From NCBI GenBank assembly GCA_021731625.1, contig JAKFXC010000006.1, forward strand, positions 1 through 41,384: DNA of 41,384 nt, written 5' to 3'. This stretch comes from Candidatus Omnitrophota bacterium (GTDB lineage: Bacteria; Omnitrophota; Gorgyraeia; Zapsychrales; Fredricksoniimonadaceae). A program made the position numbers and the translations under genes. The notes under the pieces were generated by a model. The model was not told where the DNA came from. It saw only the letters and a list, made by a program, of their open reading frames with translations, and made no database searches. Below are positions 1 through 41,384 of this stretch, piece after piece; position 1 is the stretch's first letter, and every line of letters starts with the position of its first letter.

Positions 1-118
1 AGCTCAAAGTATTGCTGTCCGCAATTTCTCGAGGGTCGTCTCTGGCAGGTTGAGGGTCTGCCCAAACGAGTGGGGTCAGAACAAATAGAAGAGAAAAAAT
101 GTTAAGAATTTTTTTCAC
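1..118 (-). CDS. N-terminal fragment of an exported protein, truncated by the window edge
   Basis: A reading frame opens with GTG at 118-116 and stays open to the left edge (39 complete codons). The first residues are VKKILNIF followed by a hydrophobic stretch SLLFVLTPLVWA and then DPQPARDDPREIADSN. This is a classic Sec signal peptide (two lysines, hydrophobic core, small residue before a probable cleavage after VWA) followed by a polar mature start. An in-frame TGA about seven codons upstream excludes a longer start. The ribosome-binding site is weak (AAGGGA about 12 bases upstream). It lies 78 bp downstream of the toxin gene on the same strand. The mature protein is outside the window, so no function can be given. 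Confidence 0.55.
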   Translation of the reverse strand, partial: MKKILNIFSLLFVLTPLVWADPQPARDDPREIADSNTLS

Positions 119-196
119 GTGTGCGCTTTGTCCCTTTCATGTGCCCCTGCCGCCGATGACGCCGACGATGGCCATAGATACTCCGAAGCTAAAGAC

Positions 197-508
197 CTAT
201 TTTTCACCAAAACGTTCAGATATGGAATCAAAAGACCGTTTGTCGTGGATAATGGCAACACTGAGAATGCGGGTGCGTTCAAATTTATACACTAACCGAT
301 AACTGTAAACTAACCGTTCCCTAATCTTTGTGTCCTTTAACTCCGGAACGACTCGACCCATTCTTGGAAATTTGGCTACACTGCGGGAAAAATCAATAAT
401 TTTAGAGACTGTTGACTTCGCGTAAAATCTTGAATCCCGGCTTATGTATTGGGCAATGGATTCCACATCCTCAATTGCTTCAGGAGACCATATTACTTTG
501 TAATCCAT
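197..508 (-). CDS. RelE/ParE-family toxin
   Basis: This 103-residue protein has the ParE/RelE superfamily layout: start MDYKVIWSPEAIEDVESIAQYI (here split as MDYKVIWSPEA and IEDVESIAQYI), a helical hairpin, the middle KFPRMGRVVPEL segment, then RLVYSYRLVYKF and a final strand ILSVAIIHDKRSF. ParE members poison gyrase and RelE members cleave mRNA on the ribosome; the sequence does not tell me which applies. The start codon lies 16 bases inside the upstream antitoxin gene, the usual arrangement for translationally coupled toxin-antitoxin pairs. The length is normal for the family and no catalytic region looks broken, so the toxin is probably intact. Confidence 0.85.
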   Translation of the reverse strand: MDYKVIWSPEAIEDVESIAQYISRDSRFYAKSTVSKIIDFSRSVAKFPRMGRVVPELKDTKIRERLVYSYRLVYKFERTRILSVAIIHDKRSFDSISERFGEK

Positions 509-681
509 TTTCCTAACCGTTTTTCAACTTCCTTCTGTGAAACGACCCCTTCTTGCTTTGCTCTCTGGATACCTTTATTAATCTTCTCGATCACATAAAG
601 ATGATATTGGATGTCCTCTAAAGTACACTCATCAGGCAATTTTTGCAACAATGACCTCACCTCTTGTTTAGCAGTATTCAT
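493..681 (-). CDS. antitoxin partner of the RelE/ParE toxin
   Basis: A 62-residue acidic/basic helical protein containing LPDECTLEDIQYHLYVIEKI and ending VSQKEVEKRLGKWITK. This pattern (a short LP-D-CSLEDIQYHLY segment followed by a VVSHEEVKRR-F-KW type end) is common in small antitoxins encoded immediately before ParE-like toxins. The frame is open for 22 codons further upstream, but the ATG at 681 is chosen because a perfect AGGAGG (690-695) lies eight bases before it. The upstream residues look like readthrough of the promoter region. The gene precedes and overlaps the toxin by 16 bases. It probably binds its own promoter, as is usual for such pairs; the sequence does not show this directly. 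Confidence 0.8.
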   Translation of the reverse strand: MNTAKQEVRSLLQKLPDECTLEDIQYHLYVIEKINKGIQRAKQEGVVSQKEVEKRLGKWITK

Positions 682-704
682 AAAAATATCCTCCTTATGA
701 ATTA

Positions 705-713
705 AGTATAACA
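705..713 (-). promoter_or_regulatory. candidate extended -10 promoter of the toxin-antitoxin pair
   Basis: On the minus strand TGT-TATACT (TATACT at 705-710, TG at 712-713) fits an extended -10 element. No good -35 is present. The predicted transcription start near 698 would leave a leader of about 17 bases containing the AGGAGG ribosome site at 690-695. Confidence 0.4.
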
Positions 714-748
714 CACCCCAAGCTATGGCTGGGACCAGCGTGCGCATA

Positions 749-1534
749 TTATTTTGCCAACTGCCCGGCGCGTTTTTGGGCCGCCAGTAATGCCTGGTTG
801 ATCAATCGATCGAATTTGCCTTTAGTCAAAACCTCCAAGGCCGCTTGGGTGGTGCCGCCTTTGGAGGTGACTTTGGCGCGCAGGGTGCGGGCGTCCAGCC
901 CAGCCTTCTCTAGTATATGAGCGCTTCCGGTGAGCGTTTGATATACCAAAAGTCTGGCTTCGGCATTATTAAAACCTAAAGTCTTTGCCGCAGCCATCCA
1001 AGCTTCCACAAACAAAAACACATACGCCGGGCCGCTGCCAGAGACGGCGGTCAAAGCATCCATCATGGATTCTTTAACCACCAGCGTTTTCCCTAGTGCA
1101 GAAAGAAGCTTTTGGGCGGTCGCTAAATCCGCCGGCGACGCATATTTGCCTCGGCAAAGACCGGTTACTCCCTCACCTATTAACGCCGGCATGTTGGGCA
1201 TGGCCCGCACCACCTTGGGCTTGCCGTCCAAATGCTTTTCAAAATATGTGGTCCTCAAACCGGCAGCAATGGAAATAAAGAGCCGTTCCCCCGCCGGGCC
1301 TACATTGCCAAGCACGGCCTCCATGTCCTGCGGTTTCACCGCAAAGATGATCACCCGGGATTGCGCCAAAATATCAGGCGCGGATGCTGCGGTGACGCGG
1401 TATTTGGATTTGAGGTATTTCACGCGAGCGGCATTGCCCTCACTCACAGATACCCGATGGGATTTGTGCAAGCCTTTGATCAAGGCCTCACCCATGTTAC
1501 CGCCCCCGACGATAGCAATATCTAACATGCTCAT
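749..1534 (-). CDS. proC: pyrroline-5-carboxylate reductase
   Basis: This 261-residue enzyme reduces 1-pyrroline-5-carboxylate to proline using NAD(P)H, the last step of proline synthesis, in the cytoplasm. The N-terminus LDIAIVGGGNMGEALIKGL is the Rossmann dinucleotide-binding loop. The middle IIFAVKPQDMEAVL and VRAMPNMPALIGEGVTGL are typical ProC segments, and the C-terminal dimerisation domain carries SGSGPAYVFLFVEA and VTSKGGTTQAALEVL. Length and motif order match the family. The ATG at 1534 overlaps the stop of the upstream TPR gene as ATGA, which supports this start over the in-frame ATG six bases later. It is the last gene of the yggS-TPR-proC run; yggS and proC are neighbours in many bacteria. 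Confidence 0.95.
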   Translation of the reverse strand: MSMLDIAIVGGGNMGEALIKGLHKSHRVSVSEGNAARVKYLKSKYRVTAASAPDILAQSRVIIFAVKPQDMEAVLGNVGPAGERLFISIAAGLRTTYFEKHLDGKPKVVRAMPNMPALIGEGVTGLCRGKYASPADLATAQKLLSALGKTLVVKESMMDALTAVSGSGPAYVFLFVEAWMAAAKTLGFNNAEARLLVYQTLTGSAHILEKAGLDARTLRAKVTSKGGTTQAALEVLTKGKFDRLINQALLAAQKRAGQLAK

Positions 1535-2505
1535 TTTTGGCTCAAGTCCTTCGCTTTATTATATTCTTCCTCTATCAAGGCAAATAATATGTGGTCGATA
1601 TTTCTTAATTTCAGCCAACTCTCAATTGCCTTTGGCCAATTCCTTTTTTCAAAATACAATCCACCTTCAAAAAATAAACCAATCTTATTATGTGGATCAA
1701 TTTTTAACAGTTTGTTGATTTCTTCTAACGCCTTGGAACCCAGCTGAAGCTGACTGTATATCTCTAACAAAGACATTCTATAGTAGAGCTCCTCGGGATC
1801 AAGATCAATAGCCTGTCTCAGAAAGGGTAAAGCTTCTAGTGGCTGATTCAGTTTAGTGGAATAAAGCGTTCCTATTGTATAAAACACGTAAGCTTTTTCG
1901 TTGGGTGTTAATGTTTCTCTTTTAGAGAATTCAGAATATATGGATATGGCCTGTTCATATTTACCAGATTTAACCAAGGCGTCTGCTTTCTCCATAGTCT
2001 CAAAAAATTTACTACTCGCTTCTCTCTGATCGATGAACGTATGCTGACTTTCAAATCCCCCGTCCTCCTCCTTTAACCCCCAAATTCGTGCATGAAAGAC
2101 TTGATTAGCGAGACTACGTCCAGCCTGGGGATCAATGGCTTTTAATTGTTTAAGATAGGCCACGGCTTTAACATCATCCCTAAACACGTATATGAAAATA
2201 AGTGAAGGAAAGACATCCGCAGCAGTTTTTGTGTCTAGCTTCAATGCCAATTCAAACTCGTGAATAGCATTGTCGTAGTCTTTCAATCTGGAATAAATTT
2301 GTCCTAAAGATACATGGGTGCTGGCCTTGTTAGGATCTATGGTTACGGCTGTCTTGTATGCTTCCAGAGCCTGTTCGTTTTTATTTTGATTTTTATAGAG
2401 TTCTCCCTGCTAAAGATAGAATAGAGGAGAATCGATTTTCTCTCCCAAAACAACGGTGGGCCAGCAAGAAATGCCAAGAAGCACAACCATTAATTTTGAA
2501 ATCAT
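1531..2505 (-). pseudogene. exported TPR-repeat protein gene interrupted by an in-frame TAG
   Basis: Read as one frame of 325 codons, this gene starts ATG at 2505 (overlapping the yggS stop as ATGA) and ends TGA at 1531-1533 (overlapping the proC start as ATGA). The first 21 residues (MISKLMVVLLGI, then SCWPTVVLG) form a signal peptide. Codon 32, at 2410-2412, is TAG. It sits between SPLFYL and QGELYKNQNKNEQALEAYK, the start of the first tetratricopeptide repeat, and the frame continues as normal TPR sequence (IDPNKAST, DYDNAIHEFELALKLD, YEQAISIYSEF, ALPFRLRQAIDLDPEEL-like and ALEEINKLLKIDP segments). TPR proteins act as protein-interaction scaffolds. Both junctions show that the unit is a single gene. 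A CAG-to-TAG change (glutamine before QGELY), an assembly error or genuine decay all fit. Downstream re-initiation would have to use a TTG near 2286. Confidence 0.75.
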
Positions 2506-3191
2506 TTGAAGATTGCCGAGCCGACTCTCACCATCGTTGACCCTTCTTCAATGGCGATTTGAAAATCGCCGCTCATGCCCATGGACAAAATGTCCAGTTC
2601 AACTTTAGGATGCCCGCCGAAACGCAAACTCAGACCGTCCCGCAGCGACCTTAAATCGGAAAATGTTTTGCGGATAGTGCCTTCCTGCTCGGTCAGCGGG
2701 GCCATGGTCATAAGTCCTTTGATATGGACAAATGTCAAGCGGCTGATGCCCTCAATCAATTCATACGCCTCTTCGGGAGGGGCCCCGAACTTTTGCAGTT
2801 CGCGGGCAGTATTAAATTGCACCAAAATGTCTACCCGTTTGCCCAATTTCTCGGCCTGTCTTTCGAGTTCCTTGGCTAACTTAAAACTGTCCATAGAATG
2901 AATGAGCCCGCCAACCACCACGGCCTCGCGGGCTTTATTGGTTTGCACGTGGCCGATCAAATGGGTTTTTAGTTGCGGATACTGGGCGCACAGCAGGGGG
3001 AATTTCTGCTGCGCTTCCGGCATGCGGTTCTCGGCAATGTCGCGAATGCCGGCCTCAACGGCCTCGCGCACAGCTTCCAGGGGCACCGATTTTGTGACCC
3101 CGACTAAAGTCACCTCGTCGGGCAAACGCCCGGACGCCTGGCAAGCCTGGGCAATTTTGGCCCGCACCTTGTGCACATTGTCTTTAATCAT
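2502..3191 (-). CDS. yggS: YggS-family pyridoxal-phosphate homeostasis protein
   Basis: This 229-residue protein belongs to the YggS/PLPBP family, single-domain alanine-racemase-fold proteins that bind pyridoxal 5'-phosphate and help control its free pool. Visible family features are LVGVTKSVPLEAVREAVEAG, where the lysine of VTK holds PLP; IRDIAENRMPEAQQKF; HLIGHVQTNKAREA; and the C-terminal LSMGMSGDFQIAIEEGSTMVRVGSAIF, which supplies the phosphate pocket. Length is typical. No Shine-Dalgarno precedes the ATG at 3191, and a promoter-like pair lies so close that the message may have almost no leader. The stop overlaps the TPR gene start by four bases. Confidence 0.93.
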   Translation of the reverse strand: MIKDNVHKVRAKIAQACQASGRLPDEVTLVGVTKSVPLEAVREAVEAGIRDIAENRMPEAQQKFPLLCAQYPQLKTHLIGHVQTNKAREAVVVGGLIHSMDSFKLAKELERQAEKLGKRVDILVQFNTARELQKFGAPPEEAYELIEGISRLTFVHIKGLMTMAPLTEQEGTIRKTFSDLRSLRDGLSLRFGGHPKVELDILSMGMSGDFQIAIEEGSTMVRVGSAIFK

Positions 3192-3199
3192 AAGGGATT

Positions 3200-3228
3200 A
3201 AACTAACATAAAAGCCTGCCAGCGTCAA
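3200..3228 (-). promoter_or_regulatory. candidate promoter of yggS
   Basis: TTGACG (3223-3228) is 17 bases from TAGTTT (3200-3205), and TGT directly precedes the latter (an extended -10). The -35 is one base from consensus but the -10 is poor. Transcription would begin at about the yggS ATG, consistent with the missing ribosome-binding site. Confidence 0.35.
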
Positions 3229-3615
3229 TCAGCTCACTTTTTCGGCAGGGCCGGCAGGGCCGGCGATCTGTTCAACTTTGGACAATAAGGCGGGCAACTC
3301 GAGGGGTTTTAAAAGATAGGCCCGCACGCCATGCCGCTTAAACAAGGGTTCCATTTCGCTGTGGGACGTGAGGACGATGACGGGAATAGGTATATACTGA
3401 GAGACCTTCATTTTCTCCATCATAAACGTGTAGCCGTTCATGTTCGGCATCTGGATGTCCAGGAGGATGAGGTCAGGGACCTTTTTCTTGAGCTGTTCCA
3501 GCGCATCCAGGCCATCGGTCGCGGTCATGATCTCATACCCCCGCTCGACGAGCTTGCGCTTGGCAATTTCCCGGATCACCGGTTCATCGTCAACGATCAG
3601 AATGGTTTTAGACAT
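3229..3615 (-). CDS. stand-alone receiver-domain response regulator
   Basis: 128 residues forming only a CheY-type REC domain. Acidic pocket residues D9, D10 and E11 (VDDE), the phospho-acceptor D53 in LLDIQMPNMNG, T83/S84 in IVLTSHSE and K103 in YLLKPLEL are all present, so phosphorylation should be possible. There is no output domain, so it probably signals through protein contact or as part of a phosphorelay. No histidine kinase is encoded nearby. It starts 19 bases after the AddB-like gene, with AGGT about eight bases before the ATG, and is probably co-transcribed with it. The short C-terminal extension repeats GPAGPAE. Confidence 0.9.
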   Translation of the reverse strand: MSKTILIVDDEPVIREIAKRKLVERGYEIMTATDGLDALEQLKKKVPDLILLDIQMPNMNGYTFMMEKMKVSQYIPIPVIVLTSHSEMEPLFKRHGVRAYLLKPLELPALLSKVEQIAGPAGPAEKVS

Positions 3616-3634
3616 AAATTTGACCTGATAAATT

Positions 3635-6364
3635 TCATTCTATATCAAGGTGGGCTTGTGCAAAAGGAATTTCGGGATTAAATATTTCTCCCACCACCTC
3701 ATCCAATTGTTTAATAAACCCTTCGATCATTTGGGCCCGGGGCAGCACGTTCTTGGCAGTAATGTATTTGTCGATCGAGAGGGTCTTTAATTGGTACTGC
3801 GCGGCATTGATGCGATCCTGGGGATATTGTTTGTGCAAATAGTACAAATACAAGGGCATTTGAAAAGACGGCTCACTAGGGGCGCCGCCTCCGGTTTTAT
3901 AATCTAAAACCATCACCGTGCCGTCTTGCAGGCGGTCCACCCGGTCTACCCTGTAACTGAAACGCACCGGGCCGCAGGACAGTGGAATGACATCCTCAAA
4001 CCGGCGCTCGATAAATAATATTTCCCGGACTTCTTCCTCCAGACGGATGGCCTCGGCATCCAAAAAACGGCCCAGGCGATTTTCCAGCACCACCTTCATC
4101 AAAAAGGCGTCGGATTTTAGCCCCCGGCCAAACTGCCGGTGAAAACGGGCCTCGAAGAGCCGGTTGAAATTGCGCCGAAAATCTGCCCCGATGACAGGTT
4201 TCTTGCCCACCCACGGCGCAAAAGCATCCTCCAGCAAGCCGTGCACAAACGTGCCAATATGGCGGCCTTCGGGTTCATCGAGCAGGTCTTCTTTTTCCCG
4301 CAGGCCCAAAACATAATTTAAATAGAATTCGTACGGGTTCCGCTGATACGTGTTGATGCTGGTGGCGGAAAAAGTAAAAGCTTTTAAAAACTGCATGATG
4401 TCCGCGGTTTTAGGGACGCTGCAGCGGGATTCATTTAAGGCCACCCGAAAGGCAGGCCGCGCGATGGGCACCACGTCGAGTTTGCCGGCTTTTTGCTCCT
4501 GCTGCCAGATGAGCTCCTCGATGAAACGGCTGCGTTCTTTGTCCGGCCGGTCCTGGTAAATCAAATGCACGTTTTTGGCCGAAGCAATCAAGCGCATGAA
4601 CTGATAGCGCTGGATCTCTTCTTCCAACTCAAGCCGGTCCAAATTCATTTTGATCATGACTTCCCGAGGGATGAGCGGTTCATAAATATTTAAATTGGGC
4701 AGCACCTTTTCGTTTGCGTCGACGACAATGACGGTGTCGAAACTCAAACTGCGGGTCTCCAACAGCCCCAGCACCTGCAGGCCCTTGAGCGGTGAACCGC
4801 TGAAAGCAATCATCTCGCGGCCCAAACGCTCCTGCATGATGCGCAGCAAATCCAGACGGTCGAAGGGCGCTCCCCCAAACTTGGCCCCGGACCACTCCGC
4901 GGCAATCTGCATCAAACGCACACTGACCCGCTCATTAAAAGGATAAACAGACACTCCCGACTGCAAGCTCACCAGAGCGCAAAAACCATCCATGACCTGG
5001 GCAAGCCCGGTGAACGTGGACAGCTGGTTCCAACCGGCAAAAAATTGCTGGTGCAGTTGTTCCATGGCTTTTCTTAAACGCGGCGGTCCAATCACAAGAT
5101 CCATGGCCTTGAGGGCAGCGCTGGTCTGGCTAAAGAGCAATTCATCGCCGAGGATGTCTTGCTGGCTTAAGAAGAGCTGGCCGCTGATGGGAGATTGCAG
5201 GGAACCCGTCAAAATTTCCTCCAAGTGATGGATGAGCACCCCTAAAACTCCCGGTTCCAACCCGATCTGCAAACCTTGGACCAAGGGATGGCGCAACAGG
5301 CGCAAGTAATCGCGGGAATAATACAAATCTCCTTTCATGCTCTTCTGGGCGGAAACCACGGCCTCCAGGAGCGCATACAAGGACGACCGTTTCAGGGGAT
5401 ATCCTAAGGAAATGTTAAAGTCTCCCACCACCGGGCCAATGGCCGACAACAGCGGAAGAATAAAATCCGGGTTAGGTAAGACCACGACGGTATGTTCCTG
5501 GTCCTTAACAGACTGCAAAATCTGCGCCACCAAAGCAGCCTGCGCATGCATGTCAAAGACGCCGTAGACCTTCATATGAAAGTTCGTCGGTGCCACCTCC
5601 CGGCCTTCCACAATGGGCTGCCCAAACTTTTCGGCGATGCGTCTTAGGGCCGGCCAGCGGCGCTGGTCTCCCTGGATAATCAAAGATGCCTTGCCACGTT
5701 CATACAAATTCTTAATCACGGTCATTTCCGTGCGGTGCAGATAAAAAAAGTTGCAAAATAGGATCTGGTCAAAATCGTCCGCTGGGAATGTGGCGGCGGC
5801 GCGGCTGGCCAGCAAATATTGGTGGCCGCGGCTGGTGACCTCATGTTCTTGAAAATAACGATGGTAATGTTCCCGTAACTCCATCAATGATTCCAGCAAT
5901 TGATTGATGCTCTCCGGCACATCAAATCCCAGCACCGCGTGTTCTTTCAAAGCGTGGAGCGCATCTTTGGGCGTGTCCTCCAAATCCAACTGTTCGATGA
6001 AATTCAAAATCTCCCTTGCCCACGGTAAAAAATGCACAAAATCTTCTTTGCCTTGTAAGATGTGCGGGGCATGGCGATGGACCAATTCATAAATCACAAA
6101 ACAGTGGTCCAAATCCGGCAACCGTCGCTGCTGCGGGGACATGTGTGCCATCCACTCATCAATGGTGAAAAAACGCGGCGGGTAAAAGCAAGCTTTGAGG
6201 CGCTTGGCCAGGGCCCGCTTTAAAAAAAGGGTCGGACGGTGCCCGCCGAAGACCACCGCCAGCCGGCGCAAATCCTTACCCGGGAGCACATACTCCCGAT
6301 GGATATGTTCCGTCAGCCGATCCAAGAAATTGTCGGCAAATGAAAAAGTTACGATTGCAGGCAT
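3635..6364 (-). CDS. addB: AddB-like PD-(D/E)XK nuclease subunit
   Basis: A 909-residue partner of the upstream helicase-nuclease, probably part of an AddAB-type complex that resects double-strand breaks for RecA loading. The C-terminus is a PD-(D/E)XK (Cas4/RecB-type) nuclease: GRHIGTFVHGLLEDAF, then FSYRVDRVDRLQDGTVMVLDYKTGGG with the catalytic D and DYK, then QMPLYLYYLHKQY with the Q-x3-Y motif. The N-terminal two thirds have the helicase-like fold without a Walker A lysine loop (VVFGGHRPTLFLKRAL), as expected for an AddB subunit without active ATPase. I do not see the cysteine set that ligates the iron-sulfur cluster in Bacillus AddB. It overlaps the addA-like gene by 16 bases, implying coupled translation. 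Confidence 0.85.
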   Translation of the reverse strand: MPAIVTFSFADNFLDRLTEHIHREYVLPGKDLRRLAVVFGGHRPTLFLKRALAKRLKACFYPPRFFTIDEWMAHMSPQQRRLPDLDHCFVIYELVHRHAPHILQGKEDFVHFLPWAREILNFIEQLDLEDTPKDALHALKEHAVLGFDVPESINQLLESLMELREHYHRYFQEHEVTSRGHQYLLASRAAATFPADDFDQILFCNFFYLHRTEMTVIKNLYERGKASLIIQGDQRRWPALRRIAEKFGQPIVEGREVAPTNFHMKVYGVFDMHAQAALVAQILQSVKDQEHTVVVLPNPDFILPLLSAIGPVVGDFNISLGYPLKRSSLYALLEAVVSAQKSMKGDLYYSRDYLRLLRHPLVQGLQIGLEPGVLGVLIHHLEEILTGSLQSPISGQLFLSQQDILGDELLFSQTSAALKAMDLVIGPPRLRKAMEQLHQQFFAGWNQLSTFTGLAQVMDGFCALVSLQSGVSVYPFNERVSVRLMQIAAEWSGAKFGGAPFDRLDLLRIMQERLGREMIAFSGSPLKGLQVLGLLETRSLSFDTVIVVDANEKVLPNLNIYEPLIPREVMIKMNLDRLELEEEIQRYQFMRLIASAKNVHLIYQDRPDKERSRFIEELIWQQEQKAGKLDVVPIARPAFRVALNESRCSVPKTADIMQFLKAFTFSATSINTYQRNPYEFYLNYVLGLREKEDLLDEPEGRHIGTFVHGLLEDAFAPWVGKKPVIGADFRRNFNRLFEARFHRQFGRGLKSDAFLMKVVLENRLGRFLDAEAIRLEEEVREILFIERRFEDVIPLSCGPVRFSYRVDRVDRLQDGTVMVLDYKTGGGAPSEPSFQMPLYLYYLHKQYPQDRINAAQYQLKTLSIDKYITAKNVLPRAQMIEGFIKQLDEVVGEIFNPEIPFAQAHLDIE

Positions 6365-9300
6365 AGCGCTTGGTCCAAATACAATAAAAACCCCTCCGTC
6401 TTCTTGTGCGGGTACAGCGCTCGCAACAGGGCGGCGTATTCATTGATCTGTTCCTGGTGCCTGCCTTCTTCCAGACGGGAGGATTTAAAATCCACCGCCC
6501 ACACCTCTGTGGGAAAAATGATCAGGCGGTCGATGCGGCGGGTCTGGCCCTTGCGTGTGACCATTTCCTGTTCGCACAATACTTCTGCAGCGGCGGGCAA
6601 ATAAAAAAACGGCTTCCACGCGGGCTGGTCCAAGGCCAGGCGCAGCTTTTCCCGCACCCTGCCCCAATCATGCCCGGGGCCAAAATAACCTGCTGTGTGG
6701 GCGACCGCCTCCTCCAGGACCCCGGCCACATCGGCGCCGCTCAAATTTTTTAACTGCGACAAACAAAAATGCATAATTTCGCCCGATCGTCGGGCTTGGG
6801 CCCGCACCAATCCCTCATCAAATGTCTCCTCCTGCAGTTTGTCAATCCACTGCTGGTGCTGCCCCACCGGCAAAAATTGTTTGGCCTGCGGCTGCCTCAC
6901 GGCCTCGGATTGGGGCTGCCGAAGTTCTCCCGAGGAAAACATGTCCGGAGGGACCAAAAACTGCACCGGATTAACACGGCTGCCGGTGCGCTCGGGGATG
7001 AGCACATGGTTTTCCCATACCGCGCGGGTCAAGGCCACATACACATTGTTAAGCTCAGAGAAGAACGCCTCTTTGTATTCATAAGCATACCGCTCACGCA
7101 ACTCGTCACAAAAACGTCCGTACGACTCCTTCAAGCGCAGCAGTCGCATGCCCCCTTCTTCAATGTCCCAGGTAAATGATTGTGTCCCTTTCTTGTCCGC
7201 CGCTCCGGGCTTGATGGTCATTTCCAAAAACGGAATGATGACCACCTTCGCTTCCAGGCCTTTGGCTTTGTGCACGGTCAATATTTTGACGGCATCTTGG
7301 GACGGCATGGGTACAAAACGCTCCTCGTCCTCAAGCGCCTCAAAATAATTCAAAAACGTTTCCATGTCACAGCCGTCCTCTTCCCGCCGCTTGATCAACT
7401 CTAAAAAATGCATCACAAACCCCTGAGCGTCGGGGAATAACTCCACACAGCGCAAACGTCCGCACAGACTGACGGCCAGCTCATAAAGGGGATAGGCGCC
7501 GGCCCTGCTGAAAAATTCCTCAAAAAATTCCTGCCACTGCTTTGGGTACGCCTCCCGAAACACTTTGTAGAAGTACACCTCGCCTTTGGCAGCTTTGCTC
7601 CGCCGGCAGGAAAACAAAAATTGCTGCAGCTCGCCAGGGAATAAGCCAGCTGCTTTGGGGAACACCTGTCCGAGTAAGAATTGGGCAAACGCGGCATTGT
7701 CCACCGGAGCATGCACAAAACGCAAAAAAGCTAGCAGCTCACAAATGAGCGGATGCCGTTTGACGTCGCTGGTGCGCTCCGACTGCGCATGCACCCCCGC
7801 CTCAATAAGCCACTGGGTCACCTGCTGGGCTTGGGCATTGTTGCGCGTCAAAACCGCCACGTCCCCCAAAGCAAAACGCTGCCGCACATCCTGCACGATG
7901 GCCAGCAAGCTTAAACGGATGGCGGCCTCTCGTTGCTCTTTGGTGCGGCCGCTAACAAGCGTGACCCTGACCGCCCCGTGCGGCAAATCGTCCCGATGGG
8001 TTTGACAAGCGGTGCCAAACACATGCTGCAAGCGGTCCATATCGGATGGGTTGAAAACAATATCTTTATCCTTAAGGGTGTCTTGTTTCTCGAGGGCCCG
8101 GGCAAAGGCGCCCAAATGCAGCGGATTAAAAATCCGGTTGTTGAATTCCACAATGGCGCGATGGCTGCGGCGGTTGATCGACAAAGTTTCGCGGGTGAAA
8201 TTAAAAGCGCCATAGGTCAGTTCAATATGGGCAAATAAACGGCTGTGCCCTCCGCGGAACCCGTAAATGGCCTGCTTTTTATCTCCGACCGTAAATAAGC
8301 TGCCGCCCTCCGCCAGCGCGTCTTCAATCATCAAACGAAGGTTGTGCCATTGGCTTAAACTGGTGTCCTGAAATTCATCGATCAAATAATGGCGCAAGCG
8401 CACGGCAATGCGGTAGTACAGCTCCCCCAGCGTCACCGCGCCCTCATCGAAAAGTTCGCCGGTTTTTTTATTGAGCTGCTGCAGGAACAAGACATCCTCC
8501 CTGGTTTGCAGGCGGCCAAAATAACCCATCACCGCGTGGAACAAATCCACATATGGATTAAAAGACCCATAGGCCTCTTGCAGGCAAATGGAGCGCAGCA
8601 ACTGACGGGACCTTTCCCATTGCCGCTTTTGCTCCCCTGAAATTTCTCCCTCGGCCCGCACTGGCAACTGCGGACGGCCAAAATACCGGCTCACGTTATC
8701 GATATCAAAACCAGCGCTGTGCTGTTGCAGGAAGCTCTGTAGACTGCCGGCGAATTTTTTGTCCACCTCCTGCGGCAAATCTCTCTGCAGATCCCCCGCT
8801 AGTTTCAAAAATGATTTTTTTTGCTCCAGCATGTCGGCCCCGTCTAGCGCAAACGTCAAAAACGGCTTTTGGTAGGTATTGAGCTGGGAAAACAGCAGCA
8901 TCAGCATGCCGAGCAGGTCTTTTTTTGGAAACCAGCCGCCGCGGTTATCCAAAAACAAATATTGACGGATAAACACTTCAAAGAGACGCATGATGTGCTT
9001 ATCTTCATGGGCAGCGTCGATTAATTCATCGAGGCTAAGCTGCAGATAGTCGGCGGCATTGCGTTTGATCCTAAACCGGGACGAGAGGTTGATTTTAAAA
9101 GCGCACCCGGCGAGCAGCGTGTTCATAAAACTGTCGATGGTCTGCACCTGGAAAAAATGGTAATTGCGGATGAGGTCTTCCATCAGGCTGCCGGCCAAGA
9201 CCTTGGCTCTCGCAGCACTCATCCCCAATGGAGCCAAGAGCTCGTGCTCCTGCTGCGCCGGCAGCTGCCCCAGCGCCAGGCGCTTGAGCAAGGCAATGAT

Positions 9301-9489
9301 GCGGGCCTTCATTTCTCCGGCGGCTTTATTGGTGAAGGTGATGGCGAGGATGTGCTTGACGGCCAGGGGGGTTTCTTGTGCAGTCTGCAAAAGCAAACCG
9401 ACATACCGCTTGGCCAGCGCGTGGGTCTTGCCGCTTCCGGCGGAAGCTTCCACCACGCGAACTTCGGGGAACACAAAAAGCTTAGTCAT
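6349..9489 (-). CDS. addA: AddA-like UvrD/Rep helicase with C-terminal nuclease
   Basis: About 1046 residues of superfamily 1A helicase fused to a RecB-type nuclease. Motif I is VVEASAGSGKTHALAKRY (Walker A lysine at residue 21), with ILAITFTNKAAGEMKAR (Ia), HYLIDEFQDTSLSQW (Walker B), FTVGDKKQAIYGFRGG (III), TLSINRRSH (IV) and VKILTVHKAKGLEAKVVIIP (V). The end has TRRIDRLIIFPTEVWAVDFKSS and QINEYAALLRAL, the D, DFK and Q-x3-Y nuclease motifs. It unwinds and degrades DNA ends with the next gene product. The ATG at 9489 is preferred to a TTG two codons upstream; it overlaps the upstream stop by eight bases. Length and organisation match AddA rather than plain PcrA. Confidence 0.88.
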   Translation of the reverse strand: MTKLFVFPEVRVVEASAGSGKTHALAKRYVGLLLQTAQETPLAVKHILAITFTNKAAGEMKARIIALLKRLALGQLPAQQEHELLAPLGMSAARAKVLAGSLMEDLIRNYHFFQVQTIDSFMNTLLAGCAFKINLSSRFRIKRNAADYLQLSLDELIDAAHEDKHIMRLFEVFIRQYLFLDNRGGWFPKKDLLGMLMLLFSQLNTYQKPFLTFALDGADMLEQKKSFLKLAGDLQRDLPQEVDKKFAGSLQSFLQQHSAGFDIDNVSRYFGRPQLPVRAEGEISGEQKRQWERSRQLLRSICLQEAYGSFNPYVDLFHAVMGYFGRLQTREDVLFLQQLNKKTGELFDEGAVTLGELYYRIAVRLRHYLIDEFQDTSLSQWHNLRLMIEDALAEGGSLFTVGDKKQAIYGFRGGHSRLFAHIELTYGAFNFTRETLSINRRSHRAIVEFNNRIFNPLHLGAFARALEKQDTLKDKDIVFNPSDMDRLQHVFGTACQTHRDDLPHGAVRVTLVSGRTKEQREAAIRLSLLAIVQDVRQRFALGDVAVLTRNNAQAQQVTQWLIEAGVHAQSERTSDVKRHPLICELLAFLRFVHAPVDNAAFAQFLLGQVFPKAAGLFPGELQQFLFSCRRSKAAKGEVYFYKVFREAYPKQWQEFFEEFFSRAGAYPLYELAVSLCGRLRCVELFPDAQGFVMHFLELIKRREEDGCDMETFLNYFEALEDEERFVPMPSQDAVKILTVHKAKGLEAKVVIIPFLEMTIKPGAADKKGTQSFTWDIEEGGMRLLRLKESYGRFCDELRERYAYEYKEAFFSELNNVYVALTRAVWENHVLIPERTGSRVNPVQFLVPPDMFSSGELRQPQSEAVRQPQAKQFLPVGQHQQWIDKLQEETFDEGLVRAQARRSGEIMHFCLSQLKNLSGADVAGVLEEAVAHTAGYFGPGHDWGRVREKLRLALDQPAWKPFFYLPAAAEVLCEQEMVTRKGQTRRIDRLIIFPTEVWAVDFKSSRLEEGRHQEQINEYAALLRALYPHKKTEGFLLYLDQALCLQS

Positions 9490-10249
9490 CAACAACCGAA
9501 TAAATGCTGTCTTCTAGAATTTCACGCAAGACGGCAATGGAGGCCTGCACATGGTCCTGGCCGGGTTTGAGGCCCCAGTCCAAATTTTCTTTCCCGACGT
9601 CATCCAAATATTTGAGCAATTTTTCCCGCTGTTTGGCGGTGATGGCCAGCAAACGGCCGCGCTCGTTTTGATTATGCTCGCTCTTTAATACGGTGGTCAG
9701 CAACACCGTGGCCTCCACGATCGACTTCTGCGCGTCCCGGCGCAGCAGCGCCAATTCTTGCTGGGCGTTTAAAAAAGCCGTCTCATTGGCCCGGGTGGCT
9801 AGGCCGTTTCCTTTGACCGCGTACCATTGGTCCCAAATGCTTTTTTCTTTTTCATTGATGGCAATGAGGCGCATGCATGCTACCGTAAAAGAATCAGCCA
9901 CTTTACGGATCAAATGATTGGCAGATTTTAAGTATTTGGAAAAATAATTTTTGGCAATCCGCAGATCGGTATTGTCCTTGATCAAGTAGGAAACATACCC
10001 CCGCATGATGGTGATGTCGCTTCCTTTAAACACCCTCCTGCCATCGGTTTTTTTCCAGCGCTCATTCACGTTTTTCAAATACGTGAGGGCGGAAATGTAA
10101 CTGCGGACAAACTCATACTTGCCTATGTCAGGATTATTTTTTTGAAAATTTCCCAGAACCGCCGGACCAGGAGGAACAGCGCCGTGGCCTACCGGGCTAA
10201 ACAACCCCAGCATGACCGCGCAAACTAGGAGGAAACGGCATACGGCCAT
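9482..10249 (-). CDS. exported protein of unknown function
   Basis: 255 residues that I do not recognise. Residues 1-24 (MAVCRFLLVCAVML, then GLFSPVGHGA) are a Sec signal peptide, with the likely cut after GHGA. The rest is charged and mostly helical, with segments such as YVSYLIKDNTDLRIAKNYF and FLNAQQELALLRRDAQKSIV that look like long amphipathic helices. There are no cysteines after the signal and no membrane segment, so it is probably periplasmic. It lies between a receiver-domain gene (two-base gap) and addA (eight-base overlap) and so is probably co-transcribed, but the context does not explain its role. Confidence 0.7.
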   Translation of the reverse strand: MAVCRFLLVCAVMLGLFSPVGHGAVPPGPAVLGNFQKNNPDIGKYEFVRSYISALTYLKNVNERWKKTDGRRVFKGSDITIMRGYVSYLIKDNTDLRIAKNYFSKYLKSANHLIRKVADSFTVACMRLIAINEKEKSIWDQWYAVKGNGLATRANETAFLNAQQELALLRRDAQKSIVEATVLLTTVLKSEHNQNERGRLLAITAKQREKLLKYLDDVGKENLDWGLKPGQDHVQASIAVLREILEDSIYSVVDD

Positions 10250-10251
10250 GG

Positions 10252-10626
10252 CTATTTAAGGATTTGTTTGATTTGGGCCAAGAGTACTTCCCGGTTAATG
10301 GGTTTTTGCAAATAACTGATCCCCATCATTTCACCGACCCGGGGATCCAGCTCCTCGTCGCGCGCCGTCAAAAGTAAGATCGGGATGTCTTTAAACGGTG
10401 AATCAAATTTCAGTTTGTGGCAGACATCGTAGCCGTTGAGTTCCGGCATCATGACGTCCAAGACGATGAAGTCGGGTTTCTGTTCCTTGACCTGGACCAT
10501 GCCGTCGATGCCGTCTGCGGCAGTCGCCACCTCATAGCCCGCCTGGGTCAAAATGCTTTTGGCAAGTTTTAGGATCGATGGATCATCATCAACAACCAGG
10601 ATCTTTTTTTTAGTGTTTTTGGCCAT
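10252..10626 (-). CDS. stand-alone receiver-domain response regulator
   Basis: 124 residues comprising only a REC domain: ILVVDDDPSILKLAKSIL, the phospho-acceptor D57 in FIVLDVMMPELNGYDVC, T87 in LLLTARDEE and K108 in YLQKPINREVLL. All residues of a working phosphorylation site are present. Like the second receiver protein at 3229-3615 it has no output domain, and no kinase gene is near. AAGGAG lies about 12 bases before the ATG. The stop is TAG, two bases before the start of the exported 255-residue protein. Sequence similarity to the other receiver is that expected of the family rather than of a recent duplication. Confidence 0.9.
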   Translation of the reverse strand: MAKNTKKKILVVDDDPSILKLAKSILTQAGYEVATAADGIDGMVQVKEQKPDFIVLDVMMPELNGYDVCHKLKFDSPFKDIPILLLTARDEELDPRVGEMMGISYLQKPINREVLLAQIKQILK

Positions 10627-10657
10627 AGAATTTCTGTTCTCCTTGGTTTGTCCTCCC

Positions 10658-11344
10658 TTAATCGCTGCACAGTAACGCCGACATCATGGTTTCCAGTTGG
10701 GGAAACCGGTCCTTATAATCTTCACGGGAACGGCGGATGACATCCAGGGCCTCTTCCCGGCCGTAGACGTGGGTGATTTCGCAAATGCGGTCATCGGAAC
10801 CAGGCAGGTCTTTGTACGTCAGAAAATAATGTTTCAGGCGGTCGGTGAATGCCTGGGGGCAGTCTTCGATATTCTGCCACTGGCTGTAAAGGCCGTCTCC
10901 CTGCATGACCGCAATGATTTTATCGTCAGCCTGGCCCTGGTCGATCATGCGGAAGCCGCCGATGGGCTGGGCCCGCACGATGATGTCGCCGTGGCTGATC
11001 ACCTTCTCGGTCAGGATGCAGATGTCCAGGGGGTCATCATCGCCAACCACATAGTCACGGCCGGTGCGTTCCCGGCAAAATTCGGCAATGTTCTTGCCGC
11101 AGTAGGTCTGCGGGATGAACCCATAGAGGGTGGGACAAATGCTGGAGTATTTCTGCGGCCGGTCCACTTTTAAAAACCCGCTCTTTTTATCGATCTCGTA
11201 TTTGACTGTATCGGAAGGCACGGTCTCTATATAAGTATTGACTATATGCGGGGATTCTTCCCCGATACAAATACCGTGCCAGGGATGCGAGCGCAATAAG
11301 AGCGCCAGCGACTGCCACAGCTCATTATGATCGTCCGTCGTCAT
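10658..11344 (-). CDS. ppa: inorganic pyrophosphatase (family I)
   Basis: This 228-residue soluble enzyme hydrolyses pyrophosphate to phosphate, pulling biosynthetic reactions forward. It shows VKYEIDKKSGFLKVDRPQ (substrate-binding lysine segment), the strongly conserved GDDDPLDICIL (metal-binding aspartates; the usual text is DGDPLD), and IDQGQADDKIIAVMQGD (third metal-binding aspartate region). The last 60 residues include HYFLTYKDLPG. Length is at the upper end for the family because of an N-terminal extension of about 40 residues. No ribosome-binding site precedes the ATG; the promoter sits so close that the transcript may be leaderless. Confidence 0.93.
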   Translation of the reverse strand: MTTDDHNELWQSLALLLRSHPWHGICIGEESPHIVNTYIETVPSDTVKYEIDKKSGFLKVDRPQKYSSICPTLYGFIPQTYCGKNIAEFCRERTGRDYVVGDDDPLDICILTEKVISHGDIIVRAQPIGGFRMIDQGQADDKIIAVMQGDGLYSQWQNIEDCPQAFTDRLKHYFLTYKDLPGSDDRICEITHVYGREEALDVIRRSREDYKDRFPQLETMMSALLCSD

Positions 11345-11351
11345 GGCTACC

Positions 11352-11381
11352 AGTATAACAGAGGAGCGGACTTTTTTTCAA
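11352..11381 (-). promoter_or_regulatory. promoter of ppa, probably giving a leaderless mRNA
   Basis: On the minus strand TTGAAA (11376-11381) and TATACT (11352-11357) are separated by 18 bases; each hexamer is one base from consensus. The -10 ends only seven bases before the ppa ATG, so transcription should start at or next to the start codon. No Shine-Dalgarno is present, which agrees with this. Confidence 0.6.
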
Positions 11382-11387
11382 TCTTAA

Positions 11388-12452
11388 TTACCAGTAAAAG
11401 ACCGATTGAGTGTTGCGGGTCATGATCTGTTCAATCAAATCCACGACTTCGTCCACGGCAATGGAATCATGCTTGCCGCCCTGCTTGCGGGCCTGCTGGT
11501 CCAAATGCACCGCTTCACCGGGTTTATTGGCCAGCATGAAGGCCTTGTTTCCCAAAGGGCGCCAACGCTCAGGGTTAATCCCGGGTTGGTCCCTTAAAAA
11601 TAAACTGATCACGTGGATACCCACGCCTGCGCCGACGTGCACCGGACCGGAATCATTGGAAATCAAGAGCCGCGCCCGGCGCAGCACGCTGGCCATTTGA
11701 CCAATGCCCAGCTGCCCGGTCAAATCCACCACCCCGGCTGGAGTGGCGGCCAGAATCTCCGCGGCAATCGCCCGGGTCTCTGCCCCGCCGATGAGCACAA
11801 TCTTAAAAGCGTAACGGTTCATCAAAGCGTTGACCAAACGCGCGAAACTTTGGGCTGGCCAAATTTTGGTGGGATCACTGGCCCCGGGATGGATGGCGAT
11901 CACCTGGCCAGGCTGAGTGCTGTTCTTCTGTAGCCATGCCGTGGCCCACTCCTCGGCGTCCTTGTGGCTGGGAACAAACAAATCCAGTCCAGCCCCAGCG
12001 ATCCCCACGGCTGCCAACACGTCCAAACAATATTGCGCTTCGTGCTTGTGGCCCAGGGCCCGGTCATCTTTGAGAGGGTCGGTCAACAAGATGCCCATTT
12101 TGTTGTTTTTATACCCGATGCGTCGAGGGATGCCTGCTAAAAAACAAAGCACATTGTAGCGGCGTTTGGTATGCAAAATAAAGGCGGTGTCGAAGTGCCT
12201 TTGGCGGATGGCGCGGGCCAAATGCAGCGCCCCCCAAACGCCTTTGTGGCGGCCCGCCCGGTCGTCCACCAGCACCTCGTCGACATAGGGGTTGCCGCTC
12301 ACCAAATCGACCGTCAACGGTGCGACCAACACCGAAATTTTCGCCAAAGGGAAAGCAAGACGCAAGGCCTTAAACACCGGCGTGGTAAGGACCACGTCGC
12401 CGATGCGGTCGGTGCGCACCACGAGGATGTTATGACATTTGTCCAACGGCAT
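11388..12452 (-). CDS. GT9 heptosyltransferase-type glycosyltransferase
   Basis: About 354 residues of the GT9 (ADP-heptose:LPS heptosyltransferase) family. The N-terminus NILVVRTDRIGDVVLTTPVFKAL is the family signature. The nucleotide-sugar half has IAIHPGASDPTKIWPAQSFARL and LISNDSGPVHVGAGVGIHVISLF. It probably adds heptose or a related sugar to the LPS core on the inner face of the inner membrane. The frame is open 26 codons further upstream, but the ATG at 12452 is chosen because AGGA lies eight bases before it and homology begins there. It overlaps the preceding GT9 gene by 23 bases and is the last of the LPS genes here. The acceptor position (HepI, HepII or other) cannot be told from sequence. 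Confidence 0.87.
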   Translation of the reverse strand: MPLDKCHNILVVRTDRIGDVVLTTPVFKALRLAFPLAKISVLVAPLTVDLVSGNPYVDEVLVDDRAGRHKGVWGALHLARAIRQRHFDTAFILHTKRRYNVLCFLAGIPRRIGYKNNKMGILLTDPLKDDRALGHKHEAQYCLDVLAAVGIAGAGLDLFVPSHKDAEEWATAWLQKNSTQPGQVIAIHPGASDPTKIWPAQSFARLVNALMNRYAFKIVLIGGAETRAIAAEILAATPAGVVDLTGQLGIGQMASVLRRARLLISNDSGPVHVGAGVGIHVISLFLRDQPGINPERWRPLGNKAFMLANKPGEAVHLDQQARKQGGKHDSIAVDEVVDLIEQIMTRNTQSVFYW

Positions 12453-13326
12453 GGATGACGTCCTGAACTTCAATCGATGACATGTGTTTGCCGCGGTAAA
12501 CCACCACCGCTTTTTTGGACCACGGCCCATAGCGATTCACGTCGGTGGGCCCCCACAAGGCCACGGTCGGCACATCGAAATAGCTGGCCAGATGCATGGT
12601 GCCGCTGTCATGCGTGATGGCAAACGCGCAGTGCTGCAGCACGTGCGCGGTTTCCCTCAGATCGGTCTTGCCGGCCAACGACACGGACGCAACCTTCAGG
12701 GAACGGGCAATGGCATCGACCAAAACCGCGTCATCCCGGTCCCCCACAAACACAATTTGATAGCCCATGGCGGTCAAATGATGGGCCACGGCGACAAATC
12801 CCGACGGAGGCCACCGTTTGAGGGAATCCGCCGCGCCGGGCGCCATCACCACATACGGTTCCGGACCCCAATACCGGTGCACCGGTTTGGGATGGATGGT
12901 CAGCCGTTCCGTCGGCATAGCAAACTCCGGATAAACGGTCTTTAAACGTTCAAAATGTTTGAAGCGCATATGGCCTTGATACTGTTGCTTGCCGACCGGC
13001 GTGCGCCAACGGTTCCGTAGGAACAAACCCATGGCGCTTTGGCGGAAATCGACGATCACGTCATACGATTGCCGCCATAACCGTTGGAACCAATAGATCT
13101 GGCCCCACAGCGGCAGGTGTTTATTGTAAACCACCGTGCTCATCTGCGGATGGTCGGTAAATAAACTGGCTGCTTTTTCTGACACCACGAGGCTAAGCTG
13201 CGCCTGAGGAAAATCCCTGAGCAAAACATCCATCACCGGGCAAGTGAGCACCACATCCCCGATGTTCGACAAAGAAATCACCAGGATGCGCTTAACCGAT
13301 GAATTTTTGGACAGCTTGCCAAACAT
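12430..13326 (-). CDS. GT9 heptosyltransferase-type glycosyltransferase
   Basis: About 298 residues. The GT9 signature is KRILVISLSNIGDVVLTCPVMDVLL. The donor-binding half contains VVMAPGAADSLKRWPPSGFVAVAHHL and FAITHDSGTMHLASYFDVPTVALWGPTDVNRYGPW (given here as two adjacent pieces). The start at 13326 has GGAG six bases upstream and is preferred to an ATG six codons earlier that lacks a ribosome site. It overlaps the preceding GT9 gene by 35 bases and the following one by 23, so the three are translated as a coupled block. Somewhat shorter than typical WaaC/WaaF (about 320-350 residues), but the main motifs are present. Confidence 0.87.
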   Translation of the reverse strand: MFGKLSKNSSVKRILVISLSNIGDVVLTCPVMDVLLRDFPQAQLSLVVSEKAASLFTDHPQMSTVVYNKHLPLWGQIYWFQRLWRQSYDVIVDFRQSAMGLFLRNRWRTPVGKQQYQGHMRFKHFERLKTVYPEFAMPTERLTIHPKPVHRYWGPEPYVVMAPGAADSLKRWPPSGFVAVAHHLTAMGYQIVFVGDRDDAVLVDAIARSLKVASVSLAGKTDLRETAHVLQHCAFAITHDSGTMHLASYFDVPTVALWGPTDVNRYGPWSKKAVVVYRGKHMSSIEVQDVIHAVGQMS

Positions 13327-14299
13327 CTTCGACTCCGATCGCATGCATGCACCGGTTGAGTGGACAGCTTAAGTGGTAGCAAGGGGCCTTATTGCACCCG
13401 ATGTCCTTAAATAAAATAATGGCCGGCGACGTGCCCCGCGGCCCGGTGACCTCCGGCCTGGTGGGCCCATAGAGCCCGATGACTTTTGCGCCGACGCTAC
13501 TGGCCAGATGCAAAGGCCCGCTGTCGGCCGACACGACGGTCTTGGCCCGGGCAAACAAGGCCAGCAATTCGCCTAAACTGGTCTCCCCCGCCATATTGAC
13601 AGCCCGTACCGTCGGACTTTCCATGATGCGGAGCACATCGTTCTTGTCCCGTGCGGAACCTGAAAAAATAATTTTAAGAGCTGACCGCTCATGCACGCAT
13701 TGGGCCAGCCGGGCCCAAAAATCAAGAGGCCAGCGTTTTAAATCCCAATTCCCACCGATGTTAAATACCACAATCTCATCATTGGCCGCAATGCCCCGTT
13801 CCTGAAGTTTGGTCGCCAAACTTTGCTTACGTGTGGCCTCCACATTCAAACTGTACCGACGATCCGGGCAAGGAATGCCGAATGTTTCCAGTACTTGTAA
13901 ATACTCATCCATCCTATGACCCCCTTGGGACACCTGGGCGACCGGGTGGGTCAAGAAGCCCGGAACTTTGCTGTACCCGACACGCACTGGGATCCCGGCC
14001 AAAAAAACAAACCAGGCCCGGGTCATGGACCGGTGCAGCAAAAAAGCCGCGTCAAATCTGGCCCGGCGCAAACGCCAAATCAAGGCCAATTTTTTCCAGG
14101 GCCAACGGTCCTTGCCTTTTTCATCGTAAATAATGATGCCGTCGACATCCGGACAATGGCGCAGCACTTCCTGAAGGCGCGGCACGCACAAACAAGACAG
14201 CCGGGCCTGCGGGTACGCTTGTTTGAGGGCGGCAAATACCGGCGTTGCAAAAACCGCATCCCCCAACCAATTGACGTTAACGACCAGTATGTTGTTCAT
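13292..14299 (-). CDS. GT9 heptosyltransferase-type glycosyltransferase (WaaF-like)
   Basis: 335 residues, GT9 family. Signature NILVVNVNWLGDAVFATPVFAALKQAYP at the start (a WLGD variant typical of the heptosyltransferase II group), with ARFDAAFLLHRSMTRAWFVFLAG, VFNIGGNWDLKRWPLDFWARLA and VVSADSGPLHLASSVGAKVIGLYGPT. The C-terminus contains CNKAPCYHLSCPLNRCMHAI, a cysteine-rich end also seen in WaaF-like proteins. It probably transfers a heptose to the LPS inner core. It overlaps the GT4 gene before it by 23 bases and the next GT9 gene by 35. No clear Shine-Dalgarno precedes the ATG, consistent with coupling to the upstream gene. Confidence 0.9.
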   Translation of the reverse strand: MNNILVVNVNWLGDAVFATPVFAALKQAYPQARLSCLCVPRLQEVLRHCPDVDGIIIYDEKGKDRWPWKKLALIWRLRRARFDAAFLLHRSMTRAWFVFLAGIPVRVGYSKVPGFLTHPVAQVSQGGHRMDEYLQVLETFGIPCPDRRYSLNVEATRKQSLATKLQERGIAANDEIVVFNIGGNWDLKRWPLDFWARLAQCVHERSALKIIFSGSARDKNDVLRIMESPTVRAVNMAGETSLGELLALFARAKTVVSADSGPLHLASSVGAKVIGLYGPTRPEVTGPRGTSPAIILFKDIGCNKAPCYHLSCPLNRCMHAIGVEDVWQAVQKFIG

Positions 14300-15374
14300 A
14301 AAAATAAATTGTGGCGGACACCATTTTGTCTAAAGAAAACTTATCCTCCGCTTCCCGCCGGGCCGTCGAGGCCAAGACCCGGGCCTGTTTGGGGTTTTTG
14401 AGCAATTCGATGATTTTCCGGGCCAGGGCAGCGCTGTTATTGGCCGGCACCAACGCGCCGGTCACTCCGTCTTGGATCAAGTCCGGCAAGCCCCCAACGT
14501 TGGAGGCCACCACCGGGATCCCGGCGGCCTGCGCTTCCATGACCGAAATGCCCAATCCCTCCTGTAAGGAGGGCATCACAAAAAGGTCAAAAATCGGCAA
14601 AAGGTCCGACGTGCGGTTAACAATGGACTCAAAACGCACCGCCGTGCTTAAGCCCTGCTGCTCCACCAGCTGTTGCAATGGGACCTTTTCCGGGCCATCA
14701 CCGACGAGCCACACGCGGGTGCGGGGAAAATACCTTTGGATTTCGGGAACAGCGGCGATGAGGACATCCAATCCCTTGACGCTGGACAGCCGGGCGATGC
14801 ATCCCAGCACCGGAGTCCCATCCACATTCCATTGCTGGCGCTTGAGTTCTCTTTCCTTCTCGTCCGTTGGCTTAAACTGCTTAAGGTCAATGCCGTTAGG
14901 AATTAAAGCGACCCGGTGGGGCTCCACCTTAAAATCCTCGACCAGATGCCGGCGCACGCTTTTGCTGATGGCAATCACCCCCTGCCCCCAGCCCGGGAAC
15001 AGGCGGCGAAACGCCCGGGGCTTAAAAAATCCATGGCAGGTGCTGAGATTAGGCGTGCCGGTCAAGCGCGCCGCAGCGGCCGCCAACACTTGAGTGGTGC
15101 GGGTTTGGGCGTGCACGATGTCTATGTTTTTCTCTTTGATCAAACGCATCAAGCCAGGCAAAGCCAACCATAATTGCGGGTGGGCTTCCGACTTGACCTT
15201 GATGTTCATGTCGACATGTTCGGCCCCGGCGGAACGCAAGAATTCACGGCAGTTGCCGCCGGACGACACCACAAACACCTTGTGCCCTTTTTGGGTCAAT
15301 CCACGGGTGAGCCCCAGCACATAGCTGGTGATGCCTCCGGTGTTGCAATGATTCGCGAGTAACAAAATGTTCAT
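14277..15374 (-). CDS. GT4-family glycosyltransferase
   Basis: 365 residues in GT-B fold, family GT4. The N-terminal acceptor half begins MNILLLANHCNTGGITSYVLGL, with IVHAQTRTTQVLAAA and STCHGFFKPRAFRRLFPGWGQGVIAISKSV. The donor half has LGCIARLSSVKGLDVLI, VWLVGDGPEK, and PSLQEGLGISVMEAQAAGIPVVASNVGGLPDLI, whose E-x7-E pair is the GT4 nucleotide-sugar signature. It probably builds the LPS core or O-chain with the following GT9 genes. It is closely similar in plan to the GT4 half of the fused gene upstream. The space before its start is filled by a fold-back repeat ending 13 bases from the ATG, with only GGAA as a weak ribosome site. Confidence 0.9.
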   Translation of the reverse strand: MNILLLANHCNTGGITSYVLGLTRGLTQKGHKVFVVSSGGNCREFLRSAGAEHVDMNIKVKSEAHPQLWLALPGLMRLIKEKNIDIVHAQTRTTQVLAAAAARLTGTPNLSTCHGFFKPRAFRRLFPGWGQGVIAISKSVRRHLVEDFKVEPHRVALIPNGIDLKQFKPTDEKERELKRQQWNVDGTPVLGCIARLSSVKGLDVLIAAVPEIQRYFPRTRVWLVGDGPEKVPLQQLVEQQGLSTAVRFESIVNRTSDLLPIFDLFVMPSLQEGLGISVMEAQAAGIPVVASNVGGLPDLIQDGVTGALVPANNSAALARKIIELLKNPKQARVLASTARREAEDKFSLDKMVSATIYFYEQHTGR

Positions 15375-15386
15375 AGTGTGTTCCGT

Positions 15387-15543
15387 AAAGAGCTTTGGGA
15401 GGAATTATTGGCTCCGGGTGCTCTTTTTCCGCCAATCTTTTCTAAATTGTCGGAAATACAACGCCCCTTCGGGGCTGTATTTCCGAATCGGCGACGTAGA
15501 TTGGCGGGAGCACAGTCGCCCATAATTCCTCGCAAAGCTCTTT
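15387..15543. repeat. 157-bp imperfect palindromic (fold-back) element
   Basis: The outer 22 bases of the two ends are inverted copies with one mismatch (15387-15408 and 15522-15543; AAAGAGCTTTG at the left end). The arms continue with interrupted pairing (CCGCCAATCT near 15429 against AGATTGGCGG near 15498) to a strong apical hairpin. That hairpin has CGGAAATACA at 15451-15460 pairing with TGTATTTCCG at 15476-15485, capped by GCCCCTTCGGGGC at 15463-15475. There is no coding frame and no U-tract, so it is not an ordinary terminator; it looks like a MITE or other mobile fold-back sequence. It ends 12 bases before the start codon of the GT4 gene and, with the next element, fills the 362-bp gap 15375-15736. 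Confidence 0.8.
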
Positions 15544-15572
15544 TCACAACTTCCTAAGACCACGATTATAAT

Positions 15573-15741
15573 ATTGAGGAACAGTTATTATGCTTGGCAC
15601 AATAGGGAACTTTTTGCCAATGTTGGCGAAGATTTACAGTGAGAATGTTTCATATAAAAAATTTTCTATAAAACATTCGAACTGTAAACTGAAGCCAACG
15701 GCAAAAATGTTCCGTGCCAAGCATAATAACTGTTCCTCAAT
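15573..15741. repeat. 169-bp palindromic element with 28-bp perfect terminal inverted repeats
   Basis: Positions 15573-15600 and 15714-15741 are perfect inverted copies (outer bases ATTGAGGAAC). Inside, pairing continues with small bulges (GGAAC, TTTTTGCC, GTTGGC, TTTACAGT and GAATGTTT against their complements) to an AT-rich centre near 15655-15665. No gene or U-tract is present. The right end covers the TGA stop of the GT4-GT9 gene (15737-15739), so the element has either supplied or lies against that gene's end. No clear target-site duplication is visible. It is unrelated in sequence to the neighbouring 157-bp element, although of similar size and plan. Confidence 0.85.
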
Positions 15742-17824
15742 TCATAAGCTCCTGGACTTTTTTAAAAACTTCCTCGGGTAAAATTTCTTGCATGCAGGCG
15801 TGAGTCTTGATCCGGCAAACACCGCTGTAGCAGGGCGAACAGTTCATCACCTTGCGCAAGACAATGCTTTTATCCGTCGGAGGCATGTGCCGTATCGGGT
15901 CGGTGGGGCCAAAGAAAGCAATCACCGGCACCCGCATGGCCGCCGCCACATGCAAAGGCGCCGAATCAGCAGTGATGTAGGCCTTGCACCGGCCGATGAG
16001 CGCCGCCAACTGCAAAATATTCGTCTTGCCGGTAAAATCTGCCGGCTTGGCCTTGGCCCTCTGAATGATCTGGCGCGCCACCGGTTTGTCCTTGTGCTGC
16101 CCGGTCAGAAATACCCGGATATTTTTTTGACCCAGCAGATCGCAGAGTTTAGCCATATGCTCCAGCGGCCAGTTCTTGCTGTCCCAGCGCTCCGACGCTG
16201 CCACATTAATGCCCACCATGTCCTTGCTGAGGCCCAACCATTCTCCGTCAAGCAGGGCCTGGGCATATTCCTGCTCACGCTTGGAGGTCCACAACTCCAA
16301 ACGCAGGGTGTCCTCATACTCAATGCCAAGCTCATGCAGTATTTTAAATTGGTGAGCCACCGGCGATAAACCAGAGGCATTGTTCTTGACCCGGTGCGAT
16401 TGCAGAAAAGACCATTTGCCGTTGTCATACCCATACCGTTCCTTGGCCAGACTTAAAAAACCCAGCATGTGGCTCAAGCGGTTGTTCTGGAAATCAATCA
16501 CCTTATCAAAACGGAACCGGCGCAAATGCTGCCCGGCGTTCCAGAGGGACTTAAAATTTTTACACGTCGGGTCTACGATAATCACGCTGTTGATATACGG
16601 GCAACGTTGCAGCACCCCCGCCCCCTCCGGAGAGGTCAGGCAATGGATTTGGGCCTTGGGAAAATGGGCCCGCAAGGCCTTGAGCGACGAAGTGGCTAAA
16701 ATGACATCGCCGATCGCAGAGAGCTTGAGCACTAAAATGCTCGTCGATTGTAGAACTTCGGCGTACACGGCCAAGGTGGCGTCCGCCATGTGTTTGATGG
16801 TGTAGCGCTCGTCGATGCGCTGCTTGGACTGGGCAACGATTTTTTGAGCCAGGCCGTTTTCCTGCAAAAGCCGCACCACGGCCTTGGCCATGGCCGGCGG
16901 ATCTTTAGGCATGACCAACAAACCGGTCTTCCCGTCGTCAATAATTTCCACCACCCCGCCCACTTTGGTGGCCACCACCGGGACACCGGAGGCCTGGGCT
17001 TCCAAAATCACGCGGCCAAACGCTTCCTGAGTGACGGTGGAAAGCACCAGGCAGTCGGTCTCGGCCAGGATTTGCGGAATGTCCCGGCGGTTGCCTAAAA
17101 ACTCGACGTGGTTGGACAGCCCCAAGCGTTTGGCCAGCAACATCAATTCTTCCTTATACCCGTTGCGTTTGGGCGGGGCATCCCCCACGATTTTAATCCT
17201 CACCTGCGGGATTTGGCGCACCACCGCGGCCATGGCTTTTAAAAAATAAGCATGGCCCTTGAGCGGCGTCAGGCGGCCGATCATGGTGATCACTTTGGGG
17301 TCCTGGGGGCCTTTGGCCGAACGCGCAGTTTGAAAACGCGACAAGTCCACGCTGCGGGGAATAATGCGCACCATCTCCGCCGGGACTTTGAAATCCTGCA
17401 CCATGTGCCGGCCGATAACCTCTGAAATGGCAATGACGCGTTTGCCCCACCCCATGGCGCGGCTGAAAAAATGCGGGGCATAGTAGCCGTGGCAGGTGGT
17501 GACAAATACGGCCTTGGTGTTGCGGCAGGCAAAAAATGCCACCCAGGCCGGGACCCGGGAACGCGCATGCACAATGTCAATGTTCTCGCTGCGGATAATG
17601 GCCGCCAGAGCGCGCACCGCCGCCAGCATCAGAAAAATATTTTTTTTCCGCACCGGCAAGATGTAGTGCCGTGAACCTTGTTTGTGCAGTTCATCCACCA
17701 GGCTCCCTCCGCTAGAGACCACAATGGAAGTGTGCCCCTGGCTGACTAAATATTTGGCAAAGTCCACCGTTCCGGTTTCAACCCCGCCGACATTCAATTC
17801 AGGGAGAATTTGCAAAACATTCAT
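15737..17824 (-). CDS. fused GT4-GT9 glycosyltransferase
   Basis: 695 residues made of two complete glycosyltransferases in one frame. Residues 1 to about 358 are GT4: MNVLQILPELNVGGVETGTV, TTCHGYYAPHFFSRAMGWGKRVIAIS (two adjacent pieces), ITMIGRLTPLKGHAYFLKA and TVTQEAFGRVILEAQASGVPVVATKVGG (two pieces) with E267 and E275. Residues about 361-695 are GT9: SILVLKLSAIGDVILATSSL, VGINVAASERWDSKNWPLEHM, and YITADSAPLHVAAAMRVPVIAFFGPTDP (two pieces). Each half is full length, so one polypeptide may add two successive core sugars. The start overlaps the stop of the upstream LpxL-ELM1 gene as TGATG. The stop codon falls inside the right arm of the 169-bp palindrome, so the original C-terminus may have been altered slightly. 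Confidence 0.9.
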   Translation of the reverse strand: MNVLQILPELNVGGVETGTVDFAKYLVSQGHTSIVVSSGGSLVDELHKQGSRHYILPVRKKNIFLMLAAVRALAAIIRSENIDIVHARSRVPAWVAFFACRNTKAVFVTTCHGYYAPHFFSRAMGWGKRVIAISEVIGRHMVQDFKVPAEMVRIIPRSVDLSRFQTARSAKGPQDPKVITMIGRLTPLKGHAYFLKAMAAVVRQIPQVRIKIVGDAPPKRNGYKEELMLLAKRLGLSNHVEFLGNRRDIPQILAETDCLVLSTVTQEAFGRVILEAQASGVPVVATKVGGVVEIIDDGKTGLLVMPKDPPAMAKAVVRLLQENGLAQKIVAQSKQRIDERYTIKHMADATLAVYAEVLQSTSILVLKLSAIGDVILATSSLKALRAHFPKAQIHCLTSPEGAGVLQRCPYINSVIIVDPTCKNFKSLWNAGQHLRRFRFDKVIDFQNNRLSHMLGFLSLAKERYGYDNGKWSFLQSHRVKNNASGLSPVAHQFKILHELGIEYEDTLRLELWTSKREQEYAQALLDGEWLGLSKDMVGINVAASERWDSKNWPLEHMAKLCDLLGQKNIRVFLTGQHKDKPVARQIIQRAKAKPADFTGKTNILQLAALIGRCKAYITADSAPLHVAAAMRVPVIAFFGPTDPIRHMPPTDKSIVLRKVMNCSPCYSGVCRIKTHACMQEILPEEVFKKVQELMN

Positions 17825-19803
17825 CAGACGATTTCCTCAACGGCTTGACGGACGGTTGGCTGGTCCGCCAAAGATTTAAACGCAAACTTATTGGTCATCA
17901 TGTTATGGATGGTCATCGACAGATCTTTCACCGTGCAGGCCAACAAATACCCGCCGGCATTGAGACCCAGCACGAAACGGTCGTACTTACGGCCCGGACG
18001 CTGCTGATCAAAATGCCCCGACGGCCTAAACACGATGGTGCGTTTGCCGGAGGTCACCGCTTCCGAAACCATGGAAATGCTGTCCCCGGAGACAATCAAC
18101 AAATCGCTTAAGGCCAAAATCCCCCCCACCGCTTCCGGGACATTGTAGTCATTGGCGATGATGCACAGGACGCAGCGCTCAAAACTCCTCATCTCCTTGC
18201 TCACCACTGCATCCACCGCCGCCGGGGTCCGGCGCGACGTGGTGATTAAAATGTCGGCGTTAAAATGGCTAGCTGCCTCTTTGATTTGCCGCAGCAGCAG
18301 GCGGATTTGATTCTCATTATAGACCACCCCCCTGGTGTTGCCGCCAAGCAGGACCCCGATTTTCATGCGGACGCTGTTTTTTAAATGCGAATATCGGTTA
18401 AGCAGCAACGCGCTCTGATTTTTTAAGTACTCCGGGGTGACTAAATTAAGCGCCGCCTTGGTCAAGGCAAACTTGGTCTTAAAAACCGACGGGCGGTCAT
18501 GCTCCGGCGCAATGACTAAGTCGAAATATTTCCAGGCGATGGGACCAGGTTTGAGCAAACAAATGGCTTTGGTGTTGTAACAGCGTTTAATAAAAAAATT
18601 CACACTCCCGACCATGGAGCCGCAGGCAATCACAAAGTCCGGACGGACCTTGATTAACTCCTGATAAGAAGTTGGTGTCAAGAAAAAGGCCAGCAGCTCC
18701 TCCCGGCATAAGAACCCAAAAGCTTGGGACAGGAACGCCAGCACGGAAAACCATTTCTGCTTGGAGCTGGATTGAAATGCAACCCTGATGGTCTGTTCCA
18801 CAACGCGTTTCCCCCGCTGGTTCAAAACGGATCTCAGCAGCTGCGCGGTGGCCTGCGATTGGCGCAAATGCCCGGCCTTGCCGTCATCCAAGATCACCAC
18901 GTGGCTCTCGTCGGAATATTTGAATACCCTATAAAACCACATGTATTCATCGGGATACTCTTGGATCTTTTGTCCGAATATGGTGGCTGCCCGGTCCATG
19001 GCCTCGAGATTGTCCTTGGCGGTGTCCTTGTAGGCGGATAAATCCAAAGGCTCAAAATACGTCAGGACTTGCTTCGCCACCCCGACGCGCTTCATCCACA
19101 CCGGACAAACCGGTACGCCGTATTTTATCCCTAAGCGAATGGCCCCCGATGAGAGCGAAGCGGTTTTCCCCATGAACTTCACCACCACCCCATCGCTGCC
19201 GCCTTGGTCCAGGACCAAAGTCACAATTTCATTGTTACGCAAAGCCCGGATGATGTTTCGGATGGTTAACCCGTTGGTGGGGATGACTTTCCCGCCGGAC
19301 ACCGCCCTATACTTGTTGAGAAGCGCATCGATGCGGGGCGTTTTAGAATGCTGATTGGCCACCATATTGTAAGCATGGCCGATGGAACTGCTGAGGGCGC
19401 TGGCCAGTTCCCAATTGCCGGTGTGCACGGCGAGCAAAATGAGCCCCTTGCCTTTGCTCAGGGCCCGGAGGGCGATTTCTCGATTCTCCAAGCCGACAAA
19501 ATGCTCAAACCCCAAACGTTGCATTTTGGGCAGGCATAAAATTTCCACAAAACTTTGGCAATAATTGACAAAGACCTTTTTGGTAATGGCGCGGATCTCT
19601 ACGGGCGATTTGCAAGGCGCAAACACCGTCTTTAAGTTGCCGTACACCACCCGGCGTTTTTTCACCGACACATAATAGCCCACCGTTCCCACGCCCCTGG
19701 CAATCCACAAGGACACCCTAAAAGGTAAGGCCCTAAAAATCACGGCGGCGATTTTAATGACGGACAGCAGCCATGATTCTTTCAAGGAAGACATTTTTGC
19801 CAT
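17824..19803 (-). CDS. fused lipid A acyltransferase-like and ELM1-like protein
   Basis: About 659 residues. Residues 1 to about 295 are an LpxL/HtrB-type acyltransferase: an N-terminal hydrophobic segment (WLLSVIKIAAVIFRALPF), LILLAVHTGNWELAS with the H-x4-E catalytic pair (H127 and E132), LVLDQGGSDGVVVKFMG and PVCPVWMKRV. It should add a secondary acyl chain to Kdo2-lipid A at the inner membrane. Residues about 300-659 resemble the ELM1/DUF1022 family, a GT-B-like fold of uncertain function in bacteria: VVILDDGKAGHLRQSQATA, PDFVIACGSMVG, KIGVLLGGNTRG, DILITTSRRTP and LLIVSGDSISMVSEAVTSGK. The frame is open 116 codons upstream, but that part is a shadow of lpxK; the ATG at 19803 (or 19794) begins real homology. 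It overlaps lpxK by 50 bases. Confidence 0.85.
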   Translation of the reverse strand: MAKMSSLKESWLLSVIKIAAVIFRALPFRVSLWIARGVGTVGYYVSVKKRRVVYGNLKTVFAPCKSPVEIRAITKKVFVNYCQSFVEILCLPKMQRLGFEHFVGLENREIALRALSKGKGLILLAVHTGNWELASALSSSIGHAYNMVANQHSKTPRIDALLNKYRAVSGGKVIPTNGLTIRNIIRALRNNEIVTLVLDQGGSDGVVVKFMGKTASLSSGAIRLGIKYGVPVCPVWMKRVGVAKQVLTYFEPLDLSAYKDTAKDNLEAMDRAATIFGQKIQEYPDEYMWFYRVFKYSDESHVVILDDGKAGHLRQSQATAQLLRSVLNQRGKRVVEQTIRVAFQSSSKQKWFSVLAFLSQAFGFLCREELLAFFLTPTSYQELIKVRPDFVIACGSMVGSVNFFIKRCYNTKAICLLKPGPIAWKYFDLVIAPEHDRPSVFKTKFALTKAALNLVTPEYLKNQSALLLNRYSHLKNSVRMKIGVLLGGNTRGVVYNENQIRLLLRQIKEAASHFNADILITTSRRTPAAVDAVVSKEMRSFERCVLCIIANDYNVPEAVGGILALSDLLIVSGDSISMVSEAVTSGKRTIVFRPSGHFDQQRPGRKYDRFVLGLNAGGYLLACTVKDLSMTIHNMMTNKFAFKSLADQPTVRQAVEEIV

Positions 19804-20830
19804 ATGTGATTTCCGATTCCACCTGCAAATAATGCACTCGATATCCCTGCCAAGATTCCTTAAAAGGCAGTATTTTAACCGCGTCCTTATGGGTCGTGAC
19901 CACATTTTGGACATTATGCTCCCGGGCCCATGTGCGGACCATGGCCATGTCCTCCTCGGTGTACATGTGGTGGTCCATAAAGACAAAAATATTGGCAGCT
20001 TGAAGTCCCGCCTGCTGCAAACTTTCGCGGAACGAGGTGGGGTCGGCAATGCCGCAGAAACCAACCACCGTAATCCCCTGCAGATGTTCCAAGCCCTGCC
20101 GCGTTTTCTCAAACACATCGACGCAGGTGGTGGGGACATAATGCGACTCAACCATCAGAGCGCCAGGGTTAATGTGGGCCAGGCGCTCCCGCAGCGCTGG
20201 AGCATCGCTGTGCGGGTGGTCGGTTTTCGTCAGGATAAACATCCCGGCGGCGCGCAGGGCGCCGATCGGTTCCCGCAACAGGCCCCGCGGCACCACGTGC
20301 CCGTTGCCAAACGGATTGGCCGTATCCACGGCGACAATGTCCAGGTCCCGGCGCAGCGGCCAATGTTGAAACCCGTCGTCGCACACAAACACGTCCACGG
20401 CATGGTGCTTGAGACACGCCTCAATGTTTTTGCGCCGGTTGGGGCCGGTCAGCACCAGGACCTCCGGCAGACTTTCTTTGAGCATGTGTGCTTCATCGCT
20501 AAACGCGGATTGCGTGGAAGGCATGTAGCCTCGGATGAGGATGGCTGTGCGGACCTGCCGGGAGACCAGGGCCCGGGCAATGGCAATGACCAAGGGAGTT
20601 TTACCAGCCCCGCCCACAGTAATGCTTCCGACGCTAAGGACCGGCCGAGGCGCCTGAAAGGACGGCAGGATGCCTTTGGAGTATAAAAATCGCAGCCCAC
20701 CCACCAACAGACCGTAGAGCAAAGAACAGATCCAAAGGGCCCATTTCACCGCGGCATCCACAGGCCCCTGCCGACGGTCTGTCATTAAAGCATAGAAATA
20801 ATTTCTTATACGCATACGGGCTACAGGCAT
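19754..20830 (-). CDS. lpxK: tetraacyldisaccharide 4'-kinase
   Basis: This 358-residue membrane-associated kinase phosphorylates the 4' position of the lipid A disaccharide to give lipid IVA. An N-terminal hydrophobic helix (AVKWALWICSLLYGLLVGGL) anchors it. The P-loop is VLSVGSITVGGAGKTPLVIAIA, followed by AILIRGYM and the catalytic-site segment VFVCDDGFQHWPLRRDLDIV. Further family segments are NPFGNGHVVPRGLLREP and the C-terminal HHMYTEEDM and VVTTHKDAVKI. Length is slightly above average. The ATG at 20830 lies within the end of waaA (10-base overlap); an ATG five codons later is possible. The order waaA-lpxK-lpxL fits stepwise lipid A assembly. Confidence 0.95.
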   Translation of the reverse strand: MPVARMRIRNYFYALMTDRRQGPVDAAVKWALWICSLLYGLLVGGLRFLYSKGILPSFQAPRPVLSVGSITVGGAGKTPLVIAIARALVSRQVRTAILIRGYMPSTQSAFSDEAHMLKESLPEVLVLTGPNRRKNIEACLKHHAVDVFVCDDGFQHWPLRRDLDIVAVDTANPFGNGHVVPRGLLREPIGALRAAGMFILTKTDHPHSDAPALRERLAHINPGALMVESHYVPTTCVDVFEKTRQGLEHLQGITVVGFCGIADPTSFRESLQQAGLQAANIFVFMDHHMYTEEDMAMVRTWAREHNVQNVVTTHKDAVKILPFKESWQGYRVHYLQVESEITYGKNVFLERIMAAVRH

Positions 20831-22074
20831 TGTTCAATCAGTTTCAAGGTGCGTATGCCGGCCCCTTGATGGCGGTCGACTAAGGCCCTGGCCCGCTTTC
20901 CCAATGCGATCCGTGACGGCTCATCCGCCATTAATTTTTGGATGGCTGGCTCGAGGGCAGCTTCATCTTTGACTTGGATGAGCGCCTCGTGGTCTTTAAA
21001 AATCGACACAATGTCCAGAAAATTTTCCGTCCAAGGGCCCACCACAATGGGCTTGCCATAATAGGCCGGTTCAATCACATTGTGCCCGCCTCCCACGCAC
21101 AAACTTTTGCCAACAAACACCAAAGACGCGTACGCATATAACCCGCGCAGGTGACCGATGGTGTCGACCACAATCACGGCTTGCGGATCAAACCCGGCAC
21201 GCAATTCCGAAAATCTCAAATGCGAATACCCCGCCTGTTTCACAGCGGCAATGACCTCCTTGGTGCGCTCGATGTGGCGCGGCGCCAAGACCAGTTGCCA
21301 GGATGGGTATCGCGTTTTGAGTTTGGTAAACACCTTCAAGATGATCTTTTCCTCGCCCGGATGCGTGCTTCCGGCGATCCATAACGGCTGTTGGGGGGCA
21401 AAGCCAGCCACATGCAGGTGCGCCTCCGCCGCTGTCGGCACATCATCGAACTTCATGTTTCCCGCCACCCACACCCGTTCCGGCGGCGCGCCGAGCCCTT
21501 TGATGCGGTCGGCGTCTAATTCGCTTTGCATGGCAAAAATATTTACCTTCTGCAACACGTCTTTCAAAAGGCCTCTAATACTTTGATAGCGGCCAAACGA
21601 ACGGTCGGAAATACGGCCGTTGATGATGGCAATGGGGATTTTTTCGGCATGCAGACGTCGGAATAGATTGGGCCAGATTTCGGTCTCCGCGGCGATGTAG
21701 AGCTTGGGGCGGATGAGGCGAACCACCCGGCGCACCACCAGACTAAAGTCCAGCGGGGCCGCAATCACACAGGCCAATCCGCTTAAACGTTTCTGGGCCA
21801 AGGCGAACCCAGTCTTAGTGGTGACGGAACAGACAATGCCGGTGCCTGGCCAACGGTCTTTAATCTGATGAATGAAACCCTCCACCACCATGACCTCGCC
21901 CACACTGACGGCATGGATCCAGATGTTGCGGGCAAACCCAAGCTGCCCCTGAATCTCTTTGGGGAAAAAACCGAAGCGCTGCGGGTATTCCCGGTGCCAG
22001 CGGCCAGTCAGAACCAAATAGGGGAAATAGCAGACACAGTATAACAAGAATACTATGTCATATAGAATAGACAT
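20821..22074 (-). CDS. waaA: 3-deoxy-D-manno-octulosonic acid (Kdo) transferase
   Basis: This 417-residue GT30 enzyme adds Kdo to lipid IVA. An N-terminal membrane anchor (ILYDIVFLLYCVCYFPYLVL) is followed by IWIHAVSVGEVMVVEGFI, in which the glutamate of SVGE is the catalytic base. ETEIWPNLFR, INGRISDRSFGRYQ and VAGNMKFD are also family features. The donor half has PLWIAGSTHPGEEKIIL and LVFVGKSLCVGGGHNVIEPAYYGKPIVVG (two pieces). Stop codon is TAG. A TACAAT hexamer 10 bases before the ATG may be a -10, but I see no convincing -35. Only 55 bases separate it from xerC, and these include two direct copies of CGCCGGG followed by a T-run. Confidence 0.96.
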   Translation of the reverse strand: MSILYDIVFLLYCVCYFPYLVLTGRWHREYPQRFGFFPKEIQGQLGFARNIWIHAVSVGEVMVVEGFIHQIKDRWPGTGIVCSVTTKTGFALAQKRLSGLACVIAAPLDFSLVVRRVVRLIRPKLYIAAETEIWPNLFRRLHAEKIPIAIINGRISDRSFGRYQSIRGLLKDVLQKVNIFAMQSELDADRIKGLGAPPERVWVAGNMKFDDVPTAAEAHLHVAGFAPQQPLWIAGSTHPGEEKIILKVFTKLKTRYPSWQLVLAPRHIERTKEVIAAVKQAGYSHLRFSELRAGFDPQAVIVVDTIGHLRGLYAYASLVFVGKSLCVGGGHNVIEPAYYGKPIVVGPWTENFLDIVSIFKDHEALIQVKDEAALEPAIQKLMADEPSRIALGKRARALVDRHQGAGIRTLKLIEQCL

Positions 22075-22129
22075 GGTGAGGGTATTGTACTAAAAAACCC
22101 GGCGGGAAGCCATAAAAAACCCCGGCGAT

Positions 22130-22990
22130 TCAGGCCCGCGGGTGGGCCTTGTCGTAGACCGATTTGAGCTTGTCGGTCGTCAGATGAGTGTAGATTTGGG
22201 TGGTGGACAAGTTGGCGTGGCCCAGCAATTCCTGCACCGCCCGCAGGTCTGCCCCGCGGTTAAGCAAATGCGTGGCAAAAGAATGGCGGAACATGTGAGG
22301 CGTCACGTGCTGACGCATGGCTTCGCGCAATATGTACTTGTTGATGATGTTGCGCACGCTGCGGTCAGAAAGGCGCGTCCCGCTTTTATTTAAGAATACG
22401 GCTTTGGCCTGCTGCGGCCGCTTGTCCATGTAGGCCTTGATGGCGTCGAGGGCCTTGTCGCCGATTGGGACCATGCGTTCTTTCTTGCCTTTGCCCATCA
22501 CCCGGATGATATTGCCGATAAAATCCACATCGTCGCTGTCTAGCCCCACCAGCTCGCTCACCCGAATGCCCGTCGAGTATAAAGCCTCAAAAATGGCCCG
22601 GTCGCGCGTGTCGCTGATTTTATCCGACTTAGGGGCCTCAATGATTTGCTGGGCCTCGGCTTCGCTTAAAAAATGCGGCAGAGGTTTATCGAGTTTGGGG
22701 GTGAGCAGCAGGGCCGCGGGGTTATTCTTGATCACTTTTTCACGCTGCAGGTATTTAAAGAATGAGCGCAAACTGGAAAGCTTGCGGGCCACACTGCGGG
22801 GTTTGAGGTTTTTCTCCCGCATCTCGGCTAGGAAACGGCGTAGGGTCGAATACTCAATTCCCTCCACTGCCCCATCGCCGAAGAATTTGGAAAATTCCGC
22901 TAAATCTAATCGGTAATTAAGGATGGTATGAGGGGAGTAATTCTTTTCAATTTCCAAATGGGTGAGGTATTTTTGGATGAACTTGTCCAT
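22130..22990 (-). CDS. xerC: tyrosine recombinase of the XerC/XerD type
   Basis: About 286 residues. The N-terminal SAM-like DNA-binding domain (FIQKYLTHLEIEKNYSPHTI) is followed by the catalytic domain, with TGIRVSELVGLDSDDVDF (first arginine), MGKGKKERMVPI (lysine region), TPHMFRHSFATHLLNRGADL (H-x2-R), LLGHANLSTTQIYTHL (histidine and nucleophilic tyrosine), and an end KSVYDKAHPRA that is closer to XerC than XerD. All catalytic residues are present. It probably resolves chromosome dimers at dif; no dif site is evident nearby. The ATG at 22990 begins the homology; a GTG eight codons upstream is also open. It follows topA by 47 bases. It is not associated with integron or phage genes, so a housekeeping role is favoured. 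Confidence 0.92.
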   Translation of the reverse strand: MDKFIQKYLTHLEIEKNYSPHTILNYRLDLAEFSKFFGDGAVEGIEYSTLRRFLAEMREKNLKPRSVARKLSSLRSFFKYLQREKVIKNNPAALLLTPKLDKPLPHFLSEAEAQQIIEAPKSDKISDTRDRAIFEALYSTGIRVSELVGLDSDDVDFIGNIIRVMGKGKKERMVPIGDKALDAIKAYMDKRPQQAKAVFLNKSGTRLSDRSVRNIINKYILREAMRQHVTPHMFRHSFATHLLNRGADLRAVQELLGHANLSTTQIYTHLTTDKLKSVYDKAHPRA

Positions 22991-23037
22991 AACAGCAGGA
23001 TAAGCCAAATCCACGGGAATGTCAATTTGGGGGAGGT

Positions 23038-25002
23038 TTATTTGGGGAGTTTATTGCTGATCTGCTTGCATTCAGGGTAGCGGCTGCAGCCGTAAAAGGT
23101 GGCGCCGCGGCCGGAGCGGCGTTCGACCAACTCGCCGGTGCCGCAAAGCGGACAAGGCACTCCGGTGCTAAACGGCTCCGCATGTTTGCATTCCGGAAAG
23201 CCGGTGCAGCTGATGAAGCGCCCCCGACGGCCCCATTTGACGGCCATGGGCCGGGCACAGAGCGGGCAGGGTTTGTCCACTTTGACAAAAGTTTTTTGAA
23301 TATTGGCCATGGCAAAGTCCAGCTCTTCCTTAAACGGCACCCAAAAATCCTGCAGGACTTTGACGTAGGTGTATTCGCCTTCTTCGATGGCGTCGAGCTC
23401 TTCCTCCATGACGGCGGTAAAACCTATGTCCATGATCTTTTTAAAATACTCCACCAGCAAACCGCAGATCTGGATGCCAAGCTCGGTGGCGGTAAAATAA
23501 CCGCGATCGCGCATGACATAATTGCGGGTGACTAAGGTCTGGATGATCGAGGCATACGTTGAAGGCCGCCCGATGCCCTGCTCTTCCAGGGCCTTGACCA
23601 GACTGGCTTCGGAGAATCGGGCTGGAGGTTTGGTGAAATGCTGGGTGGGTTGGATTTCTTTTAAATCGAGTTTTTCGCCCTGGGCATACAGCGAAGCATC
23701 GAGCTTGGGTTCATCCTCCTCGTCATTGTCCTTGTATACAGTCAAATATCCGGCAAACGACAAGACCGAACCGCTGGTCCCCAGTTGAAAACGGCCGGCC
23801 TGGATTTCGATTTTGGTTTGCTCAAAAATGGCCGGTCTCATCTGGCAGCTGATAAACCGCTTCCAAATCAAATTGTATAAACGGAACTGCTCCTCGGTCA
23901 AAAATGCTTTCATGGCATCCGGCCGCCGGAAAATGTCGGTCGGACGAATGGCTTCGTGGGCCTCCTGGGCGCTTTTTTTGGACCTGAATTTGTTGGGCTC
24001 GTCGGGCAGGTATTCTTTGCCGTATTCGGACTTGATAAAATCGCGCACCTTGCCCACGGCCTCGGCGGCGATGTTGACGGAATCGGTGCGCATGTAGGTG
24101 ATGAGCCCCACCGGTTCCTCGTCGCCGATTTCAATGCCTTCATACAACTGCTGGGCGACCATCATGGTCCGGGAGGCGTTAAACCCCAATTTGCTGAAGG
24201 CCTCCTGCTGCAAGGTGCTGGTGATAAACGGCGGCGGAGCATTGCGCCGGACATCTTTTTTATTGATGGCGGTGATTTCAAAAGTTTGTTTACTCAACTC
24301 ATCGGTGATGCCTTTGGTCTGGGCCTCGTCTTTGAGTTCCGCTTTCTGGTCGTCGATTTTTTCCAGGCCGGCGGTCAACGCTTGGGACGCGTCGGCGCCG
24401 CTTTTGCACAAGTCGACGGCAATCTGCCAATATTCCTGCGGCACAAAAGTCTGAATGGCCTCTTCCCGGTCGACGATCAAACGCAAGGCCACCGACTGCA
24501 CCCGGCCGGCGCTTAAACGCGAGCCGACCTTCTTCCAAAGCAGGGGGCTGATTTGATAACCGACGATGCGGTCGAGCACTCGACGGGCATTCTGGGCATC
24601 GACTTTCTTACGGTCAAAGGCGCGCGGATGGGCAAACGCTTTGGTCACCGCATCCTTGGTAATTTCATGAAACACCACGCGGAACACCGCTTTGCCATTA
24701 GCGATGTGCTGCACCAAATTCCAACCAATGGCCTCGCCTTCACGGTCGGGGTCGGTGGCGATATAAATGGTGTCCACCCCTTCCGCCTCCTTTTTGAGCT
24801 TGGTGAGCACTTTTTGTTTATCACGCACCACGATGAATTTAGGCGCAAACTCGTTGTCCACGTCAACGCCTAAAGTGGATTTAGGCAAATCAATCAAATG
24901 CCCCATCGAAGCCGTGACTTTGTATTTTGGGCCCAGGATCTTATTGATGGTCTTGACTTTCGCCGGTGACTCAACGATGACTAACGATTTTGCTTTGCTC
25001 AT
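23038..25002 (-). CDS. topA: DNA topoisomerase I
   Basis: This 654-residue type IA topoisomerase relaxes negative supercoils. The TOPRIM domain has SLVIVESPAKVKTINKIL and IYIATDPDREGEAIGWNL (acidic metal-binding residues); the active-site tyrosine is in PVGLITYMRTDSVNIAA. Also present are RVLDRIVGYQISPLLWKKV with SAGRVQSVALRLI, and GIGRPSTYASIIQTL. The C-terminus has two four-cysteine zinc ribbons, CPLCARPM with SCTGFPECKH, and CPLCGTGE with GCSRYPECKQ. E. coli has more C-terminal repeats, so this is a short but complete form. The start lies three bases after the dprA stop, and the dprA-topA-xerC order is a common conserved neighbourhood in bacteria. Confidence 0.97.
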   Translation of the reverse strand: MSKAKSLVIVESPAKVKTINKILGPKYKVTASMGHLIDLPKSTLGVDVDNEFAPKFIVVRDKQKVLTKLKKEAEGVDTIYIATDPDREGEAIGWNLVQHIANGKAVFRVVFHEITKDAVTKAFAHPRAFDRKKVDAQNARRVLDRIVGYQISPLLWKKVGSRLSAGRVQSVALRLIVDREEAIQTFVPQEYWQIAVDLCKSGADASQALTAGLEKIDDQKAELKDEAQTKGITDELSKQTFEITAINKKDVRRNAPPPFITSTLQQEAFSKLGFNASRTMMVAQQLYEGIEIGDEEPVGLITYMRTDSVNIAAEAVGKVRDFIKSEYGKEYLPDEPNKFRSKKSAQEAHEAIRPTDIFRRPDAMKAFLTEEQFRLYNLIWKRFISCQMRPAIFEQTKIEIQAGRFQLGTSGSVLSFAGYLTVYKDNDEEDEPKLDASLYAQGEKLDLKEIQPTQHFTKPPARFSEASLVKALEEQGIGRPSTYASIIQTLVTRNYVMRDRGYFTATELGIQICGLLVEYFKKIMDIGFTAVMEEELDAIEEGEYTYVKVLQDFWVPFKEELDFAMANIQKTFVKVDKPCPLCARPMAVKWGRRGRFISCTGFPECKHAEPFSTGVPCPLCGTGELVERRSGRGATFYGCSRYPECKQISNKLPK

Positions 25003-25005
25003 GAC

Positions 25006-26103
25006 TTACATTCTCACGTAAAATTTGCCCGGCAACTGGCGCACCAGGCCTTTGAGTTCCAAATCCAGCAAGGCCATGGCCATGTCCTGCACAGGGCGGT
25101 CGGCCTGCCCCGCCAGTTGGTCCAGGTGGACCGGCTCGGTTTTGATCAATTGAAAATACAGCATTTGCTCCTCGCTTAAGGAGACCCTCGGCCCCTCCGG
25201 TGCGGCTGCCTCGGCTGGAAAGATAAATTCCAACCGGTCGTGCAATTCTTCCAAAACATCGCTGGGGGCCAAGGCCACCTTGGCGCCGTCTTTAAGCAGA
25301 CGGTTGCTTCCCTTGGCGGTTTCATAGTCCACATTGGCAGGCACGGCAAAAACGTCCCGCCCCTGCTCCAGGGCAAAGTCAGTGGTGATGAGGGCCCCGC
25401 TCTTTTCTGCTGCCTCAATGATGACCACGGCCGCTCCCAAACCGCTAATGATGCGGTTGCGTTGCGGAAAGTTCACTTTTAAAGGCGGTGTATTCAGCGG
25501 AAACTCCGACACCACTGCCCCATGCCTGATAATCTGCTCCATGAGTTCCTGGTTCTCGCGCGGGTATATATTTTTGAGGCCGCACCCCAATACAGCGATG
25601 GTCTTGCCGCCGGCATCCAAAGCCCCTCGATGAGCGGCGGTATCAATCCCCCGGGCCATACCTGAGATGACACTCAAACCTGCCCGGGCAAAAAACGCCG
25701 CAAAATCTTTGGCGGTCTTTTGGCCGTAATACGAGCAGACCCGGGACCCGACCATGCCCACGCCTGCCGCGTTTAAGGCCGCGGCTTCCCCCTTGACATA
25801 AAGAACAACCGGCGCCCCCGGAATATCGCGCAGCTGCGCGGGAAAGATCTCCTGGGCCGCCGTGATGATTTCTACCCCTAGGCGTTGCCCTAGATTATAT
25901 TCATCGGACAAAAACTTGTCCCTAGAAAAATGATAAATATTTTGGGCTGTCTGCGGGGAGACCAAACCGCAGGCAACCAGTTCCGCATAGCCTTTCTCAC
26001 AAACCGCGACTGCGGAACCGAAAAATTCCCTCAAACGGGCAATCTGCACGCTGCCTAAGCCCGGCACGCCATTGAGCGCCACCAAAGCATCCACTTCGGT
26101 CAT
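25006..26103 (-). CDS. dprA: DNA processing protein DprA
   Basis: This 365-residue protein loads RecA on incoming single-stranded DNA during natural transformation. The N-terminal SAM/HhH-like part (VALNGVPGLGSVQIARLREFF) precedes the Rossmann core: VGMVGSRVCSYYGQKTA, GLSVISGMARGIDTAAHRGAL, KTIAVLGCGLKNIYPRENQEL, VVSEFPLNTPPLKVNFPQRN and NRIISGLGAAVVIIEAAEKSG. These hold the DNA-binding basic pocket. A C-terminal winged-helix-like segment (DMAMALLDLELKGLVRQLPG) is present, which makes this the full three-part form. The stop is three bases before topA, so translation is probably coupled. With the prepilin peptidase gene a few kilobases upstream it hints at a competence capacity, though dprA is very widely conserved. 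Confidence 0.96.
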   Translation of the reverse strand: MTEVDALVALNGVPGLGSVQIARLREFFGSAVAVCEKGYAELVACGLVSPQTAQNIYHFSRDKFLSDEYNLGQRLGVEIITAAQEIFPAQLRDIPGAPVVLYVKGEAAALNAAGVGMVGSRVCSYYGQKTAKDFAAFFARAGLSVISGMARGIDTAAHRGALDAGGKTIAVLGCGLKNIYPRENQELMEQIIRHGAVVSEFPLNTPPLKVNFPQRNRIISGLGAAVVIIEAAEKSGALITTDFALEQGRDVFAVPANVDYETAKGSNRLLKDGAKVALAPSDVLEELHDRLEFIFPAEAAAPEGPRVSLSEEQMLYFQLIKTEPVHLDQLAGQADRPVQDMAMALLDLELKGLVRQLPGKFYVRM

Positions 26104-26106
26104 TTA

Positions 26107-26613
26107 TCAAACTTTCGAGAGTATTTGTGCAACCGGGCCGGCTAGGGAAGGCTCTGAAGCATCCAGCGTATAGTCGGCCTGATTGTACAGGGGGAGCCGT
26201 TGTTTGAAGATTTTCTTAATTGCGGCCAGGGGGTCTGGCGTATCTATTAAAGGGCGGTTGGCTTCGCCTTTGATTCTCTGATAAATGACTTCCGGTGTTG
26301 CTTTCAGATGAAAGATAATACCATGTTTCTTGAGCAATTTCAAATTTTGCGGGTTAAGCACCACCCCACCGCCGCAATCGATGATGATCCCTTTCTTTTT
26401 GGCCAAGCCGGCCACGGCCTTATGCTCCATGGCGCGAAAATGCGGCCAGCCCTTTTGCGCAACCAGCGCCTTGATGGGCTGTTTGGCTCTGCGTTCCACC
26501 AGGGTGTCGGTGGAGTAGGATTTGACTTTTAGTTTCCTGGCCAAGGCCTTGGCAATCATGGTTTTGCCAGAACCCATCATGCCGATCAAGACAATATTTT
26601 TGGTCATCCTCAT
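26107..26613 (-). CDS. aroK: shikimate kinase
   Basis: About 168 residues, phosphorylating shikimate at the 3-hydroxyl in aromatic amino-acid synthesis. The P-loop is IVLIGMMGSGKTMIAKALA. The Asp of YSTDTLVERRAKQPIKAL is the shikimate-binding aspartate, DCGGGVVLNPQNLKLL is the GGG substrate loop, and RPLID in the lid (GEANRPLIDTPDPLA) carries the conserved arginine. The frame is open further upstream, but that is a shadow of the previous gene; the ATG at 26613 overlaps the SGNH hydrolase stop as ATGA. It stands within a few kilobases of aroE, which catalyses the preceding step. Confidence 0.93.
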   Translation of the reverse strand: MRMTKNIVLIGMMGSGKTMIAKALARKLKVKSYSTDTLVERRAKQPIKALVAQKGWPHFRAMEHKAVAGLAKKKGIIIDCGGGVVLNPQNLKLLKKHGIIFHLKATPEVIYQRIKGEANRPLIDTPDPLAAIKKIFKQRLPLYNQADYTLDASEPSLAGPVAQILSKV

Positions 26614-27344
26614 AACGGAATGCCTGCCTCGGCCATGGCCTTGCGGATCTCTTGGTACCATCGACGGTAACCCAGGCCATTCAGGTGCAAACGGTCCGGG
26701 GCGTAATATTTTAAACCATCGCTCGGGTGGTTGGTCTTGAAGCGTTCGAATAAATCCACGTAGACAGCGCCGAATTTGGCAGTGGTTTGCTGGTACATGC
26801 GGCGCACTTTAATGGAGCGGGCGGTCAATATGCGATTAAACGGCCAGATGAACGTGCTCGCCTCGCCCACATTTCCGGAATGCAAAATGACCGTGTGGTC
26901 AGCCGCCATCTTGACCTTTGCCAGTAAGGCCGCCACGTCCCGCTGAATGCTCGAGTAAGGGGTCAGCTTAATGATGTCGTTCGCCCCGATTTGCAAAACG
27001 GCTAAATCGTAATGCTCGCCCGGCTGCGGCTGAAATTCGTTGAGCAATTGATGCAGCCGGCGCCCGCTGTAACTGTTGTTGACGAGGTGCGCCTGAGGAA
27101 AATCTTTGGCGAACCAGCCGGCAACACTCTCCTGGTTGGTTGCAGCCCCAATGCCCACCGCGGTGCTGTCACCTAAAAATAAAATTTTTAAAGTCGCGTT
27201 GGGGTCCAGGTGCTGGTAAGGCACCATGTCGTACGTGCCTTTCCTGACCAATTGCGCAATGCGAATGGCCTGGGCCGCTATCAGCCCGGTGATGCCTATC
27301 CCTGTCGCAAGCAAAACAAGCAGCAATTTATTTTTGGGGAACAT
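26610..27344 (-). CDS. membrane-anchored SGNH/GDSL hydrolase
   Basis: About 244 residues. A hydrophobic segment at 7-25 (LLLVLLATGIGITGLIAA) is an uncleaved anchor or signal peptide. The catalytic domain follows: ILFLGDSTAVGIGA with the nucleophile S60, the asparagine block in LQIGANDIIKLTPYS, and the C-terminal APDRLHLNGLGYRRWY with D-x2-H. These match the SGNH ester-hydrolase fold (esterases, acyl-lysophospholipases, sugar O-acetyl esterases). The orientation predicts action outside the inner membrane, perhaps on an acetylated glycan or lipid. The start at 27344 overlaps the previous gene by 17 bases; upstream in-frame sequence is a shadow. Substrate unknown. Confidence 0.85.
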   Translation of the reverse strand: MFPKNKLLLVLLATGIGITGLIAAQAIRIAQLVRKGTYDMVPYQHLDPNATLKILFLGDSTAVGIGAATNQESVAGWFAKDFPQAHLVNNSYSGRRLHQLLNEFQPQPGEHYDLAVLQIGANDIIKLTPYSSIQRDVAALLAKVKMAADHTVILHSGNVGEASTFIWPFNRILTARSIKVRRMYQQTTAKFGAVYVDLFERFKTNHPSDGLKYYAPDRLHLNGLGYRRWYQEIRKAMAEAGIPL

Positions 27345-27705
27345 TTTCGTCTTCCCCCGGAGGCGTGGGGACCACCGTCTCGGCGACCGCGCTGCCGCCT
27401 TGGCTGCAGAATACTTCCACGCTAATCTTGTCGCCGGGCTTCGCTTCCAGGGCGATGTCTTCCTCCATGCCCCACGCCAATTTTTGCCGCGGGAAATACA
27501 TACTGTCCTTCTCCTTGTCATTAATATATAACACCACCCGGCGCAGATAATGGCGCTCCAGGCGGCCGGACGGATGGGTGGCGGACACGTGCACATTTTT
27601 TTTGTCCGCATCGTAGGTGATGGTCAGCGCCGAGGGCGGTGTGGCCAAGGCAGGCCAGCCCAACACTAAAAATCCACACATGGCTAAAAATATTTTACGC
27701 GTCAA
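27328..27705 (-). CDS. small exported protein of unknown function
   Basis: 125 residues using a TTG start at 27705, which overlaps the prepilin peptidase stop as TTGA and has GGAGGG eight bases before it. A longer frame exists, but its upstream part is a shadow of the peptidase gene. The first 21 residues (MTRKIFLAMCGFL, then VLGWPALA) form a signal peptide, with the likely cut after ALA. The mature part is about 100 residues, beta-rich in appearance (ALTITYDADKKNVHVSATHP, RRVVLYINDKE, GDKISVEVFCSQGGSAVAE), and may be a single immunoglobulin-like domain. It has a single cysteine. I do not recognise a family. Confidence 0.7.
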   Translation of the reverse strand: MTRKIFLAMCGFLVLGWPALATPPSALTITYDADKKNVHVSATHPSGRLERHYLRRVVLYINDKEKDSMYFPRQKLAWGMEEDIALEAKPGDKISVEVFCSQGGSAVAETVVPTPPGEDENVPQK

Positions 27706-28697
27706 AACGAAAACCCTCCGGCTAGAATAAAACGAATAATTTCCTGCCCCCAAAACAAACTCATCAGGGCCCCCAAAATCAAAAATGGCCCGTACGCAAT
27801 GGTGCTGTCCTTGGTGCGGATTTTCTCGACGATGCCGTAAACGGCGCCAAAAAATGGGGCCAGAAAAAAAGTCAACACCGCAAGCTGCCATCCCATAAAC
27901 GCACCCACCAAGGCCATGAGCTTGACATCTCCCCCGCCCATGCTTTCCTTTTTGAAAATAATATCGCCCATGAGGCCCATGGCATAAATTAAGCCGCCGC
28001 CGATTAAATAGCCGGATAAGGCCGCGCTGAAAGACAGCGCATGCGGCCGCAGTCCCGGTGGCAGCTGGTACACGCACAGGTTAATCAGGCTGATGAGGAG
28101 CAAAGAAATGACCACCCAAATTTTGATGCTGCGATCATCCTCCGGCGTTTGTTCCATCAAGAGATGTTTACAAAACAATGGGTAAATCCAGGTCAGCACC
28201 AAACATATCAGGACCAGCGCCCCGGCCAAAAAACCGCCAAACGCCGCGTCCACCGGTTTTACCGGATGCAGCTGCGGGATGAGGATGCTAAAGCCAATGC
28301 CCGCCCACATGCCCCCGACGCTCACCTCATCGGGAATGATGCGCTCGGCAAAATCCACAAAGGTGGCCACGATGAAACAGCTGACCATAAATAGGTACGG
28401 CCCCAGCAGTGGGGTTAAGCCAAAATGCCGATAAAAATACCAGAACACCAGTGCCGTTAAGAGTTCCACCAAAAAATAACGGAATGAAAATGCGGCTTTG
28501 CAATGGCGGCATTTGCCTCTTAAAGCCAACCAGCTGATTAAGGGAATATTGTCATACCAGGCAATCGGCTTCAAGCAATGCACGCAATGGGAAGATGGGA
28601 AAACCACCGACCGTTCGCGAGGAAGCCGCACGATGCATACGTTTAAAAAACTGCCGATCAGGGCCCCCAGGATAAAAAATACCGCTGATAAATCCAT
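27702..28697 (-). CDS. pilD: type IV prepilin peptidase/methyltransferase
   Basis: About 331 residues with several membrane helices. The N-terminal DiS_P_DiS domain has HCVHCLKPIAWYDNIPLISW and CRHCKAAFSFRYFLVE (two zinc-type CxxC pairs), typical of PilD/GspO enzymes that both cleave and N-methylate prepilins. The first catalytic aspartate is in ATFVDFAERIIPDEVS; the second is the GGGD in MGGGDVKLMALVGAFMG. It starts with ATG at 28697, overlapping the aroE stop as TGATG; a TTG directly before it is less likely. A hydrophobic insertion between about residues 150 and 200 makes it longer than E. coli GspO. It would process pilins or type II secretion pseudopilins encoded elsewhere. Confidence 0.93.
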   Translation of the reverse strand: MDLSAVFFILGALIGSFLNVCIVRLPRERSVVFPSSHCVHCLKPIAWYDNIPLISWLALRGKCRHCKAAFSFRYFLVELLTALVFWYFYRHFGLTPLLGPYLFMVSCFIVATFVDFAERIIPDEVSVGGMWAGIGFSILIPQLHPVKPVDAAFGGFLAGALVLICLVLTWIYPLFCKHLLMEQTPEDDRSIKIWVVISLLLISLINLCVYQLPPGLRPHALSFSAALSGYLIGGGLIYAMGLMGDIIFKKESMGGGDVKLMALVGAFMGWQLAVLTFFLAPFFGAVYGIVEKIRTKDSTIAYGPFLILGALMSLFWGQEIIRFILAGGFSF

Positions 28698-29569
28698 CAA
28701 GCGGGCACCCCTTCTTCCAGCGCCTTGCGCATGATCTTCTTATATTTGGCGTCGATATCCATTCCCGCCCAATTGGTGAACGATAAAACCCCCTGGTAAT
28801 AAAGCATGCCTAAACCATTAGATGTTTGCGCGCCTTTGGCTTTGGCGGCCTTAAGCAGCGGCGTTTCGGCCGGGTTGTAAATCACATCATAGACTAGCAT
28901 GTCGGCGTGGAACAGATTGGGGTCAACGGGCAGTTGGGTCTCGCCTTTTAGTCCAACGGGCGTGGTGTTGATTAAGGCATCCGCCAGTTCGACATCCAAA
29001 TCTTCCGGAGTGTTGACAACTTCCACAATGCTGGCATCCATTTTCTGGCCCAGCTCTTTGACTAACGCCTCAGCTTTCTCATAGGTGCGGTTGTAGAGTT
29101 TGATGCTGGCTGGGCGGTCGTTGATCAAGCATAAGACGCTTAAAATCGCCCGGGTGGTGCCGCCGGCGCCCAGGATGGCAATGCGTTTGTCTTTAAGATG
29201 AAACCCCAACTCATGCCAATGGCTTAAAAACCCAGGCCCGTCGGTGTTAAACCCGAAAATTTTGCGCTGGTGGGTGATGACCAGCGTGTTGACCGCGCCG
29301 GCCTTGAGGGCGAACGGATCCACGGTGTCAATATGGGCCAAGACTTTTTCTTTGTAAGGCACGGTCACGTTTAAACCAAAAATTGGGTTGCCTTCATCCT
29401 TGAGGTGTTCCATGAACACGGTGAAGACTTGCTCGTTGGCCAGCGGAAAAAGTTTATACACTGAATTGACCTTCAGGGCTTTAAACGCCGCATTGTGCAT
29501 CCGCGGGGACAAACTGTGTTCCAGCGGATAACCAATAATCCCGTATATAGCCGGTGGCTCTTTGACCAT
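28697..29569 (-). CDS. aroE: shikimate dehydrogenase
   Basis: This 290-residue enzyme reduces 3-dehydroshikimate to shikimate with NADPH. YGIIGYPLEHSLSPRMHNAAF carries the S-L-S shikimate-binding motif (quoted in two parts: YGIIGYPLEHSLS and PRMHNAAF). NVTVPYKEKVLAHID contains the catalytic lysine, GAVNTLV and GFNTDGPGFL the catalytic aspartate, and IAILGAGGTTRAILSVL the Rossmann loop. The C-terminal segment LGMLYYQGVLSFTNW is also typical. It starts at 29569 without an obvious Shine-Dalgarno, immediately after a long perfect palindrome that separates it from leuA. It overlaps pilD by one base. Confidence 0.96.
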   Translation of the reverse strand: MVKEPPAIYGIIGYPLEHSLSPRMHNAAFKALKVNSVYKLFPLANEQVFTVFMEHLKDEGNPIFGLNVTVPYKEKVLAHIDTVDPFALKAGAVNTLVITHQRKIFGFNTDGPGFLSHWHELGFHLKDKRIAILGAGGTTRAILSVLCLINDRPASIKLYNRTYEKAEALVKELGQKMDASIVEVVNTPEDLDVELADALINTTPVGLKGETQLPVDPNLFHADMLVYDVIYNPAETPLLKAAKAKGAQTSNGLGMLYYQGVLSFTNWAGMDIDAKYKKIMRKALEEGVPA

Positions 29570-29575
29570 AAGTAG

Positions 29576-29669
29576 TGGAAATAGGGGCCTGGAAATAGGG
29601 GCCAGCCCCCTATTTTTACTTTTTTAAAAAAATAGGGGGCTGGCCCCTATTTCCAGGCCCCTATTTCCA
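29576..29669. repeat. 94-bp perfect palindrome with nested repeats
   Basis: Two 42-base arms (29576-29617 and 29628-29669) are perfect inverted copies around a 10-base loop. Each arm repeats GGAAATAGGGGCC twice in part and contains AATAGGGG and CCCCCTATT, which can also pair with each other, so nested hairpins are possible. The right arm covers the last nine bases of leuA, including its TAG stop. AAATAGGGG/CCCCTATTT palindromes of this kind occur as dispersed REP-like repeats in some uncultivated bacteria (recollection, not tested). On RNA it would form a very stable stem between leuA and aroE and, with an internal T-run, could attenuate transcription in either direction. Confidence 0.9.
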
Positions 29670-31172
29670 GACTTTATTAATCGCGTGGATGTACGCTTTT
29701 GCCGAGGCTTCAATAATGTCGGTGCTGGCCCCGCGGCCCAAAACATTCTTCCCACCAACGGAAACCTTGATGCTGACCTCTCCCAGGGCATCGTCCCCCT
29801 GGGTCACGCTCTGGATGGTGTAGTCAAGCAATTTGGCCTTGATCTTGGCGGCGGCCGCAATGGCTTTATAGCAGGCATCCACCGGCCCGTCGCCGCTGGA
29901 CTGCTTGGTCACTTTCTTGCCCTGGATGTCTAAGACCACTGTGACCTTGGGGGCAATTTTACTGCCGCTGGTGTACACCAAATCCAGCAAACGAATGGTC
30001 TCCTTGGCCAAAGTCTCCTCATCTTCCACAATGGCCAGCAAATCCTCGTCGTAAATCTCCTTCTTTTTGTCAGCCAAGGTCTTGAACCGCTCAAACGCCG
30101 CATCAATGCCTGTCTCCGGTAACTGCAACCCCAAACGTTTTAACCGGTCCTTAAACGCGTGCCGGCCGGAATGTTTGCCCAACACCAAACCCTCGTGGGA
30201 AGGCACCCCAACGTCCTCGGGATTCATGATCTCATAAGTGCGGCGTTCCTTCAAAACACCGTCCTGATGAATGCCCGACTCGTGCCGAAAAGCATTGGCG
30301 CCCACAATGGCTTTATTGGGCGGCACCACAAACCCCGTGGCTTTGCTGACCAAACGGGAAATGCGGTAAAATTCTTTCGCATTAATCCTGGTACTCAGCC
30401 CAAAAAAATCCTGGCGGGTGCGCAGGGCCATGACAATCTCTTCCATAGAAGCATTGCCGGCCCGCTCGCCAATGCCATTGATGGTGCATTCAACCTGCCG
30501 GGCACCACTCACCACCCCCGCCAACGAGTTGGCCACGCCCAAACCCAAATCATCATGGCAATGGGTAGAAATGACTGCCTTATTGATATTAGGCACCTGG
30601 TTGCATATCCCCGCAATGACCGCGCCATACTCCTGCGGCGTGGAATAGCCCACGGTGTCCGGAATATTGACCGTGGTGGCCCCTTCCCTGATCACCGCTT
30701 CCAGCACCCGGTACAAAAAGGCCTTGTCGGTGCGTGAGGCATCCTCCGGCGAGAATTCGATATTATCCATATGCTTGCGGGCATATTTTACGGCCGCAAC
30801 AGCCATGTTTAAAATCTCATCCTCATTCTTTTTGAACTTGTGCTCCAAATGGATCTTGGAGGTGGCCAAAAAAATATGGATGCGTTTGTGCTTGGCGGGC
30901 TTGACCGCGTCAATGACCGCATCGATGTCTTTGACAATCGAACGGGCCAAGCCGCAGACAAAAGAATTTTTGATGTTCTTGGCCACGGTTTGGACAGAAT
31001 CAAAGTCCCCCTTGGAGGAAATTGGAAACCCCGCCTCAATAATGTCCACACCCAGACGCTCCAAGGCCAACGCAATTTCCAATTTTTCCTGCTGGGTCAT
31101 GGTGGCCCCGGGTGCCTGTTCCCCGTCCCGCAAGGTGGTGTCGAAAATATAGACTCGATTTTTATCGCTCAT
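29661..31172 (-). CDS. leuA: 2-isopropylmalate synthase
   Basis: About 503 residues; condenses acetyl-CoA with 2-oxoisovalerate in the first committed step of leucine synthesis. The TIM-barrel catalytic domain begins RVYIFDTTLRDGEQAPGATM (R15 and D16 of the metal/substrate site), with STHCHDDLGLGVANSLAG (metal-binding H-x-H and D) and RHESGIHQDGVLK. The C-terminal LeuA regulatory domain (about 370-503) has TQGDDALGEVSIKVSVGGKN, so leucine feedback inhibition is likely. The ATG at 31172 has GGAG six bases before it; a TTG four codons earlier is rejected because it lies in that ribosome site. The TAG stop falls in the palindrome. A hairpin and T-run stand directly before the ribosome site. Confidence 0.96.
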   Translation of the reverse strand: MSDKNRVYIFDTTLRDGEQAPGATMTQQEKLEIALALERLGVDIIEAGFPISSKGDFDSVQTVAKNIKNSFVCGLARSIVKDIDAVIDAVKPAKHKRIHIFLATSKIHLEHKFKKNEDEILNMAVAAVKYARKHMDNIEFSPEDASRTDKAFLYRVLEAVIREGATTVNIPDTVGYSTPQEYGAVIAGICNQVPNINKAVISTHCHDDLGLGVANSLAGVVSGARQVECTINGIGERAGNASMEEIVMALRTRQDFFGLSTRINAKEFYRISRLVSKATGFVVPPNKAIVGANAFRHESGIHQDGVLKERRTYEIMNPEDVGVPSHEGLVLGKHSGRHAFKDRLKRLGLQLPETGIDAAFERFKTLADKKKEIYDEDLLAIVEDEETLAKETIRLLDLVYTSGSKIAPKVTVVLDIQGKKVTKQSSGDGPVDACYKAIAAAAKIKAKLLDYTIQSVTQGDDALGEVSIKVSVGGKNVLGRGASTDIIEASAKAYIHAINKVWK

Positions 31173-31182
31173 GGTCTGCTCC

Positions 31183-31215
31183 AAAAAATTTAAGGGCGGC
31201 CTATTCAGCCGCCCT
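31183..31215 (-). terminator. intrinsic terminator or attenuator between ilvC and leuA
   Basis: On the minus strand AGGGCGGC pairs with GCCGCCCT across a seven-base loop (stem 31193-31200 with 31208-31215), followed by TTAAATTTTTT (31182-31192). That is a good intrinsic terminator. The T-run runs straight into the GGAG ribosome site of leuA, so the element sits where an attenuator of leuA would be. I see no leader peptide or T-box sequence, so it may simply end the aldolase-ilvC transcript. Confidence 0.7.
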
Positions 31216-31218
31216 ATG

Positions 31219-31224
31219 ATTATA
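31219..31224 (-). promoter_or_regulatory. candidate -10 element of a leuA promoter
   Basis: A perfect TATAAT on the minus strand. The -35 region at the proper distance is poor; TTGCAT is only seven bases away. Predicted transcription would begin near 31212, so the leuA mRNA would start with the hairpin described at 31183-31215. Tentative. Confidence 0.35.
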
Positions 31225-31254
31225 GTACAAGATGCAATTTATTTAGTACGGCTT

Positions 31255-32247
31255 TTACTTTTTCATCCAAGTCATCATGCCCCGGAGTCGGGCCCCCACC
31301 TTCTCAACCAGATGGTCTTCTCCGGCTTTGCGCATTTTCAAGAAATTCTTGCGGCCGGCTTTGTTTTCCGACATCCACTCCTTGGCAAATTTGCCCGACT
31401 GGATCTCTTTTAAAATTTTCTGCATCTCGGCGCGGGTGCGGGCGTTCACAATGCGTTTGCCTCGGGTCATGTCCCCGTATTCGGCGGTGTCGGAAACGCG
31501 TTTACGCATGCCCTGGATGCCGCCTTCATAAATCAAATCCACAATGAGTTTCAGCTCATGCGCGCATTCAAAATAGGCGATTTCCGGCTGGTAACCCGCT
31601 TTGACTAAGGTCTCAAACCCGGCCTTGATCAGCTCGCTGGCCCCGCCGCACAAAACAGTCTGCTCGCCGAATAAGTCCGTCTCAGTCTCTTCCTTAAATG
31701 TGGTCTGAATGATGCCCGCCCGGGACCCGCCAATGCCTTTGGCATAGGCCAGAGCAATTTTCAAAGCTTTGCCGGTGGCGTTTTGGTGAATAGCCACCAA
31801 ACACGGCACCCCTTTACCTTCTTCATACTGGCGGCGCACCAAGGAGCCGGGACCTTTAGGCGCGATCATAAACACGTCGACATTCTTAGGAGGCACGATA
31901 AATTTAAAATGGATATTAAACCCATGCGAAAACGCCAGGGCCTTGCCCTTCCCTATATAAGGGGCAATAGAATTCTTGTAAATGTCGGCCTGCAAATGGT
32001 CCTGCGTCAAGATCACCATGACATCGGCCACCTTGGCCGCTTCCTCAACGGAGACCGGCGCAAAACCGTCTTTTTTGGCTTGCTCGTAATTGGGGCCGCC
32101 GGGACGCTGGGCCACGATCACCTTGAGTCCGCTGTCGCGCAAATTCAGGGCCTGGCCCCTACCCTGGATCCCATATCCCACCACGGCAATAGTCTTATCC
32201 TTAATATCGTTGATATTGCAGTCTTTATCGTAATAAATTTTTGCCAT
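31255..32247 (-). CDS. ilvC: ketol-acid reductoisomerase
   Basis: About 330 residues, the class I (short) form. It converts 2-acetolactate to 2,3-dihydroxyisovalerate in valine, leucine and isoleucine synthesis. The Rossmann loop is [20 protein letters not shown]. The specificity loop (about 45-53) reads VAQRPGGPN, instead of the common GLRKGS-x-S text. Metal-binding segments are [13 protein letters not shown] and [29 protein letters not shown] carries the conserved histidine. The ATG at 32247 follows the aldolase stop by one base, with AGGGG nine bases before it. Upstream in-frame sequence is a shadow of the aldolase gene. Confidence 0.96.
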
Positions 32248-32248
32248 A

Positions 32249-33568
32249 TTAATCGTCCCCTTCGCCGTCCAAATGCGCCTGGGAGGCACGCAAGCCGATG
32301 GTGGAATCCACATTCTTAACGGTTGCAGTGATGAATTCTTTGGTGTTAGTCACGTTTAATTGTTTGAATAAAAATTCAAAATTCTTCTCGAGCTCCGCTG
32401 CGATGCCGTCTTTGATGTTTTCCGGCAGGCTCATGATCTCTTTTTTGAATTGCCCCAAAGCGCGTTTGCGGGCCTTGTAAATGTATTGCTCGTCGGTGTC
32501 GGTTGCTTTGCGCTCACTCTGGCAATTGGCCTTGGTCCATTCCATCATTTTGGCATACAGATCTTTGGGGAACAATTTGCTGTCCAAAGTCTTGTTTTGA
32601 AAATTGGTGGCCAAATGGATCTCAATGGCATTCACTTCCGGAAACTTATTGAAGGCATTGTCCGGCAACGTCGAGGCGCCATGCTGCACTGCCCCGCCCA
32701 TGCCGTATTTTTTCTGGGCGGCTTCCGACAAGGCTTTCAAAGTGTCAAAATCAACCTTGACGTCGGCGATTTTCCCGTCGGGCAAGACCACCCCCCCATG
32801 CGAAGTCCCGGTTTGCACCGAAATTTTGCTTAAACCCGTCAGGCCTTTGGGCAAGCTGGCATTGAACCCATCCATAAATGCCACCAATTCTTCGACGGTG
32901 CTGTTCTTGTGGCCCACTTCGCCGATTTCGCCGCCGACGGAGATTTCCAGGCCTTTGGGCTGTAGTTTGCGGATGTGCGCGGTCATGGCGGCGCAGACTT
33001 CGAAATTGTCCCTCTGTTGCTCCTTCAGAGTGGGTCGTTTTAAATCCACCGTAGTCGAGGAATCCACGTCAATATTATAAAACCCGGCGGCAATGCAATC
33101 TGCCACGTAATCTTTGAGTCCCGCCACTTCTTTGGCCTTGTTTTCCCAATACGCAGTGGCCTTGATTTGGCTGTGGTCACCCTGGATAAACACCGGGCCG
33201 GTGTATCCTTCTTTGATCGCCGCACCAAGCACCACCCCGACATATTCAATCGGCGGCTGGCTGGTGTAGCCCATTTCTGACTTAGCAATTTCAAAAATAA
33301 AGGCCCCGGCATTGTTCTTTTTGGCCACGCGGAATACGGCCTTAGCCAAATAGTAGGTCAAACAGCGCAAATTCATGGCAGGGGTGGTGAAATTCTTGCC
33401 CTGGCCTTTCCCGCGGGCGATATACGCATCGTGAATAGAAGCCAAAAAAATGCCTTTGGTCTTGGCCTCCGCATGGATCTGGCGGGCCAGCTTTTCTTTT
33501 TCCTTAATATCGTCGGTCAGGACTAACTGTTTGACCAAAGCATCAATGTCGGCAGTCACTTGCGGCAT
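32249..33568 (-). CDS. fba: class II fructose-bisphosphate aldolase family protein
   Basis: 439 residues of a zinc-dependent class II aldolase. Metal ligands and neighbours are visible: D131-H132 in [10 protein letters not shown]214 in [11 protein letters not shown]257 in [10 protein letters not shown] and H296 in [13 protein letters not shown]. It probably cleaves or forms fructose 1,6-bisphosphate in glycolysis/gluconeogenesis, though the exact ketose-bisphosphate is not determined by these motifs. It is about 80-100 residues longer than standard FbaA. The extra length lies at the N-terminus (a helical segment before [11 protein letters not shown]) and in a C-terminal helical tail of about 110 residues. 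GAGGAGG precedes the ATG at six to seven bases, and a strong promoter lies 32-60 bases upstream. Coupled to ilvC. Confidence 0.88.
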
Positions 33569-33599
33569 GAGATCCTCCTCATTGTTTATAAAGGGAATT

Positions 33600-33628
33600 A
33601 CTATATCAAATCTGTGTATGGCTGTAAA
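33600..33628 (-). promoter_or_regulatory. sigma70-type promoter of the aldolase-ilvC operon
   Basis: TTTACA (33623-33628) and TATAGT (33600-33605) are separated by exactly 17 bases on the minus strand, each one base from consensus. Predicted start near 33593 gives a 25-base leader containing the GAGGAGG ribosome site. This is the best promoter in the window. Confidence 0.7.
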
Positions 33629-33725
33629 GAAGGGAAATCACCCGAGGGACCTTGATAATTTATGCTTTTGGATTTCTATTTAATTACTTTTAGCTGATCA
33701 ATTAAAGGAAGAATATCCTAAATCT

Positions 33726-33839
33726 CTATTTTGGGGACTCATACACAACCTCAACATTTTCATAGATACATCGGCGTTTAATAGGGTTTCTGGTCGGGGC
33801 TAATCCCAAAACGGGAAGAATATTAGCTATGGGGGGCAT
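33726..33839 (-). pseudogene. frame-shifted relic of a GGID-protein C-terminal tail
   Basis: From ATG at 33839 the frame encodes MPPIANILPVLGLAPTRNP, then IKRRCIYENVEVVYESPK, ending TAG at 33726-33728. Upstream it stays open as far as about 33876 (GLVNGLVPKIIT before MPPIAN). NGLVPKIIT-MPPIANILPVLGL matches the end of the 1129-residue protein (QGLLPQVTG, INNILPMLGL) and the end of the preceding gene (DTLYPVIDT, NFLELIGL). It therefore looks like an additional copy of the conserved tail, separated from the 1291-residue protein by a stop and a one-base shift of frame. It could be a decayed extension of that protein or what remains of a deleted paralogue. No ribosome site is present. Confidence 0.55.
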
Positions 33840-33868
33840 GGTAATAATTTTAGGCACCAACCCATTTA

Positions 33869-36800
33869 CTAAACCTTAGACAATTTAACGGTTGGTGAAG
33901 AATCTATCTTCTGATTAAGGCCAATCAATTCAAGGAAATTCGGAGCCGGAGCTATGGTGTCAATGACGGGGTATAAGGTATCGATTCTGATGTGATCCAA
34001 ATTCCGCATTTGAATGAACATAGCTTTGTCGAAGGTCGCGTTTTTCTCAATTTTCAAATCAATATTTTTCTTGTTTAAGTCGATACCACCGGGTGCTATT
34101 GCCGCCCTGTCAGCAATGGAAATGCGCACATTCATCACCTGACCTCGTGCCATTCTCCTTCCCCAAGCCAAACCAGTATGAAAAGACAGTTGCGTCACCG
34201 GATAATTAGTCTCGATTTCCACAACATTTTCTTTCTCAGGTGTAACCCGAATTGACCTAGCAAACCGTTCCGAGCCATGTGACTCGCCTTCAGGAAGCGC
34301 CCTAACAAAAATGTCACCTGCAGGGCCAGACCAATTGAATCGGATGGTCCACTTGGCAGTTCGTCCAAAGGTCCCTCGGGCTGGGCTGAAATCCTTGTAG
34401 TTGGATCGCATATCTCCCTCACCCCAAGATTCCAAACGAACCGATTCACCCTGCCCTGCTGAGGCGGCTTTCTGGGGCGATCTCTGTGGTAGTTCTGGTT
34501 TGGCCGGCGCTGGCGCCACTGAAGGGACCGCCGGTAAACGGGAAGCGGGAGATGGCGAAGATTCACTTGCCGTGTAGCTAAAATTAGTGATCTCGCCATT
34601 GACCAAGCGTTGATCCCAGGCTAATCCAAAATGAAATGATAATTGTTGGACAGGATAATTTGACGTAAATGAAAGCTCTTTTTCTCCGGGAGCAACATCA
34701 ATCAATTGAGCCCCGCCCTGATCACCATAGGAAGCGCCTTCAGGCAGCAGTCTTAAGAAAATTTGACCGGCCGGACCATTCCACGTGAATCGGACATTCC
34801 ACTGGGTCTGTTTTCCAAACGCACCCTTTGCCGGCCGAAAATCAACAAACCGAGAATGAATGTCTCCTTTATCGTAGGTTCCCAAACGAACATTCTGTCT
34901 TGACCCCGAGGTTGACGTCTCAGGGGCTGAAGGAGCGGTCGCTTCCCGCTGGCTCGACGGCGAAGGCACTTGACCACTCCGCTGAGTCCCGCTGGGAAGT
35001 GCTAATTTCACCGGGGTTCTGGCATTGTCCAATTGGCGTTGCCTCTCCAACAGCTTTAGATGCACAGGTGAGAATGCCCACGAATTTTTTCCTCCTAAAA
35101 CAAACACATCATTACCTAGTAATACCAAAGCTGGCCATACGGTAGAAGCCGTATTTTCGATAGGGTTACCCCACCATCCAAAAGGAATAAAATACCGCTC
35201 ATTGGTATATTTGTACCCTTTAAATATAACGCGGCCATCGTAGGTATAAACTACGCTTTGCCCTTCGATCCCCTCAAGCATTCCAATGGCATCTTGCTCC
35301 GCCTCTGTGGCATAACTGGGATAATGCTGCGCCAAAATCATCACTGTTTGGAGGGAGAATCCTGTCCATTCCTGACTTATGATATTGTGACCGTCGGTAT
35401 ATCCAATACCTTGAAATTTGTTGCCTTGCAAATATCCCGCGCGTCTTTTAGTTTCTTGCCAAATTTTGAGGGCCGTACCCTTGCCAAACCATTCGTCGAT
35501 TGTTCCGGGAGTCATGATACTGACCGACCAAGCATTAACGTCCGACGCAAAAGTTTTACTAGCAATAAATCTTCCACCTTCGTATTGGCCGCCTTGTAAA
35601 AAGATGTTATTGGCTTTATCCCAAGCATGATTCCGCAAATAATTTTCAATGCCTTTCATTTTATTAAGGTACTTTTTATCTCCGGACACTTCATACATGG
35701 CCCTTAAGGCGGCATACAAGGATAAATTATTCTCCGTCGATATATTTTTATCCGGCGCAAAACCATCGCCAAACGTTCCGCTAGGCGCATAATAGACAGC
35801 TCCAATGGGGGATGTTATCAGATCTAAGGCCTGGAAGATACTTTCGGCCAACTTAAACTCTTTGCTGGCTAGAATTCTGGCTTTATTGCCGTTAAATTTG
35901 AGATGCGCCAACTGCACCTGTACTAAGATTTGCCAAGCATTTTCTCCCGTAATCGGCTGCCAATCCGCCCAAACAATTAAATTCCTATCATAATCTGGAC
36001 CGGGATATCCGGGAAAATGATCAGCTCCAGTAAGTGGATCTTTTTGCTCCCACTCGGGTGCAATAATCCTAAAAAAGGACCCTTGTTGTTTACTAGGCAT
36101 TGTCTTGCCTTGGTAGTTAAAATGCCGAGGGTCAGAAGCCCGAATGGTATCTAATCGACCATACTGTCCTGAAATATAAATGTCTGTCACAACCTCGGCC
36201 GCTTTCGGATTGCCCATAATAGCCTGAAAATACTGCCATAAAGAAGCATCATAGGTGGATACGCCTCTATTGATAATGACTCTTTCAATGACGCCTTGTA
36301 ATGCCGTTTTGCCCCGGATTGATTTCCACAACTCCATCTGTGCCTTCGGGTCCGTCGGAAGTCTGTAAATGCGCGGCATGCCTTGGCCTAATTCATCGCT
36401 TTTATAAACATTATCATCCAGCCAAACTTTCATACGCTCGACGGACGCCAGTCGCCTGGGGTCAATTTTGGAAGTCGATGGCGTGTTCTTCTGGGCAAGT
36501 TCGATTTCTTGCGACGCGACCTTATTGAAAGAAAATATCCCGGTAAAAGCCAATGTGCCTGACATAACGGCAGCCGCCACTGTTTTACTGCGCATCGCAT
36601 TATCTTGCGACAGGGCAGCCGGCGCCTCTGAAGCCGCTGACCAAGAGACCTGGAACATCTCTCCAGATCTGGCATTACTGATGGAACCAAACGCCAGTGG
36701 CATAGTGAGAAAACCCGCTACAATCAGCTTGCCTAATCCTTTCCCAAAAAATCCTCCGGATGTGTACTTGCGGGGAGTTATATGCTGATTGGGTGTACTG

Positions 36801-37744
36801 TAATCATCCTTAATATAGTTGTAAACCCCCTTTTTAAAAGCTTCCAAATATTGCCGATAAATGCGTTCATTGGCCTCTTTATCATTTAAGGCAATGCCGC
36901 TGGTTTTGTGTTGATCGACATACAGTTTTCCTATAATGCCGTCTTTCATGCGGATTTTATACCAGGTGGCTAAAATCATGCCTTGATAGATCTGCCGCAA
37001 ATTGGCAAAATGCTCACCCTCATTGATTTCTTTTTCCAAGGCCGGAAGAATGATTTCACGTACAATTTGAGACGCAACGGAATGCTGAGGCGAAGACGTC
37101 CTTTTCTGGTTTTTATCCAGCGCCAAATAATCCTCTTCCAGCATCACTTTCAATCTTGAATCGATCAAAAATGCGCCTTCACTGTGCTCATAAATACTGG
37201 CCTTTTGAGGCACAATCCAGACTTTATTAAAGGTATTAAGTGGAATATTCGAAGTGCCGAATTGGCTCTGGGCCTGCGCATACACTTGATCCCAAAACTT
37301 CTTGCCCATTTCCTTTTCAGGAAAAGTTAACGAAGCGCTTAGCTGTTTAAGAATATAATCCTGTGCAAGCAGATCTCGTCCCATCTCGGTTTCGCCCAAG
37401 GCTTGGGGAATAATACGGTCCTTCTCGTAGGGAGAAAGGTTAACCCACATCTCGTCTTCGGGAACAGTCAAAGCGGCCAGAAAATATTTGATCAGTTTCA
37501 TGGACTGATCTTTGAGCGCGTCCCCTTTTAAACCGGTGTCGCCGGAATCGATGAGGAAATCAAATTTAAAAGGCTCCTGAGAACGCAGCCTCAGACCTTT
37601 TAAGGAAACAGGCATGTAAGGTTTAGAAATGTGCAGCATTTGCCCCGGCGCAGGCAAAGGTGCCAACTGCGCATATGAACGTGCAGGCAGTAATGAGACA
37701 ACAAAGGATACCATAACTAAAAGCACTATGGACCTTCTTAACAT
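33869..37744 (-). CDS. giant exported protein with shared N-module, glycosidase-like domain, two beta repeats and GGID tail
   Basis: About 1291 residues. Signal peptide 1-26 (MLRRSIVLLVMV, ending SYAQ); the start at 37744 has AAGGAG nine bases upstream, while an ATG eight codons earlier has none. Residues about 27-331 are the module shared with the next gene (EMWVNLSPYEKDRII, LAQDYILKQLSASL, NTFNKVWIV, LKVMLEEDYLALDK), ending PRKYTSGG at 324-331. Two hydrophobic stretches follow, near 338-355 and 388-405. Residues about 432-897 look like an (alpha/alpha)6 glycosidase-type domain (STENNLSLYAALRAMYEVSG, SQEWTGFSLQTVMIL, FGWWGNPIENTASTVWPAL). Two homologous beta domains occupy about 950-1058 and 1099-1209, joined by Pro/Ser-rich linkers. 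The tail has GGIDLNKKNIDL (from 1219) and LYPVIDTIAPAPNFLELIGL. Probably a surface or periplasmic glycan-active protein; enzyme class not assigned. Confidence 0.8.
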   Translation of the reverse strand: MLRRSIVLLVMVSFVVSLLPARSYAQLAPLPAPGQMLHISKPYMPVSLKGLRLRSQEPFKFDFLIDSGDTGLKGDALKDQSMKLIKYFLAALTVPEDEMWVNLSPYEKDRIIPQALGETEMGRDLLAQDYILKQLSASLTFPEKEMGKKFWDQVYAQAQSQFGTSNIPLNTFNKVWIVPQKASIYEHSEGAFLIDSRLKVMLEEDYLALDKNQKRTSSPQHSVASQIVREIILPALEKEINEGEHFANLRQIYQGMILATWYKIRMKDGIIGKLYVDQHKTSGIALNDKEANERIYRQYLEAFKKGVYNYIKDDYSTPNQHITPRKYTSGGFFGKGLGKLIVAGFLTMPLAFGSISNARSGEMFQVSWSAASEAPAALSQDNAMRSKTVAAAVMSGTLAFTGIFSFNKVASQEIELAQKNTPSTSKIDPRRLASVERMKVWLDDNVYKSDELGQGMPRIYRLPTDPKAQMELWKSIRGKTALQGVIERVIINRGVSTYDASLWQYFQAIMGNPKAAEVVTDIYISGQYGRLDTIRASDPRHFNYQGKTMPSKQQGSFFRIIAPEWEQKDPLTGADHFPGYPGPDYDRNLIVWADWQPITGENAWQILVQVQLAHLKFNGNKARILASKEFKLAESIFQALDLITSPIGAVYYAPSGTFGDGFAPDKNISTENNLSLYAALRAMYEVSGDKKYLNKMKGIENYLRNHAWDKANNIFLQGGQYEGGRFIASKTFASDVNAWSVSIMTPGTIDEWFGKGTALKIWQETKRRAGYLQGNKFQGIGYTDGHNIISQEWTGFSLQTVMILAQHYPSYATEAEQDAIGMLEGIEGQSVVYTYDGRVIFKGYKYTNERYFIPFGWWGNPIENTASTVWPALVLLGNDVFVLGGKNSWAFSPVHLKLLERQRQLDNARTPVKLALPSGTQRSGQVPSPSSQREATAPSAPETSTSGSRQNVRLGTYDKGDIHSRFVDFRPAKGAFGKQTQWNVRFTWNGPAGQIFLRLLPEGASYGDQGGAQLIDVAPGEKELSFTSNYPVQQLSFHFGLAWDQRLVNGEITNFSYTASESSPSPASRLPAVPSVAPAPAKPELPQRSPQKAASAGQGESVRLESWGEGDMRSNYKDFSPARGTFGRTAKWTIRFNWSGPAGDIFVRALPEGESHGSERFARSIRVTPEKENVVEIETNYPVTQLSFHTGLAWGRRMARGQVMNVRISIADRAAIAPGGIDLNKKNIDLKIEKNATFDKAMFIQMRNLDHIRIDTLYPVIDTIAPAPNFLELIGLNQKIDSSPTVKLSKV

Positions 37745-37771
37745 ACCCTCTGTCTCCTTGAGTGCCATTTA

Positions 37772-40700
37772 TTAAATTTGCGCCAGCTTTTCTTTCTCAT
37801 CTTGTCTTCCCACAGGCAAGCCTAACATAGGAAGGATATTGTTAATCTGCCTAAAACCGGTAACCTGTGGCAACAGGCCTTGAAAATTTCCGCCTTCAAA
37901 CTGCTGGAGCATTGCCGGATCGAACTTAATCGCCACGCCTGGTCCGTCTTTTCGCATTTGAATGTTCGATGCATCAAAGTCGATACCACCCTGGACTTCT
38001 TGATTTTCAATGTTCATGGCGTTATCAATTTCCAGAGAATTGAGGGTCGCCACGGCGTTATAGTTGCCGCCCGGCAAAGTTCCAACATGCGTGTTTTCGC
38101 CGGTTTGAATCACGACCCTCCTAAGCATTCTTCCTCTCGAATTCCTAACAGTAACATCCCGGGAATTATCACCAGGGCTAGCTCTTAATGGATTTGAATA
38201 GGATACCGGCCTATTCTCATCATCGCCTACAAATACGAATTGCACAACAACGTTTCCGGGTGCCGACGCTTGATAATTAAAATTTAAGCGAACGGTTTGC
38301 CCATCGACAACTTTAACCTGGGTTGGAAGATCTTTATATGCGGACCGGGCCCTATACTCCGGACTATGATATTCTCGCGCTCCGGCTAAAGAAATTTCCC
38401 TTCCTGTGGATTGTTGCGCCCCTGGCTGCTGGATTTCAAATGACAGCGGTGGCTGGGCTTGCTTAGGCGCTGGTTTTGGAGCTGGAGGCGGAACCTCAAA
38501 TGTCAGCGACGGACTTGACGATGGCGCTGCCGATTGGGGCGTAACAGCACCTACCCGTTGCATAAACTCCGATAAAAATCCTCTAAGATAGCCATTGACC
38601 CATACTTCTGGTCCAGTTTGCGCTTGCGCCCCAAAGTCATCGATTGCTCCCAAAATGAGCGGCGCGGTTTCTTTTGTTGCCATCTTGGGCTCCGTTAGCA
38701 GCGCTTGTCCCATCCATTTTCGTCTCTCAATATTTTCACGACGATTTGTAAGAGTCTTAATGATCTCGGGAACGGCCCGGGCCCCCATTCCTCTAAGTCT
38801 AATCATATCAGGACTGTTCCACCCGCCTCCTGCATCTTCAAGGGAGTAACTGGATATATATCGTCTAGCCTCCGCATCATCCGCTGGAGCTGCAGACACC
38901 CCCCCCTGTAAGAGAAGAAAGGTCGCCAGCGTAATGCCGGTAAAAGTCTTATTAAGCCACGCCGTCGAAATCATGGCTTGTTGGCTGCCGCTTTTTATTA
39001 GTTCAGCAACTTCTTGAGGAGATTTTCCGGAAAGATAATACTTATTATCGAACACAGTGGTGGGATATTTGAAAACCTCTCCTGTGCGCACCAATTGACT
39101 GGCCAGTCTAAAAGGCAGCACCAGTCCAGGTACATTTTCTATCGGAATAGACCTCGCAAAACGCTCGATATAAACTGCATCAATTTCGCGTGAATAAAGA
39201 TCAACCCTAGTGAAAGGTTCTAGACCGTGCAGCTCACTTTCTTTGCGGAGTGAGAGCTCTCCCTGCACATACTTAAACCAACCTTCGGTGATCGCACGTT
39301 CGACAAACAATTTGCTCACCTTAAAACCTGGTTTGAGGCCCTGCACTTCGAACATACCGTACTCTTCGGGGTAAGCTGTCTTAAACAAACTTAACTCCTG
39401 GGCAACAGTCTCTTTATTCGCCGGCAAACTGCCCCAGCTTTTTTTACCCACGACCAAACCTTTTTTTTGCAACAGATCGGTAAGCGGTATGGTTAGAAAA
39501 AACTTTCCTCCCAAAAGGACCATGTCGCCGGTGCGCATCATCTCCGCAGCTTGCTGACTGCCTACCTGTAAACTAAAGCCAGGATAATTTTCAAACTCAA
39601 GTCTCGTATCAAAGGGCGGAACTTCCCCTTTGATCGTTTGAAACCATCGCATTTCGCGACTTTCATCGGCGACATTGTCAAAAGGACCTTCTTGTCCAGC
39701 CCTTAAATAATCTCGTAAGGAAACTTTACCGTCCGGGCCAATTTGGAGGTAGCCCTCCTTCAAATAAAAACCGGCTTCCACAGGCCGCATTTTATCTGAA
39801 ATGCCATCGACGTCGATAAAATCGATTTTATTGCCATAAAATTTGTTAAATAAGTTTACCTGTGAATTAAGTTCCGCAGCAGATAAAGGTCTGACCGGCA
39901 CCGTCGGTCTAGAATAAGGAGTCGTCGGGGGTTGCAATTGCCTCACCCAGCTGTAGTATCTGCCCATCATTTCGCCACTGCCAGCCTCAGCTGGAGCAGG
40001 GCCTTGGACGGTTGCCACACTCAAGGCCAACAAAAACGTCCCGATTGCCTTTGGCAGCGAGATCATGGCGCGTTCCCTGGTCAGGGTCACGTCCAGCAAC
40101 CTAAGCCCGCCCGAAAAGTATTTTCTGGGCAGCGCTTTTTGCGAATTCTTGCTGACGTCTTCCTTAATTAAGCTAAACACACCCTTCTTATAGGCCTTCA
40201 AGTACTGCTGGTAAATTTTATTATTGAGGGTTTTGTCGCGTTCATCGACGCCGGAAGTTTTGGATTGATTTGTATAAACTTGATTTAAAAGCGCATTCTG
40301 GACCGACTCTTTATACCATTTGGCGAGTACGAGCGCGTTATACATTTGGCGGAGCGTGGCGAAGTTTTTTCCCTGATTGATTTCTCGTTCAAGCTCGGGC
40401 AGGATGATGTCGCGCATCACTTGGGAAACGCCGGAGCTGGAGGTAGTAGTCCCCTTCGGGGACGTAGCGCTTTTGTTGTTCTTATCGAGCGCTACGTAAT
40501 CTTCCTCCAGCATGACCTTCAAATGGGTGTCCACCACATAAACCGTGTCCTGATGCTCATAAACACTGGCCTTGTCTCCGACGATCCATACTTTATTAAA
40601 GGTATTGACCGGCAGCTGCACCTTGCCGCCCAGGCGCTCTCCGGCCTGTTGATAGACCCTGTCCCAAAATGCCTTGCCTAAGCCCTTTTCCGGGTAAACC

Positions 40701-41161
40701 AAAGACGCCGTGACTTGCTTTAAGAGGTAATCCTGCGCCAGCATGTCTCTGCCTAATTCTGTCTGACCTGTCGATTGGGCAATGATGCGATTTTTCTCAA
40801 AAGGAGACAGGTTGACCCACATGTCTTTCTCAGGCAGGGTCAGCGCGGCATAAAAATATTTGACTAATTTCTCAGTTTCCTTGCTGAGATTAGATCGGGT
40901 TTCGAGACTCAGATTGGAATTGCCGGTGTCGACGATAAAATCCAAGGCCAGAGGATTATCCGGATGGATTTTGAGTCCCTTGATTAAAAGCGGCACATAG
41001 GCCGGGCTCAAATCTACCATTTTTCCAGGAACGGGCAAATTCAAAACGGTTCCGGCTTGAACGGGACTTATCGGAAGGTAAGTAAAATTAAAGGCGCATA
41101 AAACAGAAAGCAACACATATCTAAACAGGGTCTTGGTGCGGATTTGGCATAAAAAATTCAT
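37772..41161 (-). CDS. giant exported protein with shared N-module, unknown middle, Pro-rich linker and GGID tail
   Basis: 1129 residues; ATG preceded by a perfect AGGAGG at seven bases. Signal peptide about 1-36 (RTKTLFRYVLLSVLCAF, cut after PVQA). Residues about 38-352 are the shared module (DMWVNLSPFEKNRII, LAQDYLLKQVTASL, NTFNKVWIV, LKVMLEEDYVALDK), ending PRKYFSGG at 345-352. A hydrophobic segment ending in APAEAG (about 366-394) and then SGEM follow, as in the neighbour. Residues 400-730 are not recognised. A second hydrophobic segment (736-759, ending GGVSAAPA) precedes a short helical part (about 785-845) resembling HEAT repeats. A Pro-rich linker (about 878-916) leads to a beta domain (920-1050). 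The tail has GGIDFDASNIQMRKDGPGV (from 1058) and NNILPMLGL near the end. Function unknown; it and its neighbour clearly derive from one family. Confidence 0.8.
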   Translation of the reverse strand: MNFLCQIRTKTLFRYVLLSVLCAFNFTYLPISPVQAGTVLNLPVPGKMVDLSPAYVPLLIKGLKIHPDNPLALDFIVDTGNSNLSLETRSNLSKETEKLVKYFYAALTLPEKDMWVNLSPFEKNRIIAQSTGQTELGRDMLAQDYLLKQVTASLVYPEKGLGKAFWDRVYQQAGERLGGKVQLPVNTFNKVWIVGDKASVYEHQDTVYVVDTHLKVMLEEDYVALDKNNKSATSPKGTTTSSSGVSQVMRDIILPELEREINQGKNFATLRQMYNALVLAKWYKESVQNALLNQVYTNQSKTSGVDERDKTLNNKIYQQYLKAYKKGVFSLIKEDVSKNSQKALPRKYFSGGLRLLDVTLTRERAMISLPKAIGTFLLALSVATVQGPAPAEAGSGEMMGRYYSWVRQLQPPTTPYSRPTVPVRPLSAAELNSQVNLFNKFYGNKIDFIDVDGISDKMRPVEAGFYLKEGYLQIGPDGKVSLRDYLRAGQEGPFDNVADESREMRWFQTIKGEVPPFDTRLEFENYPGFSLQVGSQQAAEMMRTGDMVLLGGKFFLTIPLTDLLQKKGLVVGKKSWGSLPANKETVAQELSLFKTAYPEEYGMFEVQGLKPGFKVSKLFVERAITEGWFKYVQGELSLRKESELHGLEPFTRVDLYSREIDAVYIERFARSIPIENVPGLVLPFRLASQLVRTGEVFKYPTTVFDNKYYLSGKSPQEVAELIKSGSQQAMISTAWLNKTFTGITLATFLLLQGGVSAAPADDAEARRYISSYSLEDAGGGWNSPDMIRLRGMGARAVPEIIKTLTNRRENIERRKWMGQALLTEPKMATKETAPLILGAIDDFGAQAQTGPEVWVNGYLRGFLSEFMQRVGAVTPQSAAPSSSPSLTFEVPPPAPKPAPKQAQPPLSFEIQQPGAQQSTGREISLAGAREYHSPEYRARSAYKDLPTQVKVVDGQTVRLNFNYQASAPGNVVVQFVFVGDDENRPVSYSNPLRASPGDNSRDVTVRNSRGRMLRRVVIQTGENTHVGTLPGGNYNAVATLNSLEIDNAMNIENQEVQGGIDFDASNIQMRKDGPGVAIKFDPAMLQQFEGGNFQGLLPQVTGFRQINNILPMLGLPVGRQDEKEKLAQI

Positions 41162-41384
41162 TGGTCAACCTCCTAGGGGCGATTAGTGTATGCATCCGAA
41201 TTACCCTAATATATACCACATTTTGTCCTTTTTTGCCACTTCTACGTCGTCAACGCATGGGAATGATACCATTGATCGTTACCCCCCTGCCTGCCGGATA
41301 GTTAAACGGGTTTTATGCGTCAGCCAAAAGGTTTTCAAGAAGATCCAAGGCGACTTTAAGGTATTTTTAAAGGGTATTGAAGGT
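41162..41384. other. upstream region of the giant-protein genes
   Basis: On the minus strand TGGTATATATTAGG (around 41205-41218) resembles an extended -10, but no good -35 is visible. AGGAGG lies just before the 41161 start. From the right edge a minus-strand frame is open for about 34 codons and ends TAA at 41279-41281 (its end reads HKTRLTIRQAGG); it could be the end of a gene outside the window, but I cannot support that. No plus-strand gene is seen. Confidence 0.4.

Follow-up and report, generated by a model that had tools for sequence, protein, structure and literature searches.

A 157-bp sequence directly upstream of a glycosyltransferase gene of an Omnitrophota bacterium folds back on itself over almost its whole length, which raises the question of whether it is a regulator of the genes that follow or a mobile element inserted between them. 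It lies in the window, by which the whole analysed stretch of 41,384 nucleotides is meant; the features are collected in Table 1. Folded end to end as RNA, the sequence reaches -87.7 kcal/mol, compared with a mean of -44.3 (sd 4.3) for 200 dinucleotide shuffles, none of which folded as well. In addition to the bulge in its 5' arm it contains an 11 x 11 internal loop, and counterparts of both recur in the folds of other copies. It stands twelve bases (15375-15386) away from the start codon (15374) of the minus-strand GT4 gene, and four glycosyltransferase ORFs follow, which according to Pfam are one GT4 and then three GT9 enzymes. Apart from the TTT that belongs to the stem and one further T, no T-run follows the outer stem on the plus strand of the window. 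The initial annotation had thus described the long hairpin with its stable tip, the lacking U-tract, the 12-base distance and the four downstream genes correctly. Two ORFs each carry two enzyme domains in a single frame, namely GT4 and GT9 domains at 15737-17824 and lipid A acyltransferase and ELM1-like domains at 17824-20151.

Table 1. Position of the fold-back elements and adjoining ORFs in the window
Feature	Position	Strand	Basis
Family A fold-back element, 157 bp	15387..15543	.	fold z -10.2; 10 places in own genome
A 5' outer arm; sequence copy-specific outside CTTTGG	15387..15408	+	fold; within-copy pairing test
A 3' outer arm, complement of 5' arm	15522..15543	+	fold; within-copy pairing test
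A conserved core	15404..15521	+	covariance model R1 match, 128 bits
A 5' arm, 5-base bulge TTTTT	15424..15428	+	folds and alignment; same or similar in many copies
A tip GCCCC-TTC-GGGGC	15463..15475	+	fold; tip pairs covary among copies
GT4 glycosyltransferase ORF downstream of A	14277..15374	-	Pfam PF00534 and PF13439
Upstream ORF, GT4 and GT9 domains, end inside B arm	15737..17824	-	ORF list and Pfam
Family B fold-back element adjoining A	15573..15741	.	perfect 28-bp arms; own-genome repeats
Third palindrome, family C, REP-like, unrelated to A and B	29576..29669	.	42-bp perfect arms

The sequence, here termed family A, is a dispersed repeat. A DNA search of its own genome (G000; 2.28 Mb in 101 contigs) returned further places that match parts of the element at 77-88% identity, so that the search for further copies proposed in the initial annotation was answered with 10 places, and the neighbouring family B proved likewise repeated. 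A covariance model (A1, R1) was built from 27 of 37 cores. With R1, family A was found at 53 places, spread over 8 of 13 genomes chosen from one Omnitrophota family: 19 in G028, 10 in G000, 8 in G025, 6 each in G009 and G018, 2 in G004 and one each in G020 and G013. In this count a reverse-strand repeat of one place is counted once, and a weak match on G000 C93, a partial DNA match in G031 and two remnants in G028 are excluded. A stricter covariance search of the phylum placed the element in 6 of 384 genomes, its own included, all of this one family; a DNA search gave matches in 8 of 55 genomes, and a pattern for the core matched 22 stretches, all in Omnitrophota MAGs. The core pattern had no match among viral contigs, the element none among plasmid and phage records at E 0.001, and sequences from 11 sources none in Rfam at the gathering score. 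Plant-type microRNA models, matching family B, headed a relaxed Rfam scan; they scored far below their cut-offs and were rejected as artefacts of long hairpins. Among the proteins flanking family A that were inspected by eye, no common theme was seen. At G028 C77 (L181), two A-type arms stand together nearly without a core as a 57-base hairpin.

Comparison of relatives, also proposed at the outset, shows the sites without the element. At 68 loci of relatives chosen by their neighbouring genes, R1 found family A only at the pstB-phoU junctions of G028 and G025; it found none at 24 GT4, 29 pgk, 6 GT2, 3 transketolase and 4 other pstB loci, and the model R2 found no family B at the 24 GT4 loci. 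R1 was run on all loci, and the junctions themselves were displayed for 19 of the 24 GT4 and 17 of the 29 pgk relatives. In 18 of the 19 displayed GT4 loci the upstream ORF ends between -4 and +91 bases from the GT4 start, which it overlaps in 14 of the 19, while the distance in the window is 362; at the G004 locus, at least, a contig end leaves only 84 bases of upstream DNA. Similarly, the pgk stop and the tpiA motif lie 203 bases apart in G000, and 13-119 apart in 17 relatives. Judged from these loci, the site of family A in the window is an insertion. At pstB-phoU (L253-L258) the element has opposite orientations in G028 and G025, which is compatible with two insertions or with an inverted spacer; at the same junction a third species carries a short GGGGACTGTCCCC hairpin and three have no insert of any kind.

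Two positions are common to pairs of species. For G004C11/G020C51, 168 of 197 aligned bases are identical, ends included, with flank pieces at 74-83%; for G009C27/G018C61 the element is identical at 175 of 183 bases and the left flank at 86-88%, and the right flank (L183, L184) is identical over 77 bases, up to the G018 contig end. The identical right flank suggests a possible recent transfer, and the closer likeness of the element than of the left flank could reflect either a function in place or such a transfer. The left gene at this position is presumably leuS, and the next gene in G009 was taken by eye to encode an AIPR-type protein.

Possible traces of insertion were also seen at the element's borders. 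Around 19 copies (18 of G028 and one of G018) the direct repeats had a mean of 5.39, compared with 4.31 (sd 0.21) when flanks were deranged, and none of 300 derangements was as high; the inverted-match control on the same copies was flat (4.47 vs 4.41). Exact direct repeats of 6-8 bp border 6 of the 19, for instance TTCTTAA, TATCTTA, TTAAATA and TTAACTTA. Seven copies of G000 gave 4.29 vs 3.55 (0 of 500 derangements), a value partly confounded by palindromic flanks, and seven copies of G025 gave no signal, 467 of 500 derangements being as high. The flank windows and anchors of this test and of the arm-pairing test below were chosen after the sequences had been inspected. The arms could be aligned in 51 copies and are paired as terminal inverted repeats in most full-length copies. 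The end sequence is common to copies within G028; it is copy-specific outside CTTTGG in G000 and G025. The transposon end AAAGAGCTTTG proposed in the initial annotation accordingly is not shared, since other copies differ outside CTTTGG, and a search of 7 genomes with the end pattern, five of them 51-70% complete, returned copies and remnants and no transposase or autonomous partner with A-like ends. Between co-directional ORFs, which were called mechanically, the orientation of the element is 12 to 0 in G028 and 13 to 14 over the other genomes; a general orientation rule was therefore discarded, as it holds in G028 only.

The best reading of family A is that of a MITE-like element, as had been suggested when the hairpin was first noted: dispersed copies of a short, non-coding sequence, element-free sites in relatives at the pgk, GT4, GT2, transketolase and pstB junctions, and above-chance direct repeats in G028 are all observed. 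A single-copy sequence conserved in place in distant relatives, which had been named as the outcome favouring a regulatory RNA, is not what was found. Short and non-coding, and with a conserved core inside long paired arms, family A is probably a non-autonomous mobile element of one Omnitrophota family, which a transposase supplied in trans would have moved.

In layout, family A closely resembles QMITE2 of Coxiella burnetii, which in the excerpted descriptions has 150-190 bp, terminal inverted repeats and a long hairpin, is bordered by variable direct repeats of 7-11 nt and occurs in intergenic regions and at the 3' ends of genes (PMC5896051; PMC10969869). In contrast to family A, QMITE2 carries a GTAG REP that IS1111 uses (PMC5896051; PMC10969869). 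The likeness is one of description. Bacterial MITEs in general typically insert in AT-rich intergenic DNA and have inverted ends and stable RNA folds, as summarised in part of PMC10969869, whereas the ends of family A outside the core differ among copies in G000 and G025. The REP sequences of REP-associated transposases, again from excerpts, are likewise palindromic, dispersed and non-coding, but measure 20-40 bp, compared with about 157-190 bp for families A and B (PMC3733652; PMC8266576).

What sets family A apart is the coupling of its arms. In 26 copies outside G028, within-copy pairing of the bases outside CTTTGG scored 5.71, compared with 1.23 (sd 0.20) for deranged arms (0 of 500), and 7 of the 26 paired poorly (score <=3). 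This test took 26 of the 53 copies, the remainder being the 19 of G028 and G018C46, which have common ends, and 7 that are truncated, one-armed or at a contig edge. Within G028, 18 of the 19 copies were compared (C208 has no left flank; another G028 comparison used 15), and over 29 outer pairs, a range set after the sequences had been inspected, 39 both-sided Watson-Crick changes were counted, against 5.6 (sd 1.9) for deranged arms. Single changes in these pairs were 12 A.C, 7 G.T and 10 transversions, and all 29 pairs were Watson-Crick in only 6 of the 18 copies; over all 37 outer pairs the counts were 39 both-sided changes, 20 G.T, 15 A.C and 42 transversions. The cores covary as well: the 27-core alignment of family A had 116 both-sided cells vs 36.8 in shuffles and 16 one-sided standard cells, and 9 cores of family B had 44 vs 11.6 and 2 one-sided cells (G.U). 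Further standard pair types did not exceed the shuffles (189 of 500 for A, 214 of 500 for B). In G028, change was rarest in the inner stems (38 of 1368 cells), with 58 of 558 in loops and 173 of 1332 in the outer stem. The outer arms of one copy thus seem to change together.

Either template switching from arm to arm or transposition dependent on pairing could explain this coupling. Template switching can homogenise the arms of hairpins and invert their spacers, as reported in parts of PMC8794818 and PMC8604942. The hairpins described there resemble family A in their multi-base compensated changes, homogenised arms and inverted spacers, and differ in that the case was made for rRNA, microRNA and coding repeats of yeast, and not for a mobile family's ends (excerpts of PMC8794818; PMC8604942). 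Most likely, template switching at replication would rewrite one arm of family A after the other arm; a close alternative would be that transposition selects for hairpins that pair. Simple arm copying would erase the conserved bulges, so selection must act too; the core would be held by the needs of transposition. Copy-specific arm pairing is not among the features given for QMITE2 in the excerpted text of PMC5896051.

In the window, families A and B together separate two glycosyltransferase ORFs, which in most of the displayed relatives adjoin or overlap each other. The likely effect on the host would be a side effect, consisting of the loss of translational coupling and the presence of a double-stranded site in the mRNA. 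Taken as a whole, a MITE-like element with template-switched arms, uncoupling the genes as a side effect, is probably the right explanation.

The strongest competitor, possible and still rather unlikely, is a mobile element selected for its shape, the enzyme of which would read the stem and bulges of a single-stranded DNA hairpin; pairing would be needed, sequence would be free, no arm copying would take place, and lineages without pairing would stop moving. It would account for the conserved core and the covarying stems of both families, for the layout that the two have in common, in which the outer stem is long and variable and the 5' arm has a 5-base bulge, and for the 12 to 0 orientation between co-directional ORFs in G028. 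However, IS200/IS605-type transposition of a single strand is not expected to generate direct repeats, so that those of G028 come unexpected, the orientation is unbiased in other genomes (13 vs 14), and a single copy in which numerous compensated sites are found nowhere else would have to have moved many times. A combined form, in which families A and B are a class defined by shape, with fixed core bulges, outer stems renewed by arm copying and an end sequence that the enzyme does not read, is regarded as doubtful; there the arm would be copied via the folded strand, at replication or in each round of movement.

A role of the hairpins in the host's mRNA, in processing, stability or operon polarity and with pairing selected at each site, is less likely still. 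The strong folding, the placement between genes of one direction, for instance at pgk-tpiA, the two positions common to species (G004C11/G020C51 and G009C27/G018C61) and the sense orientation in G028 would fit it. A cis-regulatory RNA would be retained at the same gene, but family A occurs in 0 of the relatives' 24 GT4 loci and is absent from relatives at loci tested, and it corresponds to no described RNA family (gathering score, 11 sources) and carries no T-run. Selection on a sense-strand RNA is expected to leave many G.U intermediates. Mismatches over 46 of the 51 aligned copies were 14 G.T, 28 A.C and 42 others, A.C being the commoner; without a clear excess of G.T over A.C, it is doubtful that an mRNA hairpin is under selection. 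The proposal of the initial annotation that folding might switch translation of the four glycosyltransferase genes consequently finds no support in the empty GT4 loci or in the stem, where a clear G.U excess is missing.

Very improbable is the insertion of family A into existing palindromes, by which the outer arms would be target DNA. That the arms are copy-specific, and that G000 C16 and C71 (L007, L002) have their copies between the arms of another palindrome, of the AGTAGGGACAGCGCCCT type, would speak for it. Yet by eye no palindrome was seen at the element-free GT2 (6) and transketolase (3) junctions of relatives, hence the outer arms arrived with the element or arose later. Insertion into terminators or other palindromes was rejected in view of the absent T-runs and the element-free sites. 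An intrinsic terminator or attenuator is scarcely credible, as the terminator pattern, which matches on both strands, does so at the GC-rich internal tip only, no T-run follows the outer stem and many copies lie between co-directional genes.

Compensated changes are commonly read as the mark of a functional RNA. Family A combines strong compensation with no clear wobble excess, and compensation alone could therefore mislead RNA discovery in such genomes. Its copies would also provide a natural setting in which to study how templates are switched at hairpins, and families A and B could be a lead to a mobilising enzyme of Omnitrophota that is as yet undescribed. Among the matches listed from the open-access literature, no description was recognised of Omnitrophota repeats like A or B, nor of any bacterial MITE whose arms covary. 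By description only, bcr1 of the Bacillus cereus group, a repeat of about 155 bp with a proposed RNA fold, may be set beside family A.

Family B, 29 bases from A in the window, is a separate family of similar layout. Its arms lie at 15573-15600 and 15714-15741, its fold has a z of -17.3 (15560-15745), and R2 matched it with 148 bits at 15592-15722; among the loci examined, R2 found it also in G028 (L152, L109) and G021 (L243). At three places of G000, namely the window, C7 and C59, it stands at most about 100 bases from family A, and at C59 (L167) the two look fused by eye, as though the intervening sequence had been deleted. Between A and B in the window (15543-15572), the plus strand carries a promoter-like TTCACA-18-TATAAT sequence directed away from the GT4 gene. 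Family C had 87 matches in the genome, many of them partial and with both strands counted, and a 14-base unit is doubled in each of its arms.

Follow-up and report, generated by a model that had tools for sequence, protein, structure and literature searches.

Two adjacent genes in a 41,384-nucleotide stretch of DNA from a Candidatus Omnitrophota bacterium (hereafter the window) encode members of a large paralogous family in which an N-terminal module of ~310 residues (the N-module) and a C-terminal tail beginning with GGID enclose exchangeable middles. We consider it probable that this is a large Omnitrophota family of Sec-exported, protease-processed polyproteins whose N-module and tail together make up a single unit. 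The evidence is computational and comprises the architecture of the proteins, the pairing of their ends, their paralogy, the identity of their cargo, the enrichment and lineage specificity of a linker motif, and signal-peptide features.

Constant ends and exchangeable middles

The two proteins, P0001 and P0002, are laid out in Table 1. The two N-modules share 53% identity across 317 columns and contain every shared stretch quoted in the first-pass annotation, which had noticed the module, the common GGID start of both C-termini (window positions 37979-37990 in P0001 and 34079-34090 in P0002) and the complete difference between the middles. Each of these points was confirmed; the tails are only 24% identical in alignment, and comparison of the middles revealed no similarity. 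The beta repeats that it proposed for P0002 were also recovered, but its "glycosidase-like" and "HEAT-like" labels found no significant support in Pfam, NCBIfam or PDB. Pfam and NCBIfam yielded no significant match for either protein, and searches of Pfam, NCBIfam and PDB with cargo A of P0001 returned none. The QQAM motif of P0001 is followed in the sequence by a signal-peptide-like hydrophobic stretch, and residues 920-960 of the same protein form a proline-rich or flexible linker.

Table 1 Features of the two adjacent proteins, in window coordinates
Feature	Position	Strand	Evidence
P0001, predicted exported modular protein, 1129 aa	37772..41161	-	ORF; N-module and tail matches
P0001 predicted signal peptide, residues 1-36 (...PISPVQA)	41054..41161	-	hydrophobic segment, AxA-like site
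P0001 N-module, residues 42-352 (LPVPGKM...KYFSGG)	40106..41038	-	53% identity with P0002 module; 57-member paralog family
P0001 linker motif ERAM (xAM type), directly after N-module	40064..40075	-	motif enrichment
P0001 cargo A, ~150-aa internal repeat x2, residues 411-730	38972..39931	-	self-comparison E 1.7e-4
P0001 linker motif QQAM (xAM type), boundary of cargo A and C-terminal cargo	38972..38983	-	sequence
P0001 linker motif DNAM, immediately ahead of GGID tail	38015..38026	-	sequence
P0001 GGID tail, residues 1058-1129	37775..37990	-	tail profile match 6.8e-21; alignment
P0002, predicted exported modular protein, 1299 aa	33869..37768	-	ORF; N-module and tail matches
P0002 predicted signal peptide, residues 1-33 (...PARSYAQ)	37670..37768	-	signal-peptide features
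P0002 N-module, residues 38-339	36752..37657	-	alignment with P0001; AlphaFold2 model of residues 34-352
P0002 linker motif DNAM, N-module/cargo boundary	36593..36604	-	sequence
P0002 cargo, two tandem beta domains, residues 961-1226	34091..34888	-	mutual identity 47%, E 1.8e-38
P0002 GGID tail, residues 1227-1299	33872..34090	-	tail profile match 3.3e-15

The window is contig C12 of a 2.28 Mb assembly that is 95% complete. Searching this assembly with the P0002 N-module returned ~57 N-modules (46-68% identity) in ORFs of 527-3061 aa, which sum to 197 kb or 8.6% of the assembly. P0001 and P0002 are two of ~57 dispersed paralogs, and the idea that they form a special pair was rejected; among 200 flanking ORFs, no neighbor or partner gene recurred. 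A profile of the tail matched 56 places, a number that agrees with the N-modules, one pair per protein. Both ends exceed threshold in 45 ORFs and three more finish in a visibly degenerate GG[IL] tail, while the remainder run into contig ends or are broken by frameshifts with the tail in the next frame; frameshifts split ~7 of the 57 copies in all. The one clear exception to pairing is L018.

Pairing extends to other genomes, where the tail ends 60 of the 63 N-module ORFs that have a visible stop among 80 loci. Of the three exceptions, two enter assembly gaps; in the remaining one, L120, the ORF goes on in a different frame, which holds the tail. We rejected the idea that N-modules or tails stand alone: apart from L018, which has no explanation of this kind, the apparent singletons checked in the window's genome and among loci L071-L150 are explained by contig or locus ends, frameshifts, assembly gaps and degenerate tails. 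These counts also place the tail well beyond the locus in which it was first noticed. Between the ends, only one of 1540 pairs of middles in the window's genome is homologous, though N-modules reach 77% identity. Distance matrices of N-modules and tails correlate at r = 0.65 (permutation maximum 0.15), which indicates that both ends are inherited together while the cargo is replaced. Domain shuffling around fixed ends, the constant ends and variable cargo of the first-pass annotation, is thus certain.

Nearly all paralogs carry signal-peptide features (a hydrophobic segment in 55/56 and an AxA-like site in 54/56) according to a simple test of hydropathy and pattern, not SignalP. An additional transmembrane-like stretch occurs in 16 of 45 cargos and complicates the topology. 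The earlier proposal of an export, display or assembly system, with the module as a possible anchor, is therefore upheld for export, as predicted from these features, while nothing specific for an anchor or surface display was found.

Searches of Pfam, NCBIfam and PDB with the N-module returned no match, either by sequence or by predicted fold, in line with the earlier remark that it has no recognized catalytic motif. The tail (GGID[LF]...GF.PVI..I.P...L..LGL, with no end composed of a transmembrane segment plus basic residues) likewise has no convincing family match in these databases. Its profile gave one weak PDB match, 5il7, which is probably due to chance (whole-sequence E 1.3e-4, no single significant stretch, half covered). 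AlphaFold2 modeled residues 34-352 of P0002 as mixed alpha/beta with a pLDDT of 72 and a pTM of 0.76. In a short relative modeled whole, most of the N-module scored 90-98 and the tail 78-94, with cargo and linkers low; this model used a different query and an alignment covering both N-module and tail. Neither predicted fold matched the PDB. The models are consistent with N-module and tail as a composite unit, though they do not prove it.

All N-module matches lie in Omnitrophota-type genomes, which bears out an association that the first-pass annotation had drawn. The best 80 of 481 relatives in a collection scan are records titled Omnitrophota or Omnitrophica together with a few titled "bacterium", Elulimicrobium and Planctomycetales. 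The window's genome was placed in an order shared with G038 and G053. N-modules occur in 52 of 55 close relatives at 1-61 copies each and, phylum-wide, in 45 of 146 good genomes; other families of the class contain divergent members. Those of them that were checked keep the signal peptide and N-module, and the minimal tails in which several end, for example GGIDLRNMRINLR, suggest the GGID strand as the tail's core.

A peptide motif at domain boundaries

The most enriched dipeptide in the middles is Ala-Met, with Asp strongly preferred two residues earlier. The resulting motif, [DNS]xAM, was observed 112 times against 11.9 expected and a maximum of 23 in 1000 shuffles. It lies within 63 aa of the N-module in 38 of 45 proteins (2.4 expected), where its density is 18.7 per 1000 aa compared with 0.38 in 25 other genes of the window, and falls in the last 50 aa ahead of the tail in only 15 of 45 (1.0 expected).

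Third codon positions within the motif vary and no Shine-Dalgarno sequence lies upstream, so selection acts on the peptide, and we rejected a DNA motif or an internal start codon as its basis. The motif does contain Met codons, and its ATG could in principle start translation internally so that each domain is also made separately. We find this scarcely credible given the free synonymous codons, the absence of Shine-Dalgarno-like bias upstream and the SSP motif of sister genomes, which contains no ATG.

Other genomes use other peptides. In G039 the linker is SSP[ILV] (19 observed, 0.3 expected) and DxAM is not enriched (2 observed, 2.6 expected), and in G038 it is SD[AT]G[IL] (4 observed, 0.0 expected). 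From few loci and by eye, the linkers read D-x-S-M in G053, N-x-[AS]-[VIL] in G034 and SS-x-[IV] in G042; G037, also with few loci, displayed no clear motif. The form common across genomes is [D/S/N]-x-[small]-[hydrophobic]. Because each genome uses a single motif at many sites that are not homologous, we infer a trans-acting reader, most simply a protease; on this pattern, the linker peptide most likely serves a dedicated protease as its recognition site.

Alternatively, the peptides may remain uncut as spacers or as scars of cassette joining, with the proteins acting as long intact multidomain chains. Such a reading, which we judge somewhat unlikely, draws on the certainty of domain shuffling around fixed ends and on linkers that are proline-rich or merely flexible, as at residues 920-960 of P0001. 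It does not readily account for one motif shared by non-homologous linkers throughout a genome while other genomes share another. Without a trans-acting reader, it is difficult to see how over 100 unrelated sites could have changed in concert while their codons remained free to vary.

Each protein of the family comprises, in order, a predicted signal peptide, the N-module (~310 aa), a linker, at least one cargo domain, a second linker and the C-terminal GGID tail, and on the reading favored here its signal peptide would direct it through Sec. N-module and tail would probably form one composite fold whose role would be to move the cargo across the envelope, to sort it, or to retain it until it is processed. 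A lineage-specific protease may then cut at the linker, with a small residue before the cut and a hydrophobic residue after it, and thereby free the cargo as separate proteins. Because cargo would be recruited from ordinary cell proteins, including intact glycolytic and other metabolic enzymes, part of central metabolism would come to lie outside the cytoplasm, with the periplasm, the cell coat or another cell as possible destinations. The lack of [DNS]xAM ahead of the tail in most proteins, the lack of a clear motif in some genomes such as G037, the large share of cargo with no convincing Pfam match, the frameshifted copies (~7/57) and the transmembrane-like stretches in cargo all sit uneasily with this scheme.

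Enzymes among the cargo

Pfam matches in the middles of the window's genome include triosephosphate isomerase (TIM), class I aldolase, GAPDH, an SNF2 helicase, a PLP enzyme, epimerases, a LOG-like protein, response regulators, HATPase and a methyltransferase module, while for about two thirds of the middles Pfam gave nothing convincing. Relatives add PGK (4/39), PGI, PPDK, enolase, isocitrate lyase, malate synthase, acyl-CoA dehydrogenase, glutamate dehydrogenase and others. The window's genome keeps a separate housekeeping TIM, 41% identical to the predicted exported one, and a housekeeping GAPDH. Catalytic motifs are intact in the predicted exported TIM, GAPDH, FBA, PGK and enolase, even in very diverged copies. 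Judged by these motifs, enzymes that usually reside in the cell interior are present as catalytically intact cargo.

Several enzymes can share one chain. Locus L219 encodes, in a single frame, a signal peptide and N-module followed by GAPDH (residues 426-815), a second GAPDH (840-1184), PGK (1201-1625), enolase (1651-2085) and class II aldolase (2216-2672). The linker motif appears at residues 388, 1186, 1638, 2094 and 2197, in the gap between N-module and GAPDH and in the gaps around PGK, enolase and aldolase; the GAPDH/GAPDH junction is the only enzyme boundary that lacks it. This chain holds most of lower glycolysis. TIM, GAPDH and class I aldolase are joined ahead of a tail in L218, and FBPase_3 and TIM are joined in L220 with SD[AT]G linkers.

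These enzymes could belong to a gene graveyard of functionless captured copies, or to assembly chimaeras, as frameshifts in ~7 of 57 copies might suggest, together with the aldolase locus L058, where an identical tandem duplication lies beside an assembly gap. We regard this as highly improbable because most ORFs are intact over 1-9 kb and predicted exported glycolytic enzymes with intact active-site motifs recur in at least 10 genomes.

TIM, GAPDH, PGK, enolase and aldolase are the classic set of surface-moonlighting enzymes, and their overlap with the cargo raises the prospect that the N-module or tail acts as an anchor and that the folded cargo, moonlighting glycolytic enzymes included, serves as an adhesin or coat. 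A proteinaceous coat and giant extracellular proteins have been proposed for Omnitrophota in PMC10066038, which would fit such a role. Surface display nonetheless seems unlikely to us: an SNF2 helicase, isocitrate lyase, malate synthase, acyl-CoA dehydrogenase and response regulators are ill-suited to adhesion, catalytic motifs are retained in very diverged copies, and no anchor feature was found.

Delivery of the enzymes into prey or host cells, where they would redirect metabolism, has a parallel in Chlamydia, which secretes glycogen enzymes into its inclusion. The cargo does represent whole cytosolic pathways, and PMC10066038 argues for a predatory or parasitic lifestyle in the phylum. We nevertheless hold this to be quite unlikely, since the present data tie no injection machinery to the family and reveal no recurrent neighbors. 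The ATP/ADP translocase (PF03219) was undetected in all 55 relatives, with control genomes equally silent, and energy parasitism by that route is likewise not supported.

Returning to the processed polyproteins, we offer more tentatively, as possible rather than probable, a broader proposal in which a second set of central metabolism (upper and lower glycolysis, the glyoxylate shunt and pieces of beta-oxidation) would operate outside the cytoplasm, supplied as protease-processed polyproteins by an undescribed N-module/GGID-tail export unit, the processing signal of which would have been rewritten in concert several times within the phylum. Enzymes that depend on ATP or NAD would have no obvious cofactor supply there, which speaks against extracytoplasmic activity.

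Relation to known systems and significance

A short C-terminal tag common to many unrelated exported proteins of one genome recalls the C-terminal domain (CTD) of type IX secretion (T9SS) and the PEP-CTERM/exosortase system, but the present tag comes paired with a 310-aa N-module. No CTD of the TIGR04183 type was found in P0001 or P0002 in an NCBIfam scan up to E = 1, and type IX secretion is therefore not supported; SprA_N (PF14349) had no match in 55 relatives, with control genomes equally silent. PEP-CTERM tags have a PEP motif, a transmembrane helix and a basic cluster, whereas the tails described here do not end in a transmembrane segment plus basic residues. Exosortase (PF09721) is absent from the N-module-rich genomes G006, G011, G023, G026 and G050 and present in the N-module-free genomes G033, G035 and G036. 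It does not track the family, and this system was rejected.

Processed polyproteins of viruses and of bacterial proprotein secretion also place several domains on a chain with a repeated short peptide at their boundaries. The present family differs in being cellular, predicted to be exported, and spread over dozens of paralogs with differing cargo, and its cleavage is deduced from the motif. Metabolic enzymes secreted by chlamydiae and glycolytic enzymes that moonlight at the surface act outside the cytoplasm as single native enzymes, whereas here a dedicated and reused module and tail would act as carrier, and the enzymes can be fused in pathway series.

The family shares its phylum with the giant Omnitrophota ORFs of >20 kb, described in PMC10066038 and PMC12057145 as poorly conserved and of undescribed function and in the former as having few domains, among them the 39,678-aa protein of Velamenicoccus archaeovorus (Seymour et al. 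2023, PMC10066038). Very large size and a probable extracytoplasmic location are further points of likeness. Those giants are single ORFs, whereas the present family consists of many proteins of 500-5800 aa with one N-module, one tail, one linker motif and metabolic cargo; its ORFs lie below 20 kb both in the window's genome (527-3061 aa) and in relatives, where the largest seen is 5839 aa. Passages found in open-access papers, PMC10066038 among them, a body of text to which preprints and most subscription journals do not belong, contain no prior description of the N-module, GGID tail or linker peptide, nor of glycolytic polyproteins that are exported.

As an overall interpretation, the first-pass annotation captured the architecture but was incomplete, because two things were absent from it: the peptide between domains, whose variants differ by lineage and indicate a processed polyprotein, and the cargo of intact cytosolic enzymes, which extends to a glycolysis chain of several enzymes. 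If the reading favored here is right, a whole lineage devotes nearly a tenth of its genome to an undescribed secretion-and-processing scheme that exports ordinary enzymes, which would provide a handle on the interactions between these uncultured bacteria, which may be predatory or host-associated, and their environment. It would also offer a natural case in which a cleavage signal evolved in concert over dozens of unrelated proteins, and one of bacterial central metabolism outside the cytoplasm. Even without the mechanism, the N-module, GGID tail and linker motif allow thousands of "hypothetical" Omnitrophota proteins to be annotated and their domain limits to be set.

Glycolytic enzymes in predicted-exported chains

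A single predicted-exported reading frame in a relative's genome (L219) joins GAPDH, GAPDH, PGK, enolase and a class II aldolase, with DQAM-type peptides, one form of the xAM linker motif, between most of its enzymes. Its aldolase is 35% identical to the aldolase-like gene beside P0002, one of the window's two family proteins. The TIM domain of another relative's chain, L218, looks from its residue order to be circularly permuted: the loop-6 and phosphate-binding segments precede beta-1, the strand that bears the catalytic NWK, and the catalytic residues are retained.

Features discussed in this section
Feature	Location	Remarks
P0001 internal duplication	window 38972-39931	weak, ~150 aa
P0001 signal-peptide-like or TM-like stretches	residues 366-390 and 730-757	directly after xAM motifs
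P0002 two beta domains	window 34091-34888	47% mutual identity
Class II aldolase-like gene	window 32252-33568, minus	adjoins P0002; without signal peptide
Enzyme chain	L219:5984-13999	genome G043
Chain with TIM domain	L218:716-7666	genome G007; predicted exported
Frameshift-split copies	L003/L163, L033, L049, L050, L058, L165	own genome
N-module of longest member	G050:C85:24545-25537	heads 5839-aa frame

Split copies and unusual carriers

The N-module and tail lie in different frames in ~7 of the 57 own-genome copies; these could be pseudogenes, or the assembly could be wrong there, or the frameshift could be programmed. In addition, L058 holds an identical tandem aldolase copy adjoining an assembly gap. 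Two predicted-exported proteins of the same genome (L088, L053) carry SNF2-type helicase domains, odd outside the cytoplasm. The longest family member seen occurs in a relative. Some N-module carriers are labelled other than Omnitrophota, as Planctomycetales (L077, L102) or "bacterium" (L103, L119, L120); these labels are probably provisional.

Internal signal-peptide-like stretches

Signal-peptide-like or TM-like stretches occur inside P0001, the window's other family protein, and in 16 of the 45 own-genome cargos; one in P0001 reads RERAM-ISLPKAIGTFLLALSVATVQGPAPAEA, the motif leading into the hydrophobic stretch. Judged by sequence, the pattern resembles what the capture of secreted genes complete with their own signal peptides would leave.
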